64,000 nucleotides of DNA. Source: Hymenobacter armeniacus. GTDB lineage: Bacteria > Bacteroidota > Bacteroidia > Cytophagales > Hymenobacteraceae. The stretch's first letter is position 1. Each line of letters opens with the position of its first letter. The stretch lies in contig NZ_JACXAC010000004.1 of NCBI RefSeq assembly GCF_014699055.1, positions 558,001 to 622,000 on the forward strand. Reading direction: 5' to 3'. Under the pieces are notes generated by a model. It was given only the letters and a program-made list of their open reading frames with translations. It had not been told where the DNA came from and searched no databases. The translations under genes and the position numbers were made by a program. Positions 1-64,000 of the stretch are shown one piece after another.

Positions 1-252
1 GTAGCGCAGGCCCGGCACCAGCAGGTTGCGGCCGTCGAAAGTGCGCAGCGAGCCCGGCTGAAACGCATTGCCCCCCAGAAAGCCGGCGGGTTGCTGCCCC
101 ATCGCGGCGCGATATGTCCGAGCCGACGCGCTGGTGTTGGCCTGCTGGTAGGCCACGCGGGCTTCGGCGGCGTCGCGAGAGGTCTGGGCCGCCACCGGGC
201 GAGCAAAAGCACCCAGCAGAATTGCAAAAAAGAAAGGCGTAAAGTTCTTCAC
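1..252 (-). CDS. Secreted protein of unknown function (partial, 3' end outside window)
   Basis: An open frame runs off the window edge from a GTG at 252. The first ~22 residues form a signal peptide (KN, then a Phe/Leu/Ala-rich core, then AAQ). No in-frame ATG lies upstream. A perfect TAnnTTTG element (290-297, minus strand) sits 38 bp upstream, which supports this start. The mature part contains a VPGLRY stretch that recalls the VPAMRY stretch of the next gene upstream (383-1120), so the two may be paralogues. Function unknown; presumably periplasmic or exported. Confidence 0.55.
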   Translation of the reverse strand, partial: MKNFTPFFFAILLGAFARPVAAQTSRDAAEARVAYQQANTSASARTYRAAMGQQPAGFLGGNAFQPGSLRTFDGRNLLVPGLRY

Positions 253-289
253 AAATGAATAGCAGTAAAGGAATTCGCGTAAGGGGAAA

Positions 290-297
290 CAAATTTA
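290..297 (-). promoter_or_regulatory. TAnnTTTG -7 element upstream of the partial secreted-protein gene
   Basis: The minus strand reads TAAATTTG, an exact match to the Bacteroidota -7 consensus, 38 bp upstream of the GTG start at 252. No clear -33 TTG was found at the usual spacing. Confidence 0.4.
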
Positions 298-382
298 CAA
301 CAACTCGCTCAGCTGCCGCGAGGGTGTTCCAGCCTTTCCGCCCCGCCTCGTCAAATTCCGCTTAAAGGAGGTGGTGAAGCGG

Positions 383-1120
383 CTATTTTCCCTGCAAATT
401 GTAGTATTCCACCATTCTTAGTACCTGCGCCAGGTCGGTATAGCTAAGGTGCTCTTTGGCCGCGTACGCTTCTACCTGCGGGGCGCGCGTGCCAAACAGG
501 CGCGGAACCTCGCGCTGGTTGAGCGACACGGCGCGCAGGGGCTCCTGCGGCTTTATGCCCGGGCCGGCCACCACCACCTGGCCGATTTCGGTGCGGGCCG
601 GCCGGGTCTGGGTCTGCAACACGGGGTCGTACTGGGCGTCGTCGTGCACGTAGTGGTGCAGCACGGCCAGCACCAGGAAGGCATTGTCGTCGCGGGTCAG
701 TACCTCCACAAACTCACGCCGCGTGCTGCCGTCGCGCACCATGTAGGTGCGGAAATGCCGCGCATCGGCGCCCTGGCCCAGGTAAAAGCCGTCGAGGCTG
801 CCCGGCGGCCACACGTGGCTGCCGGTCGAGTCGCGGGCTTCGAGCAGGTGCAAGGCCACGTTGTAGCGCATGGCCGGCACCCGCACGCGGCGCTTGTTGG
901 GCAGCACCAGCACGCCGGGCTGCTCCACGCTCACGAGGTAGGCTTCGGGGGCGTTGATGAGGTCTTTGCGCATGCGCTCCAGCGCACCGGGCGAGTTGGC
1001 GCGTTGGTAAAGCTGCAGGCCGATGTCGCCCAGGTCGGGCTGCGACTGGGCCCGCGCTGGCGCCGCCAGCCCAACTGCCACCAGCAGCCCGGCCAGCAGC
1101 GCGGTAATCGAGGGTTTCAT
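383..1120 (-). CDS. Secreted protein of unknown function, 245 aa
   Basis: The start chosen is the ATG at 1120, because it is followed at once by a good Sec signal peptide (MKPSITALLAGLL... ending ARAQ). A longer in-frame extension upstream is low-complexity and runs into the HMG-CoA reductase gene. The mature protein has a mixed alpha/beta pattern, with VPAMRYNVALHLLEARD near the middle and a His-rich LHHYVHDD stretch, and no catalytic motif I recognise. It begins 32 bp downstream of the HMG-CoA reductase stop, so co-transcription is likely. Function unknown. Confidence 0.7.
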   Translation of the reverse strand: MKPSITALLAGLLVAVGLAAPARAQSQPDLGDIGLQLYQRANSPGALERMRKDLINAPEAYLVSVEQPGVLVLPNKRRVRVPAMRYNVALHLLEARDSTGSHVWPPGSLDGFYLGQGADARHFRTYMVRDGSTRREFVEVLTRDDNAFLVLAVLHHYVHDDAQYDPVLQTQTRPARTEIGQVVVAGPGIKPQEPLRAVSLNQREVPRLFGTRAPQVEAYAAKEHLSYTDLAQVLRMVEYYNLQGK

Positions 1121-1152
1121 TCCTAAATCAGCTGAAATGTGTTGGTCGAGGC

Positions 1153-2715
1153 TTAGCGGTTGCGGCCGTACTGCTCGTGGCTGCTCACCCAGTCGGAGCT
1201 GCTGATGGCGGCGCCCAGGCTGAGCTCGCCGGCCAGCACCACGCCGGCCACGATTTCGGCAAACTTGCGCACCGTGCCGCGGCCCACGCAGCCCAGCATC
1301 TGCAGGCACTCGTTTTGGGTGGCCAGGCCGGTGCCGCCGCCGTGCGTGGCCACAATGAGCGACGGAATGGTGATGCTGATGTACAGGTCGCCGTCTTTGG
1401 TCACTTCCGAGTACAGAATGCCGGCCGAGGACTCGCTCACGTTGGCCACGTCCTGGCCGGTGGCAATGAACATGGCCGTGATGCCGTTGGCCGAGTGCGC
1501 GCCGTTGTTGTTGGCCCCCGAGATGAAGGCGCCCACGTTGCTCACCTGGCCGTGGTAGGCCAGTTGCTCGGGCGTCACGCGCATGCGCTGCTGCAGCACG
1601 TCGCGCTTCACCACGGCCTCGGCCACCACGCGCTTGCCGCGGGTGCGCATCACGTTGATTTGGCTGGCTTTTTTGTCGGTGGCAAAGTTCGATTCGAGGT
1701 AGAAGTGCTCGATTTTGACGTCTTTGTAGTTCTCCAGAATCCAGGAGCAGGCCGCAAAGGTGGCGCGGCCCACCATGTTCTGACCGGCCGCGTCGCCGGT
1801 GCTGAAATTGAAGCGCAGGTAGGCGAACTTGTTGCTCAGGTACGTGTCGATGTACTGCAGCTTGGCCACGCTGGACGTGCTTTCGGCCTGCGGCCGAATC
1901 AGGTCAATGTTGTCTTCCACCCACTTGCCGAAGTCGCGGGCGCCGCGCGCATCGGCAAACACAAACACCGGCGCCCGCTGCATGGCGTCGCCGATGACGG
2001 TGCATTTCACGCCGCCGCACAGGTTCAGCACCTGAATGCCGCGGTTGTAGCTGGCCACCAAGGTGCCTTCGGTGGTCGCCATCGGGATGAGGAAATCGCC
2101 CTGCGCGTGCTCGCCGTTCACGGTGAGGGGGCCGGCCAGGCCCACCGGAATCTGGGCCACGCCCATGAAATGCTCACAGTTGCCCTGCAGCTGGTGGGCG
2201 TCGAAGGAGTAGTGCTTGAGGTGCTTGAACTCCTTGCCCGAAAACTGCTCGGCGAAGCGCTGGCGGGCGGCCACGGCGGCTTCGGAATAGTCGTCGTCGG
2301 CGGCGCGCGGAATGCGGGGCTTGTGGTTGGCGGCGCTCACAATGGCGTCTTCCACTTCCACGTGCAGGTCGCCGAAGGCATCGGTCGAAAACCAGGCCTG
2401 CACCGGGTGCATGCCTTCGGGCAGGGCCGGCGTGTCGAGCACTATCATCAGGGAGCGGCCCACGGGCAGGTCGATGGCCTGGCCGTCGGCGTTTATCTGG
2501 CTGGCGGGGCGGCGCTCGCCGTCGCCCAGGTCCACCAATATTTTTTCGGCCGGCACCACCACGTCCCCAATCTGCACCTGCCGGAAGCCGGTGACTTTCA
2601 CGGTGTCGAGCCGGTTTTTGATGCTGAAGGCCACGCCCGCGTTGTCGGGCAGGTTGTGCAGGCTGCCGCGCGTGTAGAGCAGCTTCAGGAGCATGGGGCT
2701 GGGGGTGAAAACCAT
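1153..2715 (-). CDS. hmgA: Hydroxymethylglutaryl-CoA reductase with N-terminal extension
   Basis: Reduces HMG-CoA to mevalonate, the committed step of the mevalonate route to isoprenoids. The catalytic domain (about residues 165-520) shows the family landmarks in order: the NCEHFMGVAQIPVGLAGPL substrate loop, ATTEGTLVAS with the catalytic Glu, GDAAGQNM, DKKAS with the catalytic Lys, GQDVAN with the catalytic Asp, GTGLATQNECLQMLG, and a terminal SSHEQYGRN with the catalytic His. This pattern is closer to class I than to the bacterial class II enzymes. About 150 residues precede the catalytic domain and are not part of it; they look beta-rich. The ATG at 2715 is preferred; a longer frame starts at 2802 with a low-complexity leader. 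Confidence 0.93.
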   Translation of the reverse strand: MVFTPSPMLLKLLYTRGSLHNLPDNAGVAFSIKNRLDTVKVTGFRQVQIGDVVVPAEKILVDLGDGERRPASQINADGQAIDLPVGRSLMIVLDTPALPEGMHPVQAWFSTDAFGDLHVEVEDAIVSAANHKPRIPRAADDDYSEAAVAARQRFAEQFSGKEFKHLKHYSFDAHQLQGNCEHFMGVAQIPVGLAGPLTVNGEHAQGDFLIPMATTEGTLVASYNRGIQVLNLCGGVKCTVIGDAMQRAPVFVFADARGARDFGKWVEDNIDLIRPQAESTSSVAKLQYIDTYLSNKFAYLRFNFSTGDAAGQNMVGRATFAACSWILENYKDVKIEHFYLESNFATDKKASQINVMRTRGKRVVAEAVVKRDVLQQRMRVTPEQLAYHGQVSNVGAFISGANNNGAHSANGITAMFIATGQDVANVSESSAGILYSEVTKDGDLYISITIPSLIVATHGGGTGLATQNECLQMLGCVGRGTVRKFAEIVAGVVLAGELSLGAAISSSDWVSSHEQYGRNR

Positions 2716-3168
2716 TGTAGCGAAGGGCTGGGTGAAGGTGTGGGAATTGGGGCGCCGCAAAGCGCCGCGGTGAAGGTGGGGAATTTTGGCCAAAATCGCC
2801 AATTAATTGACCTGAACCGTCCGTGGAAAGTAACGCCGGCTGCGCCCGCACCAGCGGCCCTGTTTCTGAAGGCCGCCGCCGTGAGCTGCGTGCGGTGGCG
2901 CAGCAGAAATATTTTTGGGCGTTTGGCGGAGCTATTCACCGCCTTGCCAGACAAAAGCAAGAACCGCTCGCGGAGCTAAATCAACCTCCGTAAAGTATTT
3001 AGGCCGGGAGGCCGTCGGCAAGGGCCGGCAGCGGGCCCAAGTTCACCCGGAATTCACCCGGTCGGCACGAGCTTCAACCACTAAAACCCCTGCGGGGCGG
3101 CCCGGTTGTTAGCCGCCGCGCGCCGCGCGAAAGGCCCGCCGCACGGCCGGGCGCTTCGCAGGACGTAT
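2716..3168. other. Non-coding divergent intergenic region
   Basis: About 450 bp between the divergent HMG-CoA reductase and PhyH genes. Short open frames exist on both strands, but none has a credible start, codon pattern or recognisable product. I see no hairpin or RNA gene here; it presumably holds the promoter of the reductase gene. Confidence 0.5.
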
Positions 3169-3176
3169 TACCTTTG
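3169..3176 (+). promoter_or_regulatory. TAnnTTTG -7 element for the PhyH-family gene
   Basis: TACCTTTG is an exact match to the Bacteroidota -7 consensus, 41 bp upstream of the ATG at 3218. It rules out the in-frame GTG at 3176 as the start, since that codon overlaps the promoter. Confidence 0.7.
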
Positions 3177-3217
3177 TGCCCCGCCGGGAGCCCTCCGGCG
3201 GCTGCCCTTTTTCTGCT

Positions 3218-4033
3218 ATGGCCTTATCTCCCGACTACCCCCGCTTCACCCTTGGCCATGCCCTCACGGCCGAGCAACGAGCCTTTTTTGCTAAATACGG
3301 CTTCCTTCATTTTCGCCCATTCGCGTCGCCCGAGTACGTGCAGCAGCTCCTCAAAGCCACCCAGGAGGTGCAGGCCCGCTGGCTGGCCGAGGGCGTGGAA
3401 AAAGTGAACGGCGTGCCCATCAAATACGGCCACGACGTGGACGGCTCGCGCATTGTGCAGCGCTTTGCCTTTGCCTCGCAGCACCACCCCGTGCTGCACG
3501 AGCTGCTGCAAGACGAGCGTTTCAAAGCCCTGTTTCCCCTGCTGGAAGCCGAAGGCGGCCGCGTGGGCGAAAACGAGAAAGACGGCCTCGTGGTGAACCA
3601 CTACGTGAATGTGGAGGGCTCCGAGTTCAGCCAGATGGGCTGGCACACCGACTCGCTGCGCGACGTATTCTACGGCAAGCGCATCGGGCCCATGCTCAAC
3701 GTGGGCCTGCACCTCGACGGCACCAAGGCCACCAACGGCGGCCTGCGCGTCATTCCCGGCACGCACCGCCAGGGCCTGCACAAGATGCTGTTTCGAAAAA
3801 AATACTACAAAGACGTGTTCTACGACCCCAACGAGGTGGCCGTGGAAACCGAGCCCGGCGACCTCACCGTGCACGACGGGCGCATGTGGCACCGGGTGGC
3901 GCAGTCGCCGCTGGTGGGCGACGCCAGCCGCCGCCGCGTGATGTACGTGCCCATCATCGCGGGCAAGTACCAGCCCAAAAGCCAGGACAGCCCCACGCCG
4001 TTCTACCTGCGGTTTCTGCACTTGGTGAAATAA
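3218..4033 (+). CDS. Phytanoyl-CoA dioxygenase (PhyH) family protein
   Basis: A 271-residue Fe(II)/2-oxoglutarate-dependent oxygenase of the PhyH family. The facial triad is visible: WHTDSLRD gives the HxD pair near residue 145, and DGRMWHRV gives the distal His. GGLRVIPGTHRQGLH between them is the typical jelly-roll segment. There is no signal peptide, so it is cytoplasmic. The substrate cannot be deduced; relatives hydroxylate small lipid-like or amino-acid-like compounds. The ATG at 3218 is fixed by the promoter at 3169-3176. It is followed by a long hairpin and then an SDR gene on the same strand. Confidence 0.85.
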   Translation: MALSPDYPRFTLGHALTAEQRAFFAKYGFLHFRPFASPEYVQQLLKATQEVQARWLAEGVEKVNGVPIKYGHDVDGSRIVQRFAFASQHHPVLHELLQDERFKALFPLLEAEGGRVGENEKDGLVVNHYVNVEGSEFSQMGWHTDSLRDVFYGKRIGPMLNVGLHLDGTKATNGGLRVIPGTHRQGLHKMLFRKKYYKDVFYDPNEVAVETEPGDLTVHDGRMWHRVAQSPLVGDASRRRVMYVPIIAGKYQPKSQDSPTPFYLRFLHLVK

Positions 4034-4036
4034 TTC

Positions 4037-4120
4037 GGTGAACAGTTAGCAGTGAGCAGTGAACAGCGTTGTTCGGTGAACTCCTGGCAACTGTTCACTG
4101 CTCACTGCTAACTGTTCACT
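4037..4120. repeat. Long inverted repeat (about 32-bp arms)
   Basis: The left arm begins GGTGAACAGTTAGCAGTGAG at 4037 and its reverse complement ends at about 4120, with a loop of about 20 bp. Each arm itself contains short direct repeats of the form AGTGAACAG/AGTGAGCAG. The element fills the whole gap between the PhyH stop and the SDR start (ATG at 4127) and could form a transcript hairpin that ends the first transcript or masks the second start. Confidence 0.8.
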
Positions 4121-4126
4121 GATAAA

Positions 4127-4906
4127 ATGTACGCTCTCGTTACCGGCGCTTCGCGCGGCATTGGCCGGGCCATTTCCCTTCGGCTGGCCCAGCGCGGCTA
4201 CGACCTGCTGCTGGTGGCCCGCTCCGAAGACCAGCTCACTACCCTGGCCCAGGAGGTAGCCCAGAAGCATAAGCGCCAAGCCCGTGTGCTGGCCCTCGAC
4301 CTGGCCGCACCCGGCGCTGCCGACACCGTGGCCAACTGGGCCACCCAGCAAACCGACCAGCTAGCCATCTTGGTGAATAACGCCGGCTACGGCCTCTGGG
4401 GGCGGTTCGAGCAGCTCCGCCTGGCCGAGCAGCAGAACATGCTGCAGTTGAACATGAACCTGCCCGTGGCCCTCACGCACGCCCTGCTGCCCGCGCTGCA
4501 CAAAGCACCCAAGGCGTATATCCTGAACGTGTCGAGCACGGCCGCCTACCAGGCGGTGCCGTCGCTGTCGCTCTATGCGGCCAGCAAGGCGTTTTTGCTC
4601 AGCTTCAGCCGCGGCCTGCGCTACGAGTTAAAGTCGAGCAACGTCTCCGTGACCTGCCTGTGCCCCGGCGCCACCACCACCGCCTTCGCCGACCGCGCCG
4701 GCATGGGCGCCGAGTTGCAAGCCACCGCCAATAAGGTGTCGATGACGCCCGAAGCCGTGGCCGAAGCCGCCGTGAACAGCCTGCTGGCCGGCGAGGCCGA
4801 AATCATTCCCGGCGTGCTCAACAAAGTATCGGCCGGCCTCACCAGCGTAGTACCCAAGGGCATCGTGGAGAAAATAGCGGCGGGGATTTACGAGAAGTAT
4901 CTGTAG
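4127..4906 (+). CDS. Short-chain dehydrogenase/reductase (SDR)
   Basis: A 259-residue classical SDR. The Rossmann motif TGASRGIGRA is at residues 6-15, the NNAGYG stabilising motif near residue 85, then the catalytic Ser in LNVSSTAAY and the YAASK catalytic Tyr/Lys pair near residue 150. It is an NAD(P)-dependent oxidoreductase of the DltE/YqjQ-like type; the substrate is unknown. The protein is full length with no extra domain. Its start lies only 6 bp after a long inverted repeat. Confidence 0.9.
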   Translation: MYALVTGASRGIGRAISLRLAQRGYDLLLVARSEDQLTTLAQEVAQKHKRQARVLALDLAAPGAADTVANWATQQTDQLAILVNNAGYGLWGRFEQLRLAEQQNMLQLNMNLPVALTHALLPALHKAPKAYILNVSSTAAYQAVPSLSLYAASKAFLLSFSRGLRYELKSSNVSVTCLCPGATTTAFADRAGMGAELQATANKVSMTPEAVAEAAVNSLLAGEAEIIPGVLNKVSAGLTSVVPKGIVEKIAAGIYEKYL

Positions 4907-4938
4907 GACTTGGCTGGTATTTCGAACCCACCGAGTTC

Positions 4939-4994
4939 ACGAAACTCATCTACTTGGCGCGTTTTGTAAACAGTGATTCGTAGACGAGTTTCGT
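4939..4994. repeat. Imperfect inverted repeat
   Basis: ACGAAACTCATCTAC (from 4938) is complementary, with one mismatch, to GTAGACGAGTTTCGT (4980-4994). It lies between the SDR stop and the following small unknown gene and does not have the T-run of a classical terminator. Confidence 0.55.
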
Positions 4995-5089
4995 AAACCC
5001 GCCAAGTGCCGCAGCCGCTTGCAGGCACCCAGTGGCGTGCTACAATTAGTAGTTTGCCGAAAGGAGCGTTTGCGGAATTACCTTCGGCT

Positions 5090-5563
5090 ATGGAAGAACT
5101 CCCTGAAGCAGTCTTTGCCGTGGCCCTCGAACGGCTCGTCGTGGGGACCCAGGTAGCAACGGTGAAAGCTGGAGTTGGGACGGGCTCCATTTTCAGCCTG
5201 CATCTGCAGCCGACGAGTGGCGAAGTGCGCTACCTGATGGTGTACTGCGCTTGGAAGCTACTACGGACCGGCCGCGTGGCGTGCACGTGGCAAGACGCGG
5301 AAGCGTACCTAGCGGCGGCCTTGTCGGCCCACGAAGGCGAAGTGGTGGCAAGCGCCCAAATGGCCTCCGGCGGGGATGTGGCGCTGACCCTGCGCTCTGG
5401 AGCCGAACTCAAGCTCTTCGTGGACAGCTCCGCCCAAGACGCACCCCTCAATGCGTCCAACCCGTGCGATTATTTCGTGGAGGCAGCCGAGGGCATTTTC
5501 TCGTGCATCCGAGGCGCCTATTACCGGGAAGAGGCCTCGTCAGCTCGTCCGCAGAATGTATAG
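5090..5563 (+). CDS. Hypothetical protein, 157 aa
   Basis: A small soluble protein without signal peptide or membrane segment. The sequence MEELPEAVFAVALERLVVG, the segment VRYLMVYCAWKLL and the terminal EGIFSCIRGAYYRE suggest a compact alpha/beta fold, but I recognise no family. The ATG at 5090 is preferred over an in-frame GTG at 5006, which abuts the inverted repeat. The C-terminal tail is polar and probably disordered. Function unknown. Confidence 0.55.
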   Translation: MEELPEAVFAVALERLVVGTQVATVKAGVGTGSIFSLHLQPTSGEVRYLMVYCAWKLLRTGRVACTWQDAEAYLAAALSAHEGEVVASAQMASGGDVALTLRSGAELKLFVDSSAQDAPLNASNPCDYFVEAAEGIFSCIRGAYYREEASSARPQNV

Positions 5564-5593
5564 CCAAAGGGTAGCAAGGTAAACGCGCGTTTT

Positions 5594-6061
5594 CTATTGC
5601 TCAGGGGCCGGTACGTGTGCGCGCCGAGCGTACGTAATGGTGCTGGTTAGCGTGGTGGAGTCGGACGAAGGGATGGCCTGCCGAATCACAAGGCGCGTAC
5701 GGGTCAGCGAGTCAATGGCCACGTCTACACTGTCGCCCGGCAGTCGCACCGCGCCCAGCCCGTGCGCCTCTGCTAAGCGAAACCCCGCCGGCGTGCGGGT
5801 GTAGCGGGCCCGCACCTGCACGTGCCCGCCGCGGTAGTGGCGCACTTCGGTGGGGGTAATCTCGCAGACCACCTGCCCGGCAGGGTACACGTCCGTTCGG
5901 GCGAACACGCGCCGCCCCATAAGGTTGGTTTCCACGCTCTGGCAACGCTTCGCCTCCCATACGCCCTGCAAGTGCACGTAATCCCTAGCCGGCTCTGCTG
6001 CCGGCGTGCAGGCACTGCTACCCGCCAGCACCGCACCCCATGCCAAGTACAAGTTCTTCAT
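5594..6061 (-). CDS. Putative lipoprotein, 155 aa
   Basis: The N-terminus MKNLYLAWGAVLAGSSAC is a lipoprotein signal with a cysteine at position 18. The mature part (about 137 residues) is rich in beta-strand-like stretches (VCEITPTEVRHY, VQVRARYTRTPAGF, RLVIRQAIP) and could be lipocalin-like, but no family motif is visible. Probably attached to the outer or inner membrane on the periplasmic side. Convergent with the hypothetical gene at 5090-5563. Confidence 0.65.
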   Translation of the reverse strand: MKNLYLAWGAVLAGSSACTPAAEPARDYVHLQGVWEAKRCQSVETNLMGRRVFARTDVYPAGQVVCEITPTEVRHYRGGHVQVRARYTRTPAGFRLAEAHGLGAVRLPGDSVDVAIDSLTRTRLVIRQAIPSSDSTTLTSTITYARRAHVPAPEQ

Positions 6062-6130
6062 CCCACAAGCTAAGGACGTTTAGTCAAACGGTGGTTACCT
6101 TGAAAGGTAAGGACGTTCAAACCTCTACCT

Positions 6131-6165
6131 AAAAAAAGGCCCCGAAAACCTGCGTTTTCGGGGCC
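6131..6165 (-). terminator. Rho-independent terminator of the PAP2-type gene
   Basis: A perfect stem GGCCCCGAAAAC / GTTTTCGGGGCC with a 4-nt loop, followed on the minus strand by seven T residues, 22 bp after the stop of the gene at 6188-6895. Confidence 0.9.
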
Positions 6166-6187
6166 TTCGGGTGTGTCGCAAAAACGG

Positions 6188-6895
6188 TCAAAAAAGGATG
6201 GGTTCGTGAACGGCGGGCTGCCGCTTCGTAATCCGGCCCGCCAGCCAGTAGGCCAGCCAGGCAAAGAGCGGCGCCGCCAGCACATCGTAGGTGTAGTGCA
6301 CGCGCTGCACCAGCACCAGCAGGCCCACGGCTACGGTCATGAGCACCAGGGCGCGACGCCAGGCGCGGCCGCGCACGGCCAGCACTAGCAGCGCCATGGT
6401 GGCCGTGTGGCCCGAGAAAAACAGGTCGCGCACAATGGGCTGCGTGGTCACTTCAAAAATGCGGTCCATCACCGGGTCGTGCAGCACCACCAGCGTGGTG
6501 GGCGGCTCCAGCGGCAGCAGCCACAGCGTGGCCATGCGCAGCACCTGCAGGAAATAGTAGCCCCACAGCGCCCGCAGCAGCAGATTGGGCCGCGGCAGGA
6601 GGTAGGCAAAAGTGCCCGCTATGGCCCCGTAGATGATGGCAAACGTGGGCACCGACACGTCGTGCACCGGCAGCAGCGCCAGCAGCGGGTCGGCCAGCAG
6701 GTGGCCCGGCCGCGCCTGGATGAAATGGTAAAAGCCCGGCACCACCGGCAGCAGGCCCACCAGCAATGCGAGCACCAACGCCAGCCGCAGCCGGAACGCC
6801 GGGCGGCTCCAGGCCGCGGCCCACCCCGTGCGGCGGCCTACCGCCGGGACCGTTTCGAGGGGAGAGGCAGTAGTAGGAGAAAGAAGATTGGCCAC
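6188..6895 (-). CDS. PAP2/sphingomyelin-synthase-like integral membrane phosphatase
   Basis: A 235-residue membrane protein with about five to six hydrophobic helices. The two catalytic signatures are RDLFFSGHTATM (about residues 157-168) and VHYTYDV (about 197-203), giving the His...His-Asp triad of the PAP2_C branch that includes sphingomyelin synthases. It probably removes or transfers a phosphate or phospho-head group from a lipid. The first ~30 residues are a polar cytoplasmic leader. Transcribed from a TAnnTTTG element at 6948-6955 and ended by the hairpin at 6131-6165. Confidence 0.8.
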   Translation of the reverse strand: MANLLSPTTASPLETVPAVGRRTGWAAAWSRPAFRLRLALVLALLVGLLPVVPGFYHFIQARPGHLLADPLLALLPVHDVSVPTFAIIYGAIAGTFAYLLPRPNLLLRALWGYYFLQVLRMATLWLLPLEPPTTLVVLHDPVMDRIFEVTTQPIVRDLFFSGHTATMALLVLAVRGRAWRRALVLMTVAVGLLVLVQRVHYTYDVLAAPLFAWLAYWLAGRITKRQPAVHEPILF

Positions 6896-6947
6896 AATCA
6901 GACAGAAGAAAGCCCGTCAGCCAATTAGCTGCGGATAACTCAACGGG

Positions 6948-6955
6948 CAAAAATA
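6948..6955 (-). promoter_or_regulatory. TAnnTTTG -7 element for the PAP2-type gene
   Basis: The minus strand reads TATTTTTG, an exact consensus match 53 bp upstream of the start at 6895. Confidence 0.5.
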
Positions 6956-7063
6956 CGGCGGCGGCCCCACAGCCGTGCGCATGTTTGATAACCGGGGCGT
7001 AACATTACGCGCCGGGCATGCGTGCCCTGGGCCCTGATTGTTATTTCACTTTTTTCGCTCGTT

Positions 7064-8398
7064 ATGCGCCGCTCCGCTACCCTTCTTCGTTCTCTTTTGG
7101 CCGGCGTGGCACTGGCGGCGCTGGGCCGCCTGGCACAGGCGCAGAACGCGGCCCTCAACGCCCGCATTGCCCAACTGGCTACCCAGGAAGAAGCCAAGGT
7201 GATTGCCTGGCGGCGCGACTTCCACGAGCACCCCGAGCTGGGCAACGAGGAAACCCGCACGGCCGGCATCGTGGCCGCCCACCTCAAAAAGCTGGGCCTG
7301 GAAGTACAAACCGGCGTGGGCCGCACCGGCGTGGTGGGCGTGCTGCGCGGCGGCAAGCCCGGCCCCGTGGTGGCCCTGCGCGCCGACATGGACGGCCTGC
7401 CCCTCACCGAAAGCAACGACTTGCCCTTCGCTTCCAAAGTGAAATCGACCTACCTGGGCCAGCCGGTGGGCGTGATGCACGCCTGCGGCCACGACACCCA
7501 CGTGGCCATGCTCATGGGCGCGGCCGAGGTGCTGAGCCAGGTGAAAAAAGACGTGCCCGGCACCGTGAAGTTCATCTTCCAGCCCGCCGAAGAAGGTTCG
7601 CTGCCGGGCGTGGAAGGCGGCGCCAAGCTCATGGTGAAGGAAGGCGTGCTCGACAAGCCCAAGGTCGACGCCGTGTTTGGCGTGCACATTCAGGCCCAGA
7701 CCGAGGTGGGCAACCTCACCTACCGCCCCGGCGGCGAAATGGCCAGCTCCGACCGGTTCACCATCAAGGTGCGGGGCAAGGGCGCGCACGGGGCCTACCC
7801 CTGGAACAGCGTGGACCCCGTGGTGACAAGTGCCCAGATTATCATAGGCCTGCAAACCATCGTGAGCCGCGAAATCAAGCTGATTGACGACGCGGCCGTG
7901 GTGACGGTTGGCACCGTGCACGGCGGCGTGCGCTACAACGTCATTCCGGCCGATGTGGAACTCAGCGGCACCATTCGGGCGCTCGACCCGGCCGTGCAGC
8001 AGCGCATCTGGGCGTCCATCCGTCGCATTGCCACCAACATTGCCGAGAGCGCCGGCGCCACCGCCGAAGTCACCATCGAGCCCTACGTGCCCGTCACCAG
8101 CAACGACCCCGCCCTCACGGCGCGCATGCTGCCCACGCTGCAAGCCGCCGCCGGCCCCGGCCACGTGCGCGAAATCAAGGCCGTGACCGGGGCCGAAGAC
8201 TTTTCCTTTTACCAGGAGAAGGTGCCCGGCCTGTTCTTGTTTGTGGGCGGCATGGCCAAAGGCCAGGACCCCGCCACCGCGGCCGACCACCACACGGCCG
8301 GCTTCCGCATCGACGAGAGCGGCCTCACGCTGGGCGTGAAAACGCTGGCCACCCTCGCCGTCGACTACCTCGACAGTAGCAATCGTAAGCAAAAATAG
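7064..8398 (+). CDS. Secreted M20 family amidohydrolase (IAA-amino acid hydrolase/aminoacylase-like)
   Basis: A 444-residue M20D peptidase-like amidohydrolase that cleaves N-acyl amino acids or similar conjugates using two zinc ions. The metal-site motifs are MHACGHDTHVAML, QPAEEG and the terminal GAEDFSFY; the dimerisation domain lies between them. A signal peptide (MRRSATLLRSLLAGVALAAL... LAQAQ) follows the ATG at 7064, which is why this start is chosen over the upstream GTG at 7022. Exported to the periplasm. Stands alone; the next gene is separated by an AT-rich spacer. Confidence 0.88.
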   Translation: MRRSATLLRSLLAGVALAALGRLAQAQNAALNARIAQLATQEEAKVIAWRRDFHEHPELGNEETRTAGIVAAHLKKLGLEVQTGVGRTGVVGVLRGGKPGPVVALRADMDGLPLTESNDLPFASKVKSTYLGQPVGVMHACGHDTHVAMLMGAAEVLSQVKKDVPGTVKFIFQPAEEGSLPGVEGGAKLMVKEGVLDKPKVDAVFGVHIQAQTEVGNLTYRPGGEMASSDRFTIKVRGKGAHGAYPWNSVDPVVTSAQIIIGLQTIVSREIKLIDDAAVVTVGTVHGGVRYNVIPADVELSGTIRALDPAVQQRIWASIRRIATNIAESAGATAEVTIEPYVPVTSNDPALTARMLPTLQAAAGPGHVREIKAVTGAEDFSFYQEKVPGLFLFVGGMAKGQDPATAADHHTAGFRIDESGLTLGVKTLATLAVDYLDSSNRKQK

Positions 8399-8619
8399 GC
8401 CCGTTTTGGCCGATTCGGGTGAAAGGAATAATTCTATTTGTTAGAGTGCAAAATCGTCTTCATCAAACGTTCATGATTCGTACAAAATTTTGTCATAAGT
8501 ATTAAAATTTTTAATCGACATCGATTGCGGAATGTAAAAATGGTTAGGTTGCGGCGGATTCACTGCGAAATATTCAACTTTTGCAGCGGGCCAAATTTCC
8601 CACCATCAACCCTTTTTAC

Positions 8620-11085
8620 ATGAGAAAACAATACTCAGCTGTAGCAGTAGCTCTGCTCGGCGCACTGGCCGCTACCACGGCACAGGCACAGGATGCGGCC
8701 CGCATTCAAACCAAAGTGTTGGGCAATGACAACCAGCCCGTGCTGGTGCAGTTTAGCCCCGAAGGAAAAATGGCCTACCGCGGCCTGAGCGGCGACCAAG
8801 TGCTGCGCCAGCAGCTTGGCCTCACCACCGCCGACCAAATGGTGCAGCGCACCCTGGAAACCGACCAGGTGGGCTACACCCACCAGAAGTTTGCCCAGTT
8901 TTACCAGGGCGTGCGCGTGGAGCACGCCACCTACACCGTGCACAGCAAAGGCGGCACCGTGGAAAGCATCAGCGGCGATTTTGAAAAGATTTCGGGCCTG
9001 AGCACCACGCCTTCGTTGAGCGAAAGCGCGGCCCTGACCAAGGCCCTGGCCCACGTGGGCGCCCGCAAGTACATGTGGCAAACCACCGAAGCCAACGCCG
9101 CCGAATTTGCCCCGCAGGGCGAGCTGGTGATAGTGCGCGACGGCCGCCAGAACGCCGAAGCCGGCCCCCTGGTGCTGGCCTGGAAGTTCAACGTATACGC
9201 CGCCCAGCCCATCAGCCGCTCCTTCGTATACGTGGATGCGCGCAGCGGCCAGGTCGTGTTGCAAGACAACATCATCAAGCACGCGGCGGCCACCGGCACC
9301 TTCGCCACGGCTTACAGCGGCAGCCGCACCATTGCCGATGGCACCACCACGGGCGGCTATTTCCTGCGCGAAACCACCCGCGGCCTGGGCATCCAGACAT
9401 ACAACTGCAAGAAGAGCAACAGCTACACCTCGGCCACTGATTTCATCGACGCCGACAACAACTGGACGGCGGCCGAATACAACAACGCCAACTTCGATAA
9501 CGTGGCCGGCGATGCCCACGTGGGCGCTCAGGCCACGTACGACTACTGGAAAAACGTGCACGGCCGCAACTCCTACGACAACGCCGGGGCCATCATCAAA
9601 AGCTACGTGCACTTCGACGACGTGCCCGGCGGCGCCGGCTACGAGAATGCCTATTGGGACGGCGTGCGCATGACCTACGGCGACGGCGCTACCCGTTTCC
9701 GCCCGTTGACGGCGCTGGACGTGTGCGGCCACGAAATCGGCCACGCCGTGTGCGAAAAGACGGCCAACCTCACCTACGCCAACGAATCGGGGGCCATGAA
9801 CGAAGGCCTGTCCGACATCTGGGGCGCTTCGATTGAGGCTTATGCCGTGGCCAACCTCGGCTTTACTTCGGGCGGTGTGAAAGCGAAGTCGACCTGGCTC
9901 ATTGGCGAGGAAATCGACAAGCAGCAGGCCGCTTTGCGCTCAATGAGCGACCCGAAGTCGCTGGGCCAGCCGGCTTACTACAAGGGGCAGTACTGGGTGG
10001 CCACCACCTCGTCGCCGTCGAACGCCAACGACCAGGGCGGCGTGCACACCAACTCGGGCGTGCTCAACCACTGGTACTACATCCTGGCCGTGGGCAAATC
10101 GGGCACCAACGAAGGCGGCAACACCTACAGCGTGACCGGCGTGGGCATTGACGCCGCCGCCAAAATCACCTACCGCATGGAAAGCGTGTACATGACGGCC
10201 TCGTCGACCTACGCCCAGGCCCGTACCTACGCCATCCAGGCCGCCACCGACCTGTACGGCGCCGGCTCGGCCCAGGTCATTGCCGTGACCAACGCCTGGT
10301 ACGCCGTGGGCGTGGGCGCGTCGTACACCGGCGGGGGCACCACCACGCCGCCGACCACCACCACGTATTGCACCATCAAGGGCACCAGCCAGTCCTACGA
10401 GTGGATTGACCTCGTGCAACTGGGCAGCATCAACCGCACTTCGGGCAAAGACGCCGGCTACTACAACGGCACGGCCCTGAGCACCACCGTCACCGCCGGC
10501 TCGGCCCAGACCATCTACTTCTCGGCCGGCTTCACCAGCACCGCCTACACCGAGTACTGGAAAATCTACATCGACTACAACAAGAACGGCGTGTTCACCG
10601 ATGCCGGCGAACTGGTGGTGAGCGGCAGCAGCGCCAGCGCGGGCACCCTCAGCAGCACCTTCACCGTGCCCACCACCGCCCGCAACGGCACCACGGTGAT
10701 GCGCGTGATTATGAGCGACAACTCGGCCACCACCAGCTGCGGCACCTTCAGCTACGGCGAAGCCGAGGACTACACCCTCAACATCACGGGCGGTGCGGCC
10801 CTCACCGCTCCGGCCACCCTGGCCGGCAATTCTACGCCGCTGGGCAATGAGGCCGCCAGCACCTTCGAGGTGTACCCCAACCCCGCCACCGACGCCCTGC
10901 GCCTAGCCCTGCCCGGCAACGCCGAAGCCCAGGACGTGACCGTGACCGACATCCGCGGCGCCCGCGTGGCCGGCGCCACCCTGCGCAACGGCACGCTGGA
11001 CATCAGCGGCCTGGCCAAGGGCATGTACACCGTGAGCGCCAGCGACGGCCAAAAGGTGTTCCACCAGCGCTTCGTGAAAGAATAG
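8620..11085 (+). CDS. T9SS-exported thermolysin-like metalloprotease (M4)
   Basis: An 821-residue secreted protease. In order: a signal peptide (MRKQYSAVAVALL...TAQAQ), an FTP/PepSY-type propeptide (to about residue 230), the M4 catalytic domain with HEIGH (His371, Glu372, His375) and the third ligand Glu395 in NEGLSDIWG, a GEVED-type domain ending in GEAEDYTLNI (about 600-725), and a T9SS sorting domain (FEVYPNPATDALRL to FHQRFVKE). It degrades extracellular protein after maturation. The ATG at 8620 immediately precedes the signal peptide. A 220-bp AT-rich leader upstream probably holds the promoter, and the hairpin at 11111 ends the transcript. Confidence 0.95.
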   Translation: MRKQYSAVAVALLGALAATTAQAQDAARIQTKVLGNDNQPVLVQFSPEGKMAYRGLSGDQVLRQQLGLTTADQMVQRTLETDQVGYTHQKFAQFYQGVRVEHATYTVHSKGGTVESISGDFEKISGLSTTPSLSESAALTKALAHVGARKYMWQTTEANAAEFAPQGELVIVRDGRQNAEAGPLVLAWKFNVYAAQPISRSFVYVDARSGQVVLQDNIIKHAAATGTFATAYSGSRTIADGTTTGGYFLRETTRGLGIQTYNCKKSNSYTSATDFIDADNNWTAAEYNNANFDNVAGDAHVGAQATYDYWKNVHGRNSYDNAGAIIKSYVHFDDVPGGAGYENAYWDGVRMTYGDGATRFRPLTALDVCGHEIGHAVCEKTANLTYANESGAMNEGLSDIWGASIEAYAVANLGFTSGGVKAKSTWLIGEEIDKQQAALRSMSDPKSLGQPAYYKGQYWVATTSSPSNANDQGGVHTNSGVLNHWYYILAVGKSGTNEGGNTYSVTGVGIDAAAKITYRMESVYMTASSTYAQARTYAIQAATDLYGAGSAQVIAVTNAWYAVGVGASYTGGGTTTPPTTTTYCTIKGTSQSYEWIDLVQLGSINRTSGKDAGYYNGTALSTTVTAGSAQTIYFSAGFTSTAYTEYWKIYIDYNKNGVFTDAGELVVSGSSASAGTLSSTFTVPTTARNGTTVMRVIMSDNSATTSCGTFSYGEAEDYTLNITGGAALTAPATLAGNSTPLGNEAASTFEVYPNPATDALRLALPGNAEAQDVTVTDIRGARVAGATLRNGTLDISGLAKGMYTVSASDGQKVFHQRFVKE

Positions 11086-11110
11086 CCCATTCGGCACTCC
11101 TCTGAGCCAC

Positions 11111-11147
11111 AAAAAAGCCCTTCCGCAGCAGCGGAAGGGCTTTTTTT
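11111..11147. terminator. Bidirectional rho-independent terminator
   Basis: AAAAAAGCCCTTCCGC and its complement flank a 4-nt AGCA loop, with A and T runs on both sides. It lies between the convergent M4 protease and outer-membrane protein genes and serves both. Confidence 0.92.
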
Positions 11148-11167
11148 ATGGCAAAATTCCGGCTGGG

Positions 11168-11908
11168 CTACTTCAGCTCGTAGTCCAGCTTGAGCATCAC
11201 GGTGGCAAAGCCGTCGTTGTTGCGCGAGGCGCCGTTCAGGCGCTTGCTGATGTCGTCGAGCTGGTCGCCGGCCGAGAAATAGTAGTTGCCTTCGAGGCCG
11301 GCGCGCAGGCGGTCGGTGAGGCGCACGGCGAAGCCGGCGCCCACCGGAAACACGCCCGTCAGGGCCGGGTAGTCGTTGCGCTCGGGCGCCAGAAAACCGG
11401 TTTGGCCACCCGCACGCGTGGTGCCCAGGTAAGACTTGGGGTTGTAGAGCACCAGCCCGGCCCCGCCCTGTAGGTATACCTGGAACACCGGCGCCTCGGC
11501 CAGCGAAGCCGCAAAAATGGACTCGTCGGGCAACAGGTCGAAGCGCAGGAACACGGCCCCCAGGCCGTTGGTGCTGGTGAAGGCCAGGCCGCGCTCCTTG
11601 GCCTTGTCGCGGGCGCCCATCTCGAAGTAGGAGAACTCGCCGGCGATGTGCATGTGCGCCGTGAGGCGGTAGCGCACGCCCGCGCTCACGGCCGGGCCCA
11701 GGAAATTGTCGCCGAGGGCGTTGCCCAGGTCGCCGTCGTAAAACGTGGTGCCGCCGGCCAGCGTCACGTGCAGCGGGCCGCGGTAGTAGGGACGGCCCTG
11801 CCGGTTGTAGTGCCGCACCTCTCGGTGAAACTGGGCCTGCGCCGGCAGGGCGCCGGCCACGCCCACGCCCGCCACCAGGGCCTTAAATATCCAAGAACGA
11901 AACCGCAT
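11168..11908 (-). CDS. Outer-membrane beta-barrel protein (DUF6089/PorG-like)
   Basis: A 246-residue protein with a signal peptide ending PAQAQ and then alternating amphipathic strands (HVTLAGGTTFYDGDLG, VRYRLTAHMHIAGEFSYF, VYLQGGAGLVLYNP, AGLEGNYYFSAGDQLDD) finishing in MLKLDYELK, typical of a small barrel. The early FYDGDLG and NGLGAVFLRFDLLP segments recall the DUF6089/PorG group, in which PorG is a T9SS outer-membrane component. That sub-assignment is tentative. The ATG at 11908 is chosen because the signal peptide follows it. Confidence 0.7.
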   Translation of the reverse strand: MRFRSWIFKALVAGVGVAGALPAQAQFHREVRHYNRQGRPYYRGPLHVTLAGGTTFYDGDLGNALGDNFLGPAVSAGVRYRLTAHMHIAGEFSYFEMGARDKAKERGLAFTSTNGLGAVFLRFDLLPDESIFAASLAEAPVFQVYLQGGAGLVLYNPKSYLGTTRAGGQTGFLAPERNDYPALTGVFPVGAGFAVRLTDRLRAGLEGNYYFSAGDQLDDISKRLNGASRNNDGFATVMLKLDYELK

Positions 11909-11989
11909 AGGTAGTCTAAGTAAAAATGGAGGAAGCCCCGGGTGACCCCTAACGACCACGCGGCGGAAATCCGTGTCTACGCGGCGGGC

Positions 11990-12799
11990 TTATTTAAAGG
12001 TGCCTTGCGGGTCGGGCAGCTTGGCCAGCAGGTCGGTCACGAGGTCGAGGTCGAGGCTGCTCACACTGGCGTTCTGGCCTTTGTGCACGGCGGCCCAGGC
12101 TTCGGCGTATTTCTCCTGGTAATAGAGGCCGCGGGCCAGCTGCTGCCAGGCAATGGCGTTGGCGGGGTCGGCGGCGGTGGCGCGCTGCAGCAGGTCGAGG
12201 CCGGTGGCGAGGTCCTTTTTCTTTTTGGTCTGGCTGTAGCGAATGAGGTAGCTCGTGCCCAAGTCGCTCATGATAAGCGAGTTGTTGGGCGCCAGCGCAA
12301 AGCCTTTGTTGAGCAGGCCAATGGCCGCGTCGGGGGTGGCGTCGGCGCTGGCCACAATGCCCAGGCCGCGGTAGGCGTCGGGGTTTTGGGGGTTGAGCAG
12401 CCAGGCCAGGTTGAAGCGGTAGGCGGCGGTGTCGGGGTTGTTTTCGCGCAGGTACTCGAAGCCTTTGGTGGCGAAGAACGTGCTGGCCTCGGTGGTGGAG
12501 GCAAAGCTGGCCGCAATGGCCTTGAGCTGCGCCTCGCCAATAATTTGGGTGGCCTGGGCGGGGCTGAGGCCGCCGAACAGCGGCAGCAGGCGGGCGGGCT
12601 TGCCGGGGGCCGCCGTGGTGGCGGCCAGGCTGCCGTCGGCGTTGGTGGCCTGGCCTTTGTTTTTGCGTTGGGCGTGGGCCGGAGGGGCCAGCAGCAGGCC
12701 CAGCAGCCCAACGGAGGCCACGGCCTGCGAAACGGTTTTGAAAGAAGCGGAGAGAAACACGTGGATGCGGTAATGAATAAAAAGAAAGCGTAACCCCAT
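11990..12799 (-). CDS. Secreted tetratricopeptide-repeat protein
   Basis: A 269-residue protein with a signal peptide (to PPAHAQ, about residue 42), a short basic linker and three to four TPR-like units (around AAYRFNLAWLLNPQNPDAYRG, PNNSLIMSDLGTSYLI, ATGLDLLQRATAADPANAIA and WQQLARGLYYQEKY). It probably acts as a periplasmic scaffold; the partner is unknown. The start at 12799 is supported by a TAnnTTTG element at 12826-12833; longer frames upstream cross that promoter. Confidence 0.75.
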   Translation of the reverse strand: MGLRFLFIHYRIHVFLSASFKTVSQAVASVGLLGLLLAPPAHAQRKNKGQATNADGSLAATTAAPGKPARLLPLFGGLSPAQATQIIGEAQLKAIAASFASTTEASTFFATKGFEYLRENNPDTAAYRFNLAWLLNPQNPDAYRGLGIVASADATPDAAIGLLNKGFALAPNNSLIMSDLGTSYLIRYSQTKKKKDLATGLDLLQRATAADPANAIAWQQLARGLYYQEKYAEAWAAVHKGQNASVSSLDLDLVTDLLAKLPDPQGTFK

Positions 12800-12825
12800 C
12801 AAAATGGGCCAGCTACGGATGCTGA

Positions 12826-12833
12826 CAAAGATA
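12826..12833 (-). promoter_or_regulatory. TAnnTTTG -7 element for the TPR gene
   Basis: The minus strand reads TATCTTTG, an exact match 27 bp upstream of the ATG at 12799. Confidence 0.6.
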
Positions 12834-12958
12834 AAGCCAACCGCGGCAAGGCCGGGCCGCGCCGCAGCCCTTGCCCGTGGGCAAACTGCGGCGGCCGCCG
12901 GGGCGTAGGTGAGCCACGCGGCGGGCACCTGCCCGTGGCTTTTTCTTGCTCGTTGTGT

Positions 12959-13843
12959 ATGCGTCGTTTGTTGTTGGCGGTCCCGGTGGCCGCGTTGCTG
13001 GTCGTGGCGGTAGTGGTGCTGGCCACCGAATACGTGGTGGCCCGCCCCAGCCGCCGGGCCAAAGACGTGGCGTACGTGCCCGTCAATGCCCCCGATGTTG
13101 ACAAAAAGCGCCACCTGCTCGATGTGTATTCGCCCAGGAAATCGGCGCCCCACGCGGCCGGCTTTCCGGTGGTGCTGTTCATCCATGGCGGCAGCTGGAC
13201 GAGCGGCAACAAAAACCTCTACACCTTCATCGGCCGCCGCCTGGCCAAGCAGGGCGTGGTGGCCGTGGTCATCAACTACCGCCTGGCGCCGGCCGTGCAC
13301 GTGCCCGAGCAGGCCGCCGACTGCGCCCGCGCCCTGGCCTGGACGGTGCAGAACATCAGCCAGTACGGCGGCGACCCCGCCCGCGTGTTTGTGATGGGCC
13401 ACTCGGCCGGGGGCGGGCTGGCCGCCCTGCTCGCCACCGACGACGAGCTGCTAGCCGCCCACGGCCTGCCCCACAACCCCGTGCGCGGCGCCATTCTGGA
13501 CGACCCAGCCGGGCTCGACATGTACAGCTACCTCCGGGAAATGAAGTACAGCAACGACGAGCAGTACCTCGTGCCCTTCGGCAACGACCCTACCGTGTGG
13601 AAGCAGCTGTCGGCCATCTACAAAATCAGGCCCGGCCTGCCGCCGTTCATTTTCTACCTTGGCGGCGAGACGTATCCCAGCATCAGCGGCAGCTCGGGGC
13701 GCTTCCGCGACAAGCTGAAGGCCTCCGGGCAGGCGCCGCTCTACACCATCATGCCCGGCCGACACCACATTCCCATGGTGCTGCAGCTGTATTGGCAGCA
13801 CAACCTCATTTACCAAGGGCTACTGAAGTTTGTGGGGGCGTAG
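12959..13843 (+). CDS. Alpha/beta hydrolase (carboxylesterase/lipase-like)
   Basis: A 294-residue serine hydrolase of the HSL/BD-FAE-like type. The oxyanion motif FIHGGSW is near residue 80, the nucleophile elbow GHSAGGG near 150, and the catalytic His in GRHHIPM near 272. The N-terminus (MRRLLLAVPVAALLVVAVVVL) is a signal peptide or anchor, so it acts outside the cytoplasm. The ATG at 12959 is chosen over a GTG at 12935. The natural substrate is unknown. It is divergent from the TPR gene and convergent with ogt. Confidence 0.85.
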   Translation: MRRLLLAVPVAALLVVAVVVLATEYVVARPSRRAKDVAYVPVNAPDVDKKRHLLDVYSPRKSAPHAAGFPVVLFIHGGSWTSGNKNLYTFIGRRLAKQGVVAVVINYRLAPAVHVPEQAADCARALAWTVQNISQYGGDPARVFVMGHSAGGGLAALLATDDELLAAHGLPHNPVRGAILDDPAGLDMYSYLREMKYSNDEQYLVPFGNDPTVWKQLSAIYKIRPGLPPFIFYLGGETYPSISGSSGRFRDKLKASGQAPLYTIMPGRHHIPMVLQLYWQHNLIYQGLLKFVGA

Positions 13844-13855
13844 GAGGGTCAATTT

Positions 13856-14347
13856 TCACCCAAACAGCCCGCCCTGCCGCACGGGCTGCTCAAACTCCAG
13901 CAGCCACTTTTTGCGGTGCATGCCGCCGGCGTAGCCCGTCAGGCTGCCGTCGGCCCCGACGACGCGGTGACAGGGCCACACAATGGCCAGCGGGTTCTGG
14001 CCGTTGGCCGCGCCCACGGCCCGCACCGATTTGGGATTGTTCAACTGCCGGGCCACGTCGAGGTAGGAAGCCGTGCGGCCGTAGCCGATGCCGGCCAGCG
14101 CTTGCCACACCTGCCGCTGAAAATCGGTGCCGTAGGCGGGGGCATAGGTTAGGCTGAAGTCGCGCAGCTCGCGGCCGAAATATGCCCGCAGCTGCTCGTG
14201 GGCCGCACGCAGGCACGAGGCCACGGCGGCGGGCGCGGTAAGCTCGGCCGCTTCGTTGAGAAACGTAACGGCGCTCAGGCCCGCATCGGAACCGGTGAGG
14301 GCCAGCGGGCCGAGGGGCGTGAGCAGCGTGGCGGTAGCAGCATTCAT
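13856..14347 (-). CDS. ogt: Methylated-DNA--protein-cysteine methyltransferase
   Basis: A 163-residue suicide DNA repair protein that removes O6-alkyl groups from guanine. The active-site PCHRVVGADGSLTGYAGG motif with the acceptor Cys is near residue 132, and the DNA-binding helix segment FQRQVWQALAGIGYGRTASY is just upstream. Length and order fit the Ogt subgroup without the AdaA domain. The ATG at 14347 is preceded by TACTTTTG at 14353-14360, suggesting an almost leaderless message. A palindromic repeat overlaps that promoter. Confidence 0.93.
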   Translation of the reverse strand: MNAATATLLTPLGPLALTGSDAGLSAVTFLNEAAELTAPAAVASCLRAAHEQLRAYFGRELRDFSLTYAPAYGTDFQRQVWQALAGIGYGRTASYLDVARQLNNPKSVRAVGAANGQNPLAIVWPCHRVVGADGSLTGYAGGMHRKKWLLEFEQPVRQGGLFG

Positions 14348-14352
14348 GCAGG

Positions 14353-14360
14353 CAAAAGTA
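14353..14360 (-). promoter_or_regulatory. TAnnTTTG-like -7 element for ogt
   Basis: The minus strand reads TACTTTTG, an exact match to TAnnTTTG, 6 bp from the ogt ATG. Its upstream bases are shared with the palindromic repeat beginning at 14358. Confidence 0.4.
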
Positions 14361-14455
14361 GAGACGCATAATTGCGTCTCGTCGTTGGGCATACCGGCGC
14401 ATTGAACGATACCCATACGGTACGAATGCCGAGACGCGAAGTGTCGCGTCTCTAC
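14358..14455. repeat. Paired GAGACGC palindromic repeats
   Basis: A short hairpin GTAGAGACGC...GCGTCTC at 14358-14380 and a second, GAGACGCGAAGTGTCGCGTC, at 14431-14455 face each other, so that GTAGAGACGC and GCGTCTCTAC bound the ogt/glycosidase gap. A near copy of the second unit recurs at 48720-48742. The TAG stop codon of the glycosidase gene (14452-14454) lies inside the right-hand unit. Confidence 0.75.
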
Positions 14456-15651
14456 AGCAGCTCGGGCAGGCGCACGCGGCTGCGGGGCGGCCGTGCGGCG
14501 CTCACTACGGCCTGGGCCTGTAGCAGGGCCTCGGCGCTGGGCTGGTGCAGCACGCGGCCGGGGCCGGGCTGGGTGAGGTCGGCATCGAAGAGGCCGGAGC
14601 GGTGCCACTGGTCGAGGTGGTCCCAGTCGGGCCGGTCGATGAAGGGGTAAATGCACACGCCCTGCAGCGGCAGGCCTTTGCGCAGCACCTGGGCGCACTC
14701 TTCGGCTATCATGCGCCACCACGTGGGCCGGTCCACGCCGGGGTGGCTGGTTTCGGTGATGGCGAAGGGGCGGCCGTAGCGCTTGTAAGCATTTTGCAGC
14801 AGCTTGTGCAACGGCACCCAGCGCGGGTCCATCACCACGTCGTTCCAGCCCATTTTCTGGTGCGGGTGCAGCTGCCACTGGTTGTCGTAGTAGTAATTAA
14901 AGCCCACGATGTCGAGCAGCTCGGGGCTGCCGCCCAACTCGGGCGACATCCGACCGCACAGCATATCCGTGGCCTGAAACTGGTTATTATGGGCATCGCG
15001 GGCTTCGCGCCGCTGCTGAGGCCAGGCGTTGGGCGGCGGCACGATGTTGATGAGCGGCTCGGTGGTGAGCAGGCGGATGCCGGGGTCGGCCTCGCGCAGG
15101 GCGTAGCTGCCTTCGATGTAGGCGCGCATCAAGCCGTATTTCACGCGCCAGCCCTGGCCGTGGCAGTAGGGCGAAGTGCCATTGGCGTCGCCGCCCAGCC
15201 AACTGATGAAACTCACCTCGTTGATGGGCGTCACGATGAGCGTGCCCTCGGGCCGCACGGAGCGATAGAAATCGACGAACGCGCGGCACAGCGCGGCAAA
15301 GCGCCGGGCAAACATGGGGTGCAGCGGCGTGAGGTCGTCGGGGTAGCCGAAGTGGCACAGGTCCCAGATTTGCTGCACGCCGTGGCGCGCGCCGGCGTCC
15401 AGCATGGTTTTTACGGTGCTGAAATCGTATTGATACGGCGTTTTCTCGATGTGCGCCCAGCGAATGCCCTCGCGCACGGTGCCCACGTTGAAGGGCTTCT
15501 GAGCGGCGTAGTCTTCGTCAATCAACTGCAAATGGCCGGTGAGGGGCAGGAAGTCGACCCGGTTGCCGAAGGCGTTGAGCTGGTCGGTGCACTCGTAGCC
15601 GCCCCACCAAAAAGACTGAAACGGGCTGGAATCGGGGGTAAGTATTGCCAT
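14452..15651 (-). CDS. GH1-like family glycosidase
   Basis: A 399-residue (beta/alpha)8-type glycoside hydrolase. TPINEVSF supplies the likely acid/base Glu145 and FAITETSHPG the likely nucleophile Glu300, with VGFNYYYDNQW just before as in GH1 enzymes. There is no signal peptide, so it is cytoplasmic. Substrate unknown; probably a beta-glycoside. The last residues (RSRVRLPELL) run into a palindromic repeat that provides the stop codon, so the native C-terminus may have been altered slightly. Confidence 0.75.
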   Translation of the reverse strand: MAILTPDSSPFQSFWWGGYECTDQLNAFGNRVDFLPLTGHLQLIDEDYAAQKPFNVGTVREGIRWAHIEKTPYQYDFSTVKTMLDAGARHGVQQIWDLCHFGYPDDLTPLHPMFARRFAALCRAFVDFYRSVRPEGTLIVTPINEVSFISWLGGDANGTSPYCHGQGWRVKYGLMRAYIEGSYALREADPGIRLLTTEPLINIVPPPNAWPQQRREARDAHNNQFQATDMLCGRMSPELGGSPELLDIVGFNYYYDNQWQLHPHQKMGWNDVVMDPRWVPLHKLLQNAYKRYGRPFAITETSHPGVDRPTWWRMIAEECAQVLRKGLPLQGVCIYPFIDRPDWDHLDQWHRSGLFDADLTQPGPGRVLHQPSAEALLQAQAVVSAARPPRSRVRLPELL

Positions 15652-15753
15652 AGCTGGAAAAGGGGGGATATGCCAGCGCCCGCGCCAGCTGTCGAGCTAG
15701 CGCGGGCACCGCTTCTGTGTACCGCAAAAAGCGGCCTCGGGTTAAGGCCGAGC

Positions 15754-16692
15754 TTATGGCGCGGCGGTGGGCGCCGCCTGCACCAGGTTTTTGGCCTCGA
15801 TGAAAATGCGCTGCACCTCGGGGTGCTCTTCCCGAATGGCGTCCTGCAACCGCTCCACGGCCGCCGCTACCTGGATGGAGCTGAGGTTGTCGGCAAAATC
15901 CACGTCCAGCGCCATGATGACGTCGTTCGGGCCCAGGTACATGGTGAGGGGCGAGCGGATTTCGCGTACCTGCGGCTGGGCGCGGGCTATGCGCTCCAGG
16001 TTGGCCAGCGTGTCGGCATCCACGCCGGCGCCCACCAACAGGCCCTTGGTGCGGCCCACCAGAAACACGGCCACCAGCATCAGCAGCAGCCCGATGGCGA
16101 TGGAGGCACCCCCGTCGAAGTACGGATTGTTGAGCAAATGCCCCAAAAACACGCCAATGCCGGCCAGCGCCAGGCCCACCAGCGCGGCCAGGTTTTCCAT
16201 CACCGACGCAAACACGGCCGGGTCGCGGCTGGTGCGCAGCATTTTCACAAAGCCCACGTTGGCGTCCGACTGCGCCAGCAGCGCCTTCACCGACAAGTAA
16301 AACGCAACGCCCTCGAACAGGAAGGACAGGCCCAGCACCACGTAGTTCCAGCCGGCGTCTTCGAGCGGCTCGGGGTGCTGAATGTGCTTGATGCCCTCGT
16401 AGAACGACATGCCGCCGCCGATGGCGAAAATCAGCACGGCCACAATCAGGCCCCAGAAATACAGCTCCTTGCTGTGCCCAAACGGGTGCTCGGCGTCGGG
16501 CGGGCGCTGGCTTTGGGCCGTGCCGTAGAGCAGCAGCCCGCTGTTGCCGGTGTCGACGAGCGAGTGAATGCCCTCCGAGAGCATGGCCGAAGAGCCCGTG
16601 AAATACGCCGCCACAAACTTGCTGATGGCAATGGCGATGTTGGCGGCGATGCCGCCGTAGAGGGAGAGTTTGGAAGCGTTAGCGTCGGCCAT
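15754..16692 (-). CDS. Cation diffusion facilitator (CDF) transporter, copy C
   Basis: A 312-residue divalent-cation/proton antiporter of the CDF family with six membrane helices and a cytoplasmic C-terminal domain. The helix-2 metal pair is His43 and Asp47 in EGIHSLVD. At the helix-5 site it reads VMENLAAL, with Asn167 where copies A and B have Asp in LLEDLAAL. That change could weaken or alter metal binding. It is the third of three tandem paralogues on the minus strand, 75 bp after copy B. The metal is unknown (zinc, iron, manganese and cobalt are possible). Confidence 0.88.
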   Translation of the reverse strand: MADANASKLSLYGGIAANIAIAISKFVAAYFTGSSAMLSEGIHSLVDTGNSGLLLYGTAQSQRPPDAEHPFGHSKELYFWGLIVAVLIFAIGGGMSFYEGIKHIQHPEPLEDAGWNYVVLGLSFLFEGVAFYLSVKALLAQSDANVGFVKMLRTSRDPAVFASVMENLAALVGLALAGIGVFLGHLLNNPYFDGGASIAIGLLLMLVAVFLVGRTKGLLVGAGVDADTLANLERIARAQPQVREIRSPLTMYLGPNDVIMALDVDFADNLSSIQVAAAVERLQDAIREEHPEVQRIFIEAKNLVQAAPTAAP

Positions 16693-16767
16693 GCGGCGGG
16701 GAGTCTGGTTGAATAGGGGGGCAAAGAACGCCCGATGAGCAAGACGAGCTGTTGGGGGTGAATGTGC

Positions 16768-17697
16768 CTAGGCGGTCTGCTCGCGGCTTGACAGCGACTT
16801 GGCCTCCACAAAAATGCGTTTCATTTCCGGGTATTGGGCCCGAATAACGTCCTGCAGCGCGTCGATGGCGTGTTCAATTTCCTCGGACGTGAGGTGGTGG
16901 GCAAACTCCACGTCAAGGGCCAGAATGACATCGGCCGGGCCGAGGTAGGAGGTGAGGGGCGGGCCCACCTGGTCGATGTTGGGCTGGGCGCGCACCAAAG
17001 CCTCGATGGCATCCAGGGTTTCGTCGTCGACGCCGGTGCCCACCAGCAGGCGCTTGGTTTTGTAAATGAGGAACAAGGCCACGCACACCAGCAGCAGGCC
17101 AATGGCAATGGAAGCCGCGCCGTCGAGGTAGGGATTGTTGAGCAAATGCCCGAAATACACGCCGGCCAGCGCAATGAGCAGGCCCAGCAGGGCGGCCAGG
17201 TCTTCGAGCAAAATGGCAAACACCGATGGGTCTTTGCTGCGCCGTAGCGTGTCCCAGAAGCCGGCGTCGCCCCGGTCGGCATTGAAGGCCTTGAACGCCA
17301 GGAAGCAGGAAATGCCCTCAAATAGCAGCGACAAGCCCAGCACCCAATAGTTCCAGGTGGGGTCGGAGAGGGGGGCGGGGTTCTTGAGGTGCTCGATGCC
17401 TTCGTAGAACGACATGCCGCCGCCCACCGAAAACACCAGAATGGCCACAATCAGGGCCCAGAAATACAGCTCCTTGCTGCGGCCGAAGGGATGCCGTTTG
17501 TCGGCCGGCTTCTCGGCCTGGCGCACGCCGTGCAGAATGAGCCCGCCGTTGCCGCTATCCACGAGCGAGTGAATGCCTTCCGACAGCATGGCCGAAGAGC
17601 CGGTGAAATACGCCGCCACAAACTTGCTGGCGGCAATGGCGACGTTGGCGGCAATGGCCCCGTAAATGGCCAGCTTGGAAGAACCCGGTGAACTCAT
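16768..17697 (-). CDS. Cation diffusion facilitator (CDF) transporter, copy B
   Basis: A 309-residue CDF antiporter. The helix-2 pair is His43/Asp47 (EGIHSLVD) and the helix-5 segment is LLEDLAALLG (Glu165, Asp166), as in SLC30A9-like members. The C-terminal cytoplasmic domain contains TSYLGPADVILALDVEF. It sits between copy A (61 bp upstream) and copy C (75 bp downstream) and is probably co-transcribed with both. Its sequence is closely similar to both neighbours throughout, which indicates tandem duplication. Confidence 0.9.
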   Translation of the reverse strand: MSSPGSSKLAIYGAIAANVAIAASKFVAAYFTGSSAMLSEGIHSLVDSGNGGLILHGVRQAEKPADKRHPFGRSKELYFWALIVAILVFSVGGGMSFYEGIEHLKNPAPLSDPTWNYWVLGLSLLFEGISCFLAFKAFNADRGDAGFWDTLRRSKDPSVFAILLEDLAALLGLLIALAGVYFGHLLNNPYLDGAASIAIGLLLVCVALFLIYKTKRLLVGTGVDDETLDAIEALVRAQPNIDQVGPPLTSYLGPADVILALDVEFAHHLTSEEIEHAIDALQDVIRAQYPEMKRIFVEAKSLSSREQTA

Positions 17698-17732
17698 GGC
17701 GAGGCTTACGCGGTGAAATGGGTTGGCGTTGG

Positions 17733-17765
17733 GCGGTAGCGTGAACTTTCAGTTCGCGCTACCGC
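17733..17765. repeat. Palindromic repeat overlapping CDF copy A stop codon
   Basis: GCGGTAGCGTGAACT and AGTTCGCGCTACCGC (one mismatch) around a TTC loop. The TAG stop of CDF copy A (17759-17761) lies in the right arm. A related hairpin is at 18746-18779. Confidence 0.75.
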
Positions 17766-18679
17766 GCGTGCCCGGTGAGCGAGGAAGCCTCAATGAAAAT
17801 CTTGCTAAACTCGGGATACTGTGCTTTGATGCTGGTTTGCAGGCGCTCCACGGCCTGCTCCACCTCCACGGCCGTCAGGTGGTCGTGAAAGGCAATGTCG
17901 AGTGCCAGAATGGCATCGGCCGGGCCGAGGTACATGGTGAGGGGGGCGCGGAGCTGGCCCACGGCCGCATCTTGCTGGGCCAGGGCTTCGAGGCGGCCCA
18001 GCACGTCGGGGTTGGCGCCTTCGCCCACCAGCAGGCCCTTGGCTTCCGTGAGCATGAACACGGCCATGCCCACCAGCAGCGCCCCGATGGTCATGGATGC
18101 CGCGCCGTCGAAGTACAGATTATTCAGCAAGTGCCCGAAGAAAATGCCAGCCAGCGCAATCATCAAGCCCACGAGCGCGGCCAGGTCTTCGAGCAAAATG
18201 GCAAACACCGCCGGGTCGCGGCTGGTGCGCAGCGCCTGCCAGAAGCCCTGCTCGCCCTGCGTCTTTTTGAACTCGCGGTAGGCCAGCGTGCAGGCCACGC
18301 CCTCAAACACGATGGCCAGCCCCAGCACCCAGTAGTTCCAGGTGGGGTCGGTGAGCGGGGCGGGGTTGCGGAGGTACTGATAACCTTTATAAAGCGACAT
18401 GCCGCCGCCTACGGCAAATATCAAAACGGCCACAATCACCGTCCAGAAGTAGATTTCCTTGCTGTGGCCGAAGGGGTGGCGCGCGTCGGCGGGCCGGGCG
18501 CTGCGGTTCATGCCCAGCAGGATGAGCAGGCCGTTGCCGCTGTCCACGAGCGAGTGGATGCCTTCCGACATCATGGCCGCGCTGCCGGTGAAGCCCGCCG
18601 CCACAAACTTGGAAACGGCAATGGCCAAGTTGGCCCCAATGGCGCCGTACACCACGATTTTGGAAGAGCTGCCCGCCAT
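17759..18679 (-). CDS. Cation diffusion facilitator (CDF) transporter, copy A
   Basis: A 306-residue CDF antiporter, first of the three tandem copies in transcription order. The helix-2 pair is His42/Asp46 and the helix-5 segment LLEDLAALVG (Glu164, Asp165) matches copy B. The C-terminal domain carries TMYLGPADAILALDIAFH. The start ATG at 18679 is preceded by an AT-rich leader and a palindromic hairpin in the divergent gap with the permease gene. The stop codon lies in a second copy of the same hairpin family. Confidence 0.9.
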   Translation of the reverse strand: MAGSSSKIVVYGAIGANLAIAVSKFVAAGFTGSAAMMSEGIHSLVDSGNGLLILLGMNRSARPADARHPFGHSKEIYFWTVIVAVLIFAVGGGMSLYKGYQYLRNPAPLTDPTWNYWVLGLAIVFEGVACTLAYREFKKTQGEQGFWQALRTSRDPAVFAILLEDLAALVGLMIALAGIFFGHLLNNLYFDGAASMTIGALLVGMAVFMLTEAKGLLVGEGANPDVLGRLEALAQQDAAVGQLRAPLTMYLGPADAILALDIAFHDHLTAVEVEQAVERLQTSIKAQYPEFSKIFIEASSLTGHAR

Positions 18680-18745
18680 GGATTTTAAATGAAGATTTGA
18701 TGAAGCACTGGCGGGGCTTACGCAGGGAATGGGGGCGACGTTGGA

Positions 18746-18779
18746 AAGTAGCGCGGACTGTGCAGTTCGCGCTACTTTC
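18746..18779. repeat. Palindromic repeat, GTAGCGCG family
   Basis: AAAGTAGCGCGGACT and its near complement ending GCGCTACTTT surround a 4-nt loop, just upstream of the permease ATG (18785) and divergent from CDF copy A. Same core as the repeat at 17733-17765. Confidence 0.7.
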
Positions 18780-18784
18780 GCCCC

Positions 18785-20188
18785 ATGTCCGCACCCACTT
18801 TGCAGCGCCGCCTCGGCTTGGTCCAGGCCACGGCGCTAAATATGATAGACATGGTGGGCATTGGCCCCTTTGTCACCCTGCCGCTCGTGATGGGCTTCAT
18901 GGGCCCGAACTTTCTGCTGGCCTGGTTAGTAGGCGCCGCCCTGGCCTCCGTCGATGGCCTCATCTGGAGCGAGCTGGGTGCCGCCTACCCCGAAGCCGGC
19001 GGCAGCTACCGCTTCCTCAAGCTGGCCTACGGCGAGCAGAAGTGGGGCCGCTACATGTCGTTTCTCTACGTGTGGCAAACGCTCATTCAGTCGCCGCTGG
19101 TGCTGGCGTCCGGCGCCATCGGCTTCGCCCAATATTTCGGCTACCTCGTGCCGATGACCGAATGGTGGCAGCCCAAAGCCGTGGCCGGTGGCGTGGTGCT
19201 GCTGCTCATCGTGCTGCTCTACCGCCGCATCGAGGACATTGGCAAGCTGGGCGTGGCGCTGTGGGTGGGCGTGCTCGGGCTCATGGGCTGGCTGATTTTC
19301 GGCGGCGTCACGCACCCCAACCACCACGTGGCCATTTTTCCGGAAGGCGGCTTTCCGGCCTTGCCGGGCCTGCTTATTTCCGTCGCCATGGGCCAGGCGG
19401 CCGTCAAAACCATCTATTCCTACCTCGGCTACTACAACGTGTGCCACCTCGGCGCCGAAATCAAAGGTCCGGAAAAGGTCATCCCGCGCAGCATTTTCCT
19501 GAGCATCCTGGGCATTGCGGCGCTATACCTGTTGCTGAACTGGAGCGTGGGTACCGTTATTCCGTGGCAGGAAGTGCAGGGTTGGCAGGCCAGCGCCGGC
19601 GACAAGTCGCAGTTCATCGTGAGTGTGTTTGTGGAGCGGCTCTACGGGCCGGCGGCTGCCACCTTTGCCACGGCGCTGGTGCTGCTGGTGGCATTTGCCT
19701 CGCTGTTTGCGGTGCTGCTGGGCTACTCGCGCATCCCCTACGCGGCGGCGGCCGACGGCGAGTTCCTGCCCGTGTTCGGCAAACTGCACCCCACCAAAAA
19801 CTTCCCCTACGTCTCGCTGCTGCTGCTGGGCGGCGTGGGCTTCGTGTTCAGCCTGCTGTTCCGGCTGGGCGAGGTGATTTCGGCCATTCTGGCCATGCGC
19901 ATTCTGGTGCAGTTTGTGGGCCAGGCGGTGGGGCTGGTGCTGTTGCGGCGACGGCGCGGCACGGCCGCGCTGCCCTTCAAGATGCCGCTGTATCCGTTGC
20001 CGGTTATTCTGGCCATCATCGTGTGGCTGTTTGTGTTCGTGGGCATCGCGCCGGCTGAGGTGACGTGGGGCGGGATGCATTTCAAGCTCTATTTCCAGTT
20101 CGCCGCGCTGGGCATGATGGCGCTAGGTACCGTAGCTTTCTTGCTCTGGAGCCGCAGCTTGAAGCGGTGGCCTTTTCAACCGCAGTAG
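18785..20188 (+). CDS. APC family amino acid permease
   Basis: A 467-residue integral membrane transporter with about 12 hydrophobic helices. The start LGLVQATALNMIDMVGIGPF is the conserved helix-1 glycine-rich substrate site of the APC superfamily, followed by WSELGAAYPEAGGSY (helix 2-3 signature). It probably carries an amino acid or amine by proton or sodium symport or by exchange; the substrate is not deducible. TACTTTCG, a one-mismatch -7 element, lies in the repeat directly upstream. Terminated by the hairpin at 20252. Confidence 0.88.
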   Translation: MSAPTLQRRLGLVQATALNMIDMVGIGPFVTLPLVMGFMGPNFLLAWLVGAALASVDGLIWSELGAAYPEAGGSYRFLKLAYGEQKWGRYMSFLYVWQTLIQSPLVLASGAIGFAQYFGYLVPMTEWWQPKAVAGGVVLLLIVLLYRRIEDIGKLGVALWVGVLGLMGWLIFGGVTHPNHHVAIFPEGGFPALPGLLISVAMGQAAVKTIYSYLGYYNVCHLGAEIKGPEKVIPRSIFLSILGIAALYLLLNWSVGTVIPWQEVQGWQASAGDKSQFIVSVFVERLYGPAAATFATALVLLVAFASLFAVLLGYSRIPYAAAADGEFLPVFGKLHPTKNFPYVSLLLLGGVGFVFSLLFRLGEVISAILAMRILVQFVGQAVGLVLLRRRRGTAALPFKMPLYPLPVILAIIVWLFVFVGIAPAEVTWGGMHFKLYFQFAALGMMALGTVAFLLWSRSLKRWPFQPQ

Positions 20189-20251
20189 AGCTGCAGACTG
20201 GGGCAGCAAGTACGTTTTGAGCCTTGGTGCTCGAAGCTCTACAAAATGCGG

Positions 20252-20285
20252 AAAGGACGATGCCGGGCCCGGCATCGTCCTTTTT
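20252..20285 (+). terminator. Rho-independent terminator of the permease gene
   Basis: A 16-bp perfect palindrome centred on CCGGGCCCGG (stem AAAGGACGATGCCGGG) followed by a T run, 64 bp after the permease stop. It may also end the convergent FG-GAP gene. Confidence 0.88.
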
Positions 20286-20317
20286 CGTGCTTGCGCCAGC
20301 GCCCAGCCGCATAGCTA

Positions 20318-23300
20318 TTATTCCTTCACGATGCGCCGAACGATGGTTTCGCCGGTGCCCGTGCGCAGTTCCAGCAGATAGATGCCCGTGGGCAGGCCAC
20401 TCAGGTTCAACTGTCCGGCTGCTGTCAGGGGTTGCACAGGCCGGACTTGTCGGCCTAGGGCATCGCGCAGAGTGGCAGAGCGCAAGTCGCTTCCGGCCGG
20501 GGCCGTTATTGTGAGGCGGTCGTGCACCGGCACCGGATGTAGTTGCAGCCCCGCCAGCGCGGCGTTGCGCGCGGCCAACACCACTGTAAACGTGCCGGTG
20601 CTAACGGCTTGGCCCTGCGGGGTCGTCACCACCAGTTGGCCCGTGGTGGCGCCCACCGGCACGGTGGCAATAATCTGCGTGGCCGAAACCACTGTGAAAA
20701 CCGCCGCAACGCCATTAAACGTGACCGCTGTGGCGCCCGCTAGCGACGTTCCGGTAATGACCACCGTGGTGCCGGGGGCGGCATTGGCAGGTGTAAAGCT
20801 GATGATGCTTGGCAAAGCCCCGTTGAAAACCACCGAAACGGCAGGTACGGCGCCGCCGCTCACAAAATCCAAGTCGCCGTCGCCGTCCACGTCGCCCAGG
20901 GCAATGCCGCCACACGCCAGGGCCAGCCCGGTGCTGTTGCCAAAACGCCCCTGGCCATCGTTGCGGAAAACGGTCAGCCCATTCGAGGAATTCCGGGCCG
21001 CCAGTAGGTCGAGGTCGCCGTCGGCGTCCACGTCGCCCACAGCAATGCTGTTGTAGGAACCACCCGCCGTCAGCACGGTGGCCGCAGCGGGGGGGAAAGT
21101 ACCATTGCCGGCGTTCAGCGCTACCGTAATGGGAGCCGGGAAACCGGCGGACGGACTGTCGCCGGTAGCAATCAGGTCCAGGTCGCCATCGCCGTCCACG
21201 TCCTTGGTTTCCAATTGGACGGGGCCATCGGCAATGGCCACGGTGCTGAAAGCGACGAACTGGCCGGTGCCATTGTTATTCCAGATGCTGACGCGCGAGT
21301 TACCGTACGCGGCCACCACTAGGTCGAGGTCACCGTCGTTGTCCATGTCGCTGAGCTTCGCGTCATACAGTGTGGTCCACATCTGCAGGCTCGCGGCTAT
21401 CTGCAGCGCCGTACTCCCCGAGAAGTTGCCCTGCCCATCGTTGGTGCGCACGTACGCGTAGCCGTTGGTGCTCACGGCCACTAGGTCCAGGTCGCCATCG
21501 GCGTCGAGGTCGCCGGTTGTCAGCGCAGCGGTAACGCCCGCAAACGGCACTTGCGCCGTGCCCGAAAAAACGCCGCTGCCGTTGTTCAGCCGTACGTAAG
21601 CCTTGCTGCCGCCCACCGTTTCCAACGCCAGCAGGTCCAGGTCGCCGTCGCCATCCACATCGGCCAGTTCCAGGGAGAGCGGTACAATGGCCAGCGCCAA
21701 GTCCCGGTTGACGGTGAAGGCGCCGCTGCCGTTGTTCAGCCGGACGTGAACGGTGCCCGTGGTTCCGTTCGACGACACGGCCAGGAGGTCGAGGTCGCCG
21801 TCGTTGTCCAGGTCGGCCAGGGCCGGACTGCCGGGCGCTATGCCCGTGGCCACGGGCGTGCCCACGGCAAACACGCCCCGGCCCGTGCCGCTAGCCGCCG
21901 CCGTGAAGCTGTAGACCTGAGGCAAAAACTGGGTTGCGCCAGTATCCTGCAGGGTTTCTGGCAGCGTCACGCTCACCGTTTCGCCGGGGGCGAACGGCCG
22001 GGCCGGGGCCAGCGAAAGCGTGTTCGACCCGCCGCCCGTGCGTGTGCCCGGCAGCCGCCCCCCGCTTTGGCTCCCAAACACGGCCAGCCCGAGTGCCGAA
22101 GCCGCCGTGATGGGCTGCGAGAATTGCGCCGCAACCGTGCTGGTTACGGGCGCTGCCACGGCATTGCGGGCCGGGGTGCGCCCGGTCACAGTAATCTGCG
22201 TCAGCACCGTATAGTTGGTGGCCGAGGTGGCGGTGCCCGCGGCATTTGTCACGCTCACCGGCCCGGTGGTGGCGCCCGCGGGCACCGTCACGGTAATTTG
22301 GGTGGCCGAGTTAATCACAAAACCCGGCGCGGCCGTGCCGTTGAACTGTACGCCGGTAACGCCAATGAAGTCGTTGCCTGTGAGCACCACCGTGGCCCCC
22401 ACCAGCCCGCTGGCCGGCGCAAAGGCAACCACGGCCGGCAAGGCCACCCGTTCGTTCCAGCGCAAATCAATTCTGGGCGCGTTGCTTGTAGCCGTCGGCA
22501 TAGCCAAATCAAGGTCGCCGTCGCCATCCAGGTCGGCCAGCGCGCCGCCCTGGGGGTAGGAGCCAGTAGGCACCGCCTGCGCGCCCGAAAAGGTGCCATT
22601 TCCGCTATTGAGCCGCACATTCACCAAGCCGTTGCTGTTTTGGTCGGTGCTGGTGATAGTCAGGTCCAGGTCGCCGTCAGCGTCGAGGTCACCCAGCAAC
22701 ACGCTGGCCCGGTAACCAATGGTAAGCGGTGCACCGGCGGTGAAAATGCCATTGCCGTTGTTGAATAGCACTACCGTGCCACCAAATGGAGGCACGTTGC
22801 CACCGAGTGGAAGCACCGCATCCAAGTCGCCGTCGCCGTCTAGGTCGCCCAGGGCCATTCGTTCCTGCGGAATGCCGCCGGCCGGGCCCGGGGTGATGAT
22901 GCCGGGCGCCAGGCGTTGGAAGATGCCGGCGCCATTGTTTAGCTGCACACTGAGCGTGCCGTTGGGCAGCAGGGCCACCACATCCAGGTCGCCGTCGCCG
23001 TCCACATCTCCTAGTTCGAGGTCTAGGGGAGCACGGCCCACAAACAGATTGTAAACCCGGGAAAAAGCGCCGGTGCCGTCATTCAGCCGCACCCGAGCGC
23101 TGTCGCCGCTGATGACCGGAAAGACCACGTCCTGGTCGCCGTCAGCATCCAGGTCGCCCACGGCCAATCGGTGCATGCTGCCGGTCATAGCGTAGGTCGA
23201 GGAAATGGCAAAAGCGCCACTGCCGTTGTTCCGAAATACGGTGGCCGTGCTGTTTGCCGTCGAGTTGGAAGTGCTTATGCTCACCAGGTCTAGGTCATCG

Positions 23301-25540
23301 TCGTTGTCCACGTCCACAAGAGCCACATCGTAGGGAATCAATGGCAGCGCGGTGCTTTGCCCGGCCACAAACCCTCCAATGCCGTTGTTGAGTTGAATTT
23401 TGATGTTGTTGCCAAGGCTGTTGGCAATGACCAAATCCAGGTCGCCGTCTTTGTCTACATCGCCGGCCACCACCTGCGCCGACTCGCTGCTGAGGGCAAT
23501 GGCCGAGCTGCCCGTGAACGTGCCCCGGCCCGGTCCCGTGGCGGCGGCCGTGAATTGGTACACTTGCCCCAGCACGTGCGCTCCGGCCGCACTTTGCAGG
23601 CTGGCCGGCACGCTCACGCTCACGGCCTCGCCGGGCGCAAAGCCCTGCGTTGGGGCAAAGGAAAGCGCGGCTGTGCCGCCGCCCGTCAGCACGCCGGGGC
23701 GTTTGCCCCGGCGCTGGGCGCCGTGCACCACCAAGCCCCCCGCCGAAACGCTGCTGATGGCCTGCGTAAAGCCAATGGCCACCGGCGCGGTTGGCGACAC
23801 GGCCACCGCGTGGCGGGCCGGAGCTACGCTGGTAATGGCCAGGGGCATCGTCACGTCAAAGGACGCCGCCGTGGTGCCCGCGGGCGTCATCACCGTCAGC
23901 GGGCCGGAAGTGGCACCCGACGGTATGGTGACGGTGATGCGCATGGGCGAATTCACGACAAATCCCGCCAGCGGCGTGCCGTTGAGTGCCACGCGGGTCG
24001 CACCCGTGAAGTTGCGGCCCGCAATGTCCAGCACTGTGCCCGCCGGCCCCGCCGGCGGGGCCAGGTAGGTGATGGCCGGCCCCGCGGCCAGCTCATTGGG
24101 GTACACCCGCACCGTGGCGTTATTGCTGTTGATGGTGAGCGCCAGCAAGTCGAGGTCCAGGTCGCCGTCCAGGTCGCCCGTCACTACCTCTTGTGGCATG
24201 ATACCGTTTACAATGGGCGCCACCGGTATGGAGGCGGTGAAGTTTCCGGCCCCGTCGTTCAGCCGGCCGCCCGCCGTAGTCATGAGGTCAAGGTCGCCGT
24301 CGGCATCCAGGTCCGCCAGTGCCAGGCCGCGGCCCGGGAGTTGGGTCTCAATGACGCCACCGAAGGTGCCAAGGCCGTTGTTGAGACGCAGGGTCACAGT
24401 TGCATTGTTGTAGTTGTTCACCAGCAGGTCTAGGTCGCCGTCGTTGTCTACGTCGCCCAACTGGACCCGCTCCGGGGCCGCGCCGGCCGCCAGGGCCGGG
24501 CCATTGTTGAAGGTTCCGTTGCCGTTGTTCAGGCAAATGCTGACGCTGCCGTCTGTTTGCCCGCCAGCCGAGCAGCCCATCACCACATCTAGGTCCCCGT
24601 CGTTGTCCACGTCGCCCACCGCCAAGCCGGCAGCCTGGTACCGGGTGGGAAAAATACGGTCAGTGCCCACGAAGGTGCCCGCGCCGTTATTAAAGCGCAG
24701 GTCGGCGTACCCCATAGCATTCAGGGCCAGCAGGTCGGCGTCGCCGTCGGCGTCCACATCGGCCAGCACCAATTGCCGCGTCCTGGCCGAAAGGCTAACG
24801 CTGCCCGCCGGCGCGAAAGCCCCTGCCCCGTTATTAAGAAGCACGTCTGCTGACCAGGCGTTAGGACCGGCGAGCAAGTCCAAATCGCCGTCGTTGTCTA
24901 CATCGGCCAAGGCCAGAACCGACGCCAGCACCGGAATGTCGGGCATGCTGACGAAAGCGCCCGCGCCCGAGTTGAAGCGAACAGCAACGTCCGTAAACTG
25001 GCTGCCTACCACAAAGTCGAGGTCGCCATCGTTGTCGAGGTCGCCCACGGCTATAGCGGTGGCTGCATTGGGAAACGTTAGGTCGGTGCCTGCCCCAAAA
25101 TTGGCTTGCCCCGTGCCGCCCGCTGCGGCCCTAAACTGATACACCTGCTTCGTGACCGCGCTGCCGCTGGTGTTCTGCATGGTGGCTGGCACGGTCACGC
25201 TCACCACCTCGCCCGGCGCAAAATCCCGGGCCGGGTCCAGCGTCAGCGTATTTGTGCCCCCGCCCGTTACCACGCCCGCCACTTGGCCCCGTTGGCTGCC
25301 GACAAGGCGCAGATTAGGCGCCGTACTGGCCGAAATGGGCTGCGAAAAACCAAGTGAAACGTTGCCTGACCGGCTGGCGGCCAGTGCGTTTCGGGCCGGC
25401 TGCCGCGTGAGTAGGCTGGGCGCCTGCGCGCGACTGGGCACGGCCGTCAGCCACAGCAGCCCCAACGCCAAGCCGCCACGCATCACGCGCCAAAGCGCTT
25501 TTTTTTCTGATAAAAGACCAACAAGAGTAGAAAGGAGCAT
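20318..25540 (-). CDS. Giant T9SS-exported FG-GAP/VCBS repeat protein (three 7-repeat blocks)
   Basis: A 1740-residue surface or secreted protein. After a signal peptide (ending SRAQA) the same module occurs three times: an Ig-like Big_5-type domain (RNALAAS..., ending VYQFRAA), seven FG-GAP/VCBS repeats, and an IPT/TIG domain (for example APPAGPAGTVLDIAGRNFTG). I count seven Ca-binding DxDxDGDxD-type loops in each block, 21 in all, which would build three seven-bladed beta-propellers. The last ~75 residues are a T9SS sorting domain (LQLHPVPVHDRLTITAP to ETIVRRIVKE). The ATG at 25540 precedes the signal peptide; longer frames upstream lack one. Likely an adhesin or a calcium-dependent binding protein. 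Confidence 0.92.
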   Translation of the reverse strand: MLLSTLVGLLSEKKALWRVMRGGLALGLLWLTAVPSRAQAPSLLTRQPARNALAASRSGNVSLGFSQPISASTAPNLRLVGSQRGQVAGVVTGGGTNTLTLDPARDFAPGEVVSVTVPATMQNTSGSAVTKQVYQFRAAAGGTGQANFGAGTDLTFPNAATAIAVGDLDNDGDLDFVVGSQFTDVAVRFNSGAGAFVSMPDIPVLASVLALADVDNDGDLDLLAGPNAWSADVLLNNGAGAFAPAGSVSLSARTRQLVLADVDADGDADLLALNAMGYADLRFNNGAGTFVGTDRIFPTRYQAAGLAVGDVDNDGDLDVVMGCSAGGQTDGSVSICLNNGNGTFNNGPALAAGAAPERVQLGDVDNDGDLDLLVNNYNNATVTLRLNNGLGTFGGVIETQLPGRGLALADLDADGDLDLMTTAGGRLNDGAGNFTASIPVAPIVNGIMPQEVVTGDLDGDLDLDLLALTINSNNATVRVYPNELAAGPAITYLAPPAGPAGTVLDIAGRNFTGATRVALNGTPLAGFVVNSPMRITVTIPSGATSGPLTVMTPAGTTAASFDVTMPLAITSVAPARHAVAVSPTAPVAIGFTQAISSVSAGGLVVHGAQRRGKRPGVLTGGGTAALSFAPTQGFAPGEAVSVSVPASLQSAAGAHVLGQVYQFTAAATGPGRGTFTGSSAIALSSESAQVVAGDVDKDGDLDLVIANSLGNNIKIQLNNGIGGFVAGQSTALPLIPYDVALVDVDNDDDLDLVSISTSNSTANSTATVFRNNGSGAFAISSTYAMTGSMHRLAVGDLDADGDQDVVFPVISGDSARVRLNDGTGAFSRVYNLFVGRAPLDLELGDVDGDGDLDVVALLPNGTLSVQLNNGAGIFQRLAPGIITPGPAGGIPQERMALGDLDGDGDLDAVLPLGGNVPPFGGTVVLFNNGNGIFTAGAPLTIGYRASVLLGDLDADGDLDLTITSTDQNSNGLVNVRLNSGNGTFSGAQAVPTGSYPQGGALADLDGDGDLDLAMPTATSNAPRIDLRWNERVALPAVVAFAPASGLVGATVVLTGNDFIGVTGVQFNGTAAPGFVINSATQITVTVPAGATTGPVSVTNAAGTATSATNYTVLTQITVTGRTPARNAVAAPVTSTVAAQFSQPITAASALGLAVFGSQSGGRLPGTRTGGGSNTLSLAPARPFAPGETVSVTLPETLQDTGATQFLPQVYSFTAAASGTGRGVFAVGTPVATGIAPGSPALADLDNDGDLDLLAVSSNGTTGTVHVRLNNGSGAFTVNRDLALAIVPLSLELADVDGDGDLDLLALETVGGSKAYVRLNNGSGVFSGTAQVPFAGVTAALTTGDLDADGDLDLVAVSTNGYAYVRTNDGQGNFSGSTALQIAASLQMWTTLYDAKLSDMDNDGDLDLVVAAYGNSRVSIWNNNGTGQFVAFSTVAIADGPVQLETKDVDGDGDLDLIATGDSPSAGFPAPITVALNAGNGTFPPAAATVLTAGGSYNSIAVGDVDADGDLDLLAARNSSNGLTVFRNDGQGRFGNSTGLALACGGIALGDVDGDGDLDFVSGGAVPAVSVVFNGALPSIISFTPANAAPGTTVVITGTSLAGATAVTFNGVAAVFTVVSATQIIATVPVGATTGQLVVTTPQGQAVSTGTFTVVLAARNAALAGLQLHPVPVHDRLTITAPAGSDLRSATLRDALGRQVRPVQPLTAAGQLNLSGLPTGIYLLELRTGTGETIVRRIVKE

Positions 25541-25703
25541 AGTAACTGAGTAAGAAGCAATACAGGTCGGCGCTGGCACTTCCAGGAAGTGATGAGCAAA
25601 GTAAGCATTTCGCTCAGCGCTGGGCTGATAACAAAGGCAAGGCCTGGGAAATTGGGCTAGAATAAGTTGAGGCGTTACCTGCCGGCCACCGCCCCGAAGC
25701 GCA

Positions 25704-25766
25704 AAAACGCGGCCCCAGCGGCCACCCAACCGTTTTCAGGTTCGAGTGACCACTGGGGCCGCGTTT
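25704..25766 (-). terminator. Possible terminator hairpin after glycosyltransferase gene
   Basis: AAACGCGGCCCCAG (25704-25717) pairs with CTGGGGCCGCGTTT (25753-25766) across a loop of about 35 nt, with a short T run on the minus strand side. It lies just downstream of the stop at 25788. Confidence 0.55.
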
Positions 25767-25787
25767 GTGGGTCCGAATGCCGGGAAG

Positions 25788-26876
25788 CTACGCCGTCAGT
25801 TCGCGGAACAGCTGCAGGTAGTGCCCGCGCTCCGAAATCACCGAATACTGGTCCACCACCGTCTGGCGGCCGGCGCGGCCCATTTCCAGGCGCAGGGCTT
25901 CGTTGTCGATGAGGCGGCTGATTTTGTCCACCCACTCGTCGGGCTGGTCGGCCAGATAGCCGTTCACGCCGTCCTGAATGATGGTCGAATTCACGCCCAC
26001 CGGCGACATCAGCGTGGCGATTTCCAGGGCCATGTACTGCAAGCCTTTCAGGCCGCACTTGCCCTTGGCCCACTCCGTGTCGGGCAGCGGCATGATGCCC
26101 ACGTCGATTTCAGACAGGTCCTCAATCTCGGTGTTTTTGCGCCAAGGCAGACCCACAATGCCGAGCTCCTCGTTGCGGTAGCTGCCGTCGCCGATGACTT
26201 TGAAGTATATCTTGTCGCCGTACTTGGCCTTGAGCTTGCGCAGGGCCGGAATGGCCGTTTCGAAGTGCTCGATGGTGGTGAAGCTGCCGCTCCAGCCCAC
26301 GCACACGCGGCCGGGGTGCGGCGGCAGCTTGGCGCGCTGGTACTCGTCGGTGTCGATGGTGGTGGGCACAATCACCACGTTCTTGTTGAACTGCCGCGAA
26401 TAATTGGCCAGGTACTCGTTGCCCGCAAAAATCATGTCCGACGCGGCGATGATGTCCTTCGTCTTGTCGGGGTTTTTCAGGAACAGCAGCTTGGTGTTGG
26501 CGCCCACTGCTTCGCCTTGGTTGCGCCAGATGGAATCGTCGAAGTCGAATACCACCTTGGCCTTCGACTTCGCAAACAGCTGCTCAAAAATGGTGGTGCC
26601 AATCATGAACGCCTCGCGCTGGATAAACACGATGTCGTATTTGCCCAAGTCCAGCACGTTGCCCAGGCGCTTGGCCGCGCTCTTGAGGAAGATTTTCAGC
26701 TTGCCGAAGTAGTTGCCGGGGCTGTAGAGCACCTTGTCGTCTTCGGCCGAAATCAGGTACGAGTAGTCGCTGTCGAAGCCGTTTTCGCGCAGGTAGTCGA
26801 TGTATTGCTCAAAGCGGAACCGCTGCGAGGGCGAACGGTCGGGCCGGTGCATGGCCACCCAGAGGATGCGTTTCAT
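25788..26876 (-). CDS. Glycosyltransferase (GT-B, family 4/1-like)
   Basis: A 362-residue soluble GT-B enzyme. The N-terminal domain has a Rossmann-like start (MKRILWVAMHRPDRSPSQRFRFEQY) and VVFDFDDSIW. The C-terminal domain has VCVGWSGSFTTIEHF, IDVGIMPLPDTEWAKGKCG, then LKGLQYMALEIATLMSPVGVN, the nucleotide-sugar-binding region. It probably transfers a sugar to a polysaccharide or lipid carrier. The neighbouring epimerase gene (27025-28026, same strand) could supply the sugar nucleotide, but a 35-bp-arm inverted repeat separates the two. Confidence 0.85.
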   Translation of the reverse strand: MKRILWVAMHRPDRSPSQRFRFEQYIDYLRENGFDSDYSYLISAEDDKVLYSPGNYFGKLKIFLKSAAKRLGNVLDLGKYDIVFIQREAFMIGTTIFEQLFAKSKAKVVFDFDDSIWRNQGEAVGANTKLLFLKNPDKTKDIIAASDMIFAGNEYLANYSRQFNKNVVIVPTTIDTDEYQRAKLPPHPGRVCVGWSGSFTTIEHFETAIPALRKLKAKYGDKIYFKVIGDGSYRNEELGIVGLPWRKNTEIEDLSEIDVGIMPLPDTEWAKGKCGLKGLQYMALEIATLMSPVGVNSTIIQDGVNGYLADQPDEWVDKISRLIDNEALRLEMGRAGRQTVVDQYSVISERGHYLQLFRELTA

Positions 26877-26902
26877 TCAGGTGCTAAAAAGGATAAAAAT
26901 TG

Positions 26903-26994
26903 AACGTCATGCAGAGCGGAGCGAAGCATCTCGCGTGCAAGAGTAAATGATTACTACCACACGCGAGATGCTTCGCTCCGCTCTGCATGACGTT
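26903..26994. repeat. Perfect inverted repeat with 35-bp arms
   Basis: The left arm (26903-26937) begins AACGTCATGCAGAGCGGAGC and ends CATCTCGCGTG. The right arm (26960-26994) is its exact reverse complement; the spacer is 22 bp. It lies between the epimerase stop and the glycosyltransferase start. No transposase or other coding content is present, so it resembles a MITE/REP-like palindromic element. Confidence 0.92.
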
Positions 26995-27024
26995 CTCTCA
27001 AACGATACTTAAAAATGCATCAAC

Positions 27025-28026
27025 CTAGTCTTCCAGCCACACCGGGGGCAGCTTCTCCAGCACTTCGATGTTTTCGAACTTGCTGCTTTTCTTGATGCCG
27101 GTGCGCTTGGCCCAGTCCACCATCTGGTCGAGGCCTTCGCGCAGGGTGGTGGCGCGGCCCTGGCCGAAGAGGCGGTGGGCTTTGGAGTGGTCGGCCCAGG
27201 CAATCTGCACTTCGTTGCGCGCATCGACGTGGCGAATCATGCCTTCGAGGCCCATGCTTTCCATCACGGTGGTGGCCAGCTCGTTCACGGTGTACTCCTG
27301 GTCGGCGCCGATGTTAATCACCTCGCCGTAGCTCTCCGGGATGTTCACGCAGTTGGCAATGTGGGGGGCGATGTCGCCTACGTAGGAGAAGGCGCGCTTC
27401 TGCTCGCCGTCGCCGAAAATGGTGAGCGGCTTGCCCTGCATGAGCTGGTTCATGAAGATGCCCACCACGTTGCGGTACCGGTCGCCGAGGTTCTGGTACT
27501 CGCCGTACACGTTGTGGGGGCGGAAAATCACGTAGTTCAGGCCGAACATCTCGTGGGCGCACTTCAGGTCGAGCTCCACGGCGTACTTGGCCACGCCGTA
27601 GGGGTCTTCGGGCTCGGGCGTCATGTCCTCGCGCATGGGCGGGGTGAGGGCGCCGTAGGTGGCGATGCTGGACGTGAACACGAAGCACTTGATTTTGTGC
27701 TTGATGCTCTCGTTAATCAGGTTCACGCTGCCCACCAGGTTGTTCTGGTAGTTGAAGCGGCGGATGAAGTGGCTCAAGCCCTCGGCGGCGTAGGCCGCGA
27801 GGTGGTACACGTAGTCGAACTGGTGCTCGTCGAACAGGCGGGCCAGCAGTTCGTGGTCGAGGATGGAGCCGTGCACAAACGTCGACTCGGCTGCGTGGGG
27901 CAGGTTTTCCTCAAAGCCGCCGCTCAAATCGTCCAGCACCACCACTTTGTGGCCCAGTTTGAGAAGTTCGCGGGCCACGTGGGCTCCTACGAAGCCGGCC
28001 CCGCCGGTAACGAGAGATGTAATCAT
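27025..28026 (-). CDS. NAD-dependent epimerase/dehydratase (UDP-glucose 4-epimerase-like)
   Basis: A 333-residue extended SDR. TGGAGFVGAHVA (residues 7-18) is the NAD-binding motif, TSSIATYG the catalytic Ser region, and the DPYGVAKYAVE Tyr/Lys pair the active site; RPHNVYGEYQN and GDGEQKRAFSYVGD follow, as in GalE/WbpP-like enzymes. It interconverts sugar nucleotides for cell-surface glycan synthesis. The next gene on the strand is a glycosyltransferase. Substrate specificity is not predictable from the motifs. Confidence 0.88.
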   Translation of the reverse strand: MITSLVTGGAGFVGAHVARELLKLGHKVVVLDDLSGGFEENLPHAAESTFVHGSILDHELLARLFDEHQFDYVYHLAAYAAEGLSHFIRRFNYQNNLVGSVNLINESIKHKIKCFVFTSSIATYGALTPPMREDMTPEPEDPYGVAKYAVELDLKCAHEMFGLNYVIFRPHNVYGEYQNLGDRYRNVVGIFMNQLMQGKPLTIFGDGEQKRAFSYVGDIAPHIANCVNIPESYGEVINIGADQEYTVNELATTVMESMGLEGMIRHVDARNEVQIAWADHSKAHRLFGQGRATTLREGLDQMVDWAKRTGIKKSSKFENIEVLEKLPPVWLED

Positions 28027-28182
28027 ATCAAAGAAATGGCGCCCGGTTGCAACGCTGGCCCGGCACTAACGTGGTAAAGTGAGGTATTTCAGGGGGCAAA
28101 GTTCGGGCATTTTTGTTGCCCGGCCAACCAAGCGCGCGGCGCCTGCCGGTTGGGGGCTTATACTCCCGGCACCGGCCCGGGG

Positions 28183-28689
28183 TTAATCGACCCGTTTTTC
28201 GTAGCAGAAAAACCGCAGCCCCGGCCGAAACGCCAGCGAAATCTCGCCCGCAAAGCGGTAGCCCAGCTTCGGAAAAAGCCGCTGCGTGGCTGCGTTTTCA
28301 GAGTTGGTGTCCACCCGCAGCACGCGCAGGCCTTGCGCGGCCGCTTGCTTTTCGGCTTCCGCCATCAGGGCCAGGGCCACGCCTTGGCCCTGGGCGGCGG
28401 GGGCCACGGCCAGGCGGTGCGTCACCAGCGCCGGCTCGGTCACGTCCCAGTCGGCCTGGGCATATTCCGCGTCTTGGTTCTGCGTGAGGGCCGCCACGCC
28501 CACCACCGCGCCGTTAAGCTCCGCCACCCAAAGGTGGTTTCGCTCCACGTCAGCCGTAAAAACGGCTTCGTTCGGGTAGTCGGCCGACCACTGGAAGTTG
28601 CCGCTGGCGTTCATCAGCGGCACCACCCGCCGCACCAGGGCGAGGATGGCGGGCACGTCGGCCAGAATAGCGCGGCGGGTAGCAACCAT
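28183..28689 (-). CDS. GNAT family N-acetyltransferase
   Basis: A 168-residue single-domain acetyltransferase. The acetyl-CoA site is THRLAVAPAAQGQGVALAL (motif A, about residues 88-106) and the C-terminal motif B is NSENAATQRLFPKLGYRFAG. The substrate is unknown. The start ATG at 28689 is followed directly by RAILADVPAILALV, the usual first helix. It begins 13 bp after the hemB stop, so it probably shares the hemB transcript. Confidence 0.85.
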   Translation of the reverse strand: MVATRRAILADVPAILALVRRVVPLMNASGNFQWSADYPNEAVFTADVERNHLWVAELNGAVVGVAALTQNQDAEYAQADWDVTEPALVTHRLAVAPAAQGQGVALALMAEAEKQAAAQGLRVLRVDTNSENAATQRLFPKLGYRFAGEISLAFRPGLRFFCYEKRVD

Positions 28690-28702
28690 TGCAAAAAAAG
28701 CT

Positions 28703-29689
28703 TTAGCCGCGGCGCAGCACGGCGGCGGCTTCCTTGGCGAAATAGGTCAGAATGGCGTCGGCGCCGGCGCGCTTGATGCTGGTGAGCACCTCCATCATAG
28801 TGCGCTCGCCGTCGAGCCAGCCGTTTTGGGCGGCGGCCTTCACCATGGCGTACTCACCGCTCACGTTGTAGGCCGTCACGGGCAGGTGGGTGTGGGCCTT
28901 CACTTCATGAATCACGTCCAGGTAGCTCAAAGCGGGCTTTATCATCACCATGTCGGCGCCCTCGGCCTCGTCCAGCGCCAGCTCACGCAGCGCCTCGCGC
29001 TTGTTGGCGGGGTTCATCTGGTAGCTTTTCTTGTCGCCTTTTTTGGGCGCCGAAGCCAAAGCGTCGCGAAACGGGCCGTAGAAAGCCGAGGCGTATTTGG
29101 CCGTGTAGCTCATAATGCTCACGTGCTGAAAAGCATTCTCATCGAGCACCCGCCGAATCCAAGCCACGCGGCCGTCCATCATGTCGGAGGGGCCGATGAT
29201 GTCGGCGCCGGCGCGGGCCTGGGCCAGGGCCATCTGGCCGAGCACTTCCAGACTGGCGTCGTTGAGTATTTCGCCCGATTCGGGGTCCACCACGCCGTCG
29301 TGGCCGTCGGAGCTGTAGGGGTCCATGGCCACGTCGGTCATCAGCACCACCTCCGGAAACTGGCGCTTGATGTCGGCCACCGTTTTCAGGTAGAGGCCTT
29401 CCATGTTAGTGCTTTCGCGGGCCACGGGGTCCTTCAGCACTTCGTTGATGTTGGGGAAGGGCGCGAAAGCTTTCACGCCCAGCTCCACGCAGGCCCCGAT
29501 TTCGTCCATCACCCGGTCGGCCGTGAACCGGAAGATGCCGGGCATCGACTTGATTTCCTCGGTCTGATTCTGCCCTTCGGTGATGAAGATGGGGTAGATG
29601 AAATCGTGGGCGGTGAGGCGGGTTTCCTGCACCATGTCGCGGATGACGGCGGACTTGCGGTTGCGGCGGGGGCGGTGAGTGGGGAGCAT
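28703..29689 (-). CDS. hemB: Delta-aminolevulinic acid dehydratase (porphobilinogen synthase)
   Basis: A 328-residue enzyme that condenses two 5-aminolevulinates to porphobilinogen in haem synthesis. Visible landmarks are FIYPIFITEGQNQTEEIKSM, MTDVAMDPYSSDGHDG (metal region with Asp where zinc enzymes have Cys, suggesting a magnesium-type enzyme), SYTAKYASAFYGPFRDA with the first Schiff-base Lys, and MIKPALSYLDVI with the second, followed by YNVSGEYAM. The ATG at 29689 (MLPTHRPRRNRKS) is preferred over one at 29719. GNAT gene immediately downstream. Confidence 0.95.
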   Translation of the reverse strand: MLPTHRPRRNRKSAVIRDMVQETRLTAHDFIYPIFITEGQNQTEEIKSMPGIFRFTADRVMDEIGACVELGVKAFAPFPNINEVLKDPVARESTNMEGLYLKTVADIKRQFPEVVLMTDVAMDPYSSDGHDGVVDPESGEILNDASLEVLGQMALAQARAGADIIGPSDMMDGRVAWIRRVLDENAFQHVSIMSYTAKYASAFYGPFRDALASAPKKGDKKSYQMNPANKREALRELALDEAEGADMVMIKPALSYLDVIHEVKAHTHLPVTAYNVSGEYAMVKAAAQNGWLDGERTMMEVLTSIKRAGADAILTYFAKEAAAVLRRG

Positions 29690-29790
29690 AGGCGCGGGCC
29701 GGCGCGCCGGCGCCGGCATATGATATTTATTGAGGAGAAACGTGTTTTACAAAGCAGAATCGCCGGGCAAAGTTCGCCCCAAACCCCGAA

Positions 29791-30336
29791 CTACTGCCCA
29801 AACGGGTCGATGTAGGCCACCAGTACGGCCAGCGCCGCCAGTCCGCCCACGATTATCCAGCCCAACGCTCCGCCGCTGAGAATCAGCCCCAGGGCCGCAA
29901 CGGGCAGCATGAGTAAGCCGAGCACGCCCAGCACCGTGGTGCCCAGGCCCGCCTCGGCCGTGGCGTGGGGCCGCGCAAGCCAGCCGTGTCGGCGCCCGGT
30001 CGGGGCCGGGGTTATTTCGGCCGTAGCAGGGATTGATGCCGCGGCTTTCGCCAGCGGTTTAATGCGCGAAAGCCGCCGCGCTGGCCTCGCGGCTCTAGCC
30101 ACCGCTGCCACGTGAGCCTGACTATTCGCCCCCGGTATCGCCGCTGCATTCATGGCCCCTGCAGAATCCACCGATTTCACGGGCGCTGCTGTCACGTGCG
30201 CCTGCGCCGACGAAAGGCGTACCGGTTGAAACGAAAAGCTGGCTCGGCTGCTCTGGCAGCTGCTGGCCCCGGCGGCCAACGCCACCAGCGCCAGCAGGTG
30301 CCATCGGAACGAGCGAAGTCGCGTAGCAAAAAGCAT
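29791..30336 (-). CDS. Lipoprotein with C-terminal membrane segments, unknown function
   Basis: A 181-residue protein. The N-terminus MLFATRLRSFRWHLLALVALAAGASSC is a lipoprotein signal with the Cys near residue 27. A low-complexity Ala/Ser/Pro/Arg-rich linker follows. The last 50 residues contain two hydrophobic stretches (TTVLGVLGLLMLPVAALGLIL and LGWIIVGGLAALAVLVAYI) and end in DPFGQ. Such short lipoproteins with a membrane tail are common in Hymenobacter-like genomes; function unknown. The start at 30336 is chosen because of the signal. Confidence 0.65.
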   Translation of the reverse strand: MLFATRLRSFRWHLLALVALAAGASSCQSSRASFSFQPVRLSSAQAHVTAAPVKSVDSAGAMNAAAIPGANSQAHVAAVARAARPARRLSRIKPLAKAAASIPATAEITPAPTGRRHGWLARPHATAEAGLGTTVLGVLGLLMLPVAALGLILSGGALGWIIVGGLAALAVLVAYIDPFGQ

Positions 30337-30395
30337 AGGGCAAAAGCTAAAGGATGGGATTGATGGAGGGCTGTACGAAAGTCCGGGCCTTTTCG

Positions 30396-31541
30396 CTATG
30401 CCCCGGCCAGCAGCCGGGCGGCTCGCCAGCCCGTGCCGGCGCCCATGGCCACGCCCATGCCGTTGCAGCGCACGGCGGCCAGCACGCCGGGCCGGGCCCA
30501 TTCCACAATGGGCGCCAGCGCCGGCCCGAACCCCATCACCCCGCTCCAACGGAAATCGATGCGGGGCCGCTGGCCGGGCACGATGACGTGGTGCAACAGG
30601 TTTTCCAGGTAGCTCTGCACCGGCTCGGTGAGGCCCGGCGTCGTGGTGGCTTCGGCCGCAAAATCTAGGTTGCGGCCCCCTCCAAGCAGAATCCGGTGGT
30701 CGGGCAGCTGGCGGAAATAGGCGTAGCCGTGGTCGTAGTGAAACGTGCCCGGCAGCGCCACCTCGGGCAGCGGCTCCGTCACCAGCACTTGGCCCCGGCC
30801 GGGCGCCACGGCCACACCGGGTAGCAATTCACCCGCGAAAGCATTGGTGGCCAGTAGCACCTGGGTGGCTTCGAGCGTCGCGTCATTACTCAACTGTAAA
30901 CGATGGTTATTCGCTGCCGTTTCAATGGATTCAACGGCGCAGTTGGTGAGCACGGGCACATCGGCGGCCCAGGCTCGGGCCAGCAGGGCGCGCATCATGC
31001 GGCCGGCGTCGAGGCTGCCTTCGTGCTCGTTTTTGAGCAGAGTACCCACGCCCCCGAAACCGAAGCGGCCCGCCTCGGCATTCGCGTCGCGGAAGGTGCG
31101 GGCGTGGCCCACCACCGGCGCCAGTAGCGCGTTGAAATAGTCGATTTTGTCGCGGCATTCCGCGGCCAGTTCGGTTTCCTCGTGCCGAAAAAGCTCGTAG
31201 CCACCCACCGGTTGGTAGTCAAGCCCGGCATCGCTCAGCAACTCGCGCAGGCGGGCCAGGCCCTCGCAGCGGGCGGCCACCACGGCTTGCAAGTCGCCGC
31301 GCTTTTCCTGATCTATCAACTCCGAAATTGACCCGAAGCAGGCGAAGCCGGCATTTTTGGTGCTGGCGCCGCTGGGCAGGGCGCCGCGCTCCAGCACCAC
31401 CACGCGCCAGTGGGGCCGCCGCTGCTTCAGGTACAGCGCCGCCGTGAGCCCCACCAGCCCCGCGCCGATGATGGCCACGTCGGCCGGGCCGAAGAAGGAC
31501 TGGTATTCCCAATAAGACAGCGCAAGGTGTCGCAAGGTCAA
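30396..31541 (-). CDS. FAD-dependent oxidoreductase (DAO family)
   Basis: A 381-residue flavoprotein of the glycine/D-amino-acid oxidase type. The FAD-binding VAIIGAGLVGLTAAL is near residues 22-36, with GASTKNAGFACFG after it and the C-terminal CNGMGVAMGAGTGWRAARLL FAD loop. It oxidises an amine or amino acid; substrate unknown. No ATG exists before LSYWEYQSFFGPADV. The only upstream initiator is a TTG at 31541 that lies inside a palindromic repeat, so the real start may be this TTG or a nearby non-ATG codon. Confidence 0.82.
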   Translation of the reverse strand: MTLRHLALSYWEYQSFFGPADVAIIGAGLVGLTAALYLKQRRPHWRVVVLERGALPSGASTKNAGFACFGSISELIDQEKRGDLQAVVAARCEGLARLRELLSDAGLDYQPVGGYELFRHEETELAAECRDKIDYFNALLAPVVGHARTFRDANAEAGRFGFGGVGTLLKNEHEGSLDAGRMMRALLARAWAADVPVLTNCAVESIETAANNHRLQLSNDATLEATQVLLATNAFAGELLPGVAVAPGRGQVLVTEPLPEVALPGTFHYDHGYAYFRQLPDHRILLGGGRNLDFAAEATTTPGLTEPVQSYLENLLHHVIVPGQRPRIDFRWSGVMGFGPALAPIVEWARPGVLAAVRCNGMGVAMGAGTGWRAARLLAGA

Positions 31542-31629
31542 AAGAGGTTTCGCGAGGTGAGCTGGTGAGGAAGCTCAGCAGAACATCAAACCTAGCGAAA
31601 CCTCTTTTAACCTTGCGACACCTTGCGCT
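31519..31629. repeat. Inverted repeat with about 38-bp arms between oxidoreductase and aminotransferase genes
   Basis: The left arm starts AGCGCAAGGTGTCGCAAGGT at 31519 and the right arm ends in its complement at about 31629. The spacer is about 35 bp. The left arm carries the first ~8 codons of the FAD oxidoreductase frame, and the right arm touches the stop codon of the ornithine aminotransferase gene (31629-31631). Confidence 0.85.
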
Positions 31630-32882
31630 TAGAAGGCCATGATTACCTCCTCAATCACGTCGCAGGCCTCGTGCAGTTGCTCCTCGGTAATCACCAGCGG
31701 CGGGGCGAAGCGAATGATGTCGCCGTGCGTGGGCTTGGCCAGCACGCCGCGCTCCATCAGGGTCACGCACACGTCCCAGGCCGTGCGGCCGTCGTCGGTG
31801 GGGTTGATGACCACGGCGTTGAGCAGGCCTTTGCCGCGCACCAGGTCCACCAGCTCCGGCCGTTGGGCTTGCACCCGGCGCATGCGCTCGCGGAAGATTC
31901 CGCCCAATCGGGCGGCGTTGTCAATCAGCTTTTCGTCCAGCAATACGTCCAGCGCCGCGCGCATCACGGCGCAAGCCAGCGGGTTGCCGCCAAACGTGGA
32001 GCCGTGCTGCCCGGGCTGAATGGTGAGCATAATCTGGTCCTCGGCCAGCACCGCCGATACCGGCAGCACGCCGCCGCTCAGGGCCTTGCCCAGGATGAGG
32101 ATGTCGGCGTGCACGTCCTCGTAGTCGCAGGCCAGCAGCTTGCCCGTGCGGCCCAGCCCGGTCTGGATTTCGTCGGCAATGAACAGCACGTGGTGGGCCT
32201 TGCAAATGGCCGCTGCCTTCGCCAGGTAGCCCGCTGAGGGCACCATCACGCCCGCTTCGCCCTGAATGGGCTCTACCAAGAAGGCGCACACGTGCGGTTC
32301 CTTCACGGCTTCTTCCAGGGCCTCCAGGTCGTCGTAGGGCACCACCTGGTAGCCGGGCATGTAGGGCCCGAAGCCGCCCGTGCTGTCGCCATCGGTGCTG
32401 AAGGAGATGATGCCCGTGGTGCGGCCGTGGAAGTTATGCTCGGCCACGATGATGCGGGCCTGATTGGGCGCAATGCCTTTTTCCTGGTAGCCCCATTTGC
32501 GGGCCAGCTTCAGGGCGGTTTCCACGGCTTCGGCGCCGGAATTCATCAGCAGCGCCTTGTCATAGCCGAACAGCTCGCACAGCTGCTTTTCGGCCGCGCC
32601 CAGCTGGTCGTTAAAGAAAGCCCGCGACGTGAGCGTGAGCTGCTGGGCCTGCTTGGTGAGCGCGCCGATGATGCGCGGGTGGCAATGGCCCTGGTTCACG
32701 GCCGAGTAGGCCGAGAGAAAATCGTAGTAATGTTTGCCGTCCACGTCCCACAGGTGTACCCCTTCGCCCCGGGCCAGCACCACGGGCAGCGGGTGGTAGT
32801 TGTGGGCGCCGTACTGGTCTTCGAGCTGCATAAGCTGCTCGGCGCGGCTGGACGTGGCAGTGGGGGAGGCGGGGCTGTGCAT
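31629..32882 (-). CDS. rocD: Ornithine aminotransferase
   Basis: A 417-residue class III PLP aminotransferase converting ornithine and 2-oxoglutarate to glutamate-5-semialdehyde and glutamate. Family marks include YGAHNYHPLPVVLARGEG, DFLSAYSAVNQGHCHP, LMNSGAEAVETALKLARKWG, the ADEIQTGLGRTGK cofactor Asp, and ILGKALSGG with the PLP lysine, then GQHGSTFGGNPLA. These sequences are those of OAT rather than of acetylornithine aminotransferase. The short N-terminal Ser/Ala-rich leader may be dispensable. Its 3' end abuts a palindromic repeat. Confidence 0.93.
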   Translation of the reverse strand: MHSPASPTATSSRAEQLMQLEDQYGAHNYHPLPVVLARGEGVHLWDVDGKHYYDFLSAYSAVNQGHCHPRIIGALTKQAQQLTLTSRAFFNDQLGAAEKQLCELFGYDKALLMNSGAEAVETALKLARKWGYQEKGIAPNQARIIVAEHNFHGRTTGIISFSTDGDSTGGFGPYMPGYQVVPYDDLEALEEAVKEPHVCAFLVEPIQGEAGVMVPSAGYLAKAAAICKAHHVLFIADEIQTGLGRTGKLLACDYEDVHADILILGKALSGGVLPVSAVLAEDQIMLTIQPGQHGSTFGGNPLACAVMRAALDVLLDEKLIDNAARLGGIFRERMRRVQAQRPELVDLVRGKGLLNAVVINPTDDGRTAWDVCVTLMERGVLAKPTHGDIIRFAPPLVITEEQLHEACDVIEEVIMAF

Positions 32883-32945
32883 ACGGTGGGTGGGAATGAT
32901 GGTGAACCCACGAAAGTACGTTTTTCCAGCCTGTTTGGCCGACTT

Positions 32946-33446
32946 TTAGCGCAGCGGCAAGTTCTCCAGCTGCCGCGAGGTGTCGATGTAGCGGCCCACG
33001 TAGTTGCCTTCCTCGCGGCCGCTGGCGCGCAGCAGCGTCCAGTCCACCACGGCGGTTTCGGGGAAGCTCACGGGCACGGGCTCGGCCGGGCTAGCGGCGT
33101 CGGGCAGCAGCAGGGCCTGCACGGTATTGCCGTGCCAGCCCAGCACCCGCGCCGAGGCCTGCCGGAAGCTGGTGTCCGTCGCAACCACGCGCACCGACAG
33201 CAGAAACTGGTCGCCGGTGGGCAGGCCGGCCAGAAATTTTTTCTTCGCCTGGGGCAAGGTGCGCAGGGCTTCCCGCACGGGGTCGGCCAGGGCGGTTTCG
33301 TCGCGGGTCAGGGCAGGGCGCACACCGGCCGGGGCAGTGGCGGCCGTTAGCACCACCGGCGGGGTGGCCTGCGCCCTCAATGGGCCGCTGTGGGCCACGC
33401 TGGCGGCCAAGGTCAGCAGCAGCGCCCGGTAAAAAGGTGTTTTCAT
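32946..33446 (-). CDS. Secreted DUF2314-like protein
   Basis: A 166-residue protein with a signal peptide (MKTPFYRALLLTLAASVAHS... RAQA). The C-terminal ~100 residues run AKKKFLAGLPTGDQFLLSVRV ... VVDWTLLRASGREEGNYVGRYI, which follows the pattern of DUF2314 (a short mixed fold ending in a DW...G..GgyT-like motif). The biochemical role of that family is not established. The start at 33446 is chosen because the signal peptide follows; an ATG at 33470 is also in frame. Confidence 0.65.
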   Translation of the reverse strand: MKTPFYRALLLTLAASVAHSGPLRAQATPPVVLTAATAPAGVRPALTRDETALADPVREALRTLPQAKKKFLAGLPTGDQFLLSVRVVATDTSFRQASARVLGWHGNTVQALLLPDAASPAEPVPVSFPETAVVDWTLLRASGREEGNYVGRYIDTSRQLENLPLR

Positions 33447-33458
33447 AGGAAATAGTAG

Positions 33459-33710
<252 letters not shown>

Positions 33711-33795
33711 GGGCAGGGGGCTTGGTGAATGCCAGACTTTTGCCGATATTTGCGGCCCGTTTCCCTGCTTAGTAACTAATTAACCCTCCGATATC

Positions 33796-34035
33796 ATGGC
33801 CCGTGTTTGTGATTTGACCGGCAAGCGTACCCGCGTTGGCAACAACGTTTCGCACGCTAACAACAAGACCAAGCGCAAGTTCTACCCGAACCTGCAGAAA
33901 AAGCGCTTCTACGTGCCCGAGCAAGATGCCTGGGTTACCCTGAAAGTAGCTGCCTCCACCATCCGCACCATCAACAAGAACGGCATCATGGCCACCTTGA
34001 AGAAGGCCAAGGAGCAGGGCTTCATCGTTTACTAG
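33796..34035 (+). CDS. rpmB: 50S ribosomal protein L28
   Basis: 79 residues, full length. [20 protein letters not shown] followed by [14 protein letters not shown] is the L28 signature, and the C-terminal TVRTI-like segment reads [10 protein letters not shown]. It is part of the large ribosomal subunit. In many bacteria L28 and L33 genes are adjacent; here they are separated by the aminopeptidase gene (34229-35935). A strong hairpin at 34129 ends the transcript. Confidence 0.97.
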
Positions 34036-34128
34036 ATTCCGGTAACCAGTAAGGAGTACCAAGTAATAAGACCTGGCTGCCACGGCTGTGGGTCTTGATG
34101 CCCGGTATTTTTTACAACTTACTCGACT

Positions 34129-34179
34129 AAAGCCAGCGCCGATACATTGCCTTTAAGGCAACGTATCGGCGCTGGCTTT
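34129..34179 (+). terminator. Long hairpin downstream of rpmB
   Basis: AAAGCCAGCGCCGATAC and its exact complement GTATCGGCGCTGGCTTT enclose a second short pair (TTGCC/GGCAA) and a 5-nt loop. The stem is about 22 bp with one bulge. It has only a short T run, so it could be either a terminator or a palindromic repeat of the type seen elsewhere in the window. Confidence 0.75.
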
Positions 34180-34228
34180 GTCTGTTGGCGGCTACCTTGC
34201 AATACGGCTTGGGTTTATTTAACGGTTG

Positions 34229-35935
34229 ATGAACATGTCGCGCTACTTCGACGCTGTTTTTGCCTCGCCGCTGCGGTGGCGGCGCGCTACTTCGCTTTTC
34301 GTCCTGAGCTGCTTTGGGCTAGCTGCTTTGCCAGTGGCGGCCCAGCAGCCCGCGTCGGTACCCGAGCCCATTACTGCCAGCGAGGCCCCCGCTCGGCCCG
34401 GCGATTTTTTGTCGCCGGCGTTTCACAAGCAGCGCCGCGAGCTGCTGCGGGCGCAGCTGCCGGCCGGTAGCGTGGCCGTGGTGTTTGCTGCGCCTGTGCG
34501 CAACCGCGCCAACGACGTGGACTACGTGTACCACCAAAACCCCGATTTTCATTACCTCACCGGCTACGAAGAGCCCGACGCGGTGCTGCTGCTCTTCAAA
34601 GAGCCCCGGACCGTAGGCGGCCAGCCGGGCGTGACCGAAGCGCTGTTTACGCAGCCCCGCAACCCCGCCCGTGAGCAGTGGACCGGCCGCCGCCTGGGTG
34701 CGGCCGGGGCCAAAGGCCAGCTTCAGTTGCAGTTCGCTGCCGACAATAAAGACTTTGCTGCGGCCGGCATCAAGTGGGCCGATTTCGACAAAGTTTTGTT
34801 TGACAATCTGCCCACCGACACCCGCGACGACGCCCGCAACCCGGCCGACCTGCACAACTTGGTGGCCACTTTTCGCCAGCAGTCCGGTGTGCCCGCCGAC
34901 TATAATCCAACTATCAGCGAATGGGAGGCCAACGTCAGGCGCTATGGCCTGACTCGTTCCAAAGGCTTTGCCGAATACTTGGCTGGCCAGGTAAAGGAAA
35001 ACCCGGCCCTGGCAAAATCGGCGCTGCTGCGCGATTACATCGCCGCCACCACCGATGCTGCCCGCAAAGCCGCCATTGAAGCCCGCCCGCCCGGCCGCCT
35101 CGACGACGCCACGTTGGGCGAGGAACTCGACGCGTTGCGCGCCGTCAAGACCCCCGAAGAATTGGCCCTGCTGCGCCGCGCCATCCGCATCAGCGCCCAA
35201 GGGCAGCGCGAGGTGATGAAATTGCTGCGCCCCGACATGGGCGAGATGGAAGTGCAGGGCCTGCACGAGTACGTGTACCGCCGCTACGGCGCCGAGTTTC
35301 AGGGCTACCCCAGCATTGTGGGCGGCGGGGCCAACGGCTGCATTCTGCATTACGAAACCAACGACCGCCAGCGCCTCGACAACGACCTCGTGCTCATGGA
35401 CTGCGGCGCCGAGTACCACGGCTACTCCGCCGACGTGACGCGCACCGCGCCGCCTTCGGGCACCTTCAGCCCCGCCCAGCGCCAGATTTACGAGTTGGTG
35501 CTGGCCGCCCAAGAAGCCGGCTTTGCCGCCTGCAAGCCCGGCGCCGCGTTCGACGCGCCCAACAAGGCCACCCAGGACGTGGTAGCCGCCGGCCTGCAGA
35601 AGCTCGGCATCATCAAGAAAAAAGAGGATTTCCGCCAGTACTACCCGCACGGCGCCAGCCACTACCTCGGCCTCGACGTGCACGACCGGGGCAGCTACGG
35701 CCCGCTCGTGCCCGGCAACGTCATCACCGTGGAGCCGGGCATCTACATCCCCGCCGGCTCGCCCTGCGACCCGAAGTGGTGGAACATCGGCGTGCGCATC
35801 GAAGACGACGCCCTGATTACCGCCACCGGCTACGAGAACCTCTCGGCCGAAGCGCCCCGCACCGTGGCCGACATCGAGAAGCTCATGGCCGAGCCCAGCG
35901 CCCTGGAAGGGTTTAAGCTGCCGGACTTGAAGTAA
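34229..35935 (+). CDS. Secreted Xaa-Pro aminopeptidase (M24B)
   Basis: A 568-residue metallopeptidase that removes N-terminal residues preceding proline. After a signal peptide (LFVLSCFGLAALPVAAQ) comes the AMP_N domain (HKQRRELLRAQLP ... YHQNPDFHYLTGYEEPDAVL) and then the M24 pita-bread fold. All five metal ligands are visible: Asp in LMDCGAEY, Asp in SADVTRTAP, His in GASHYLGLDVHD, Glu in VEPGIYIP and Glu in IRIEDDALI. The ATG at 34229 is used; a TTG one codon upstream is also possible. Probably periplasmic peptide salvage. Confidence 0.92.
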   Translation: MNMSRYFDAVFASPLRWRRATSLFVLSCFGLAALPVAAQQPASVPEPITASEAPARPGDFLSPAFHKQRRELLRAQLPAGSVAVVFAAPVRNRANDVDYVYHQNPDFHYLTGYEEPDAVLLLFKEPRTVGGQPGVTEALFTQPRNPAREQWTGRRLGAAGAKGQLQLQFAADNKDFAAAGIKWADFDKVLFDNLPTDTRDDARNPADLHNLVATFRQQSGVPADYNPTISEWEANVRRYGLTRSKGFAEYLAGQVKENPALAKSALLRDYIAATTDAARKAAIEARPPGRLDDATLGEELDALRAVKTPEELALLRRAIRISAQGQREVMKLLRPDMGEMEVQGLHEYVYRRYGAEFQGYPSIVGGGANGCILHYETNDRQRLDNDLVLMDCGAEYHGYSADVTRTAPPSGTFSPAQRQIYELVLAAQEAGFAACKPGAAFDAPNKATQDVVAAGLQKLGIIKKKEDFRQYYPHGASHYLGLDVHDRGSYGPLVPGNVITVEPGIYIPAGSPCDPKWWNIGVRIEDDALITATGYENLSAEAPRTVADIEKLMAEPSALEGFKLPDLK

Positions 35936-36035
35936 TTGAGGCCGCGGGTCCGGCGTCGTTGCGTGCTGCAGCCCGTGCTGGGCTGCTCGCAAAGCGCCGT
36001 TCTGCTTCTCCAACTGAAAGTTGCGCATTAACCCA

Positions 36036-36065
36036 TTGCGTTTTCCAAAAAGACCCGTACCTTTG
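36036..36065 (+). promoter_or_regulatory. Complete Bacteroidota-type promoter of rpmG operon
   Basis: TTG (36036-36038), then 19 bp, then TACCTTTG (36058-36065), matching the -33/-7 consensus of the Bacteroidota housekeeping sigma factor. It lies 35 bp upstream of the rpmG ATG. Confidence 0.8.
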
Positions 36066-36100
36066 CAGTCCTAAAATTAAAAACATACACCCCCGTCGAG

Positions 36101-36283
36101 ATGGCCAAGAAAGGAAACCGGGTGCAGGTTATCATGGAATGCACCGAGCATAAAAACTCGGGGATGCCGGGCACCTCGCGCTACATCACCACCAAGAACC
36201 GCAAGAACACCCCTGAGCGCATCGAGTTGAAGAAATTCAACCCCATCCTCAAGAAAATGACCGTTCACAAGGAAATTAAATAA
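36101..36283 (+). CDS. rpmG: 50S ribosomal protein L33
   Basis: 60 residues. [20 protein letters not shown] and [20 protein letters not shown] are diagnostic of L33. This copy lacks the four-cysteine zinc site: only one Cys is present (in MECTEH), so it is the zinc-independent C- form. It is followed 8 bp later by DUF4295 and then ftsY, a conserved Bacteroidota block. Confidence 0.97.
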
Positions 36284-36291
36284 CCTGAACA

Positions 36292-36456
36292 ATGGCTAAG
36301 AAAGTAGTAGCAACTCTGAAAACCACAGAGAACGCCAAGAACTGGGCTAAGGTGATTCGTGCCGTGAAATCGGAGAAAACCGGTGCTTACACCTTCAAAG
36401 AAGAAATGGTGCTCCTCGACAAAGTGCAGGAATACCTAGCCACCGGCGTCAAGTAA
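36292..36456 (+). CDS. DUF4295 small basic protein
   Basis: A 54-residue protein beginning MAKKVVATLKTTENAKNWAK and ending VQEYLATGVK, the DUF4295 pattern. It is basic, without a signal or membrane segment, and starts 8 bp after the rpmG stop, so the two are co-transcribed. In Bacteroidota it is very often found between L33 and FtsY, which suggests a role in the ribosome or in protein targeting; its function has not been established as far as I know. A terminator follows at 36488. Confidence 0.93.
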   Translation: MAKKVVATLKTTENAKNWAKVIRAVKSEKTGAYTFKEEMVLLDKVQEYLATGVK

Positions 36457-36487
36457 TTGACAGCTGGCTTCGGCTTTGCAAGAATTT

Positions 36488-36515
36488 AAAAAGTCCCACC
36501 TTCGTGGGACTTTTT
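36488..36515 (+). terminator. Rho-independent terminator after DUF4295
   Basis: AAAAAGTCCCAC and GTGGGACTTTTT around a 4-nt CTTC loop, 32 bp after the DUF4295 stop. It separates the rpmG-DUF4295 message from ftsY, or limits read-through into it. Confidence 0.93.
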
Positions 36516-36551
36516 GCGTGTAGGGGTATCACTCCCCACTATTATTTCCCT

Positions 36552-37523
36552 ATGGGTCTCTTCGATTTTTTTAAAAAGGACAAGGAAACGCCCGCCCAGC
36601 AAGCCTCGCTGGACGCAGGCTTGGAAAAAACCAAGACCAATTTCTTTGAGCAACTCAGCAAGGCCGTGGTGGGCAAAAGCACCGTGGACGAGGCCGTGCT
36701 CGACGACTTGGAAAACCTGCTGGTGCACGCCGACGTGGGCATCGAAACCACCGTCAAGGTCATCGACCGCATCGAGGCCCGCGTAGCCCGCGACAAGTAT
36801 GTGAGCACCGGCGAGCTCGACCGCATCCTGCGCGAGGAAATCGCGGCCCTGCTGGAAGACAACAAGTCCGGCTCGATGGCTGTGCTCGACAGCGCGGGCA
36901 GCACCGGCCAGCCTTACGTCATCATGGTGGTGGGCGTGAACGGCGTGGGCAAAACCACGACCATCGGCAAGCTGGCGCACCGCTTCCACTCGGCCGGCAA
37001 GAAAGTGGTGCTGGGCGCCGCCGATACCTTCCGGGCCGCCGCGGTGGACCAGCTCATCATTTGGGGGCAGCGCGTGGGCGTGCCCGTGGTGAGCCACGGC
37101 ATGAACACCGACCCCGCCTCCGTGGCCTTCGACGCCGTGAAAAAAGGCGTGGAAATGAACGCCGACGTGGTCATCATCGACACGGCCGGCCGCCTGCACA
37201 ACAAGGTGAACCTGATGAACGAGCTGAGCAAAATCAAGCGCGTGATGCAAAAGATGATTCCGGACGCGCCGCACGAAGTGCTGCTGGTGCTCGACGGCAG
37301 CACGGGCCAGAACGCCTTCCTGCAAGCCAAGGAGTTCACCAAAGCCACCGAAGTCACGGCCCTGGCCATTACCAAGCTCGACGGCACGGCCCGCGGCGGC
37401 GTGGTGATTGGCATCTCCGACCAATTCAGCATTCCGGTGCGCTACATCGGGGTGGGGGAGAAGATGACCGATTTGCAGCTGTTTGACCGGCACACGTTCG
37501 TCAATTCGCTGTTCAAGAAATAA
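36552..37523 (+). CDS. ftsY: Signal recognition particle receptor FtsY
   Basis: A 323-residue SRP GTPase that docks ribosome-nascent-chain complexes at the membrane. MGLFDFFKKDKET is an amphipathic membrane-targeting start, the N domain runs to about residue 115, and the G domain shows GVNGVGKTTTIGKLA (G1), DTFRAAAVDQL, DTAGRLHNK (G3), TKLDGTARGG (G4) and the closing YIGVGEKMTDLQLFD. The acidic A domain found in enterobacteria is absent, as usual in this phylum. The ATG at 36552 is preferred; an upstream GTG overlaps the terminator. Confidence 0.97.
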   Translation: MGLFDFFKKDKETPAQQASLDAGLEKTKTNFFEQLSKAVVGKSTVDEAVLDDLENLLVHADVGIETTVKVIDRIEARVARDKYVSTGELDRILREEIAALLEDNKSGSMAVLDSAGSTGQPYVIMVVGVNGVGKTTTIGKLAHRFHSAGKKVVLGAADTFRAAAVDQLIIWGQRVGVPVVSHGMNTDPASVAFDAVKKGVEMNADVVIIDTAGRLHNKVNLMNELSKIKRVMQKMIPDAPHEVLLVLDGSTGQNAFLQAKEFTKATEVTALAITKLDGTARGGVVIGISDQFSIPVRYIGVGEKMTDLQLFDRHTFVNSLFKK

Positions 37524-37650
37524 ACACAACGGCCAGGCGTTGGCCGCCAACGAACCAAATGCGTCGGCATTCGCATTAGGAAAGCAGCGCCGGGGCCCGG
37601 CCACCGTTGCGGGTGCTGCGTTGTCTTTAGCAATTTCTCCACCGTCTTCT

Positions 37651-38100
37651 ATGCGTCACTTGTTGCTTCCCTTGGCTCTTGGTTCCGGACTGGTGGTGGC
37701 CGCGTGCGGCGGCAAAAACGAAGACCAGCCGCTCATTCCCAACGCCCCCGTCAACCTTAGCCTCACCCTCACCAATCAGGAGTACGTGCGGCTGCGTTTC
37801 GATAATGGCGCCGTGATGCTGCCGGTGAAGGGCCCGGCCGGCGCCGGCGGCGTGAAGGGCGTGATTGTGGTGCGGCAAAGTGCCAGCAGCTACCTCGCCT
37901 TTGAGCGCAACTGCCCGTACCGGCCCTACGACGCCTGTGCCACGGTAAGTCTGGACCGCAATTCGGGCTTGTTCATGCGGGATTCGTGCTGTAGTTCACA
38001 ATTTGATTTGCGCGGCCAACCCACCGGTGGCCCCAACACCCGGCCACTTAAGCAATACAGCGTCAGCTTACAAGGCAATATTCTCAACGTAACCAACTAG
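37651..38100 (+). CDS. Rieske-fold-like lipoprotein lacking the iron-sulfur ligands
   Basis: A 149-residue protein with a lipoprotein signal ending VVAAC (Cys19). The C-terminal ~75 residues follow a Rieske domain layout: FERNCPYRPYDACATV in place of the first Cys-x-His, and CCSSQFDLRGQPTGGPNTRP followed by LKQYSV in place of the second Cys-x2-His, with the usual GP...PL-Y end. The histidine ligands are missing (Tyr and Ser at those places), so a normal [2Fe-2S] cluster is unlikely; the four cysteines may form disulfides. Likely a membrane-anchored periplasmic protein of unknown role. Confidence 0.7.
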   Translation: MRHLLLPLALGSGLVVAACGGKNEDQPLIPNAPVNLSLTLTNQEYVRLRFDNGAVMLPVKGPAGAGGVKGVIVVRQSASSYLAFERNCPYRPYDACATVSLDRNSGLFMRDSCCSSQFDLRGQPTGGPNTRPLKQYSVSLQGNILNVTN

Positions 38101-38139
38101 GCCCACTGCTGATTTTCTTGAAAAAAAAGTTTGACAGAC

Positions 38140-38170
38140 TTGCGCCTTTTTAGAGAAAGTCGTAGGTTTG
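38140..38170 (+). promoter_or_regulatory. Promoter of tRNA-Asn
   Basis: TTG (38140-38142), a 20-bp spacer, and TAGGTTTG (38163-38170), an exact -7 match. The mature tRNA begins 40 bp downstream. A TTGACA also occurs at 38131. Confidence 0.75.
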
Positions 38171-38210
38171 CAGTCCGAAACAACGACAACCGGGTTTCGG
38201 GCATGAAAAT

Positions 38211-38284
38211 GCTTCCTTAGCTCAGCCGGTTAGAGCATCTGACTGTTAATCAGAGGGTCCCTGGTTCGAGCCCAGGAGGGAGCG
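38211..38284 (+). tRNA. tRNA-Asn (anticodon GUU)
   Basis: A 74-nt cloverleaf. Acceptor GCTTCCT pairs with AGGGAGC (one G-T wobble), D stem GCTC/GAGC, anticodon stem TCTGA/TCAGA with loop CTGTTAA giving anticodon GTT, T stem CCTGG/CCAGG with loop TTCGAGC, discriminator G. The variable loop is GGGTC. The 3' CCA is not encoded. A promoter lies upstream and a terminator directly downstream, so it is a single-gene unit. Confidence 0.97.
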
Positions 38285-38286
38285 CT

Positions 38287-38320
38287 AAAAGGCCACTTAC
38301 GACATAGTAAGTGGCCTTTT
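38287..38320 (+). terminator. Rho-independent terminator of tRNA-Asn
   Basis: AAAAGGCCACTTAC and GTAAGTGGCCTTTT with a 6-nt loop, followed by a T-rich stretch, 3 bp after the tRNA. Confidence 0.93.
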
Positions 38321-38324
38321 TCTT

Positions 38325-38745
38325 TTTGGCCTTGGTATGGTGAATGCTGGCCAATGTCATTTCCAAGTTCGGGGGCACGGCACAAACGCGTTTCGCATTT
38401 GAAAGCAAAGCCTTGAGCTTGCTTCTTCATTAAAACAGAAGCCGGTAGCGCCGAGCGCTGGGAGCGCACACCTCGTTGAAAAACGCCTTGGGAACCGCCC
38501 GACTTGTGGGATGCCGGGCAGAATGTGCCCCGGCCGGTGGCAACCGCCGCCGAAGGTTTTGCCCATCACTTTCTTCAAGGGTTACGTATTCATGAATGGG
38601 CAGGCCCCTGTTGTGGGGCGTTTGAGCCGGACACAAGTTGCTTGGATATGGTGCGAGACGGTGGCACGTGCGCACTGGCCAGTTGATTTCTCCTTTTACT
38701 CCTTCGGGACTTTCTGCGCGCGTGGCTTCGCAAGCCAACTTGCTT
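38325..38745. other. Non-coding region upstream of the trehalose gene
   Basis: About 420 bp. Short frames on both strands overlap each other and show no family signature. No exact TAnnTTTG element and no hairpin with a T run were found. It may hold a long 5' leader or decayed coding sequence. Confidence 0.5.
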
Positions 38746-40926
38746 ATGTCGAAAACAATTATTGTCTCCAACCGTCTGCCCACCAAAGTGCTGCGCACTG
38801 ACGACGGCCTTAGCTTTCAGCCCAGCGAGGGTGGGTTGGCCACGGGGTTGGGCTCCATCTACCGCGAGGGCGAAAACCTGTGGCTGGGATGGCCCGGCCT
38901 GTTTGTGCATGACGAGGCCGAGGAAGCCCACATTGCCGAGCAGCTGCGGGCCGATAACATGGCCGCGGTGTTTCTGACCGAAGACGAAATCCGGGACTTC
39001 TACGAGGGCTTCAGCAATTCCACGCTGTGGCCCACGTTCCACTATTTTACCGAATTTGCCACGTACCTCGACGAGCATTGGGCCGCCTACGTGGCCGTGA
39101 ATGAAAAATTTTGCGCGGCCGTGCTGGAACACGCCGGGCCCGACGACATCATCTGGGTGCACGACTACCAGCTGCTGCTGCTGCCCGAGCTGCTGCGCCA
39201 GGCGCGGCCCCGGGCTACCATCGGCTTTTTCCTGCACATTCCGTTTCCGAGCTACGAGCTGATTCGGGTGCTGCCCTGGCGCACCGAGCTGCTGCGCGGC
39301 ATGCTGGGGGCCGATTTGCTGGGCTTCCACACGTTTGGCTACATGCGGCACTTCCTCAGCGCGGTGTCGCAGCAGCTGGGCCTGCCCAACCAGAACGGGC
39401 AGATTGAAACGCCCAGCCACACGGTACGCGTCGACGCCTTTCCGATGGGCATCGACTACGAGCGCTACGCCACCGCGGCCGCGTCGGAAGAGGCGCGGAG
39501 CCACGTGGCGGCTTACCGCGAAGCCCTGCAGGACACGCGCATCATTCTCAGCATCGACCGGCTCGACTACACCAAGGGCATTCCGCAGCGCTTGCGGGCG
39601 TTTAACCAGCTCCTGGAGCGCTACCCCGAATGGCGCGGGCAGGTGAGCTTGATTATGGTGGTGGTGCCCTCGCGCGACCAGGTGGCGCAATACGCGTCGC
39701 TGAAGGAAGAAGTGGACGAGCTGGTGGGCCGCATCAACGCCCAGTACCGCACCATCAGCTGGAGCCCGGTGCACTATTTCTACCGCTCGTTTCCGCTAGC
39801 CGAGCTGGCGGCGCTCTACTCGATGGCCGACGTGGGCCTGGTGACGCCCCTGCGCGACGGCATGAACCTGGTGGCGAAGGAGTACGTGGCCTGCCGCCTC
39901 GACCGGCGCGGCGTGCTCATCCTCAGCGAGCGGGCCGGGGCGGCGCGCGAGCTGTCCGACGCCCTCATCATCAACCCCACCGATACGCGCCAGCTCACTG
40001 AGGCCCTGCACGATGCTCTGGTGATGTCCGACGACGAGCAGGAGCGCCGCATGCGGGCCATGCAGGCGCTGGTGCGGCGCTACAACGTGTTTTCGTGGAC
40101 GCGCCTTTTTATGAACCAGCTGGCCTACACCAAGATGAAACAGGAAACCCTGGCCACGGCCACCCTCGACGAGTCGGCCACCGCCACGCTGCTGGCCGAC
40201 TACCGCGTGGCTGAGCAGCGCTTGCTGCTGCTCGACTACGACGGCACGCTCGTGCCCTTCCACCCCGACCCCACCCGCGCCGCCCCCGACCCGGAGCTGC
40301 TGCACCTGCTGCGCGCCCTCACCAACAACCCCCAAAACCACGTGGTGGTGATTTCGGGCCGCGACCGCAACACGCTGCAGCAGTGGCTGGGCCACTTGCC
40401 GCTGCATTTCATTGCCGAGCACGGCGTGTGGCTGCGCGCCGCCGAAGCCGAAGAATGGCAGCTCTTCCAGCCCTTGCGCAACGACTGGAAGCGCGAGCTG
40501 CGCCCGGTGCTGGAGGTGTACGTGGCCCGCACGGCCGGCTCTTTCATCGAGGAGAAGGACTATTCGCTGGTGTGGCATTTCCGCCGTGCCGACGCCGAAC
40601 TGGGGCCCGTGCGCGCCCGCGAGCTGCTCAGCCACCTGAGCTTCATCACGGCCAACACCGATTTGCAGGTGCTGGAAGGCAACAAGGTGCTCGAAATCAA
40701 AAACGCCGGCATCAACAAGGGCACGGCGGCGGTGCGCTGGCTGAGCCAGTACACGCCCGGTTTCACGCTGGCGCTGGGCGACGACCGCACCGACGAAGAC
40801 ACTTTTCGGGCCCTGCCGCCCGAGGCTTACACCGTGCGCGTGGGCTCGGCCCAGCACTCGGCCGCCCGCTTCCACCTGGCTTCGCCGGCCGAAGTGCGCC
40901 ACTTGCTGCGCCAGCTGCTGGGGTGA
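38746..40926 (+). CDS. otsA/otsB: Bifunctional trehalose-6-phosphate synthase/phosphatase
   Basis: A 726-residue fusion. Residues ~1-470 are a GT20 synthase (MSKTIIVSNRLPTKVLR, EGGLATGLG, HDYQLLLLPELLRQ, GFFLHIPFPSYELIRVLPWR, SIDRLDYTKGIPQRLRAF, PLRDGMNLVAKEYVA) joining UDP-glucose and glucose-6-phosphate. Residues ~485-726 are a HAD phosphatase (LLLLDYDGTLVPFHPDP, VVVISGRDRNTL, LEIKNAGINKGTAAV, LGDDRTDEDTF) releasing trehalose. All HAD aspartates are present, so both halves appear active. Trehalose is a stress and desiccation protectant. The ATG at 38746 matches the usual N-terminus of the family. Confidence 0.96.
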   Translation: MSKTIIVSNRLPTKVLRTDDGLSFQPSEGGLATGLGSIYREGENLWLGWPGLFVHDEAEEAHIAEQLRADNMAAVFLTEDEIRDFYEGFSNSTLWPTFHYFTEFATYLDEHWAAYVAVNEKFCAAVLEHAGPDDIIWVHDYQLLLLPELLRQARPRATIGFFLHIPFPSYELIRVLPWRTELLRGMLGADLLGFHTFGYMRHFLSAVSQQLGLPNQNGQIETPSHTVRVDAFPMGIDYERYATAAASEEARSHVAAYREALQDTRIILSIDRLDYTKGIPQRLRAFNQLLERYPEWRGQVSLIMVVVPSRDQVAQYASLKEEVDELVGRINAQYRTISWSPVHYFYRSFPLAELAALYSMADVGLVTPLRDGMNLVAKEYVACRLDRRGVLILSERAGAARELSDALIINPTDTRQLTEALHDALVMSDDEQERRMRAMQALVRRYNVFSWTRLFMNQLAYTKMKQETLATATLDESATATLLADYRVAEQRLLLLDYDGTLVPFHPDPTRAAPDPELLHLLRALTNNPQNHVVVISGRDRNTLQQWLGHLPLHFIAEHGVWLRAAEAEEWQLFQPLRNDWKRELRPVLEVYVARTAGSFIEEKDYSLVWHFRRADAELGPVRARELLSHLSFITANTDLQVLEGNKVLEIKNAGINKGTAAVRWLSQYTPGFTLALGDDRTDEDTFRALPPEAYTVRVGSAQHSAARFHLASPAEVRHLLRQLLG

Positions 40927-41250
40927 GGGCGGCCGAAGAAATACCGCCGCACTGATTATTATCAGACCGGAGCATGATGGTTGTCAGGGTGAGAAAGGGG
41001 GCTTGCCGTCAGTTTTGCAGCTCGCCTTACTTCTTCTACACATGCTGAACTCCGTTGACTTCCTGCAATTGGTTTTTTGTGCTTCCACCCTCACGCCGGC
41101 GACTGGTGCTGGGTGGTGCGTCACGGCTACCCCGCCGGCCAGGCTGTCGGCGAAGAGGGCCTGGGGCTAAAGGGAACAGCTGGAGCGTGGCCAGGGCGTA
41201 AGTGCGGGAATTTTGCTGCAAATTCAGCCCATCCAATTCCCCAACTTCTT
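40927..41250. other. Intergenic region without a recognisable feature
   Basis: About 320 bp between the trehalose gene and the SGNH esterase. An in-frame extension of the esterase reaches back to 41077 but has no signal peptide or family similarity and starts with a non-ATG codon. No clear promoter or terminator seen. Confidence 0.45.
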
Positions 41251-42033
41251 ATGGTCAACCGTTTGTTTGCCGGCGCTGCGGTGCTGGTGTTGTGGCTCCT
41301 GAGTGCCTTTGCGCCGGTGCCCGGCAAGATTACCGTGTACCTCATCGGCGATTCCACCATGTCGGTGAAAGAGGTGAAAAATTACCCCGAAACTGGCTGG
41401 GGCATGCCCTTCGCTACTTTTTTCGACGAAACCGTGACGGTGGACAACCGCGCCCAAAACGGCCGCAGCACCAAAAGCTTCCTGGCCGAAAACCGCTGGC
41501 AGCCCGTGGCCAGCGCCTTGAAGGAAGGCGACTACGTGCTCATCCAGTTCGGGCACAACGACGAGGTGCCCACCAAGAAATCATACACTCCCGAAGCCGA
41601 TTTCAAGGCCAACCTGGTGCGTTTTGTGGCAGAAACGCGGGCCCGCAAGGCCCAGCCGGTGCTCATCACGCCGGTGGCGCGGCGCAAGTTCGATGCCGCG
41701 GGCAAGGCGGAGGGCACGCACACCGTATACTCCGAAATTGTGCGGGCCACGGCCCGCGAGCAGCAGGTGCCCCTCATCGACCTCGACCGCGAAAGCCAGG
41801 CCCTGCTGCAGCAGTTTGGCGTGGAGAACTCGCGCCTGCTCTTCAACCAGCTGCTGCCCGGCGAACACCCCAACTACCCCGACGGCAAAGAGGACAACAC
41901 CCACTTCAACGAGCTGGGGGCCCGTAAGATGGCCCAACTCGTGCTGGCCGACATCCGGGCCCTGCGGCTGGAGCTGGCGGGGCGCATTGTGCAGCGCGCG
42001 GCGGCCAAAACCGTGGACCCGCAGGCGCGTTAG
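41251..42033 (+). CDS. Rhamnogalacturonan acetylesterase-like SGNH hydrolase (CE12-like)
   Basis: A 260-residue secreted esterase. A signal peptide (MVNRLFAGAAVLVLWLLSAF) is followed by the SGNH blocks: IGDSTMS (nucleophile Ser), AQNGRSTKSF, FGHNDEV (block III Asn), and DNTHFNELGARKMA (Asp/His). This combination is that of CE12 rhamnogalacturonan acetylesterases, which strip acetyl groups from pectin. A PL1-type pectate lyase lies about 1.2 kb downstream, which agrees with that role. The ATG at 41251 directly precedes the signal peptide. Confidence 0.85.
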   Translation: MVNRLFAGAAVLVLWLLSAFAPVPGKITVYLIGDSTMSVKEVKNYPETGWGMPFATFFDETVTVDNRAQNGRSTKSFLAENRWQPVASALKEGDYVLIQFGHNDEVPTKKSYTPEADFKANLVRFVAETRARKAQPVLITPVARRKFDAAGKAEGTHTVYSEIVRATAREQQVPLIDLDRESQALLQQFGVENSRLLFNQLLPGEHPNYPDGKEDNTHFNELGARKMAQLVLADIRALRLELAGRIVQRAAAKTVDPQAR

Positions 42034-42144
42034 CCGGCGGCGGAGCGCTGCCCATCGCGCAGTGGGAGGCACCATGCTTATTTTGAAGGCCGAGGCGTAT
42101 CTTCCAGTGTTCGGGTTCCGCTTTTGCCCAACGTTCTATGTGCC

Positions 42145-42582
42145 ATGCTGCCTCCTGACGCCACATTGCCCGCGCTCGATTATTTGCAGTACCAATTCCG
42201 GTCCGATTTGCAGGTGCTGGTGGGGCGGTGGCTGCGCCAGCCCACCGAGGCGGAGCTGCACGCCGGCTACCACCGCTTGCTGGACGTGGCCGAAGCCGTG
42301 GGCGCCCGCCTCTGGCTGGTAGATACCCGCCGCCGCGACCACGCCAGCCAGCAAAGCACCCCCTGGATGATGGAACACTTTCTGCCGTTGCTGCCGCCGC
42401 GGCTGGGCGGCCCCGTGCACCTAGCTTATCTATTTATGCCCACGCACCTGCACGAGCTCGAACACGATGCCGCCGTGCCGCCGCTCACGTACTTCGACGG
42501 TCGCCCGTACCACGTGGGGCGGTTTACGGAAGAGCAGGCCGCCATGCGGTGGCTGGCAGCGTACCAGGCGCAGCTGCAGTAA
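42145..42582 (+). CDS. STAS/SpoIIAA-like hypothetical protein
   Basis: A 145-residue soluble protein. The layout LQVLVGRWLRQPTEAELHAG, LLDVAEAVGARLWLVDTRRRD, PWMMEHFLPLL, VHLAYLFMPTHLHELE and a final FTEEQAAMRWLAAYQ recalls the STAS-like domain of small cytoplasmic proteins in this group. The gene at 56136-56558 has the same order of segments and is probably a distant paralogue. Function unknown. The ATG at 42145 is preferred over a TTG at 42124. Confidence 0.55.
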   Translation: MLPPDATLPALDYLQYQFRSDLQVLVGRWLRQPTEAELHAGYHRLLDVAEAVGARLWLVDTRRRDHASQQSTPWMMEHFLPLLPPRLGGPVHLAYLFMPTHLHELEHDAAVPPLTYFDGRPYHVGRFTEEQAAMRWLAAYQAQLQ

Positions 42583-42591
42583 GCGCGGCGC

Positions 42592-43068
42592 TTATTTGAG
42601 GTTGGTGCTGCGGTGGTTGAGGCGCATCACTTGGCCCGCTTTTTTGCCGTGCTTGCGGAAGCGGGCATCGGGGGCAGGCGCCAGCACCAGGCGCGGCAGG
42701 GTGCAGTCGTCGAGGGCCACGTGCTGCAGGGTGTAGCCGGCGGCTTCCACGTCCAGTACCTGGCCCTCATACACGGGGTCGGAGAGCTGAAAGCGGCCCA
42801 GCGCATCGGTCACGTAGGTTTGGTGCGTGCCTTTGATAAGCAGGGTGGCGCCCACCAGGGGCTGGCCGTTGGGGTCGAACACCTGGCCGGTGATGGGCGC
42901 GCACATCAGGCGGGCCGGGCGGGCGGCGCTGCGGTCGGGCCGGTTCGAAAGGGCAATGCGCTCGGGAGCGCTGCCGGCGGACGACGGCCGGGAATCGGCG
43001 CTTTGCGCAAGTGCCGGCCGCACGCCGCACACCGTAATAACCGCCCAGGCGAGGAGAAAAAGGCGCAT
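42592..43068 (-). CDS. Secreted carboxypeptidase-regulatory-like domain protein
   Basis: A 158-residue protein: a signal peptide (MRLFLLAWAVITVCGVRPALAQ), a Ser/Arg-rich linker, then one CarboxypepD_reg-like beta-sandwich (ITGQVFDPNGQPLVGATLLI, then GTHQTYVTDALGRFQLSDP). A basic tail follows. This domain is the one found at the N-terminus of TonB-dependent receptors, but no receptor is attached here. Exported; role unknown. The ATG at 43068 is chosen for the signal peptide. Confidence 0.72.
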   Translation of the reverse strand: MRLFLLAWAVITVCGVRPALAQSADSRPSSAGSAPERIALSNRPDRSAARPARLMCAPITGQVFDPNGQPLVGATLLIKGTHQTYVTDALGRFQLSDPVYEGQVLDVEAAGYTLQHVALDDCTLPRLVLAPAPDARFRKHGKKAGQVMRLNHRSTNLK

Positions 43069-43278
43069 AAAAAACGGAATGGGTGAAAGGGAAAGGAACA
43101 AAACGCCGCGTGAGCAAGGCCAATGCATGGCTCTAACACGCAACACACTACGCTGGGGTTGCCCCCGGGCACACCGAAACCGGCCCGGGCCCGCGGCGCA
43201 GGTGTATGCGGCCGCAACAGGCCGGGTTCACGGCGCGTTCACCACGACGGTATTAAGTTGCTGATTCATCGGGAAGCC

Positions 43279-44865
43279 ATGCTGAATGTAGTCAACTTGT
43301 TTTTTGCTCGCCGGCCGTCGCGGCCGGCGGTATTTCTGCTGAGCGGCGCCCTGCTGGCGGCCGGCCCCGGGCGGGCCCAAGGTTTGGTGGCCTTTCCGGG
43401 AGCCGAAGGGGCGGGCCGCTTCACCACCGGCGGGCGAGGCACGGCTGCCGTGCCCACCACTGTGCTGGAAGTTACGAATCTTTTGGACGACGGCCAACCC
43501 GGCAGCCTGCGCTACGCCGTGCAGCTGAGCACGGCCAAGGCCCCGGCGCGCACCATCGTGTTTCGGGTGTCGGGCACCATTCACTTGGTTTCGCCGCTCA
43601 CCATCAGCAAGCCCAACACCACGCTGGCCGGCCAAACCGCGCCCGGCGACGGCATTTGCCTGGCCGACTACCCCGTGTCGGTGAAGGCCAACAACGTCAT
43701 CGTGCGCTTTCTGCGGTTTCGGATGGGCGACAAAAACCAGAACCAGGGCTTCAAGGACGGCGCGGGGGGCGACGACGCCTTCGGCGGCACCCGCAACAGC
43801 CGCCTGATGGTGGACCATTGTTCAATGAGCTGGAGCACCGACGAGGCCCTGAGCGTGTACGAAGGCGACAGCACCACCCTGCAGTGGAACCTCATTGCCG
43901 AGCCGCTGAACTACTCCTACCACTACGAAAAGGGCGACACCGACTTCGAGCGCCACGGCTTCGGGGGCATCTGGGGCGGGCAGCATTCGTCGTTTCACCA
44001 CAACTTGTTTGCCCATTGCAAAAACCGGACGCCGCGCTTCAACGGCAGCCGCTACACCCACCCGGCGGGCTTCGAGAACTGCGATTTCAGCAACAACGTC
44101 ATCTACAACTGGGGCGAAAACAACGTGTACGCCGGCGAGGGCGGCAACTACAACATCGTGGGCAATTACTACAAGCCCGGCCCGAACACCAGCCCCCGCA
44201 CCCAGGCCCAACTGCTGAATCCCTACAAGATTGACAAGGAAAAGGGCCGCCTGCCCTACGGCAAGTTTTACCTGGCCGGCAACTACGTGGACGGCGCCCC
44301 AGCCGTGACCGCCCACAACTGGCGCGGCGTGGTGATGAACGGCGGCACCGCCGCCGACACCGTGCAGGCCAAAGTCGAAACGCCGTTTGTGGTGGGCGGC
44401 AAGGTCGCCGTGCAGTCGGCCGGTGCGGCCTACGAGGCCGTGCTGCGCGGCGCCGGCGCCATTCGGCCCACCCGCGACACCCTCGACCAGCGCATTGTGC
44501 GCGAGGTGCGCACCCGCACCGGCACCGTCATCGACGTGCAGGGGCACTACCCGCACGGCACGCCCTACAGCGTGAGCCAGCGCGCCTGGCCCGTGCTGAA
44601 AACCGCCCCCGCGCCCGCCGACACCGACCACGACGGCATGCCCGACGCCTGGGAAAAAGCCCACGGCCTCAACCCCAACAACCCCGCCGACCGTGCCCAG
44701 CGCGCGCCCAACGGCTACCCCCAACTGGAAAACTACCTCAACAGCCTCGCGCTGGCCATGGCCGCGCCCGCGCCCGCTGCCAAGCCGGCGCTGCCCAAAC
44801 CCGCCGCGCGCAAACCGGTAAAACCCGCCCCGAAGGCGAAGCAGCCCGGCGGAGCTAAGCGCTAG
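43279..44865 (+). CDS. Secreted pectate lyase (PL1-like)
   Basis: A 528-residue polysaccharide lyase. A signal peptide (FLLSGALLAAGPGRAQ) is followed by FPGAEGAGRFTTGGRG and a right-handed parallel beta-helix with repeated short strands (VFRVSGTIHL, VIVRFLRFRMGD, LMVDHCSMSWSTDEALS, SFHHNLFAHCKNRTPRFNG). A thrombospondin-type-3-like calcium loop (DTDHDGMPDAWEKAHGLNP) and a Lys/Pro/Ala-rich tail follow; no T9SS domain is present. It cleaves pectate by beta-elimination. Works with the CE12-type esterase upstream. The stop codon overlaps that of the convergent VOC gene. Confidence 0.85.
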   Translation: MLNVVNLFFARRPSRPAVFLLSGALLAAGPGRAQGLVAFPGAEGAGRFTTGGRGTAAVPTTVLEVTNLLDDGQPGSLRYAVQLSTAKAPARTIVFRVSGTIHLVSPLTISKPNTTLAGQTAPGDGICLADYPVSVKANNVIVRFLRFRMGDKNQNQGFKDGAGGDDAFGGTRNSRLMVDHCSMSWSTDEALSVYEGDSTTLQWNLIAEPLNYSYHYEKGDTDFERHGFGGIWGGQHSSFHHNLFAHCKNRTPRFNGSRYTHPAGFENCDFSNNVIYNWGENNVYAGEGGNYNIVGNYYKPGPNTSPRTQAQLLNPYKIDKEKGRLPYGKFYLAGNYVDGAPAVTAHNWRGVVMNGGTAADTVQAKVETPFVVGGKVAVQSAGAAYEAVLRGAGAIRPTRDTLDQRIVREVRTRTGTVIDVQGHYPHGTPYSVSQRAWPVLKTAPAPADTDHDGMPDAWEKAHGLNPNNPADRAQRAPNGYPQLENYLNSLALAMAAPAPAAKPALPKPAARKPVKPAPKAKQPGGAKR

Positions 44866-45230
44866 ATAGCGCGCAGGCCGGGGGCTTCGCAGAACACGAT
44901 GCGGTTGCCGAAGGGGTCGAGTACTTCCATTTCCATCACTCGCTCGCTCCAGGCGGCGGGTTGCAGCGTGGGCGGCGTGTACGCCTTGTTTCTGTCGAGC
45001 AGCTGGTTGTGGTAGGCCAGCAGGCCCCAGGTGAGGGCCCGCACCCGGGCGCCGGGGCAGCTGTCGTCGGGGTTGGTGCTGAGGTGAATGACCACGTCGC
45101 CGCGCGATACCTGCGCGTAGTCGTAGGGCTTCACCTGCTGGTGCTCCCAGTCGACGCGGAAGCCCAACCATCCGACATAAAATTCGAGGGCCGCGGCGTA
45201 GTCCAAAATCCGAAAAACGGGCGTGAGCAT
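44862..45230 (-). CDS. VOC superfamily (bleomycin-resistance-like) protein
   Basis: A 122-residue protein with the paired beta-alpha-beta-beta-beta fold: LTPVFRILDYAAALEFYVGW, FRVDWEHQ, VVIHLSTNPDD in the first half and MEMEVLDPFGNRIVFCE in the second. It fits the bleomycin-resistance/glyoxalase group; it could sequester a drug or catalyse a metal-dependent reaction. Its stop overlaps the pectate lyase stop by 3-4 bp on the opposite strand. Confidence 0.8.
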   Translation of the reverse strand: MLTPVFRILDYAAALEFYVGWLGFRVDWEHQQVKPYDYAQVSRGDVVIHLSTNPDDSCPGARVRALTWGLLAYHNQLLDRNKAYTPPTLQPAAWSERVMEMEVLDPFGNRIVFCEAPGLRAI

Positions 45231-45373
45231 GCCGCAGAGGGAAGGAAGCGGAGGAAGCGAGTTGAGTATGAAAACGAAATATAACCTATTATGAGTTAAA
45301 CCCTATTTTGCTGTAACTGTTTTGGGGCCAAGGGGGCGGCTCGGTATGGCCGGCGCGCGGCTACATTTAGCGC

Positions 45374-46870
45374 ATGATATCTTCTGCCGAATACGACCGC
45401 CTCGACGGCCTGGCCATGGCCGCGCTGGTGCGCAGCGGCCAGCTCACGGCCGCCGAGCTGTGCGCCGCCGCCATTGCCCGCGCCGAAGCCGTGAATCCGC
45501 GCCTCAACGCCGTGGTGCATCCGCTCTACGAGCCCGCGCGGCAGCGGGCCGGGGCCGGGCTGCCGGCCGGGCCGTTTGGCGGCGTGCCGTTTCTGCTGAA
45601 GGATTTTGGGGCGCAGTACGCCGGGGCGCCGCACACCTCGGGCAGCCGGGCCCTGCGCGGCTTCACGCCCACCGAAGACGCCGAGCTGGTGCGCCGCTGG
45701 CAGGCGGCCGGCCTCAACATTCTGGGCAAAACTAACACGCCCGAGTTTGCCCTCATGGGCGTGACCGAGCCCCAGCTCTACGGCCCCGCCCGCAACCCCT
45801 GGCACCTGGGGCACACGCCCGGCGGCAGCAGCGGCGGGGCGGCGGCGGCAGTGGCGGCGGGTGTGGTGCCGGTGGCCGGCGCCGGCGATGGCGGCGGGTC
45901 TATTCGGATTCCGGCGGCGTGCTGCGGGCTGTTTGGGCTGAAACCCAGCCGGGGCCGCGTGCCCACCGGGCCCGAGCAAGGCGAAAAGTGGCAGGGCGCC
46001 GCCGTGGAGCACGTGCTCAGCCGCTCGGTGCGCGACAGCGCGGCCCTGCTCGACGCCACGCAGGGGCCCGATGCCGGCGCCCCGTACTTCCTGCCCGCGC
46101 CCGCCCGACCTTATCTGGAAGAGCTGCGCCGCGAGCCTGGCCGCCTGCGCATCGCCTTCAGCCTGGGCCACCCGCTGGGCCGCGCTGTGCACCCGGAGTG
46201 CGCCACGGCGGTGCGCGAAGCCGCCCACCTGCTCGAAAGCCTGGGCCACGAGGTGGCCGAAGTGCCGCTGCCCTTCGACGGCCGGGCCGTGGCGTCGGCG
46301 TTTCTGATGCTGTATTTCGGCGAAACCGGAGCCAGCATTGCGGCCCTGGCCAAGCACCTGGGCCGCCCCGCCCGGCCCGCCGACGTGGAGCCTACCACCT
46401 GGCTGCTGGGCTTGCTGGGCCGCACCTACTCCGCCGCCGATTTTGCTGCCGCCCGCCATACCTGGAACGACAGCGCCCGCCGCATGGGCCGCTTCCATCA
46501 GACCTACGACCTGCTGCTGACGCCCACGCTGGCCACGCCGCCCGTCCGCATCGGCGAGCTGCAGCCCAAACCCACCGAGCAAAAACTCCTGAAGCTGGTG
46601 AACACCTTCGGGCTGGGCGGCCTTATCCGCCGCTCGGGCCTGGTGGAAAAGCTGGCCGAACAAAGCCTCGAAAAAACGCCCTACACCCAAGTGGCCAACC
46701 TCACGGGCCAGCCCGCCATGTCGGTGCCCCTGCACTGGACGGCCGATGGCCTGCCCTGCGGCGTGCAGTTCATTGCCCCATTGGGTGCCGAAGACGTGCT
46801 GTTTCGACTGGCCGGGCAGCTGGAGCAGGCCCGGCCGTGGTTTGACAAGCGGCCGCCGCTGTGTGATTAA
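45374..46870 (+). CDS. Amidase (amidase signature family)
   Basis: A 498-residue hydrolase with the Ser-cis-Ser-Lys triad: [20 protein letters not shown] holds the Lys, and [20 protein letters not shown] and [17 protein letters not shown] hold the two Ser. It hydrolyses a carboxamide; substrate unknown. The cytoplasmic N-terminus [19 protein letters not shown] is typical. Unlike GatA it is not in a gat operon. TACATTTA, a one-mismatch -7 element, lies 5 bp upstream. The AAA ATPase cassette follows on the same strand with its own promoter. Confidence 0.88.
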
Positions 46871-46921
46871 TCTTCAACCGCTTAGTTGCGGCTGACATTC
46901 CAGTTAAAGCAGGCGGTGGAT

Positions 46922-46929
46922 TACCTTTG
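46922..46929 (+). promoter_or_regulatory. TAnnTTTG -7 element of the ATPase cassette
   Basis: TACCTTTG, exact consensus, ends 6 bp before the ATG at 46936 and excludes the in-frame TTG at 46927. It shows that the two-gene cassette has its own, probably leaderless, promoter. Confidence 0.65.
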
Positions 46930-46935
46930 GTTGCT

Positions 46936-48129
46936 ATGAAAAACGCCATCAACACTTTGCGCATTCAGAACTTCAAGTCGATAAAAGACGTGGCAATGCA
47001 GCCCCGGCGCGTAAACCTAATCATTGGCCAGCCGAACGTGGGCAAATCGAATATTCTGGAGGCCATGAGCTTGCTGGGGGCAGGGCTTTATGAGCGCGGT
47101 GCGAAGTTCATGGATACAACTGTGCGTTATGAGACAACATCAAATCTGTTTTACGATAATGATACAAGCCAGCCAATTTTAGTAAACTCATCCAATGGAC
47201 TGGCAATACTTCAGACGCAGAGTGTAGATGGGACATCATATCATTTTATATCTACATCCAATCAAATCATAAGCTCTTATAAACAAATTATTCAGTCTTC
47301 TAACCTGCGGTATGGTTATGGATATAATGTTGAAAATGCCGAATTAAAGGACTTGCTGCGAATGAAAGAGAGTCAGGAGGCAGATATAAAAGAAGCAATA
47401 GACGCTGTATATAGAAATTACACTCAAAAAAAAGCCTATTTTTCCAGTTACCGAATTCAGGAGGACGGTGGCAGTTCTCAACTTGGAACTTCTTATGCTC
47501 CATCAGATGAACTCCCTAGGACCTACAAATACCATCCCAAACAGAACCATAATTCTGTAGCTGGGGGTTTCTTAGAACCACCTCTTGGAAGAAATTTGTC
47601 AAATGTTATTCAGCGTAATCCTGAATTGCGAAAGGAAATAGCGGCACTATTTAAGCCTTATGGACTTAGTCTTGTGTTACGAGTAGCTGAGCGGAAATTT
47701 GAAATTCAAAAACAGGTTGACGACCTTATTTATAATTACCCTTATTCTAGCATTGCCGACACCCTCCAGCGCATCATTTTTTACCTAGCTGCCATTGAGA
47801 GTAACAACGACGCGGTGATTTTGCTGGAAGAGCCAGAGGCGCATTCCTATCCGTTGTATGTATCGATGCTGGGGCGGCGCATGGTGGAGAGCCGCAGTAA
47901 CCAGTTTTTCGTGGCCACGCACAGTCCATACCTCATCACCGAAATCTTGGAACAGATGCTGCCTGACGAAGAGCAGGCGTCAGAACTGGCCATTTTTGTA
48001 GCCTATTATGAGGACTACCAAACCAAGGTGAAACAGCTCAGCGACGAAGATGTGCGTGCCATCCGGGCCGATGGTTTGGATGTGTTTTACAATATGGACC
48101 GATTCATCCCCAGTGCCTACAATGACTGA
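46936..48129 (+). CDS. AAA/ABC-type ATPase (OLD-like AAA_15/AAA_21), first gene of a two-gene cassette
   Basis: A 397-residue ATPase. LRIQNFKSIKDVAM opens the domain, Walker A GQPNVGKSN is at residues 31-39, a signature-like ADTLQRIIFYLA near 278, Walker B VILLEEPEAHS at 294-304 (Glu298/Glu299), and the H-loop ATHSPYL with His329. About 220 residues between Walker A and the signature form an insert with no family I recognise (SNGLAILQTQSVDG to FLEPPLGRNLSNV). The middle of the gene is strongly AT-rich while both ends are near the local average. The stop overlaps the start of the next gene by 8 bp. The organisation matches ATPase subunits of anti-phage systems, but no exact system is assigned. 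Confidence 0.88.
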   Translation: MKNAINTLRIQNFKSIKDVAMQPRRVNLIIGQPNVGKSNILEAMSLLGAGLYERGAKFMDTTVRYETTSNLFYDNDTSQPILVNSSNGLAILQTQSVDGTSYHFISTSNQIISSYKQIIQSSNLRYGYGYNVENAELKDLLRMKESQEADIKEAIDAVYRNYTQKKAYFSSYRIQEDGGSSQLGTSYAPSDELPRTYKYHPKQNHNSVAGGFLEPPLGRNLSNVIQRNPELRKEIAALFKPYGLSLVLRVAERKFEIQKQVDDLIYNYPYSSIADTLQRIIFYLAAIESNNDAVILLEEPEAHSYPLYVSMLGRRMVESRSNQFFVATHSPYLITEILEQMLPDEEQASELAIFVAYYEDYQTKVKQLSDEDVRAIRADGLDVFYNMDRFIPSAYND

Positions 48130-48679
48130 GCACGCGCTGTTCGTACCCGAGTGTTGGGCTGATACGGCGTTGATACACTCTCTACTAGTAACGCCCAACA
48201 ATCACCTTATGGTTAGCCACGCCCAAGGCATTGGCAATGTGGGTAACATTCTTGAAGACAAAAAAGGGCAACGCCAAGGCCGTCGGCTAGTGGGTATAGT
48301 TGACCGGGACAAGAAATTTCACGAGCAGCCCTATTTGGCACAGTTCACGCTGGTGGTTGGCGGTGGTAAGGGTCCAACGGATACGCACTGTATCTACCAG
48401 CATCCTGAGCGTACTGACCAGTACATAATTGTGCTCAATCCGGCCTGCGACCTGTGGCTGCTAAAAGCTGCCCGGCAGGCCCAGTTGCCCTTGGATGAGA
48501 TGGGCGTCCCGACGGAGCTTGAATCGTTCAAAGATTTTAGCAAGCAAAATGGTGTGACAAAGAACCCCAAGATGCGGGAGCTTCTCTGGCGTATTCAGCA
48601 AGCACGCCCACCCATGTATCGTGAACTAGCGGAATTCGTGGCGAGCATCATGGACATTGCTCCACCCCGATATCTTTAG
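48122..48679 (+). CDS. Putative TOPRIM-like partner protein (ADT/DRD motifs)
   Basis: A 185-residue protein translated from an ATG overlapping the ATPase stop by 8 bp. ALFVPECWADTALIHSLL places Glu10 in the position of the TOPRIM glutamate, and LVGIVDRDKK places Asp61-x-Asp63 in the position of the DxD, so it resembles the small TOPRIM/RloB/DUF4435-type partners of AAA ATPases. The second half (YIIVLNPACDLWLLKAA, RELLWRIQQARPPMYRELAEF) is helical. Probably the effector, possibly a metal-dependent nuclease. This is an inference from motif spacing and context; a non-nuclease role is possible. Confidence 0.7.
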   Translation: MTEHALFVPECWADTALIHSLLVTPNNHLMVSHAQGIGNVGNILEDKKGQRQGRRLVGIVDRDKKFHEQPYLAQFTLVVGGGKGPTDTHCIYQHPERTDQYIIVLNPACDLWLLKAARQAQLPLDEMGVPTELESFKDFSKQNGVTKNPKMRELLWRIQQARPPMYRELAEFVASIMDIAPPRYL

Positions 48680-48719
48680 AAAAGTGTCACTAAATGATGA
48701 ACTTGGACTATGCGGACGC

Positions 48720-48742
48720 CGAGACGCGAATACGCGTCTCTA
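48720..48742. repeat. GAGACGCG palindromic repeat
   Basis: GAGACGCGAATACGCGTCTC with flanking bases is a near copy of the unit at 14431-14455 (GAGACGCG-loop-CGCGTCTC). It lies at the 3' border of the ATPase cassette and overlaps the stop of the truncated DUF421 gene. Confidence 0.75.
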
Positions 48743-49096
48743 CTTCTTCACCACGCTGATGCTGCCGTTGCGCTCCAGGCACACGGCTTCGGTTTCGGCC
48801 AATGAGGCCACGTTGGCGCTGTCGCGGATGCCTTCCAACAGGTCGTTGTGGGTGAGGTTGTGCTGGGCGAGGGCCTCGCTGCGGGGCTGGCCGTGCTCGG
48901 CCAGCAGCACGGCATCGCCCTTCACCAGGCGGCTCACGGCCTCGCTGTGGAAGGAGGCCCAGGCCAGCAGCCGGTGCAGGCCCACCAGCACCAGCCCGGC
49001 CAGCAGCATGCCCCCAAACGGCGACGCCGCCACCACGTGCACGCGGCCACGGGAGTGGGGCACGTGGGCAGGCATTTCATGCAGCGAAGGAACCAT
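48740..49096 (-). pseudogene. N-terminally truncated DUF421 (YetF-like) membrane protein
   Basis: 118 codons. FGGMLLAGLVLVGLHRLLAW, then VSRLVKGDAVLLAEHGQP, LTHNDLLEGIRDSANVASLA and ETEAVCLERNGSISVVKK follow the second half of the DUF421 family, which normally has about 200 or more residues and three membrane helices. The first two helices and the usual start are missing; the frame begins at an ATG after unrelated residues (MVPSLHEMPAHVPHSRG). A remnant is likely, though a short functional form cannot be excluded. It sits directly beside the ATPase cassette and a palindromic repeat. Confidence 0.65.
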
Positions 49097-49186
49097 GGAA
49101 GAGAGGCGACTGGCGGCGCCAGAATTTCCTCTAGGACGGCTACTGTTGCGCAGATGTTGCTACGGCGCAGCTTGCCCCGTGCGAAT

Positions 49187-49221
49187 AAAAAAAGGGCCCG
49201 GCCATGTGGCCGGGCCCTTTT
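49187..49221 (-). terminator. Rho-independent terminator of the M36 protease gene
   Basis: A 14-bp perfect stem AAGGGCCCGGCCA / TGGCCGGGCCCTT with a minimal loop, followed on the minus strand by a seven-T run, about 20 bp after the protease stop. Confidence 0.93.
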
Positions 49222-49240
49222 CAGGTCTCTGTGCTTGGGC

Positions 49241-52066
49241 TTACCGCTGCACGCTCACCTTGGTGCTGAAGGTGCCTTCGGTGGTGGTCACGCGCACCAC
49301 GTAGATGCCCGTGGCCAGGGTGCCGGTGTTCAGCTCCACGCCGTTTTGCTGCAGTTGGGCGGCTGGCACCGATACGGTGCGCAGCACGGTCTTGCCGAGC
49401 AGGTCGAGCAGGGTGACCTGCACGGGGGCGGTGCTGGCAAGCTGCGCGCGCACCGTGAGCTGGTTCTGGGCCGGGTTGGGATAAGCTTCCAGGGCCGAGC
49501 TGACCACGGCGCCGTTCTTGCTGGCCAGGGCCAGGGCGCGCACGCCGGGGGGGAGGTTGAAGCCCTGCACAACGCCCGTCACCTTGGGTTGGCCGTTCAC
49601 CCGGTCGCCCTGCCGGGCGTCGTAGCCCATGCCGCGGCGCGCAAACACGTTCCAGATGAGGTCAGCATTGGCGGCGCGGTTGGTCAGGGAGTCGGCGCGC
49701 AGCAGGGCGTCGCGGCCGTCGAGGAAGCCGGGGTTGCACACCTGCAGCTTGCAGCCATCCAGCACCAGCTTCAGGGCCTTGTTGTTGCCGCCGTTGGTGC
49801 TCAGGAAATCAGTCTCGTAGCCGTAGCGGTAGATGAACTGCCAGTTCAAATCCCACAGCACGGTGGCCCACACTTCGCCCACGTCGTGCGTTTCCTGGTA
49901 CTTGCCCGTGCCCGTGCCCAGTTGGCCGTAGGTGTAGTTGTTGGCCGAAAAATTGGTGGTGTAGGGCTTGGCGCGGAAACCGGGGCCCACGGCGTAGGGG
50001 TTGCCGTTGTCGTAGGTGGCCATGTAGCGGTTGGTCGAGCCGATGTCGCCGGGGCGGGTGGTCATCCAGAGCGCGAAAAAGTCGCTCCAGCCTTCGCCCA
50101 TGGTTTGGTTGCCGGTGGCCGAGTTGAGGCAGCTGGAGTTGGCCGGGCCGCCGGTGAGGCGGTTGCTGATGCCGTGGCCGAACTCGTGCGACACCACGCC
50201 GTTGTCGAACGAGCCGTCGAAATCCGGGCCCAGCGTGGCGTTCACGTTGAGCACGTTGCCGGCCTGCAGGGCCGCGCGCAGCCGGAAGCCGTCGGCCCCG
50301 CTGATGAAGATGGCCGGAATGCGAATGCCCACCGTGTCGGTGCCGCCGAAATTGACCAGGTTGGTGGTCGTGCCCAGCGAGTCGAACACGATGACGGCGG
50401 TGGCGCCGTTGTCCTGCGCCCGCTTCACTTTGGGCGCAAAGGTGTTGTTAGCGCGCGGGTTGAGCGTGGTGAGCTGCGGGCAGCCGCCGCGCTGAATGAA
50501 GGCCACGTTGCCGGCCACGGCCGCCGCGTTCACAAAGGGCGACGCGCAGCCGTGGGCGCCGTTGTCGGCCGAAACGCCGTCGTTCACCAGCACCAGCCGG
50601 CCCGCCACGGGCTTTTTGGTGAGGCGCGGGCCAAATGCCACCGTGGCAAAGCGGTAGCCGCCGTTGGCGCTGGCCGCGCCCGTCACCGTGAGGGTGTTGG
50701 CGCCGGTGTTGTCAAACAGGTACATCTGCATGCGGCCGGGGCTGCCGTCCACGGGCGTCGAGAAGTTGGCGTTGTTGCGGCCGCTGCCGTCCTGCGACTC
50801 GGCCCGCACGAAGTCGTTGCCGAGGCCCTGGCCGGTGATGTTTTTGTATTGAAAGTTGCCCGACACTTCGTTGAACCCCTTGCTCATCATCACGTCGTGG
50901 AGCATGTTGTTCCAGTAGAACAGGTTCGTGATGCCGGCGGCCAAGTTGCCGGGGTCGCGCGGCCCCAGGGCCGGGTTGAAGGGGAAGTCGAAGTCGCGGG
51001 TAGGCCCGCCGTCGGGGGAGTTGGTGGTCGACGACACGTTGCCGTTGCCCGACGTCAGGGTCACGTTGTCGTCGTAGGCGGCCACGTTGTTGCCGCGCGT
51101 CAGCTGCTTGCCGGTCGAGAGAAAGGAATAGGTATCGGCGAAAAACCCGCTCGGGGCGCGGCTGTCGCCCACCTGCCAGCCGTAGGGCGAATACAGCGGG
51201 TTGGCGGCGCTGAAGGGCACCACCACGCGGGGCGACAGGTCGGGGCTCTCAAACGGCACCGGAATCACGGTCAGGCTATTGGCCGCGCCGGTGGTGCCTT
51301 TAGCGCCTTTCGCGGCCTGCGCCGTGGCGGGGGCCGTGGCCTGGGCGGTGGGCACAAACGCGCGGCGCTTCTGCGCCGCGGCCACGTGCTGGCGGAAGGT
51401 GGCCAGCTCGCTCACCACGTAGTCGTTGCGGTCGAGCAGGCGGCCGGTGTGGGCGTCTACGCGGGCGTTCCAGTGGTGCTGCTGGTCGAGCTGGGCAATG
51501 GTCACGTTCCACACCAGCACCAGCTTGTCGCCTTCGCGCAGGTACATCAGCCGCACCGGAATGTTTTCTTCCGAGATGCCGGCCTTGTTGAACACAATGC
51601 CGTCGGCGGCGCGGCCTTCCACCACGCGGGCCAGGCCCACCGGGCGGGGCAGCTCCAGCGCCTTGGCGGCGGCGGCCACGGCCTGCTCGGCCGAGAGGCC
51701 CGGCGTAGCCGAAGGGGCCGCGGCCGCGGCGTCGGCCAGAAATTCGTGGTTGAAGAACACCACCTTGCCGCTGCGGTCGGTGTGCACGGCCCCGTTGGCG
51801 TTGAACACCGTCAGGCCGTTCACCCGCTGCTGCAGGTAGGTGTGGGTGAGGCCCGTGCCGGCATCGAAGTAGGAGCTGGTCACGGTGGGGCTGGCCACGT
51901 CGGCCGCCGTGAGGTGGCTCTTGGGCTGCGCCTGGGCTTTGGCCGAGAACGAAGCCAGGGCCTGCGCCAGCGGCGTGGCCTCCTGCGCCAGGGCCAGCCC
52001 CGGCACGGCCAGGGCAATGGCCAGCGCCAGGGCACGGTAGCCCGAATTAGTAGGAATTGCGGTCAT
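49241..52066 (-). CDS. T9SS-exported fungalysin (M36) metalloprotease
   Basis: A 941-residue protease. A signal peptide (ALALAIALAVPGLALAQ), an FTP-type propeptide to about residue 250, then the M36 catalytic domain with VVSHEFGHGISNR (His627, Glu628, His631) and the third ligand Glu in MGEGWSDFFALWM. A PA domain (about 470-600; FVNAAAVAGNVAFIQRGGC, IRIPAIFISGADG) is inserted ahead of the active site. The end is a T9SS sorting domain (LEAYPNPAQNQLTV to FSTKVSVQR). It degrades extracellular protein. The ATG at 52066 is chosen for the signal peptide. Confidence 0.95.
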   Translation of the reverse strand: MTAIPTNSGYRALALAIALAVPGLALAQEATPLAQALASFSAKAQAQPKSHLTAADVASPTVTSSYFDAGTGLTHTYLQQRVNGLTVFNANGAVHTDRSGKVVFFNHEFLADAAAAAPSATPGLSAEQAVAAAAKALELPRPVGLARVVEGRAADGIVFNKAGISEENIPVRLMYLREGDKLVLVWNVTIAQLDQQHHWNARVDAHTGRLLDRNDYVVSELATFRQHVAAAQKRRAFVPTAQATAPATAQAAKGAKGTTGAANSLTVIPVPFESPDLSPRVVVPFSAANPLYSPYGWQVGDSRAPSGFFADTYSFLSTGKQLTRGNNVAAYDDNVTLTSGNGNVSSTTNSPDGGPTRDFDFPFNPALGPRDPGNLAAGITNLFYWNNMLHDVMMSKGFNEVSGNFQYKNITGQGLGNDFVRAESQDGSGRNNANFSTPVDGSPGRMQMYLFDNTGANTLTVTGAASANGGYRFATVAFGPRLTKKPVAGRLVLVNDGVSADNGAHGCASPFVNAAAVAGNVAFIQRGGCPQLTTLNPRANNTFAPKVKRAQDNGATAVIVFDSLGTTTNLVNFGGTDTVGIRIPAIFISGADGFRLRAALQAGNVLNVNATLGPDFDGSFDNGVVSHEFGHGISNRLTGGPANSSCLNSATGNQTMGEGWSDFFALWMTTRPGDIGSTNRYMATYDNGNPYAVGPGFRAKPYTTNFSANNYTYGQLGTGTGKYQETHDVGEVWATVLWDLNWQFIYRYGYETDFLSTNGGNNKALKLVLDGCKLQVCNPGFLDGRDALLRADSLTNRAANADLIWNVFARRGMGYDARQGDRVNGQPKVTGVVQGFNLPPGVRALALASKNGAVVSSALEAYPNPAQNQLTVRAQLASTAPVQVTLLDLLGKTVLRTVSVPAAQLQQNGVELNTGTLATGIYVVRVTTTEGTFSTKVSVQR

Positions 52067-52109
52067 TAGAGTAGTGGGATGAGAAAAAAGAAAGGCTTGA
52101 AAACCAGAA

Positions 52110-54869
52110 TTATTTAACAATGCTCAGCTGGCTGGTCAGGTGCTCGTCGCCGTTGCGCACCTGCAGGTAGTAGATGCCGGGCGCGAGGCCGCTCAGGTCG
52201 AGCTTGTTGGTGTAGTTGTCGCGGGCCGAACCCGTGTACACGCGCTGGCCCAGCGTATTGGTCACCTGCACGCCGAGGCCGGCGCCGGCGTTGGCACCGT
52301 GAATTTCGAGGTCGAACAGGCCCGTGGCCGAGGGGTTGGGAAACACGCTCACGGCGCGCAGCAGCGCTTCCGAGCTGGCGCTGATGGCCGTGGCCGTCAC
52401 CGCAATGTCGTCGATGTACAGGTTGCCTTGGTTGGCCGTGCTGTTCACGTGGAAGCCCACGTACTGCGTGCCCGCGCCCAGCGGCAGCAGGGCCACCACC
52501 GGCGTGGAAGTGCCGTTGGCCAGCGCGTAGTTGGTGTTGGTGATGGCCGCGTTGCTGAACAGCAGGTTGGTTTGAGCCGCTACGGTGGGCGCCGTGCCCG
52601 ATTTCACTTCCAGGCTTTCGGTGTAGTCGGAGGGACTGTTGGCAATGCCCTCGCCGCGGTAGCGGAAGGCCACCTGGTAGCGCGAAGTGCCCAGCAGCGT
52701 GAGCGGCGGCGTGAAAAACCAGTCGTCGGCCGCCACGTTGTTCAGCACCAGGCCGCGGTAGCGCATGCTGTTGGTGCCGGAGTTGGGGTTCACGTTCGAC
52801 ACGGCCCAGGTGGTCGCGTCGTTGTTGGCGTTGAGCACCGTGATGCCGCAGGGCAGCGTCTGGCCGGGCAGCACCGTGTCGAAGTTCTGGGCGTAGGGGA
52901 AGGCCGATACCGCCGGGTTGGGGTTGCAGAGCGTGGCAAAGCTCACCACCGGCGCAAAGCTGCTGGTGCCGCCCGCCGAGCAGACGCTGCGCACGTACAC
53001 CTGGTACACCGTGGCCGGGTTCATATTGGTGAGCGCAACGGGCGAGGCCGTGACGGGCAGCGAGGTGCCCCCGGCAACGGGGTTGAAGCCCGTGGGGCCG
53101 TACACCAGCTCATAGCTGGCTGCGCCCGTGGCCGGGGGCGTAAACGTAACCGTGGCCCCCGTGGCGCCGATGTTGCTCACCGCTACCGCCGTGGGCGCCG
53201 CGCAGTTGGGCACCGTGGTGCCAAACTCAATGGCAAACCGGGCCTTGGGCGTGGCCGTGGCAAAGTCGTTCCACACCGCGCCGTCGGTGGTGAAGTAGAA
53301 GGTGGCCGGGCGGATGGGATTTTCCACCTGGTAGGCAATGGCCATGTTGGTGGCGCTGGTTTCCTTCACCCCGATGAAGAAAGAAGCCGGCACCGCCACA
53401 TTCGGCACAGGGATGGTCACGGCGCCGCCCGCCGACGTCCGGTTCTGCGTGGCCGAGGTGTAGAGCACCTGCCCGGGCAGCCCGCCCGCCGCCGTGGCGT
53501 CGTAAATCACCACCTGGTAGGGGGCCGTGTTCACGGCCGTGCCGGTGGTGGGATTGAACGTCACCACCACGTCGCTCAGCACCGTGGCCGCCGGCAGCGT
53601 GTATTTCGACGCGAAAATGGCGTTGCCCGCGCCCACGCCCAGCGTGAGCGGCTGGGCCGGGTCGGTATAGGAAATGCGGTTGGTGGTCACCAGCTGGCCG
53701 TACGTGGCCGAGTTGTTGGCGGTGTTGCCGTCGGCCGGCAGCGTCACGGTCACGGCGTTGGTGCCGGGCACGAGGGTGGCGGGGTAGGCGGCAAACGTGA
53801 CCGTGGCCGACGCCCCCACCGCCAGCGAGGCAATGCGCTTGGTGTCGGTGAAGGTGTTGGCGCCCGTCACGTTCAGAGCCACGTCCAGGTTGGTTTGGGC
53901 CGTGAGGCCGGAGTTGGTAATCACGGCGCGCACGGCGTGGGGCAAGGCCCCGGGGCTGGCAATCTTGCCCAGCGTATAAATGGCCGCTACCCCGGCGTCG
54001 CTGTTGGGCGTGGGGGCAAAGCGGTAGGTGCGGCCGGCGTCGGGCAGCGCGGTCTGGCGAATGTTGTGGCCGTTGCCGGTGAGGCGGTCCAGGTAGGGGC
54101 CCGGGGCAAACACCGCCGTCGACCACAGCCCAGTGGAGCCCTTCGTGGCCACCAGCGAGGCCGTGGGCGTGGCGCCCTTCAGCCCCACCGCGGCGTATTT
54201 GGGATTGTCGGTGCCCGTGCCGGCCGTGGCCGCGCCGTACACAAACTCCACCGTGTTGGTGGTTTCGTAGAGCTTTACTTGGAAGGAGAAGTTGGCGTAT
54301 TGCGTGGTAATCACCGTGGCAATGCTGCCGGAGGTGGCCTGCGGCTTGTCGGCCACGTTTTTCCACTGAATGGTGCACACCCGGTTGGGCGCCGTGCCGG
54401 TGGTGGCCACGCGGTATTCGGTGCCGCCTGCCGTGCCAGCAAACAGGTCGAGGTTGAACGGCGCAATCAGGTTCACGTCGGCCGCGTTGGTGCCCGAGAT
54501 GGGGCCCAGCTCCGGCGTTTGGGCATAGGTTGGAAACGCGGCGGCCGACGACGGCGCGGCGCTGCCCAGCCGCAGCAGGCCGTTGGTGTTTAGCACGAAT
54601 TCGGTGAAGGCCGTGCCGTTGAACGTGAACGTAAAGCCGATGGGCGTCGCGGCCGAGTTGGCGTCGTCGGTGTTGGCCGTGGCAATGGCCGCGCTGCCGG
54701 CCACGGCGCTGACATCGGCGTAGGTGCCGGCCACGTTGGCCGCCGTGGTCGCGGTGTAGTTGAGAGCCTGCGCCTGGGCAGCCAGCGCGGTGCCGCCGGC
54801 CAGCAACGCTACCAGCCCGGCTTTCTGTACGCCACGAACCCAGGTGGAGTGGGGGTAGGAATTGGTCAT
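52110..54869 (-). CDS. T9SS-exported adhesin-like protein (CARDB, Fn3, jelly-roll domains)
   Basis: A 919-residue secreted protein without a catalytic motif. After a signal peptide (LVALLAGGTALAAQAQA) come a beta-rich N-terminal domain (FNGTAFTEFVLNTNGLLRLG), a CARDB-like domain (AVRAVITNSGLTAQTNLDVALN), a further beta domain, an Fn3 domain (NCAAPTAVAVSNIGATGATV to YQVYVRSVCSAGGTSSF), a choice-of-anchor/MAM-like jelly roll (FPYAQNFDTVLPGQTLPC ... NLYIDDIAVT), and a T9SS sorting domain (VSVFPNPSATGLFDLEI to LTSQLSIVK). Likely a surface-binding or matrix protein. Adjacent to the M36 gene on the same strand. Confidence 0.88.
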   Translation of the reverse strand: MTNSYPHSTWVRGVQKAGLVALLAGGTALAAQAQALNYTATTAANVAGTYADVSAVAGSAAIATANTDDANSAATPIGFTFTFNGTAFTEFVLNTNGLLRLGSAAPSSAAAFPTYAQTPELGPISGTNAADVNLIAPFNLDLFAGTAGGTEYRVATTGTAPNRVCTIQWKNVADKPQATSGSIATVITTQYANFSFQVKLYETTNTVEFVYGAATAGTGTDNPKYAAVGLKGATPTASLVATKGSTGLWSTAVFAPGPYLDRLTGNGHNIRQTALPDAGRTYRFAPTPNSDAGVAAIYTLGKIASPGALPHAVRAVITNSGLTAQTNLDVALNVTGANTFTDTKRIASLAVGASATVTFAAYPATLVPGTNAVTVTLPADGNTANNSATYGQLVTTNRISYTDPAQPLTLGVGAGNAIFASKYTLPAATVLSDVVVTFNPTTGTAVNTAPYQVVIYDATAAGGLPGQVLYTSATQNRTSAGGAVTIPVPNVAVPASFFIGVKETSATNMAIAYQVENPIRPATFYFTTDGAVWNDFATATPKARFAIEFGTTVPNCAAPTAVAVSNIGATGATVTFTPPATGAASYELVYGPTGFNPVAGGTSLPVTASPVALTNMNPATVYQVYVRSVCSAGGTSSFAPVVSFATLCNPNPAVSAFPYAQNFDTVLPGQTLPCGITVLNANNDATTWAVSNVNPNSGTNSMRYRGLVLNNVAADDWFFTPPLTLLGTSRYQVAFRYRGEGIANSPSDYTESLEVKSGTAPTVAAQTNLLFSNAAITNTNYALANGTSTPVVALLPLGAGTQYVGFHVNSTANQGNLYIDDIAVTATAISASSEALLRAVSVFPNPSATGLFDLEIHGANAGAGLGVQVTNTLGQRVYTGSARDNYTNKLDLSGLAPGIYYLQVRNGDEHLTSQLSIVK

Positions 54870-55074
54870 GAAAAAGAAAGAGATGAATGAATTGGGCCAG
54901 GCCCGGCTTCCTGCATTTGGAAACTGCCTTAAAAATACGCTGCTAAGACGGCAGTATTTTCATTAAAAATTCACAATCACTAAATATTGCACGAGCAATT
55001 GCCTCGATTATTGAAAAAATAGAAATCGGGCATTATTTAGGTTGCTGGCTCTTTGCCGGCTGAGCCCGGGCATG

Positions 55075-55110
55075 AAAAAGCCCCGCCTGCAGGAGCAGAC
55101 GGGGCTTTTT
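55075..55110 (-). terminator. Rho-independent terminator of the S1/P1 nuclease gene
   Basis: AAAAAGCCCCG (55075-55085) pairs with CGGGGCTTTTT (55100-55110), with a T run on the minus strand, 24 bp after the nuclease stop. Confidence 0.9.
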
Positions 55111-55133
55111 GGCCCGGTGAAACCGGACGCGGC

Positions 55134-55937
55134 CTATTTGCCGAACACCTCGTTGAGCATGCCCGCCAGCCGGATGCCGGCTTTCAGAATCTGGTCTTCG
55201 ACGGTGGGCCCGAAAGTGGGGTAGAAGTGCCAGTCGAACTTGGGGTTGGTGATGGCCGCGGCGTACACTGGTGTACACAGCTGGTACGACTCAAACAGCC
55301 AGGCTGTGGGGTCGTCTTGCTGCCACTGCTTCACCTGGGCGGAGGTAGCATGGTCGTAAGCCGAGGCCATTTCCGTGAACGTGAAGCCGGGGTATTCCAC
55401 CAAGTCGCCGTCCCAGATGCTGTGCAGGTTGGTGTCGCGCCCGCGCCAGCTCACCGGAATGCCGTTGCCGCCCTTGTCTTCGAGGTGGCCCAGGTGCAGG
55501 GGCTGGTGCACGTCGCCCACCAAGTGAATGAGAAACTTGAGGGCAATGCGCTTTTCCTCGGTCGTCTTTTTGGGGTCTTTCAGGTCCTGACGCATCTGCA
55601 GCAGGGCGGCGTAGGCGTTGGTGGGCAGAGCCGGCGCCGGGGCCACCGTGCCCTTGAGCTGGGCAGTGAAAGCGGCGTAGTCGAGGCCGGTGGGCACGTT
55701 CACGTAGTGCCACGGGGCCGTGTCCTTGAACTGCGGGTCGTTGCGCAGCTCATCGGCCCAGGTGCTCACCAAGGGCATGGTTTCGCGGCCCAGAATGCGG
55801 GCAATTTCGCGCTTGGCTGTGGTTGATAAGTGGTTTTCGGCAATGCGCGCCACGGCCCGGTGGCCCATTGCGCCCCAGGCCAACAGGCTAAAAGGAGCAC
55901 AGCACAAGGCCAGTAGCACAACACATTTTTTGAACAT
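55134..55937 (-). CDS. Secreted S1/P1 family nuclease
   Basis: A 267-residue trinuclear-zinc nuclease that hydrolyses single-stranded nucleic acids to 5'-nucleotides. The mature N-terminal Trp is in the LLAWGAMGHRAVARIAENHL stretch after the signal peptide, so the start at 55937 is fixed. Zinc ligands are visible in STWADELR, APWHYVNVP, FLIHLVGDVHQPLHLGH and NLHSIWDGDL. Full length for the family. A TAnnTTTG element lies at 56003-56010. Probably used to scavenge phosphate and nucleosides alongside the secreted proteases. Confidence 0.93.
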   Translation of the reverse strand: MFKKCVVLLALCCAPFSLLAWGAMGHRAVARIAENHLSTTAKREIARILGRETMPLVSTWADELRNDPQFKDTAPWHYVNVPTGLDYAAFTAQLKGTVAPAPALPTNAYAALLQMRQDLKDPKKTTEEKRIALKFLIHLVGDVHQPLHLGHLEDKGGNGIPVSWRGRDTNLHSIWDGDLVEYPGFTFTEMASAYDHATSAQVKQWQQDDPTAWLFESYQLCTPVYAAAITNPKFDWHFYPTFGPTVEDQILKAGIRLAGMLNEVFGK

Positions 55938-56002
55938 GAGAAAAAGGGGAGGGAATAAGTGAAACAAGCCAGTGAAAAATGCCGACGGCAGCAAATAGCC
56001 TG

Positions 56003-56010
56003 CAAAGCTA
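56003..56010 (-). promoter_or_regulatory. TAnnTTTG -7 element for the nuclease gene
   Basis: The minus strand reads TAGCTTTG, an exact match 66 bp upstream of the ATG at 55937. It lies about 85 bp from the divergent promoter at 56095-56102. Confidence 0.55.
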
Positions 56011-56094
56011 GTGTCCCGCTGGCGCCGTGGGCGCGTTTCCGCGGCGGCACCCGCCAAGCCCGTGCCTGGCCGCAACCCAAATCCTGTTCAGCAG

Positions 56095-56102
56095 TAAATT
56101 TG
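56095..56102 (+). promoter_or_regulatory. TAnnTTTG -7 element for the STAS-like gene
   Basis: TAAATTTG, exact consensus, 34 bp upstream of the ATG at 56136. Confidence 0.55.
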
Positions 56103-56135
56103 ATGCCCTCAATTTGTCGCGCTTTCTCCCGCCCC

Positions 56136-56558
56136 ATGCAACTGCAATCCATCGTCGACTTGCCGCAGCTCGCCATCGGCTACGACGCGGACAACGAATG
56201 GCTGTATGTGGACTGGAAGGGCGAGCACGACCCCGACACTTCGCAGGCCTGCTGCCTGCTCATGCTCGAAAGCCTGCGGGCCTGGCCCTGCTCCAAAATC
56301 CTCAACGACAACTCCAACATCATTCGCACCACCATGCAGCTGCGTGAGTGGAGCATGTGGTGGCTGGAGCAAATGCGGGAGGCGGGCCTGCAGCACCTGG
56401 CCTGGGTGCTGCCGCGCCACCTGATTTCTCGCGAGGGAACCGAAGCCGCGGTGCGCGTCATTGCCCGCCCGCACGTGGCCACGTTCGACGACGTGGCCTC
56501 GGCCTACGTATGGCTGCAGCAGCGGCCCCCTGTGCAGCCCTGTCCCCTCGGCAGCTAA
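56136..56558 (+). CDS. STAS/SpoIIAA-like hypothetical protein
   Basis: A 140-residue soluble protein. The segments EWLYVDWKGEHDPDTSQACC, LLMLESLRAWPCSKILND, LREWSMWWLEQMREAGLQHL, AWVLPRHLISREG and VATFDDVASAYVWLQQR give an alternating strand/helix pattern like STAS domains. It shares the order of segments with the gene at 42145-42582. Its function is unknown; related small proteins in this phylum are annotated as STAS-like. Promoter at 56095; GH43 gene 38 bp downstream may be co-transcribed. Confidence 0.6.
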   Translation: MQLQSIVDLPQLAIGYDADNEWLYVDWKGEHDPDTSQACCLLMLESLRAWPCSKILNDNSNIIRTTMQLREWSMWWLEQMREAGLQHLAWVLPRHLISREGTEAAVRVIARPHVATFDDVASAYVWLQQRPPVQPCPLGS

Positions 56559-56596
56559 ATAAGGGGGCGCGGTCCCGTGTTCTCCTCGCCCGGCCT

Positions 56597-57574
56597 ATGT
56601 ACACCAACCCCGTCCTTGACGACAATTTTCCCGACCCCACCATCATTCGCGCCGCCGATGGCTGGTACTACGCCTACGGCACCCAAACCAAGCGGGCTGG
56701 CGTCATCATCAATCTGCAGGTGGCGCGGTCGTCGGATTTGGTGAACTGGGACTACCTCGGCGAAGGCCTGCCCGAAAAACCCGTGTGGGCCCGGCACAGC
56801 CAGAAAATCTGGGCGCCCCACGTGAGCGAGCACGGCGGCCGCTTCTACCTCTACTACTCGGCCCGGCCCGACGGCGCCGACTACCTCAGCCTGGCCGTGG
56901 CCGTGGCCGACCGCCCCGCCGGCCCGTTTCGCGACAGCGGCCAGCCCTTTCTGCCCGGCCCCGGCTTCACCTGCATCGACCCCATGGCCTTCGACGACCC
57001 CGCCACCGGTCAGCGGCTGCTGTACTGGGGCTCGGGGTTCGGCCCCATCTGGGTGCGCGAGCTGGCCGAGGACCGGCTCAGCTTCCTGCCCGGCAGCGAG
57101 GCCCGCGCCGTGGTGTACCCCAGCGCGAGCGACGACCCCGCCGACTACCACCGCCTGGTGGAAGCGGCCTGGGTGCACTACCGCGACGGCTGGTACTACC
57201 TCTTCTTCTCGGGCGACAACTGCTGTGGGGCCAATGCCCACTACGCCGTGCTGGTGGCCCGCGCCCGCCACGCCACCGGCCCGTTCGAAACCTACGCCGA
57301 AGCCAGCGCCGACCCCCTCACCGCCTTGCTGGCCGCCAATGCCCACTGGCACGCCCCCGGCCACAACTGCGTGGTGACCGACGCCGCCGGCCACGACTGG
57401 CTGGCCTACCACGCCATCGACCCGCGCCAGCCCACCTTCGACGCCATCGACGACTCGGAGGGGTACTCGCGCCGCGTGCTGCTCCTCGACCGCCTCACCT
57501 ATGCCGATGGCTGGCCCGTGGTGGCCGGCGGTTCGCCCTCGTGGCAGCCGCAGCCGCCGCCCGTGGGGCAATAG
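56597..57574 (+). CDS. Glycoside hydrolase family 43-like enzyme (arabinanase/arabinofuranosidase type)
   Basis: A 325-residue five-bladed propeller hydrolase. DDNFPDPTIIRAADGWYYAY carries the catalytic base Asp near residue 14; FTCIDPMAFDDPATG carries the pKa-modulating Asp; and RLVEAAWVHYRDGWYYLFFS carries the general-acid Glu. APHVSEHGGRFYLYYSA between them is typical of GH43. Likely acts on arabinan or xylan side chains. There is no signal peptide, so it probably works on oligosaccharides in the cytoplasm. The ATG at 56597 gives the standard N-terminus. Confidence 0.85.
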   Translation: MYTNPVLDDNFPDPTIIRAADGWYYAYGTQTKRAGVIINLQVARSSDLVNWDYLGEGLPEKPVWARHSQKIWAPHVSEHGGRFYLYYSARPDGADYLSLAVAVADRPAGPFRDSGQPFLPGPGFTCIDPMAFDDPATGQRLLYWGSGFGPIWVRELAEDRLSFLPGSEARAVVYPSASDDPADYHRLVEAAWVHYRDGWYYLFFSGDNCCGANAHYAVLVARARHATGPFETYAEASADPLTALLAANAHWHAPGHNCVVTDAAGHDWLAYHAIDPRQPTFDAIDDSEGYSRRVLLLDRLTYADGWPVVAGGSPSWQPQPPPVGQ

Positions 57575-57651
57575 TTGGCCTTGTTCCGGGCGGGGCCAAG
57601 TCGCTGGCGGCCGCTTTCTCGTATCTTGGGCTGCTCGATAATTCTTCGCTT

Positions 57652-59784
57652 ATGCTGGTTTCGTTACCGTTTTTTCGTGGGGCCGGCCTGTGCCTGGCCC
57701 TGGTGCTGAGTCTGGAGTGGCTGGGCGTGGGTGCGGCTCGCGCCCAGGCGCCCGCCCCGGACCTGCACTGCCTCATGCTGCCCCTGGCGCCGGAGCAGCG
57801 CGCCCGGCAGTCGGAGTTGGTGGTGGAGGCGCAGGTGCTCGACGCCCAAAGCTTCTGGGATGCGCCGCACACGCGGCTGTTCACGCGCCACCGGCTGCGG
57901 GTGTTTTCGCTGCTTAAAGGCCAGGCGGCCGACACCGCCGGCCTGGTCCTCATCACCGAAGGCGGCCGCCTGGGGCTCGACCAGCAGGTGCTCACCAATA
58001 CCCTGCGCCTGACGCCCGGCCAACAAGGCATTCTGTTTTTGCAGCGGGCCCCGTGGGCCGGCCTGGGCGTGGCAGGCCGCGCCTTCACGACCTACGGCAG
58101 CGAACAAGGCTTCATCGCCTTCAATGCCGAGGAGCAAACCGCGGCCGAGCCCTTCCGCGCCTATCCGGCGCTGGACGCGGCTTTCTTCGCCGAAATGACG
58201 CGCTACACCGGGCAGAAGCGCTTGGTGCTGCAGGCCCGCCCAGTTGCGGCGCCCCGGTCAGTCCCCGCTCGGCGCACCACCGCCGCCACCATCGCCAGCT
58301 TCTCGCCCCTGAGCCTGCCGGCCGGGGCGGGGGCCGTGCTCAGCATTGTGGGCGATGGCTTCGGCAACAGCCGCGGCACAGGCTTCGTGGAATTTCGCAA
58401 CGCCGACGACGGCGGTGCCACCCGCGTGAAAGCCCGCGACGCCGACTACGTGAGCTGGAGCAATACCCTCATTCAGGTGAAAGTGCCTTCGGCCGCCAAC
58501 GGGGGCTCGCCCGTGAGCAACGGCCACCCGGCCGGTTCCGGCACCATCCGCGTCACCACTGCCGACCAGTCGAGCGTAGAAAGCACGCGCACGCTCACCG
58601 TCATCTACGCCCTCAGCAACGTGGAAAGCACCGACGGCACCCTGCTGCAGCGCCCCAACCACGTGGTTCTGAACGCCCGCGGCGGCATCAGCTTCCGTTT
58701 CGGGCCCAATTTTGTGGCCAACGCCGCGGTCTCGGCCGCCTGGCAGCGGGCACTGGCCACTTGGCGCTGCCAGACCGGCATGAACTGGGACGTAGACGCC
58801 CCCGCCACCACCAACAGCGTGGCCGAAGACGGCCAGAACGTGGTGGCCTTTGATGCCGGCGCCGAACTGCCCACCTCGGTGCTGGGCCGCACCTCCAGCT
58901 ACTACCGCGGCTGCTACGCGCCCAACGGCGAGGTGGTGTTTTGGGTGAAGGAAATCGACATGCAATTCGACGACGGCGCCAACTTTCAGTTTGGGCCGGC
59001 GCCGCCCATTGGCTCGTTGCGCCAAATTGACTTTGAGTCAGTGGCCGTGCACGAGCTGGGCCACGCCCACCAGCTCAACCACCTCAACCTGCCCGGCGCC
59101 ATCATGCACTACGCCGTGTCGTTTGGGCAACTGTCGCGCAGCCTTAATCCGGCGAGCGACGTGGCCGGCGGGCGCCAGGTGTTGCGCGTGCGCAGCTTCC
59201 GGCCCCTGGGCTGTGGCGGGCCGGCGCTGTTGCCCGCGCCGCTCACCGGCTTTGCGGCCCAATACGCCGCCGGCACGGGCGTCACCCTGACGTGGGCCAC
59301 CCGCGACGAATGCTTCCTCAGCGGCTTTGTGGTGGAGCGCAGCACCTCCGGCGACACCACCGCCTGGGAGCGGCTGGGCACCGTGGCCAACCGCGCGCCC
59401 GGCGGCCCCTACCAGTTTGTGGATGCCAGCGTGCCCAGCGGCTTGCTCTACTACCGGCTGCGCCTGCAGCGGCCCGATGGCACGCTCGACAACGCGCCTG
59501 TCATTTTGCTCAGCACCGACGGCGCCAACGCCAGCGTTTCGGTTTTTCCCAACCCCGTGACCGGCGACCAGCTGCGCGTGCAATACCCCGCTGCCGCCGA
59601 TGGCGTCGTGACGTTCCGCGTGTTCGACCGGGTGGGCCGGCGCGTGCGCACCTCGGTGCTCAGCCTGTCGGCGGGCCTCAACGTGGTGCCGCTCACCATT
59701 ACGGGGCTGGCGCCGGGGCTCTACGTGCTGCTTTGGCAAGACGCGCAAGGCAAAACCGGCACCAGCAAATTCGTGCGTTACTGA
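57652..59784 (+). CDS. T9SS-exported metzincin-like protease with IPT/TIG domain
   Basis: A 710-residue secreted protein. A signal peptide ending ARAQA, a ~200-residue N-terminal domain, an IPT/TIG domain (IASFSPLSLPAGAGAVLSIV), then a zinc protease domain with FESVAVHELGHAHQLNH (His467, Glu468, His471, His477), the HExxHxxxxxH layout of metzincins; a Met-containing AIMHYAV follows as a Met-turn candidate. The Gly usual in HExxHxxGxxH is Gln here. An Fn3-like segment and a T9SS sorting domain (VSVFPNPVTGDQLRVQ to GTSKFVRY) close the protein. The start at 57652 precedes the signal peptide. Confidence 0.85.
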   Translation: MLVSLPFFRGAGLCLALVLSLEWLGVGAARAQAPAPDLHCLMLPLAPEQRARQSELVVEAQVLDAQSFWDAPHTRLFTRHRLRVFSLLKGQAADTAGLVLITEGGRLGLDQQVLTNTLRLTPGQQGILFLQRAPWAGLGVAGRAFTTYGSEQGFIAFNAEEQTAAEPFRAYPALDAAFFAEMTRYTGQKRLVLQARPVAAPRSVPARRTTAATIASFSPLSLPAGAGAVLSIVGDGFGNSRGTGFVEFRNADDGGATRVKARDADYVSWSNTLIQVKVPSAANGGSPVSNGHPAGSGTIRVTTADQSSVESTRTLTVIYALSNVESTDGTLLQRPNHVVLNARGGISFRFGPNFVANAAVSAAWQRALATWRCQTGMNWDVDAPATTNSVAEDGQNVVAFDAGAELPTSVLGRTSSYYRGCYAPNGEVVFWVKEIDMQFDDGANFQFGPAPPIGSLRQIDFESVAVHELGHAHQLNHLNLPGAIMHYAVSFGQLSRSLNPASDVAGGRQVLRVRSFRPLGCGGPALLPAPLTGFAAQYAAGTGVTLTWATRDECFLSGFVVERSTSGDTTAWERLGTVANRAPGGPYQFVDASVPSGLLYYRLRLQRPDGTLDNAPVILLSTDGANASVSVFPNPVTGDQLRVQYPAAADGVVTFRVFDRVGRRVRTSVLSLSAGLNVVPLTITGLAPGLYVLLWQDAQGKTGTSKFVRY

Positions 59785-59811
59785 CGCTGCCGCCGGCACA
59801 GCCCCTTGGTG

Positions 59812-60342
59812 TTAGAAGCCGCGCCCCACTGGCCGTGCTGCTTCGGCCGCAGCGGGTGCCACGGCGTAGCTGGCCAGTTGGCTTTCGTCGAGGTTGCCGT
59901 TGTACCAATCCTGCTCGATGGTGGCGCCCAGCTTCTGGTAGAAGCCGATGGCGGGCTCGTTCCAGTTCAGCACTTGCCACTTTAGGCGCACGGCGCCGGT
60001 GGCGCGGGCCTCGGCCACCACGGCGTCGAACAGCAATCGGCCTAGGCCGCCGCGCCGCGCCGATTCCGTCACCACCAAGTCTTCCAGGTACAGCATGCGG
60101 CCTTTCCAGGTCGAGTAGGCGGTGTAGAACAACGCCAGCCCGATGATTTCGGCCGCGTCGTTTTCGAGCACGAAGAACCCGAAGATGGGCGCCGGCCCGA
60201 AGCCGTCGCGCTGCATGGCCGCGAGCGTGTTGGTCACGGCCTCCGGGGCGCGCTCGTACAGGGCCAGCTCGTGAATCAGGCCCAGCACCTGGGGCAAATC
60301 GGCTTCGACGCCGCGACGGATGGTGTAGTTATCAGTGGCCAA
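59812..60342 (-). CDS. GNAT family N-acetyltransferase (spermidine/diamine acetyltransferase-like)
   Basis: A 176-residue acetyltransferase. ATDNYTIRRGVEADLPQVLG opens the fold, LYLEDLVVTESARRGGLGRL is the acetyl-CoA motif A, and KWQVLNWNEPAIGFYQKLGA the C-terminal motif, both as in SAT1-like enzymes. Substrate probably a polyamine or small amine. The TTG at 60342 is chosen because the family begins at this point; the next in-frame ATGs (up to 60417) lie inside a palindromic repeat. Confidence 0.8.
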   Translation of the reverse strand: MATDNYTIRRGVEADLPQVLGLIHELALYERAPEAVTNTLAAMQRDGFGPAPIFGFFVLENDAAEIIGLALFYTAYSTWKGRMLYLEDLVVTESARRGGLGRLLFDAVVAEARATGAVRLKWQVLNWNEPAIGFYQKLGATIEQDWYNGNLDESQLASYAVAPAAAEAARPVGRGF

Positions 60343-60384
60343 AGCAGGAAGATTGAAAGGGTAAGAAAAAGCCGCGAACAAAAA

Positions 60385-60428
60385 ATGAGCAATGAAAAAC
60401 GCCGCAGGCGGCATCATTCATTGCTCAC
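60385..60428. repeat. Palindromic repeat upstream of the acetyltransferase gene
   Basis: ATGAGCAATGA and TCATTGCTCA form the outer stem, with GCCGC/GCGGC inside. It lies between two minus-strand genes and could end the lipoprotein transcript or be a REP-like element. Confidence 0.7.
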
Positions 60429-60451
60429 TGTCTCAGCAGCAAAAAGCCAGA

Positions 60452-60682
60452 TTACATCTGGGGCTGCATCTTTTTGATGTCTTCGGTGGCATTCACCGAG
60501 TTCAGTTCGCGGTATTGCTCGGGCTGCTTGGCACCTTTGGTGGTGTCGGGCGCGGCGGGCAGGGGCGGCAGCTCGGTGGTGGCGATGTCATCGTCGCCCT
60601 CGGTGGCCGAAGGACCGCAGGACGGCAGCGTGAACGACAGCAGGGCAGCGGCCAGCAGGCCGGGGAGGAGCGTTTTTTTCAT
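60452..60682 (-). CDS. Small lipoprotein, 76 aa
   Basis: The sequence MKKTLLPGLLAAALLSFTLP followed by SC is a lipoprotein signal with Cys22. The mature 55 residues are acidic and polar (GDDDIATTELPPLPAAPD, then YRELNSVNATEDIKKMQPQM) with no recognisable domain. Function unknown. Divergent from the GT2 glycosyltransferase gene. Confidence 0.7.
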   Translation of the reverse strand: MKKTLLPGLLAAALLSFTLPSCGPSATEGDDDIATTELPPLPAAPDTTKGAKQPEQYRELNSVNATEDIKKMQPQM

Positions 60683-60797
60683 GTGTGGGGAAACGAATGC
60701 GGGCGCAAGTTACGCACGGAGTGCGGCTTGCCATACGGAAATATCGCGGGCAAGGCGGTGGCATTGGCTAACAAAAACGGCGGATATTTGCCTGCCC

Positions 60798-61565
60798 ATG
60801 CCTGTTTCCCTTTCCGTCGTCATCATCACTTTCAACGAAGAAGCCAACATTGCCCGTTGCCTGCAGGCGCTGGGCAACGTGGCCGACGACGTGCTGGTAG
60901 TCGATTCTTTTTCCACGGATACTACCGTCGACATCTGCCACCAGCACGGCGCCCGCGTCATCCAGCACGCCTTTGCAGGCTACGTGGAGCAGAAAAACTA
61001 CGCCACCAGCCAGGCCCGGTTCGACCACGTGCTGCAGCTCGACGCCGACGAGGTGCTGACCGAGGAGCTGCGCCAGTCCATTCGCGCTGCCAAGGCCGAT
61101 TGGCAGCACGCGGCCTACTCATTGGCCCGCCTCACCAACTACTGCGGCCACTGGGTGCGCCACGGCGGCTGGTACCCCGACCGCAAGCTGCGCCTTTACG
61201 ACCGCCGCCTGGGCCGCTGGACCGGCCTGCTCCTGCACGAGCGGTACGAAGTAGACGCCGGCCAAACCACCGGCCACCTCGCCGGCGACGCCCTGCACTA
61301 TAGCTACCACAGCATCGCGCAGCACGTCAGCCAGCTCAACAAGTTCACCAGCATCACGGCCCAGGAGCTGGCTCTGCGCGGCAAAACCAGCGTTGGCCTG
61401 TTTCACCTGCTGCTCAAGCCGCTCTGGAAGTTCGTGCATGGCTACTTTTTCCGGCTGGGCCTGCTCGACGGCTTCGCCGGCCTGTGCATTGCCGGCATCT
61501 CGGCCTGGGGCGTGTTCCTGAAATTTGCCAAGCTCAAAACCCGCACCGAAAGCGCCGAAGCATGA
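60798..61565 (+). CDS. Glycosyltransferase family 2 (LPS core WaaE/KdtX-like)
   Basis: A 255-residue GT-A transferase. MPVSLSVVIITFNEEANIARCL is the nucleotide-binding start, VLVVDSFSTDTTVDIC follows, and VLQLDADEVLT supplies the DxD metal site. RKLRLYDRRLGRWTGLLLHE and the C-terminal LWKFVHGYFFRLGLLDGFAG are typical of the WaaE-like group that adds glucose or heptose to lipopolysaccharide core. It ends by overlapping the next gene (ATGA), a transferase acting on the same pathway. Confidence 0.9.
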   Translation: MPVSLSVVIITFNEEANIARCLQALGNVADDVLVVDSFSTDTTVDICHQHGARVIQHAFAGYVEQKNYATSQARFDHVLQLDADEVLTEELRQSIRAAKADWQHAAYSLARLTNYCGHWVRHGGWYPDRKLRLYDRRLGRWTGLLLHERYEVDAGQTTGHLAGDALHYSYHSIAQHVSQLNKFTSITAQELALRGKTSVGLFHLLLKPLWKFVHGYFFRLGLLDGFAGLCIAGISAWGVFLKFAKLKTRTESAEA

Positions 61566-62599
61566 GCCAGACCTTCCTCGTGTCCCGCACCGATGCCATC
61601 GGCGACGTGGTGCTCACGCTGCCGGTCTGCGGGCAGCTCAAGCAGCTGTTTCCGGGCTGTCGGGTGGTGCTCATCGGGCGCACCTACACGGCGCCCGTGG
61701 CGGCGGCCTGCCCCTGGGTCGATGATTTTCTGAACCTCGACGAGCTGCTGAAGGTGCCGGAGGCGGAGCAAATAGCGGCCCTGCAGCGTCAGGAAGCTGC
61801 CGCCATCGTTCACGTTTTCCCCAACAAGCTGCTGGCGCGCCTGGCCCAGAAGGCCAAGATTCCGGTCCGCATTGGCACGCGCAACCGTTGGCGCCACTGG
61901 CTCACCTGCAACCGGCTGGTGGCCCTCAGCCGTCGCCACTCGCCCCTGCACGAAGCCCAACTCAACCTGCAGTTGCTCCAGCCCCTGGGCCTTCGGGGCA
62001 CGCCGCCGCTGGCCGAAGTGGCCAAGCTGGTGCGCCTGCAGGCCATCGAGCCACTGGCCAACCACTGGCACCAGTTGCTACAGCAGCGCCGGCCCGGCCA
62101 GCTCAACGTCATTCTGCACCCGCGCAGCCGGGGCAGCGCCCGCGAGTGGGGCCTCGATAATTTCGGCCAATTGGCTCAGCTGCTGCACCGGGCCGGCCAC
62201 CGCGTCTTTGTCACGGGCACGGCGGCCGAAGGGGAGGAGTTGGCCGGTTGGCTTCGGCAAAACAATGCTTTTTTGGCCGCCGACCTCACCGGCCAGCTGG
62301 ACCTGCCGCAGCTTCTGGCTTTCATTGCCGCCGCCGATGGGCTGGTGGCCGGCAGCACCGGGCCGCTGCACCTGGCCGCCGCGCTCGGCCGCCACGCGCT
62401 GGGCCTGTACCCGCCCATCCGGCCCATGCACCCCGGTCGCTGGGGGCCGCTGGGGCCGCACGCCGCGTTCCTCGTATTCGACAAGCCCAATTGCGAGGAC
62501 TGCCGCACGCAGCCCGCCGCCTGCACCTGCATACGGGCGGTGGCGGCGGCGGCCGTGGCGGCGCAGGTGGCCGCGTGGCCCCCTTTGCCCAGCGGATAA
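61562..62599 (+). CDS. Glycosyltransferase family 9 (heptosyltransferase-like)
   Basis: A 345-residue GT-B enzyme. FLVSRTDAIGDVVLTLPVCG is the N-terminal signature, ILHPRSRGSAREWGLDNFGQ the nucleotide-sugar region, and VAGSTGPLHLAAALGRHALGLY the acceptor-side motif, all as in WaaC/WaaF-like heptosyltransferases. It probably adds a heptose to lipopolysaccharide core or another surface glycan. Its start overlaps the GT2 stop by 4 bp, so the two are translationally coupled. Residues CEDCRTQPAACTC near the end form a Cys-rich tail common in this family. Confidence 0.9.
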   Translation: MSQTFLVSRTDAIGDVVLTLPVCGQLKQLFPGCRVVLIGRTYTAPVAAACPWVDDFLNLDELLKVPEAEQIAALQRQEAAAIVHVFPNKLLARLAQKAKIPVRIGTRNRWRHWLTCNRLVALSRRHSPLHEAQLNLQLLQPLGLRGTPPLAEVAKLVRLQAIEPLANHWHQLLQQRRPGQLNVILHPRSRGSAREWGLDNFGQLAQLLHRAGHRVFVTGTAAEGEELAGWLRQNNAFLAADLTGQLDLPQLLAFIAAADGLVAGSTGPLHLAAALGRHALGLYPPIRPMHPGRWGPLGPHAAFLVFDKPNCEDCRTQPAACTCIRAVAAAAVAAQVAAWPPLPSG

Positions 62600-62766
62600 A
62601 TACTGCTCTTTGTCGATATTCTGCGGGCGGTTCGTCCACTTAGTTTGCCAGTTCCGGACCGGATTGCAACCTAGCGAGAGCTGCTATCCGTACATCGGGC
62701 AGGGCCTGTGCTGCCCGAGGGTGTGCCGTGCAGTAGTTTTTCTGCTCCACGGTGCGGCTCGGCGGG

Positions 62767-62774
62767 TAGTTTTG
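62767..62774 (+). promoter_or_regulatory. Possible TAnnTTTG -7 element upstream of the ECF sigma gene
   Basis: TAGTTTTG is an exact consensus match 116 bp before the ATG at 62890. No -33 TTG at normal spacing was seen. TAGGTTTC at 62855, closer to the gene, is a one-mismatch alternative. Confidence 0.3.
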
Positions 62775-62889
62775 TGCCCGTGTCGAGCAACCCGGCCACC
62801 CGCCCATCCGAGTTGCTAATTCAGCTCCATTTGTCCTAATCCTTTATTCTTTCGTAGGTTTCGGCCTACAATTTCCCCCGCCCACCTGT

Positions 62890-63534
62890 ATGAGCGATTC
62901 TCCCGAACGGGTCAAACTGAGCAAAGAGGAAAAAGACCGGCGCTTCCAGGCCGAGCTCATGCCCGTGCTCGACCCGCTCTACAATTTTGCCTACCGGCTC
63001 ACCCTCGACGAGGACGACGCCAACGACCTCGTGCAGGAAACCTACCTCAAGGCGTACCGCTTTTTCGAGTACTTCGAGCCCGGCACCAACGCCAAGGCGT
63101 GGCTTTTCCGCATTCTCAAGAATTCGTTCATCAACGACTTCCGCAAGAAGAGCAAGCAGCCCGCCAAAGTCGACTACAGTGAGATTGAAGGCTATTACAA
63201 CCCCGACGACGTAGAAGCCGAGGGCGAAATTGGAGCCTCGTCGTCCGACATGCGCCAGCAGTCGGCCCGCGACCTGATTGGCGACGAAGTGGCCAGCGCG
63301 CTAAATTCTTTGCCGGTTGATTTTCGCACCGTCATCATCCTCTGCGACCTCGAAGGCTTTACCTACGAGGAAATGGCCAAAGTGCTTGATATTCCGATTG
63401 GTACCGTGCGTTCGCGCCTGCACCGGGCCCGTAACTTCCTCAAGGATAAGCTGGAGAAATACGCCCAATCAATGGGATATGGCAATGACGCAATTGACGA
63501 CGAAACGGAACTAACCGACTCCGAAAATAATTAA
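62890..63534 (+). CDS. ECF-type RNA polymerase sigma factor
   Basis: A 214-residue sigma-70 family protein with regions 2 and 4 only. Region 2 is LDPLYNFAYRLTLDEDDAND, LVQETYLKAYRFFEYFEPGT and AWLFRILKNSFINDFRK. A linker (YNPDDVEAEGEIGAS) is followed by region 4 (ALNSLPVDFRTVIILCDLEG, FTYEEMAKVLDIPIGTVRSR, LHRARNFLKDKL), which holds the helix-turn-helix. The next gene is a zinc-finger anti-sigma factor 76 bp downstream, a standard ECF/anti-sigma pair. Confidence 0.95.
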   Translation: MSDSPERVKLSKEEKDRRFQAELMPVLDPLYNFAYRLTLDEDDANDLVQETYLKAYRFFEYFEPGTNAKAWLFRILKNSFINDFRKKSKQPAKVDYSEIEGYYNPDDVEAEGEIGASSSDMRQQSARDLIGDEVASALNSLPVDFRTVIILCDLEGFTYEEMAKVLDIPIGTVRSRLHRARNFLKDKLEKYAQSMGYGNDAIDDETELTDSENN

Positions 63535-63610
63535 CCCTCCCAGCAAGAGTACATACTCGGTAGCTCGGCTGCATTTCGTTGTCTTTCACCTTCTTTCGCG
63601 TATTTTCGTT

Positions 63611-63910
63611 ATGAACCCATCTGCTACTACACAAACCAAAATGTCGGCCCCCGTTGCGGCTACCCCTGACAACGGCCCCGACTGCGAACGCGTGAATACT
63701 GTACTCGACCAACTCATCGAAGGCCAGCCCGTGACCGCGGAAGACGAGGATTACCTCTACGACCACGCGACCGACTGCTCGCCCTGCTTCGACGACATCG
63801 AGAAGCAACGCATCTTCATCTCCTTTCTGAAGCAACGCGTGCCTTCTCCCGCCACTCCCGCCACCCTGCACGAGTCCATTTTGGCGCGCGTAGGGGCCGT
63901 GGTGGCCTAA
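63611..63910 (+). CDS. Zinc-finger anti-sigma factor
   Basis: A 99-residue soluble protein of the ZAS type: DHATDCSPCFDDIEK gives the HxxxCxxC zinc motif, and the flanking helices (RVNTVLDQLIEGQPVTAED, KQRIFISFLKQRVPSP) would wrap the sigma factor. No membrane segment is present, so it is cytoplasmic. It probably binds the ECF sigma factor encoded just upstream and releases it on an unknown signal. Confidence 0.85.
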   Translation: MNPSATTQTKMSAPVAATPDNGPDCERVNTVLDQLIEGQPVTAEDEDYLYDHATDCSPCFDDIEKQRIFISFLKQRVPSPATPATLHESILARVGAVVA

Positions 63911-63927
63911 TACCGGCGCCAACGGCT

Positions 63928-63935
63928 TAGCTTTG
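63928..63935 (+). promoter_or_regulatory. TAnnTTTG -7 element of gmk
   Basis: TAGCTTTG, exact consensus, ends 4 bp before the gmk ATG at 63940, implying a leaderless or almost leaderless transcript. Confidence 0.55.
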
Positions 63936-63939
63936 CGTG

Positions 63940-64000
63940 ATGCAAGGCAAAATTATTGTGTTTTCGGCGCCCTCGGGCGCGGGCAAAACCACCATTGTGC
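63940..64000 (+). CDS. gmk: Guanylate kinase (5' part only)
   Basis: The visible 20 codons read MQGKIIVFSAPSGAGKTTIV, the P-loop start of guanylate kinase, which phosphorylates GMP to GDP. The gene continues beyond the window. Identification rests on the P-loop and its immediate context (IIVFSAPSGAGKTT), which is specific to this family. Confidence 0.85.
   Translation, partial: MQGKIIVFSAPSGAGKTTIV

Follow-up and report, generated by a model that had tools for sequence, protein, structure and literature searches.

The closest described systems are the prokaryotic members of the VCBS/FG-GAP_3 superfamily (PF13517, Pereira and Lupas 2021), whose core, according to the accessible part of PMC8023676, consists of a signal sequence, a DxDxDG motif in loop AB and several propellers per chain accompanied by Ig-like domains. 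In its available portion, Chouhan et al. 2011 (PMC3192720) describes bacterial seven-bladed propellers in which every blade bears the calcium motif, in some cases with two sets in tandem. PVL-type fungal lectins (Psathyrella, Agrocybe) are also seven-bladed with DxDxDG loops, as far as the accessible sections of PMC8023676 go. Since multi-propeller and tandem seven-bladed FG-GAP proteins are thus already in print (PMC8023676 and PMC3192720, in their accessible parts), the gene analyzed here clearly belongs to a known kind. In the open-access literature, no paper was found joining FG-GAP repeats with T9SS or with Hymenobacter, although the print literature may still hold one.

The gene is located in a window of 64,000 nucleotides from Hymenobacter armeniacus (contig NZ_JACXAC010000004.1, positions 558,001 to 622,000), where it occupies positions 20318-25540 of the minus strand and encodes 1740 residues plus the stop. 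A sequence-only reading had assigned it this place and length, with seven DxDxDGDxD loops in each of three blocks, a Big_5 domain before and a TIG domain after each block, and a T9SS sorting domain at the C-terminus, and all of these features were recovered. There are two candidate starts, the ATG at 25540 and an in-frame ATG at 25483, just ahead of a signal-peptide-like stretch recognized by eye in the translation (N-terminal residues 1-40, 25421-25540). The pattern search of the protein found 21 acidic loops, distributed as 7+7+7, with 46-56 residues between neighboring loops of one block. Aspartate occupies loop positions 1, 3, 5 and 9 in 21/21 loops, and glycine occupies position 6 in 19 of them. 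In Pfam, FG-GAP_3 (PF13517) matches 21 stretches above its curated threshold (392.4 bits against a cut-off of 26.9) and PF01839 matches 17 (148.7 against 22.1), while the NCBI repeat domain NF058597 is above its cut-off in three stretches. At E up to 1, seven Pfam families are listed for the protein, with Big_5 and TIG found three times each.

These domains follow one another as Big_5, propeller and TIG, three times on the minus strand. Module 1 comprises a Big_5 domain (25133-25426; 39.7 bits), a propeller at residues 153-480 (24101-25084) with its seven loops at 167-456, and a TIG-type domain at residues 488-564 (23849-24079), found by Pfam and also the best stretch of NF058597 (488-564, 49 bits against 30). 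In module 2, the Big_5 domain (23549-23848; 34.5 bits) precedes a propeller at residues 671-1031 (22448-23530; loops at 694-1003) and a Pfam TIG domain around residues 1033-1116 (22193-22444). The only match, a weak one, of the sequence search against solved structures (limit 0.01) was to a TIG protein, at residues 1033-1116. Module 3 has the best scoring Big_5 domain (21902-22201; 48.4 bits), a propeller at residues 1223-1574 (20819-21874; loops at 1243-1550) and a Pfam TIG domain at residues 1577-1652 (20585-20812). The C-terminal T9SS sorting domain (residues 1668-1737, 20330-20539) is a bare pass for Por_Secre_tail (PF18962, 27.9 bits against 27) and a clearer one for TIGR04183 (29.8 against 23). 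PHROGs gave one weak match, to a family of unknown function, and Rfam found nothing at the gene, its single tRNA lying elsewhere in the window.

The protein shares with the VCBS/FG-GAP_3 superfamily a putative signal sequence, the DxDxDG motif in loop AB and the chain of several propellers with Ig-like domains, and differs from it in its counted composition, with sevens that number one to six per chain across the genus sample, and in having Big_5 before, TIG after and a T9SS tail. With the proteins of PMC3192720, as presented in the accessible part of that source, it has in common a calcium motif in every one of the seven blades and the tandem sets of seven. However, there are three sets here and five in the paralog L031, and the protein carries predicted export signals, whereas a cytoplasmic role is supposed for those proteins. 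In the integrin alpha head (propeller and thigh), the propeller fold is the same and an Ig-like domain follows the ring in both, but the seven families that Pfam lists at E up to 1 include no other integrin alpha domain. The literal FG and GAP residues of integrin repeats do not recur (5 FG pairs and a single GAP tripeptide in the whole protein).

Structure prediction strongly supports three closed seven-bladed propellers in a row, the arrangement proposed by the sequence-only reading, which had named the prediction of each block as a check. AlphaFold modeled modules 1 and 2 jointly (alignment of 11 sequences; mean pLDDT 80.4, pTM 0.51) and module 3 together with the C-terminal end (alignment of 30; mean pLDDT 88.5, pTM 0.81). 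At pTM 0.51 the mutual placement of modules 1 and 2 is not reliable. In all three blocks, a predicted strand A directly precedes each acidic loop, and the strand lists show 27 strands from the first A through the last C, plus one strand before the first A, giving 28, or seven blades of four strands. In PDB alignments of the predicted models, propeller 3 matches integrin alphaIIb with Z 34.5 (rmsd 2.6 over 332 residues), propeller 2 matches integrin alpha chains with Z of about 31 (rmsd 2.6-2.8 over about 333 residues) and propeller 1 is represented by one row with Z 31.1 (rmsd 6.8 over 385 residues). Ring closure is read from the strand order and these Z-scores.

Integrin alpha chains top the PDB alignment, but aldos-2-ulose dehydratase and LGI1 (Z 31.2 and 30.9, respectively) are level with them for the two-module model, so the likeness is to seven-bladed propellers generally, integrins included. 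By Foldseek alone, BBSome subunits rank first, but with an rmsd over 20, and fungal lectins, galactose oxidase, KICSTOR subunits, CRTAC1 and others appear further down. All these searches give single-domain matches, and a common fold shows no function.

A turn motif, G.G.[FY], located between strands C and D, offers a second view of how the ring closes. It is present in 18/18 gaps between loops of the protein and in none of the three blocks after the seventh loop, which indicates that a block stops after strand C. In the Hymenobacter set it was found in 798 of 996 gaps, and after the seventh loop in only 1 of 166 blocks; the corresponding values for loci outside this set are 143/270 and 0/45. 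Ahead of the first loop, it occurs in two of three blocks here (block 1 has A in place of the second G), in 74/166 Hymenobacter blocks and in 6/45 of the others, being clear in about half of the blocks or fewer. The missing strand D of the last blade is most likely supplied from ahead of the first blade. In the available part of PMC3192720, the seventh blade of bacterial integrin-type propellers is likewise predicted to be completed by an N-terminal strand.

The near-strict counting in sevens, with up to six rings per chain, is the most interesting side of this family. We surveyed 81 genomes of the genus, including that of H. armeniacus, of which 47 gave matches at the 1e-50 level; six candidates were scored per genome. 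The 40 regions chosen from these matches, together with the window, gave 50 complete ORFs with 147 blocks, several of them from very near relatives and hence not independent. Seven blades were counted in 141/147 blocks, and 44/50 ORFs contain only blocks of seven: one block in 5 ORFs, two in 14, three in 6, four in 11, five in 7 and six in 1. Named Hymenobacter loci beyond this sample (L109 excluded) have seven blades in 14/14 blocks from 7 complete ORFs. With 141 of 147 blocks in agreement, seven per block exceeds chance, and growth in the genus is nearly always by blocks of seven. Chains of one to six complete propellers in one genus form a natural series for asking how propellers multiply.

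Among the six exceptional ORFs, three are apparent pieces of one broken gene, L091, and one, L074, has another type of FG-GAP block, with five loops. The remaining two, with three blades (L099) and six (L106), look like true non-seven blocks. The sequence-only reading had expected homologues to carry repeats in multiples of seven; this stands for 44/50 ORFs and fails for at least these two. In L099 (ORF at 4884, plus strand) and L106 (ORF at 3570, plus strand), the blocks look intact and have the usual block surroundings. The L091 locus (G010:C1:3648000-3661000) contains a multi-module gene broken across reading frames, by assembly errors or decay. Frameshifts within family genes, suggested by adjacent matches whose open frames differ in length (e.g. 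in G073 and G074), were considered and rejected: the loops of each gene proved to be in one frame, L091 being the sole exception, so no programmed frameshift is claimed.

Published propeller work, in the accessible part of PMC9218822, stresses single-blade growth and a continuous range of blade numbers among highly repetitive propellers, and VCBS propellers with 3, 4, 6 and 9 blades are described there in cyanobacterial chitinases. Blades could likewise have been gained and lost one by one here, the dominance of seven being a sampling accident, and the blocks of three and six in the genus sample would agree with it. Outside Hymenobacter, all blocks are multiples of seven in only 35/75 complete ORFs, although the blade model used there was trained on this FG-GAP family and likely misses divergent blades, which makes these counts weak either way. 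The commonest totals per ORF are 7 (22 ORFs), 14 (12), 6 (10) and 11 (8). Against such blade-by-blade change are the 141/147 blocks of the genus sample and the 14/14 blocks of the seven further ORFs; near relatives weaken the first count but cannot account for it, and we regard the explanation as scarcely credible. Unbroken arrays of 14 blades (L117, L123, L125, L135, L137, L139, L147, L161, L163 and L175) and one of 21 (L120) were also observed in other genera, some from other phyla, as though propellers had been joined in twos or threes without spacers.

The genome of H. armeniacus itself contains further members. The paralog L031 (G000:C6:498088-506529, minus strand) encodes 2814 residues with five blocks of seven (35 loops), on the same contig as the gene and about 72 kb apart, so that one genome has two long members. 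In its translation, the third block appears to be followed by an additional TIG-like stretch and the fourth by none. L032 (583 residues) has one Big_5 domain and one block of seven, and L033 and L034 are two more single blocks of seven. The rule is broken, by model and by pattern, in the FG-GAP-type L035 (8-9 loops) and L036 (3-5 loops).

The three modules of the 1740-residue protein share 42-46% protein identity and 54-56% DNA identity. The sequence-only reading had proposed DNA identity between modules to date their duplication; the values indicate that it is old, too old for a date to be within reach at these identities. Duplication of whole modules, also proposed there, is supported by the repeated domain order and by the likeness of blades at the same position across modules, which shuffled orders reach in 63 of 2000 cases in this protein, in 21 of 2000 in the five-module paralog and in 1 of 2000 when both are taken together. 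However, modules 1 and 3 score higher with a blade shift of six (35.3) than with no shift (29.1), and in the five-module paralog the likeness of blades within a module (17.8) exceeds that at the same position (15.5).

Had the three modules arisen by recent duplication inside this gene, their single domain order and the more similar same-position blades (the 63/2000 above) would be expected, and one clade for the three escapes formal rejection (p-AU 0.0615) while costing 23.65 log units. Yet the modules are no closer to one another than to the paralog modules Q1, Q2 and R (42-45%), and their four-fold sites are 42-50% identical, compared with about 33% expected from third-base composition. Module 2 joins third modules of other species in a starred set of seven (99/98; 94/67 for the propeller alone), and propeller 1 groups with second modules (96/96; 0.908 in a FastTree of 170 propellers). 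A recent origin inside the gene is therefore very improbable, and the array is probably older than this gene. The placements of module 2 with third modules and of propeller 1 with second modules deserve moderate trust; taken as a whole module, module 1 is found beside first modules (90/92), and module 3 has no resolved placement in the trees. A positional mosaic, in which the propellers would correspond to modules 2-4 and the Big_5 domains to modules 1-3 of five-module relatives, had been suggested by register sums and was dropped. The Big_5 tree is unresolved, and neither grouping of P1, with first (p-AU 0.411) or with second modules (0.363), is rejected in it; on the propeller side, grouping P1 with first modules (p-AU 0.176) or P3 with fourth modules (0.287) likewise escapes rejection.

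At the locus level, the gene could be compared with one relative, G038, the only one close enough. At 1e-80, the neighboring glycosyltransferase was found in 6/81 genomes, and besides H. armeniacus only G038 exceeds 42% identity. The flanks are collinear, with DNA identities of 91.7% for the permease, 89.4% from the glycosyltransferase to GNAT and 93.0% for HemB, against 79-88% further from the gene. Between the permease and the glycosyltransferase, the 5607 bp of the window that contain the gene (20177-25783) are replaced by 123 bp in G038 (L190 15393-15515). These 123 bp contain an inverted repeat with exact arms of 20 bases, and its words recur elsewhere in the 20-kb locus of G038 and not in the window. 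Across the whole of G038, the strongest match to the protein (3.2e-43, 37% identity) has two internal stop codons, and 44 weaker matches down to 1e-5 indicate other proteins with such domains there. The absence could result either from a gain in H. armeniacus or from a loss in G038. Near the gene, three cation-efflux genes (PF01545; 306-312 residues) lie in a row in the window (15754-18679, minus strand), where G038 has two (L190 17045-19050). An intergenic stretch of about 93 bp (window 26902-26996) recurs at 78-81% identity in L190 4429-4524 and 17997-18089.

Selection was estimated as pN/pS from seven pairs of related proteins of the genus, some sharing a member and none including the 1740-residue protein. 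The family is under strong purifying selection in these pairs, with point values, without error bars and for regions set by distance rules, of 0.21 overall, 0.06 in the calcium loop, 0.34 in the BC loop, 0.30 in the DA loop and 0.18-0.26 elsewhere. In integrins, the ligand face is the one that carries the BC and DA loops. The higher values of these loops are still well below 1, and mere relaxed constraint may also fit them. Of the type IX machinery, SprA was found in this genome (2229 bits against 200). The predicted export signals, SprA and the pattern of selection on the loops favor a secreted, calcium-stiffened, multivalent and surface-associated binder with several propellers, a reading we consider rather probable, with a putative ligand and location.

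The propellers might be those of a lectin, with sugar pockets like fungal PVL lectins or tachylectin, the array binding polysaccharide with avidity. In Foldseek, an Agrocybe lectin takes the third and fifth ranks and PVL appears from rank 18 onward, at 19-23% identity in the fold alignment, and VCBS-like propellers are typically tied to carbohydrate recognition, and also to protein-protein interaction, in the accessible part of PMC9218822. On the other hand, the GW motif of loop DA', which helps form the sugar pocket of PVL and tachylectin (PMC8023676, available sections), is absent, with 0 GW and 6 W in 1740 residues, so pockets of the PVL kind are unsupported; the several rings per chain are a further difference from these lectins. 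We find the lectin proposal unlikely. Slightly less doubtful is a passive surface spacer or structural protein (layer, stalk or matrix scaffold) without specific ligand, the propellers serving as stiff beads. The Ig-like repeats, the 21 calcium loops, the lack of an effector-type domain in the Pfam list (seven families at E up to 1) and the range of one to six modules would suit it. But the BC and DA loops are the most different between relatives, which fits a binding face, though relaxed constraint too, and the gene is missing in the near relative G038, which would be unusual for an essential layer.

For the multivalent surface binder, we suggest that the putative signal peptide and the type IX sorting domain would carry the protein out of the cell. 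Every module is predicted to fold independently as a closed seven-bladed ring with seven calcium loops, between Ig-like Big_5 and TIG spacers. The plentiful extracellular calcium would lock the blades, making the three stiff rings a multivalent array, and the freer-evolving face with the BC and DA loops would be the likely binding face, for a glycan or a protein. From the counts, the family appears to grow and shrink mainly by whole propeller modules, presumably because a lone blade neither completes a ring nor can leave one, and the whole gene may be present or absent between near relatives, as seen in one of them. A bolder and unlikely extension is that the closed propeller, and not the blade, is copied and lost in the genus, so that its proteins count in rings, from one to six. 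The calcium face would be frozen and the opposite one freer to change, and the outcome would be a rapidly turning-over set of multivalent surface binders like a variable receptor family. A single module, of about 540 residues, is a simple construct for probing what bacterial integrin-like propellers bind.

Six neighboring genes gave no tblastn match at 1e-8 in 50 homologous loci (L031, L068-L116), while the 1740-residue protein itself, as a control, matched 50/50. These homologues thus sit elsewhere. Among 11 plasmid records matching the protein, 10 are from Hymenobacter, all with less than 60% identity. They are mostly annotated as FG-GAP-like or Ig-like proteins, indicating that relatives are plasmid-borne too.
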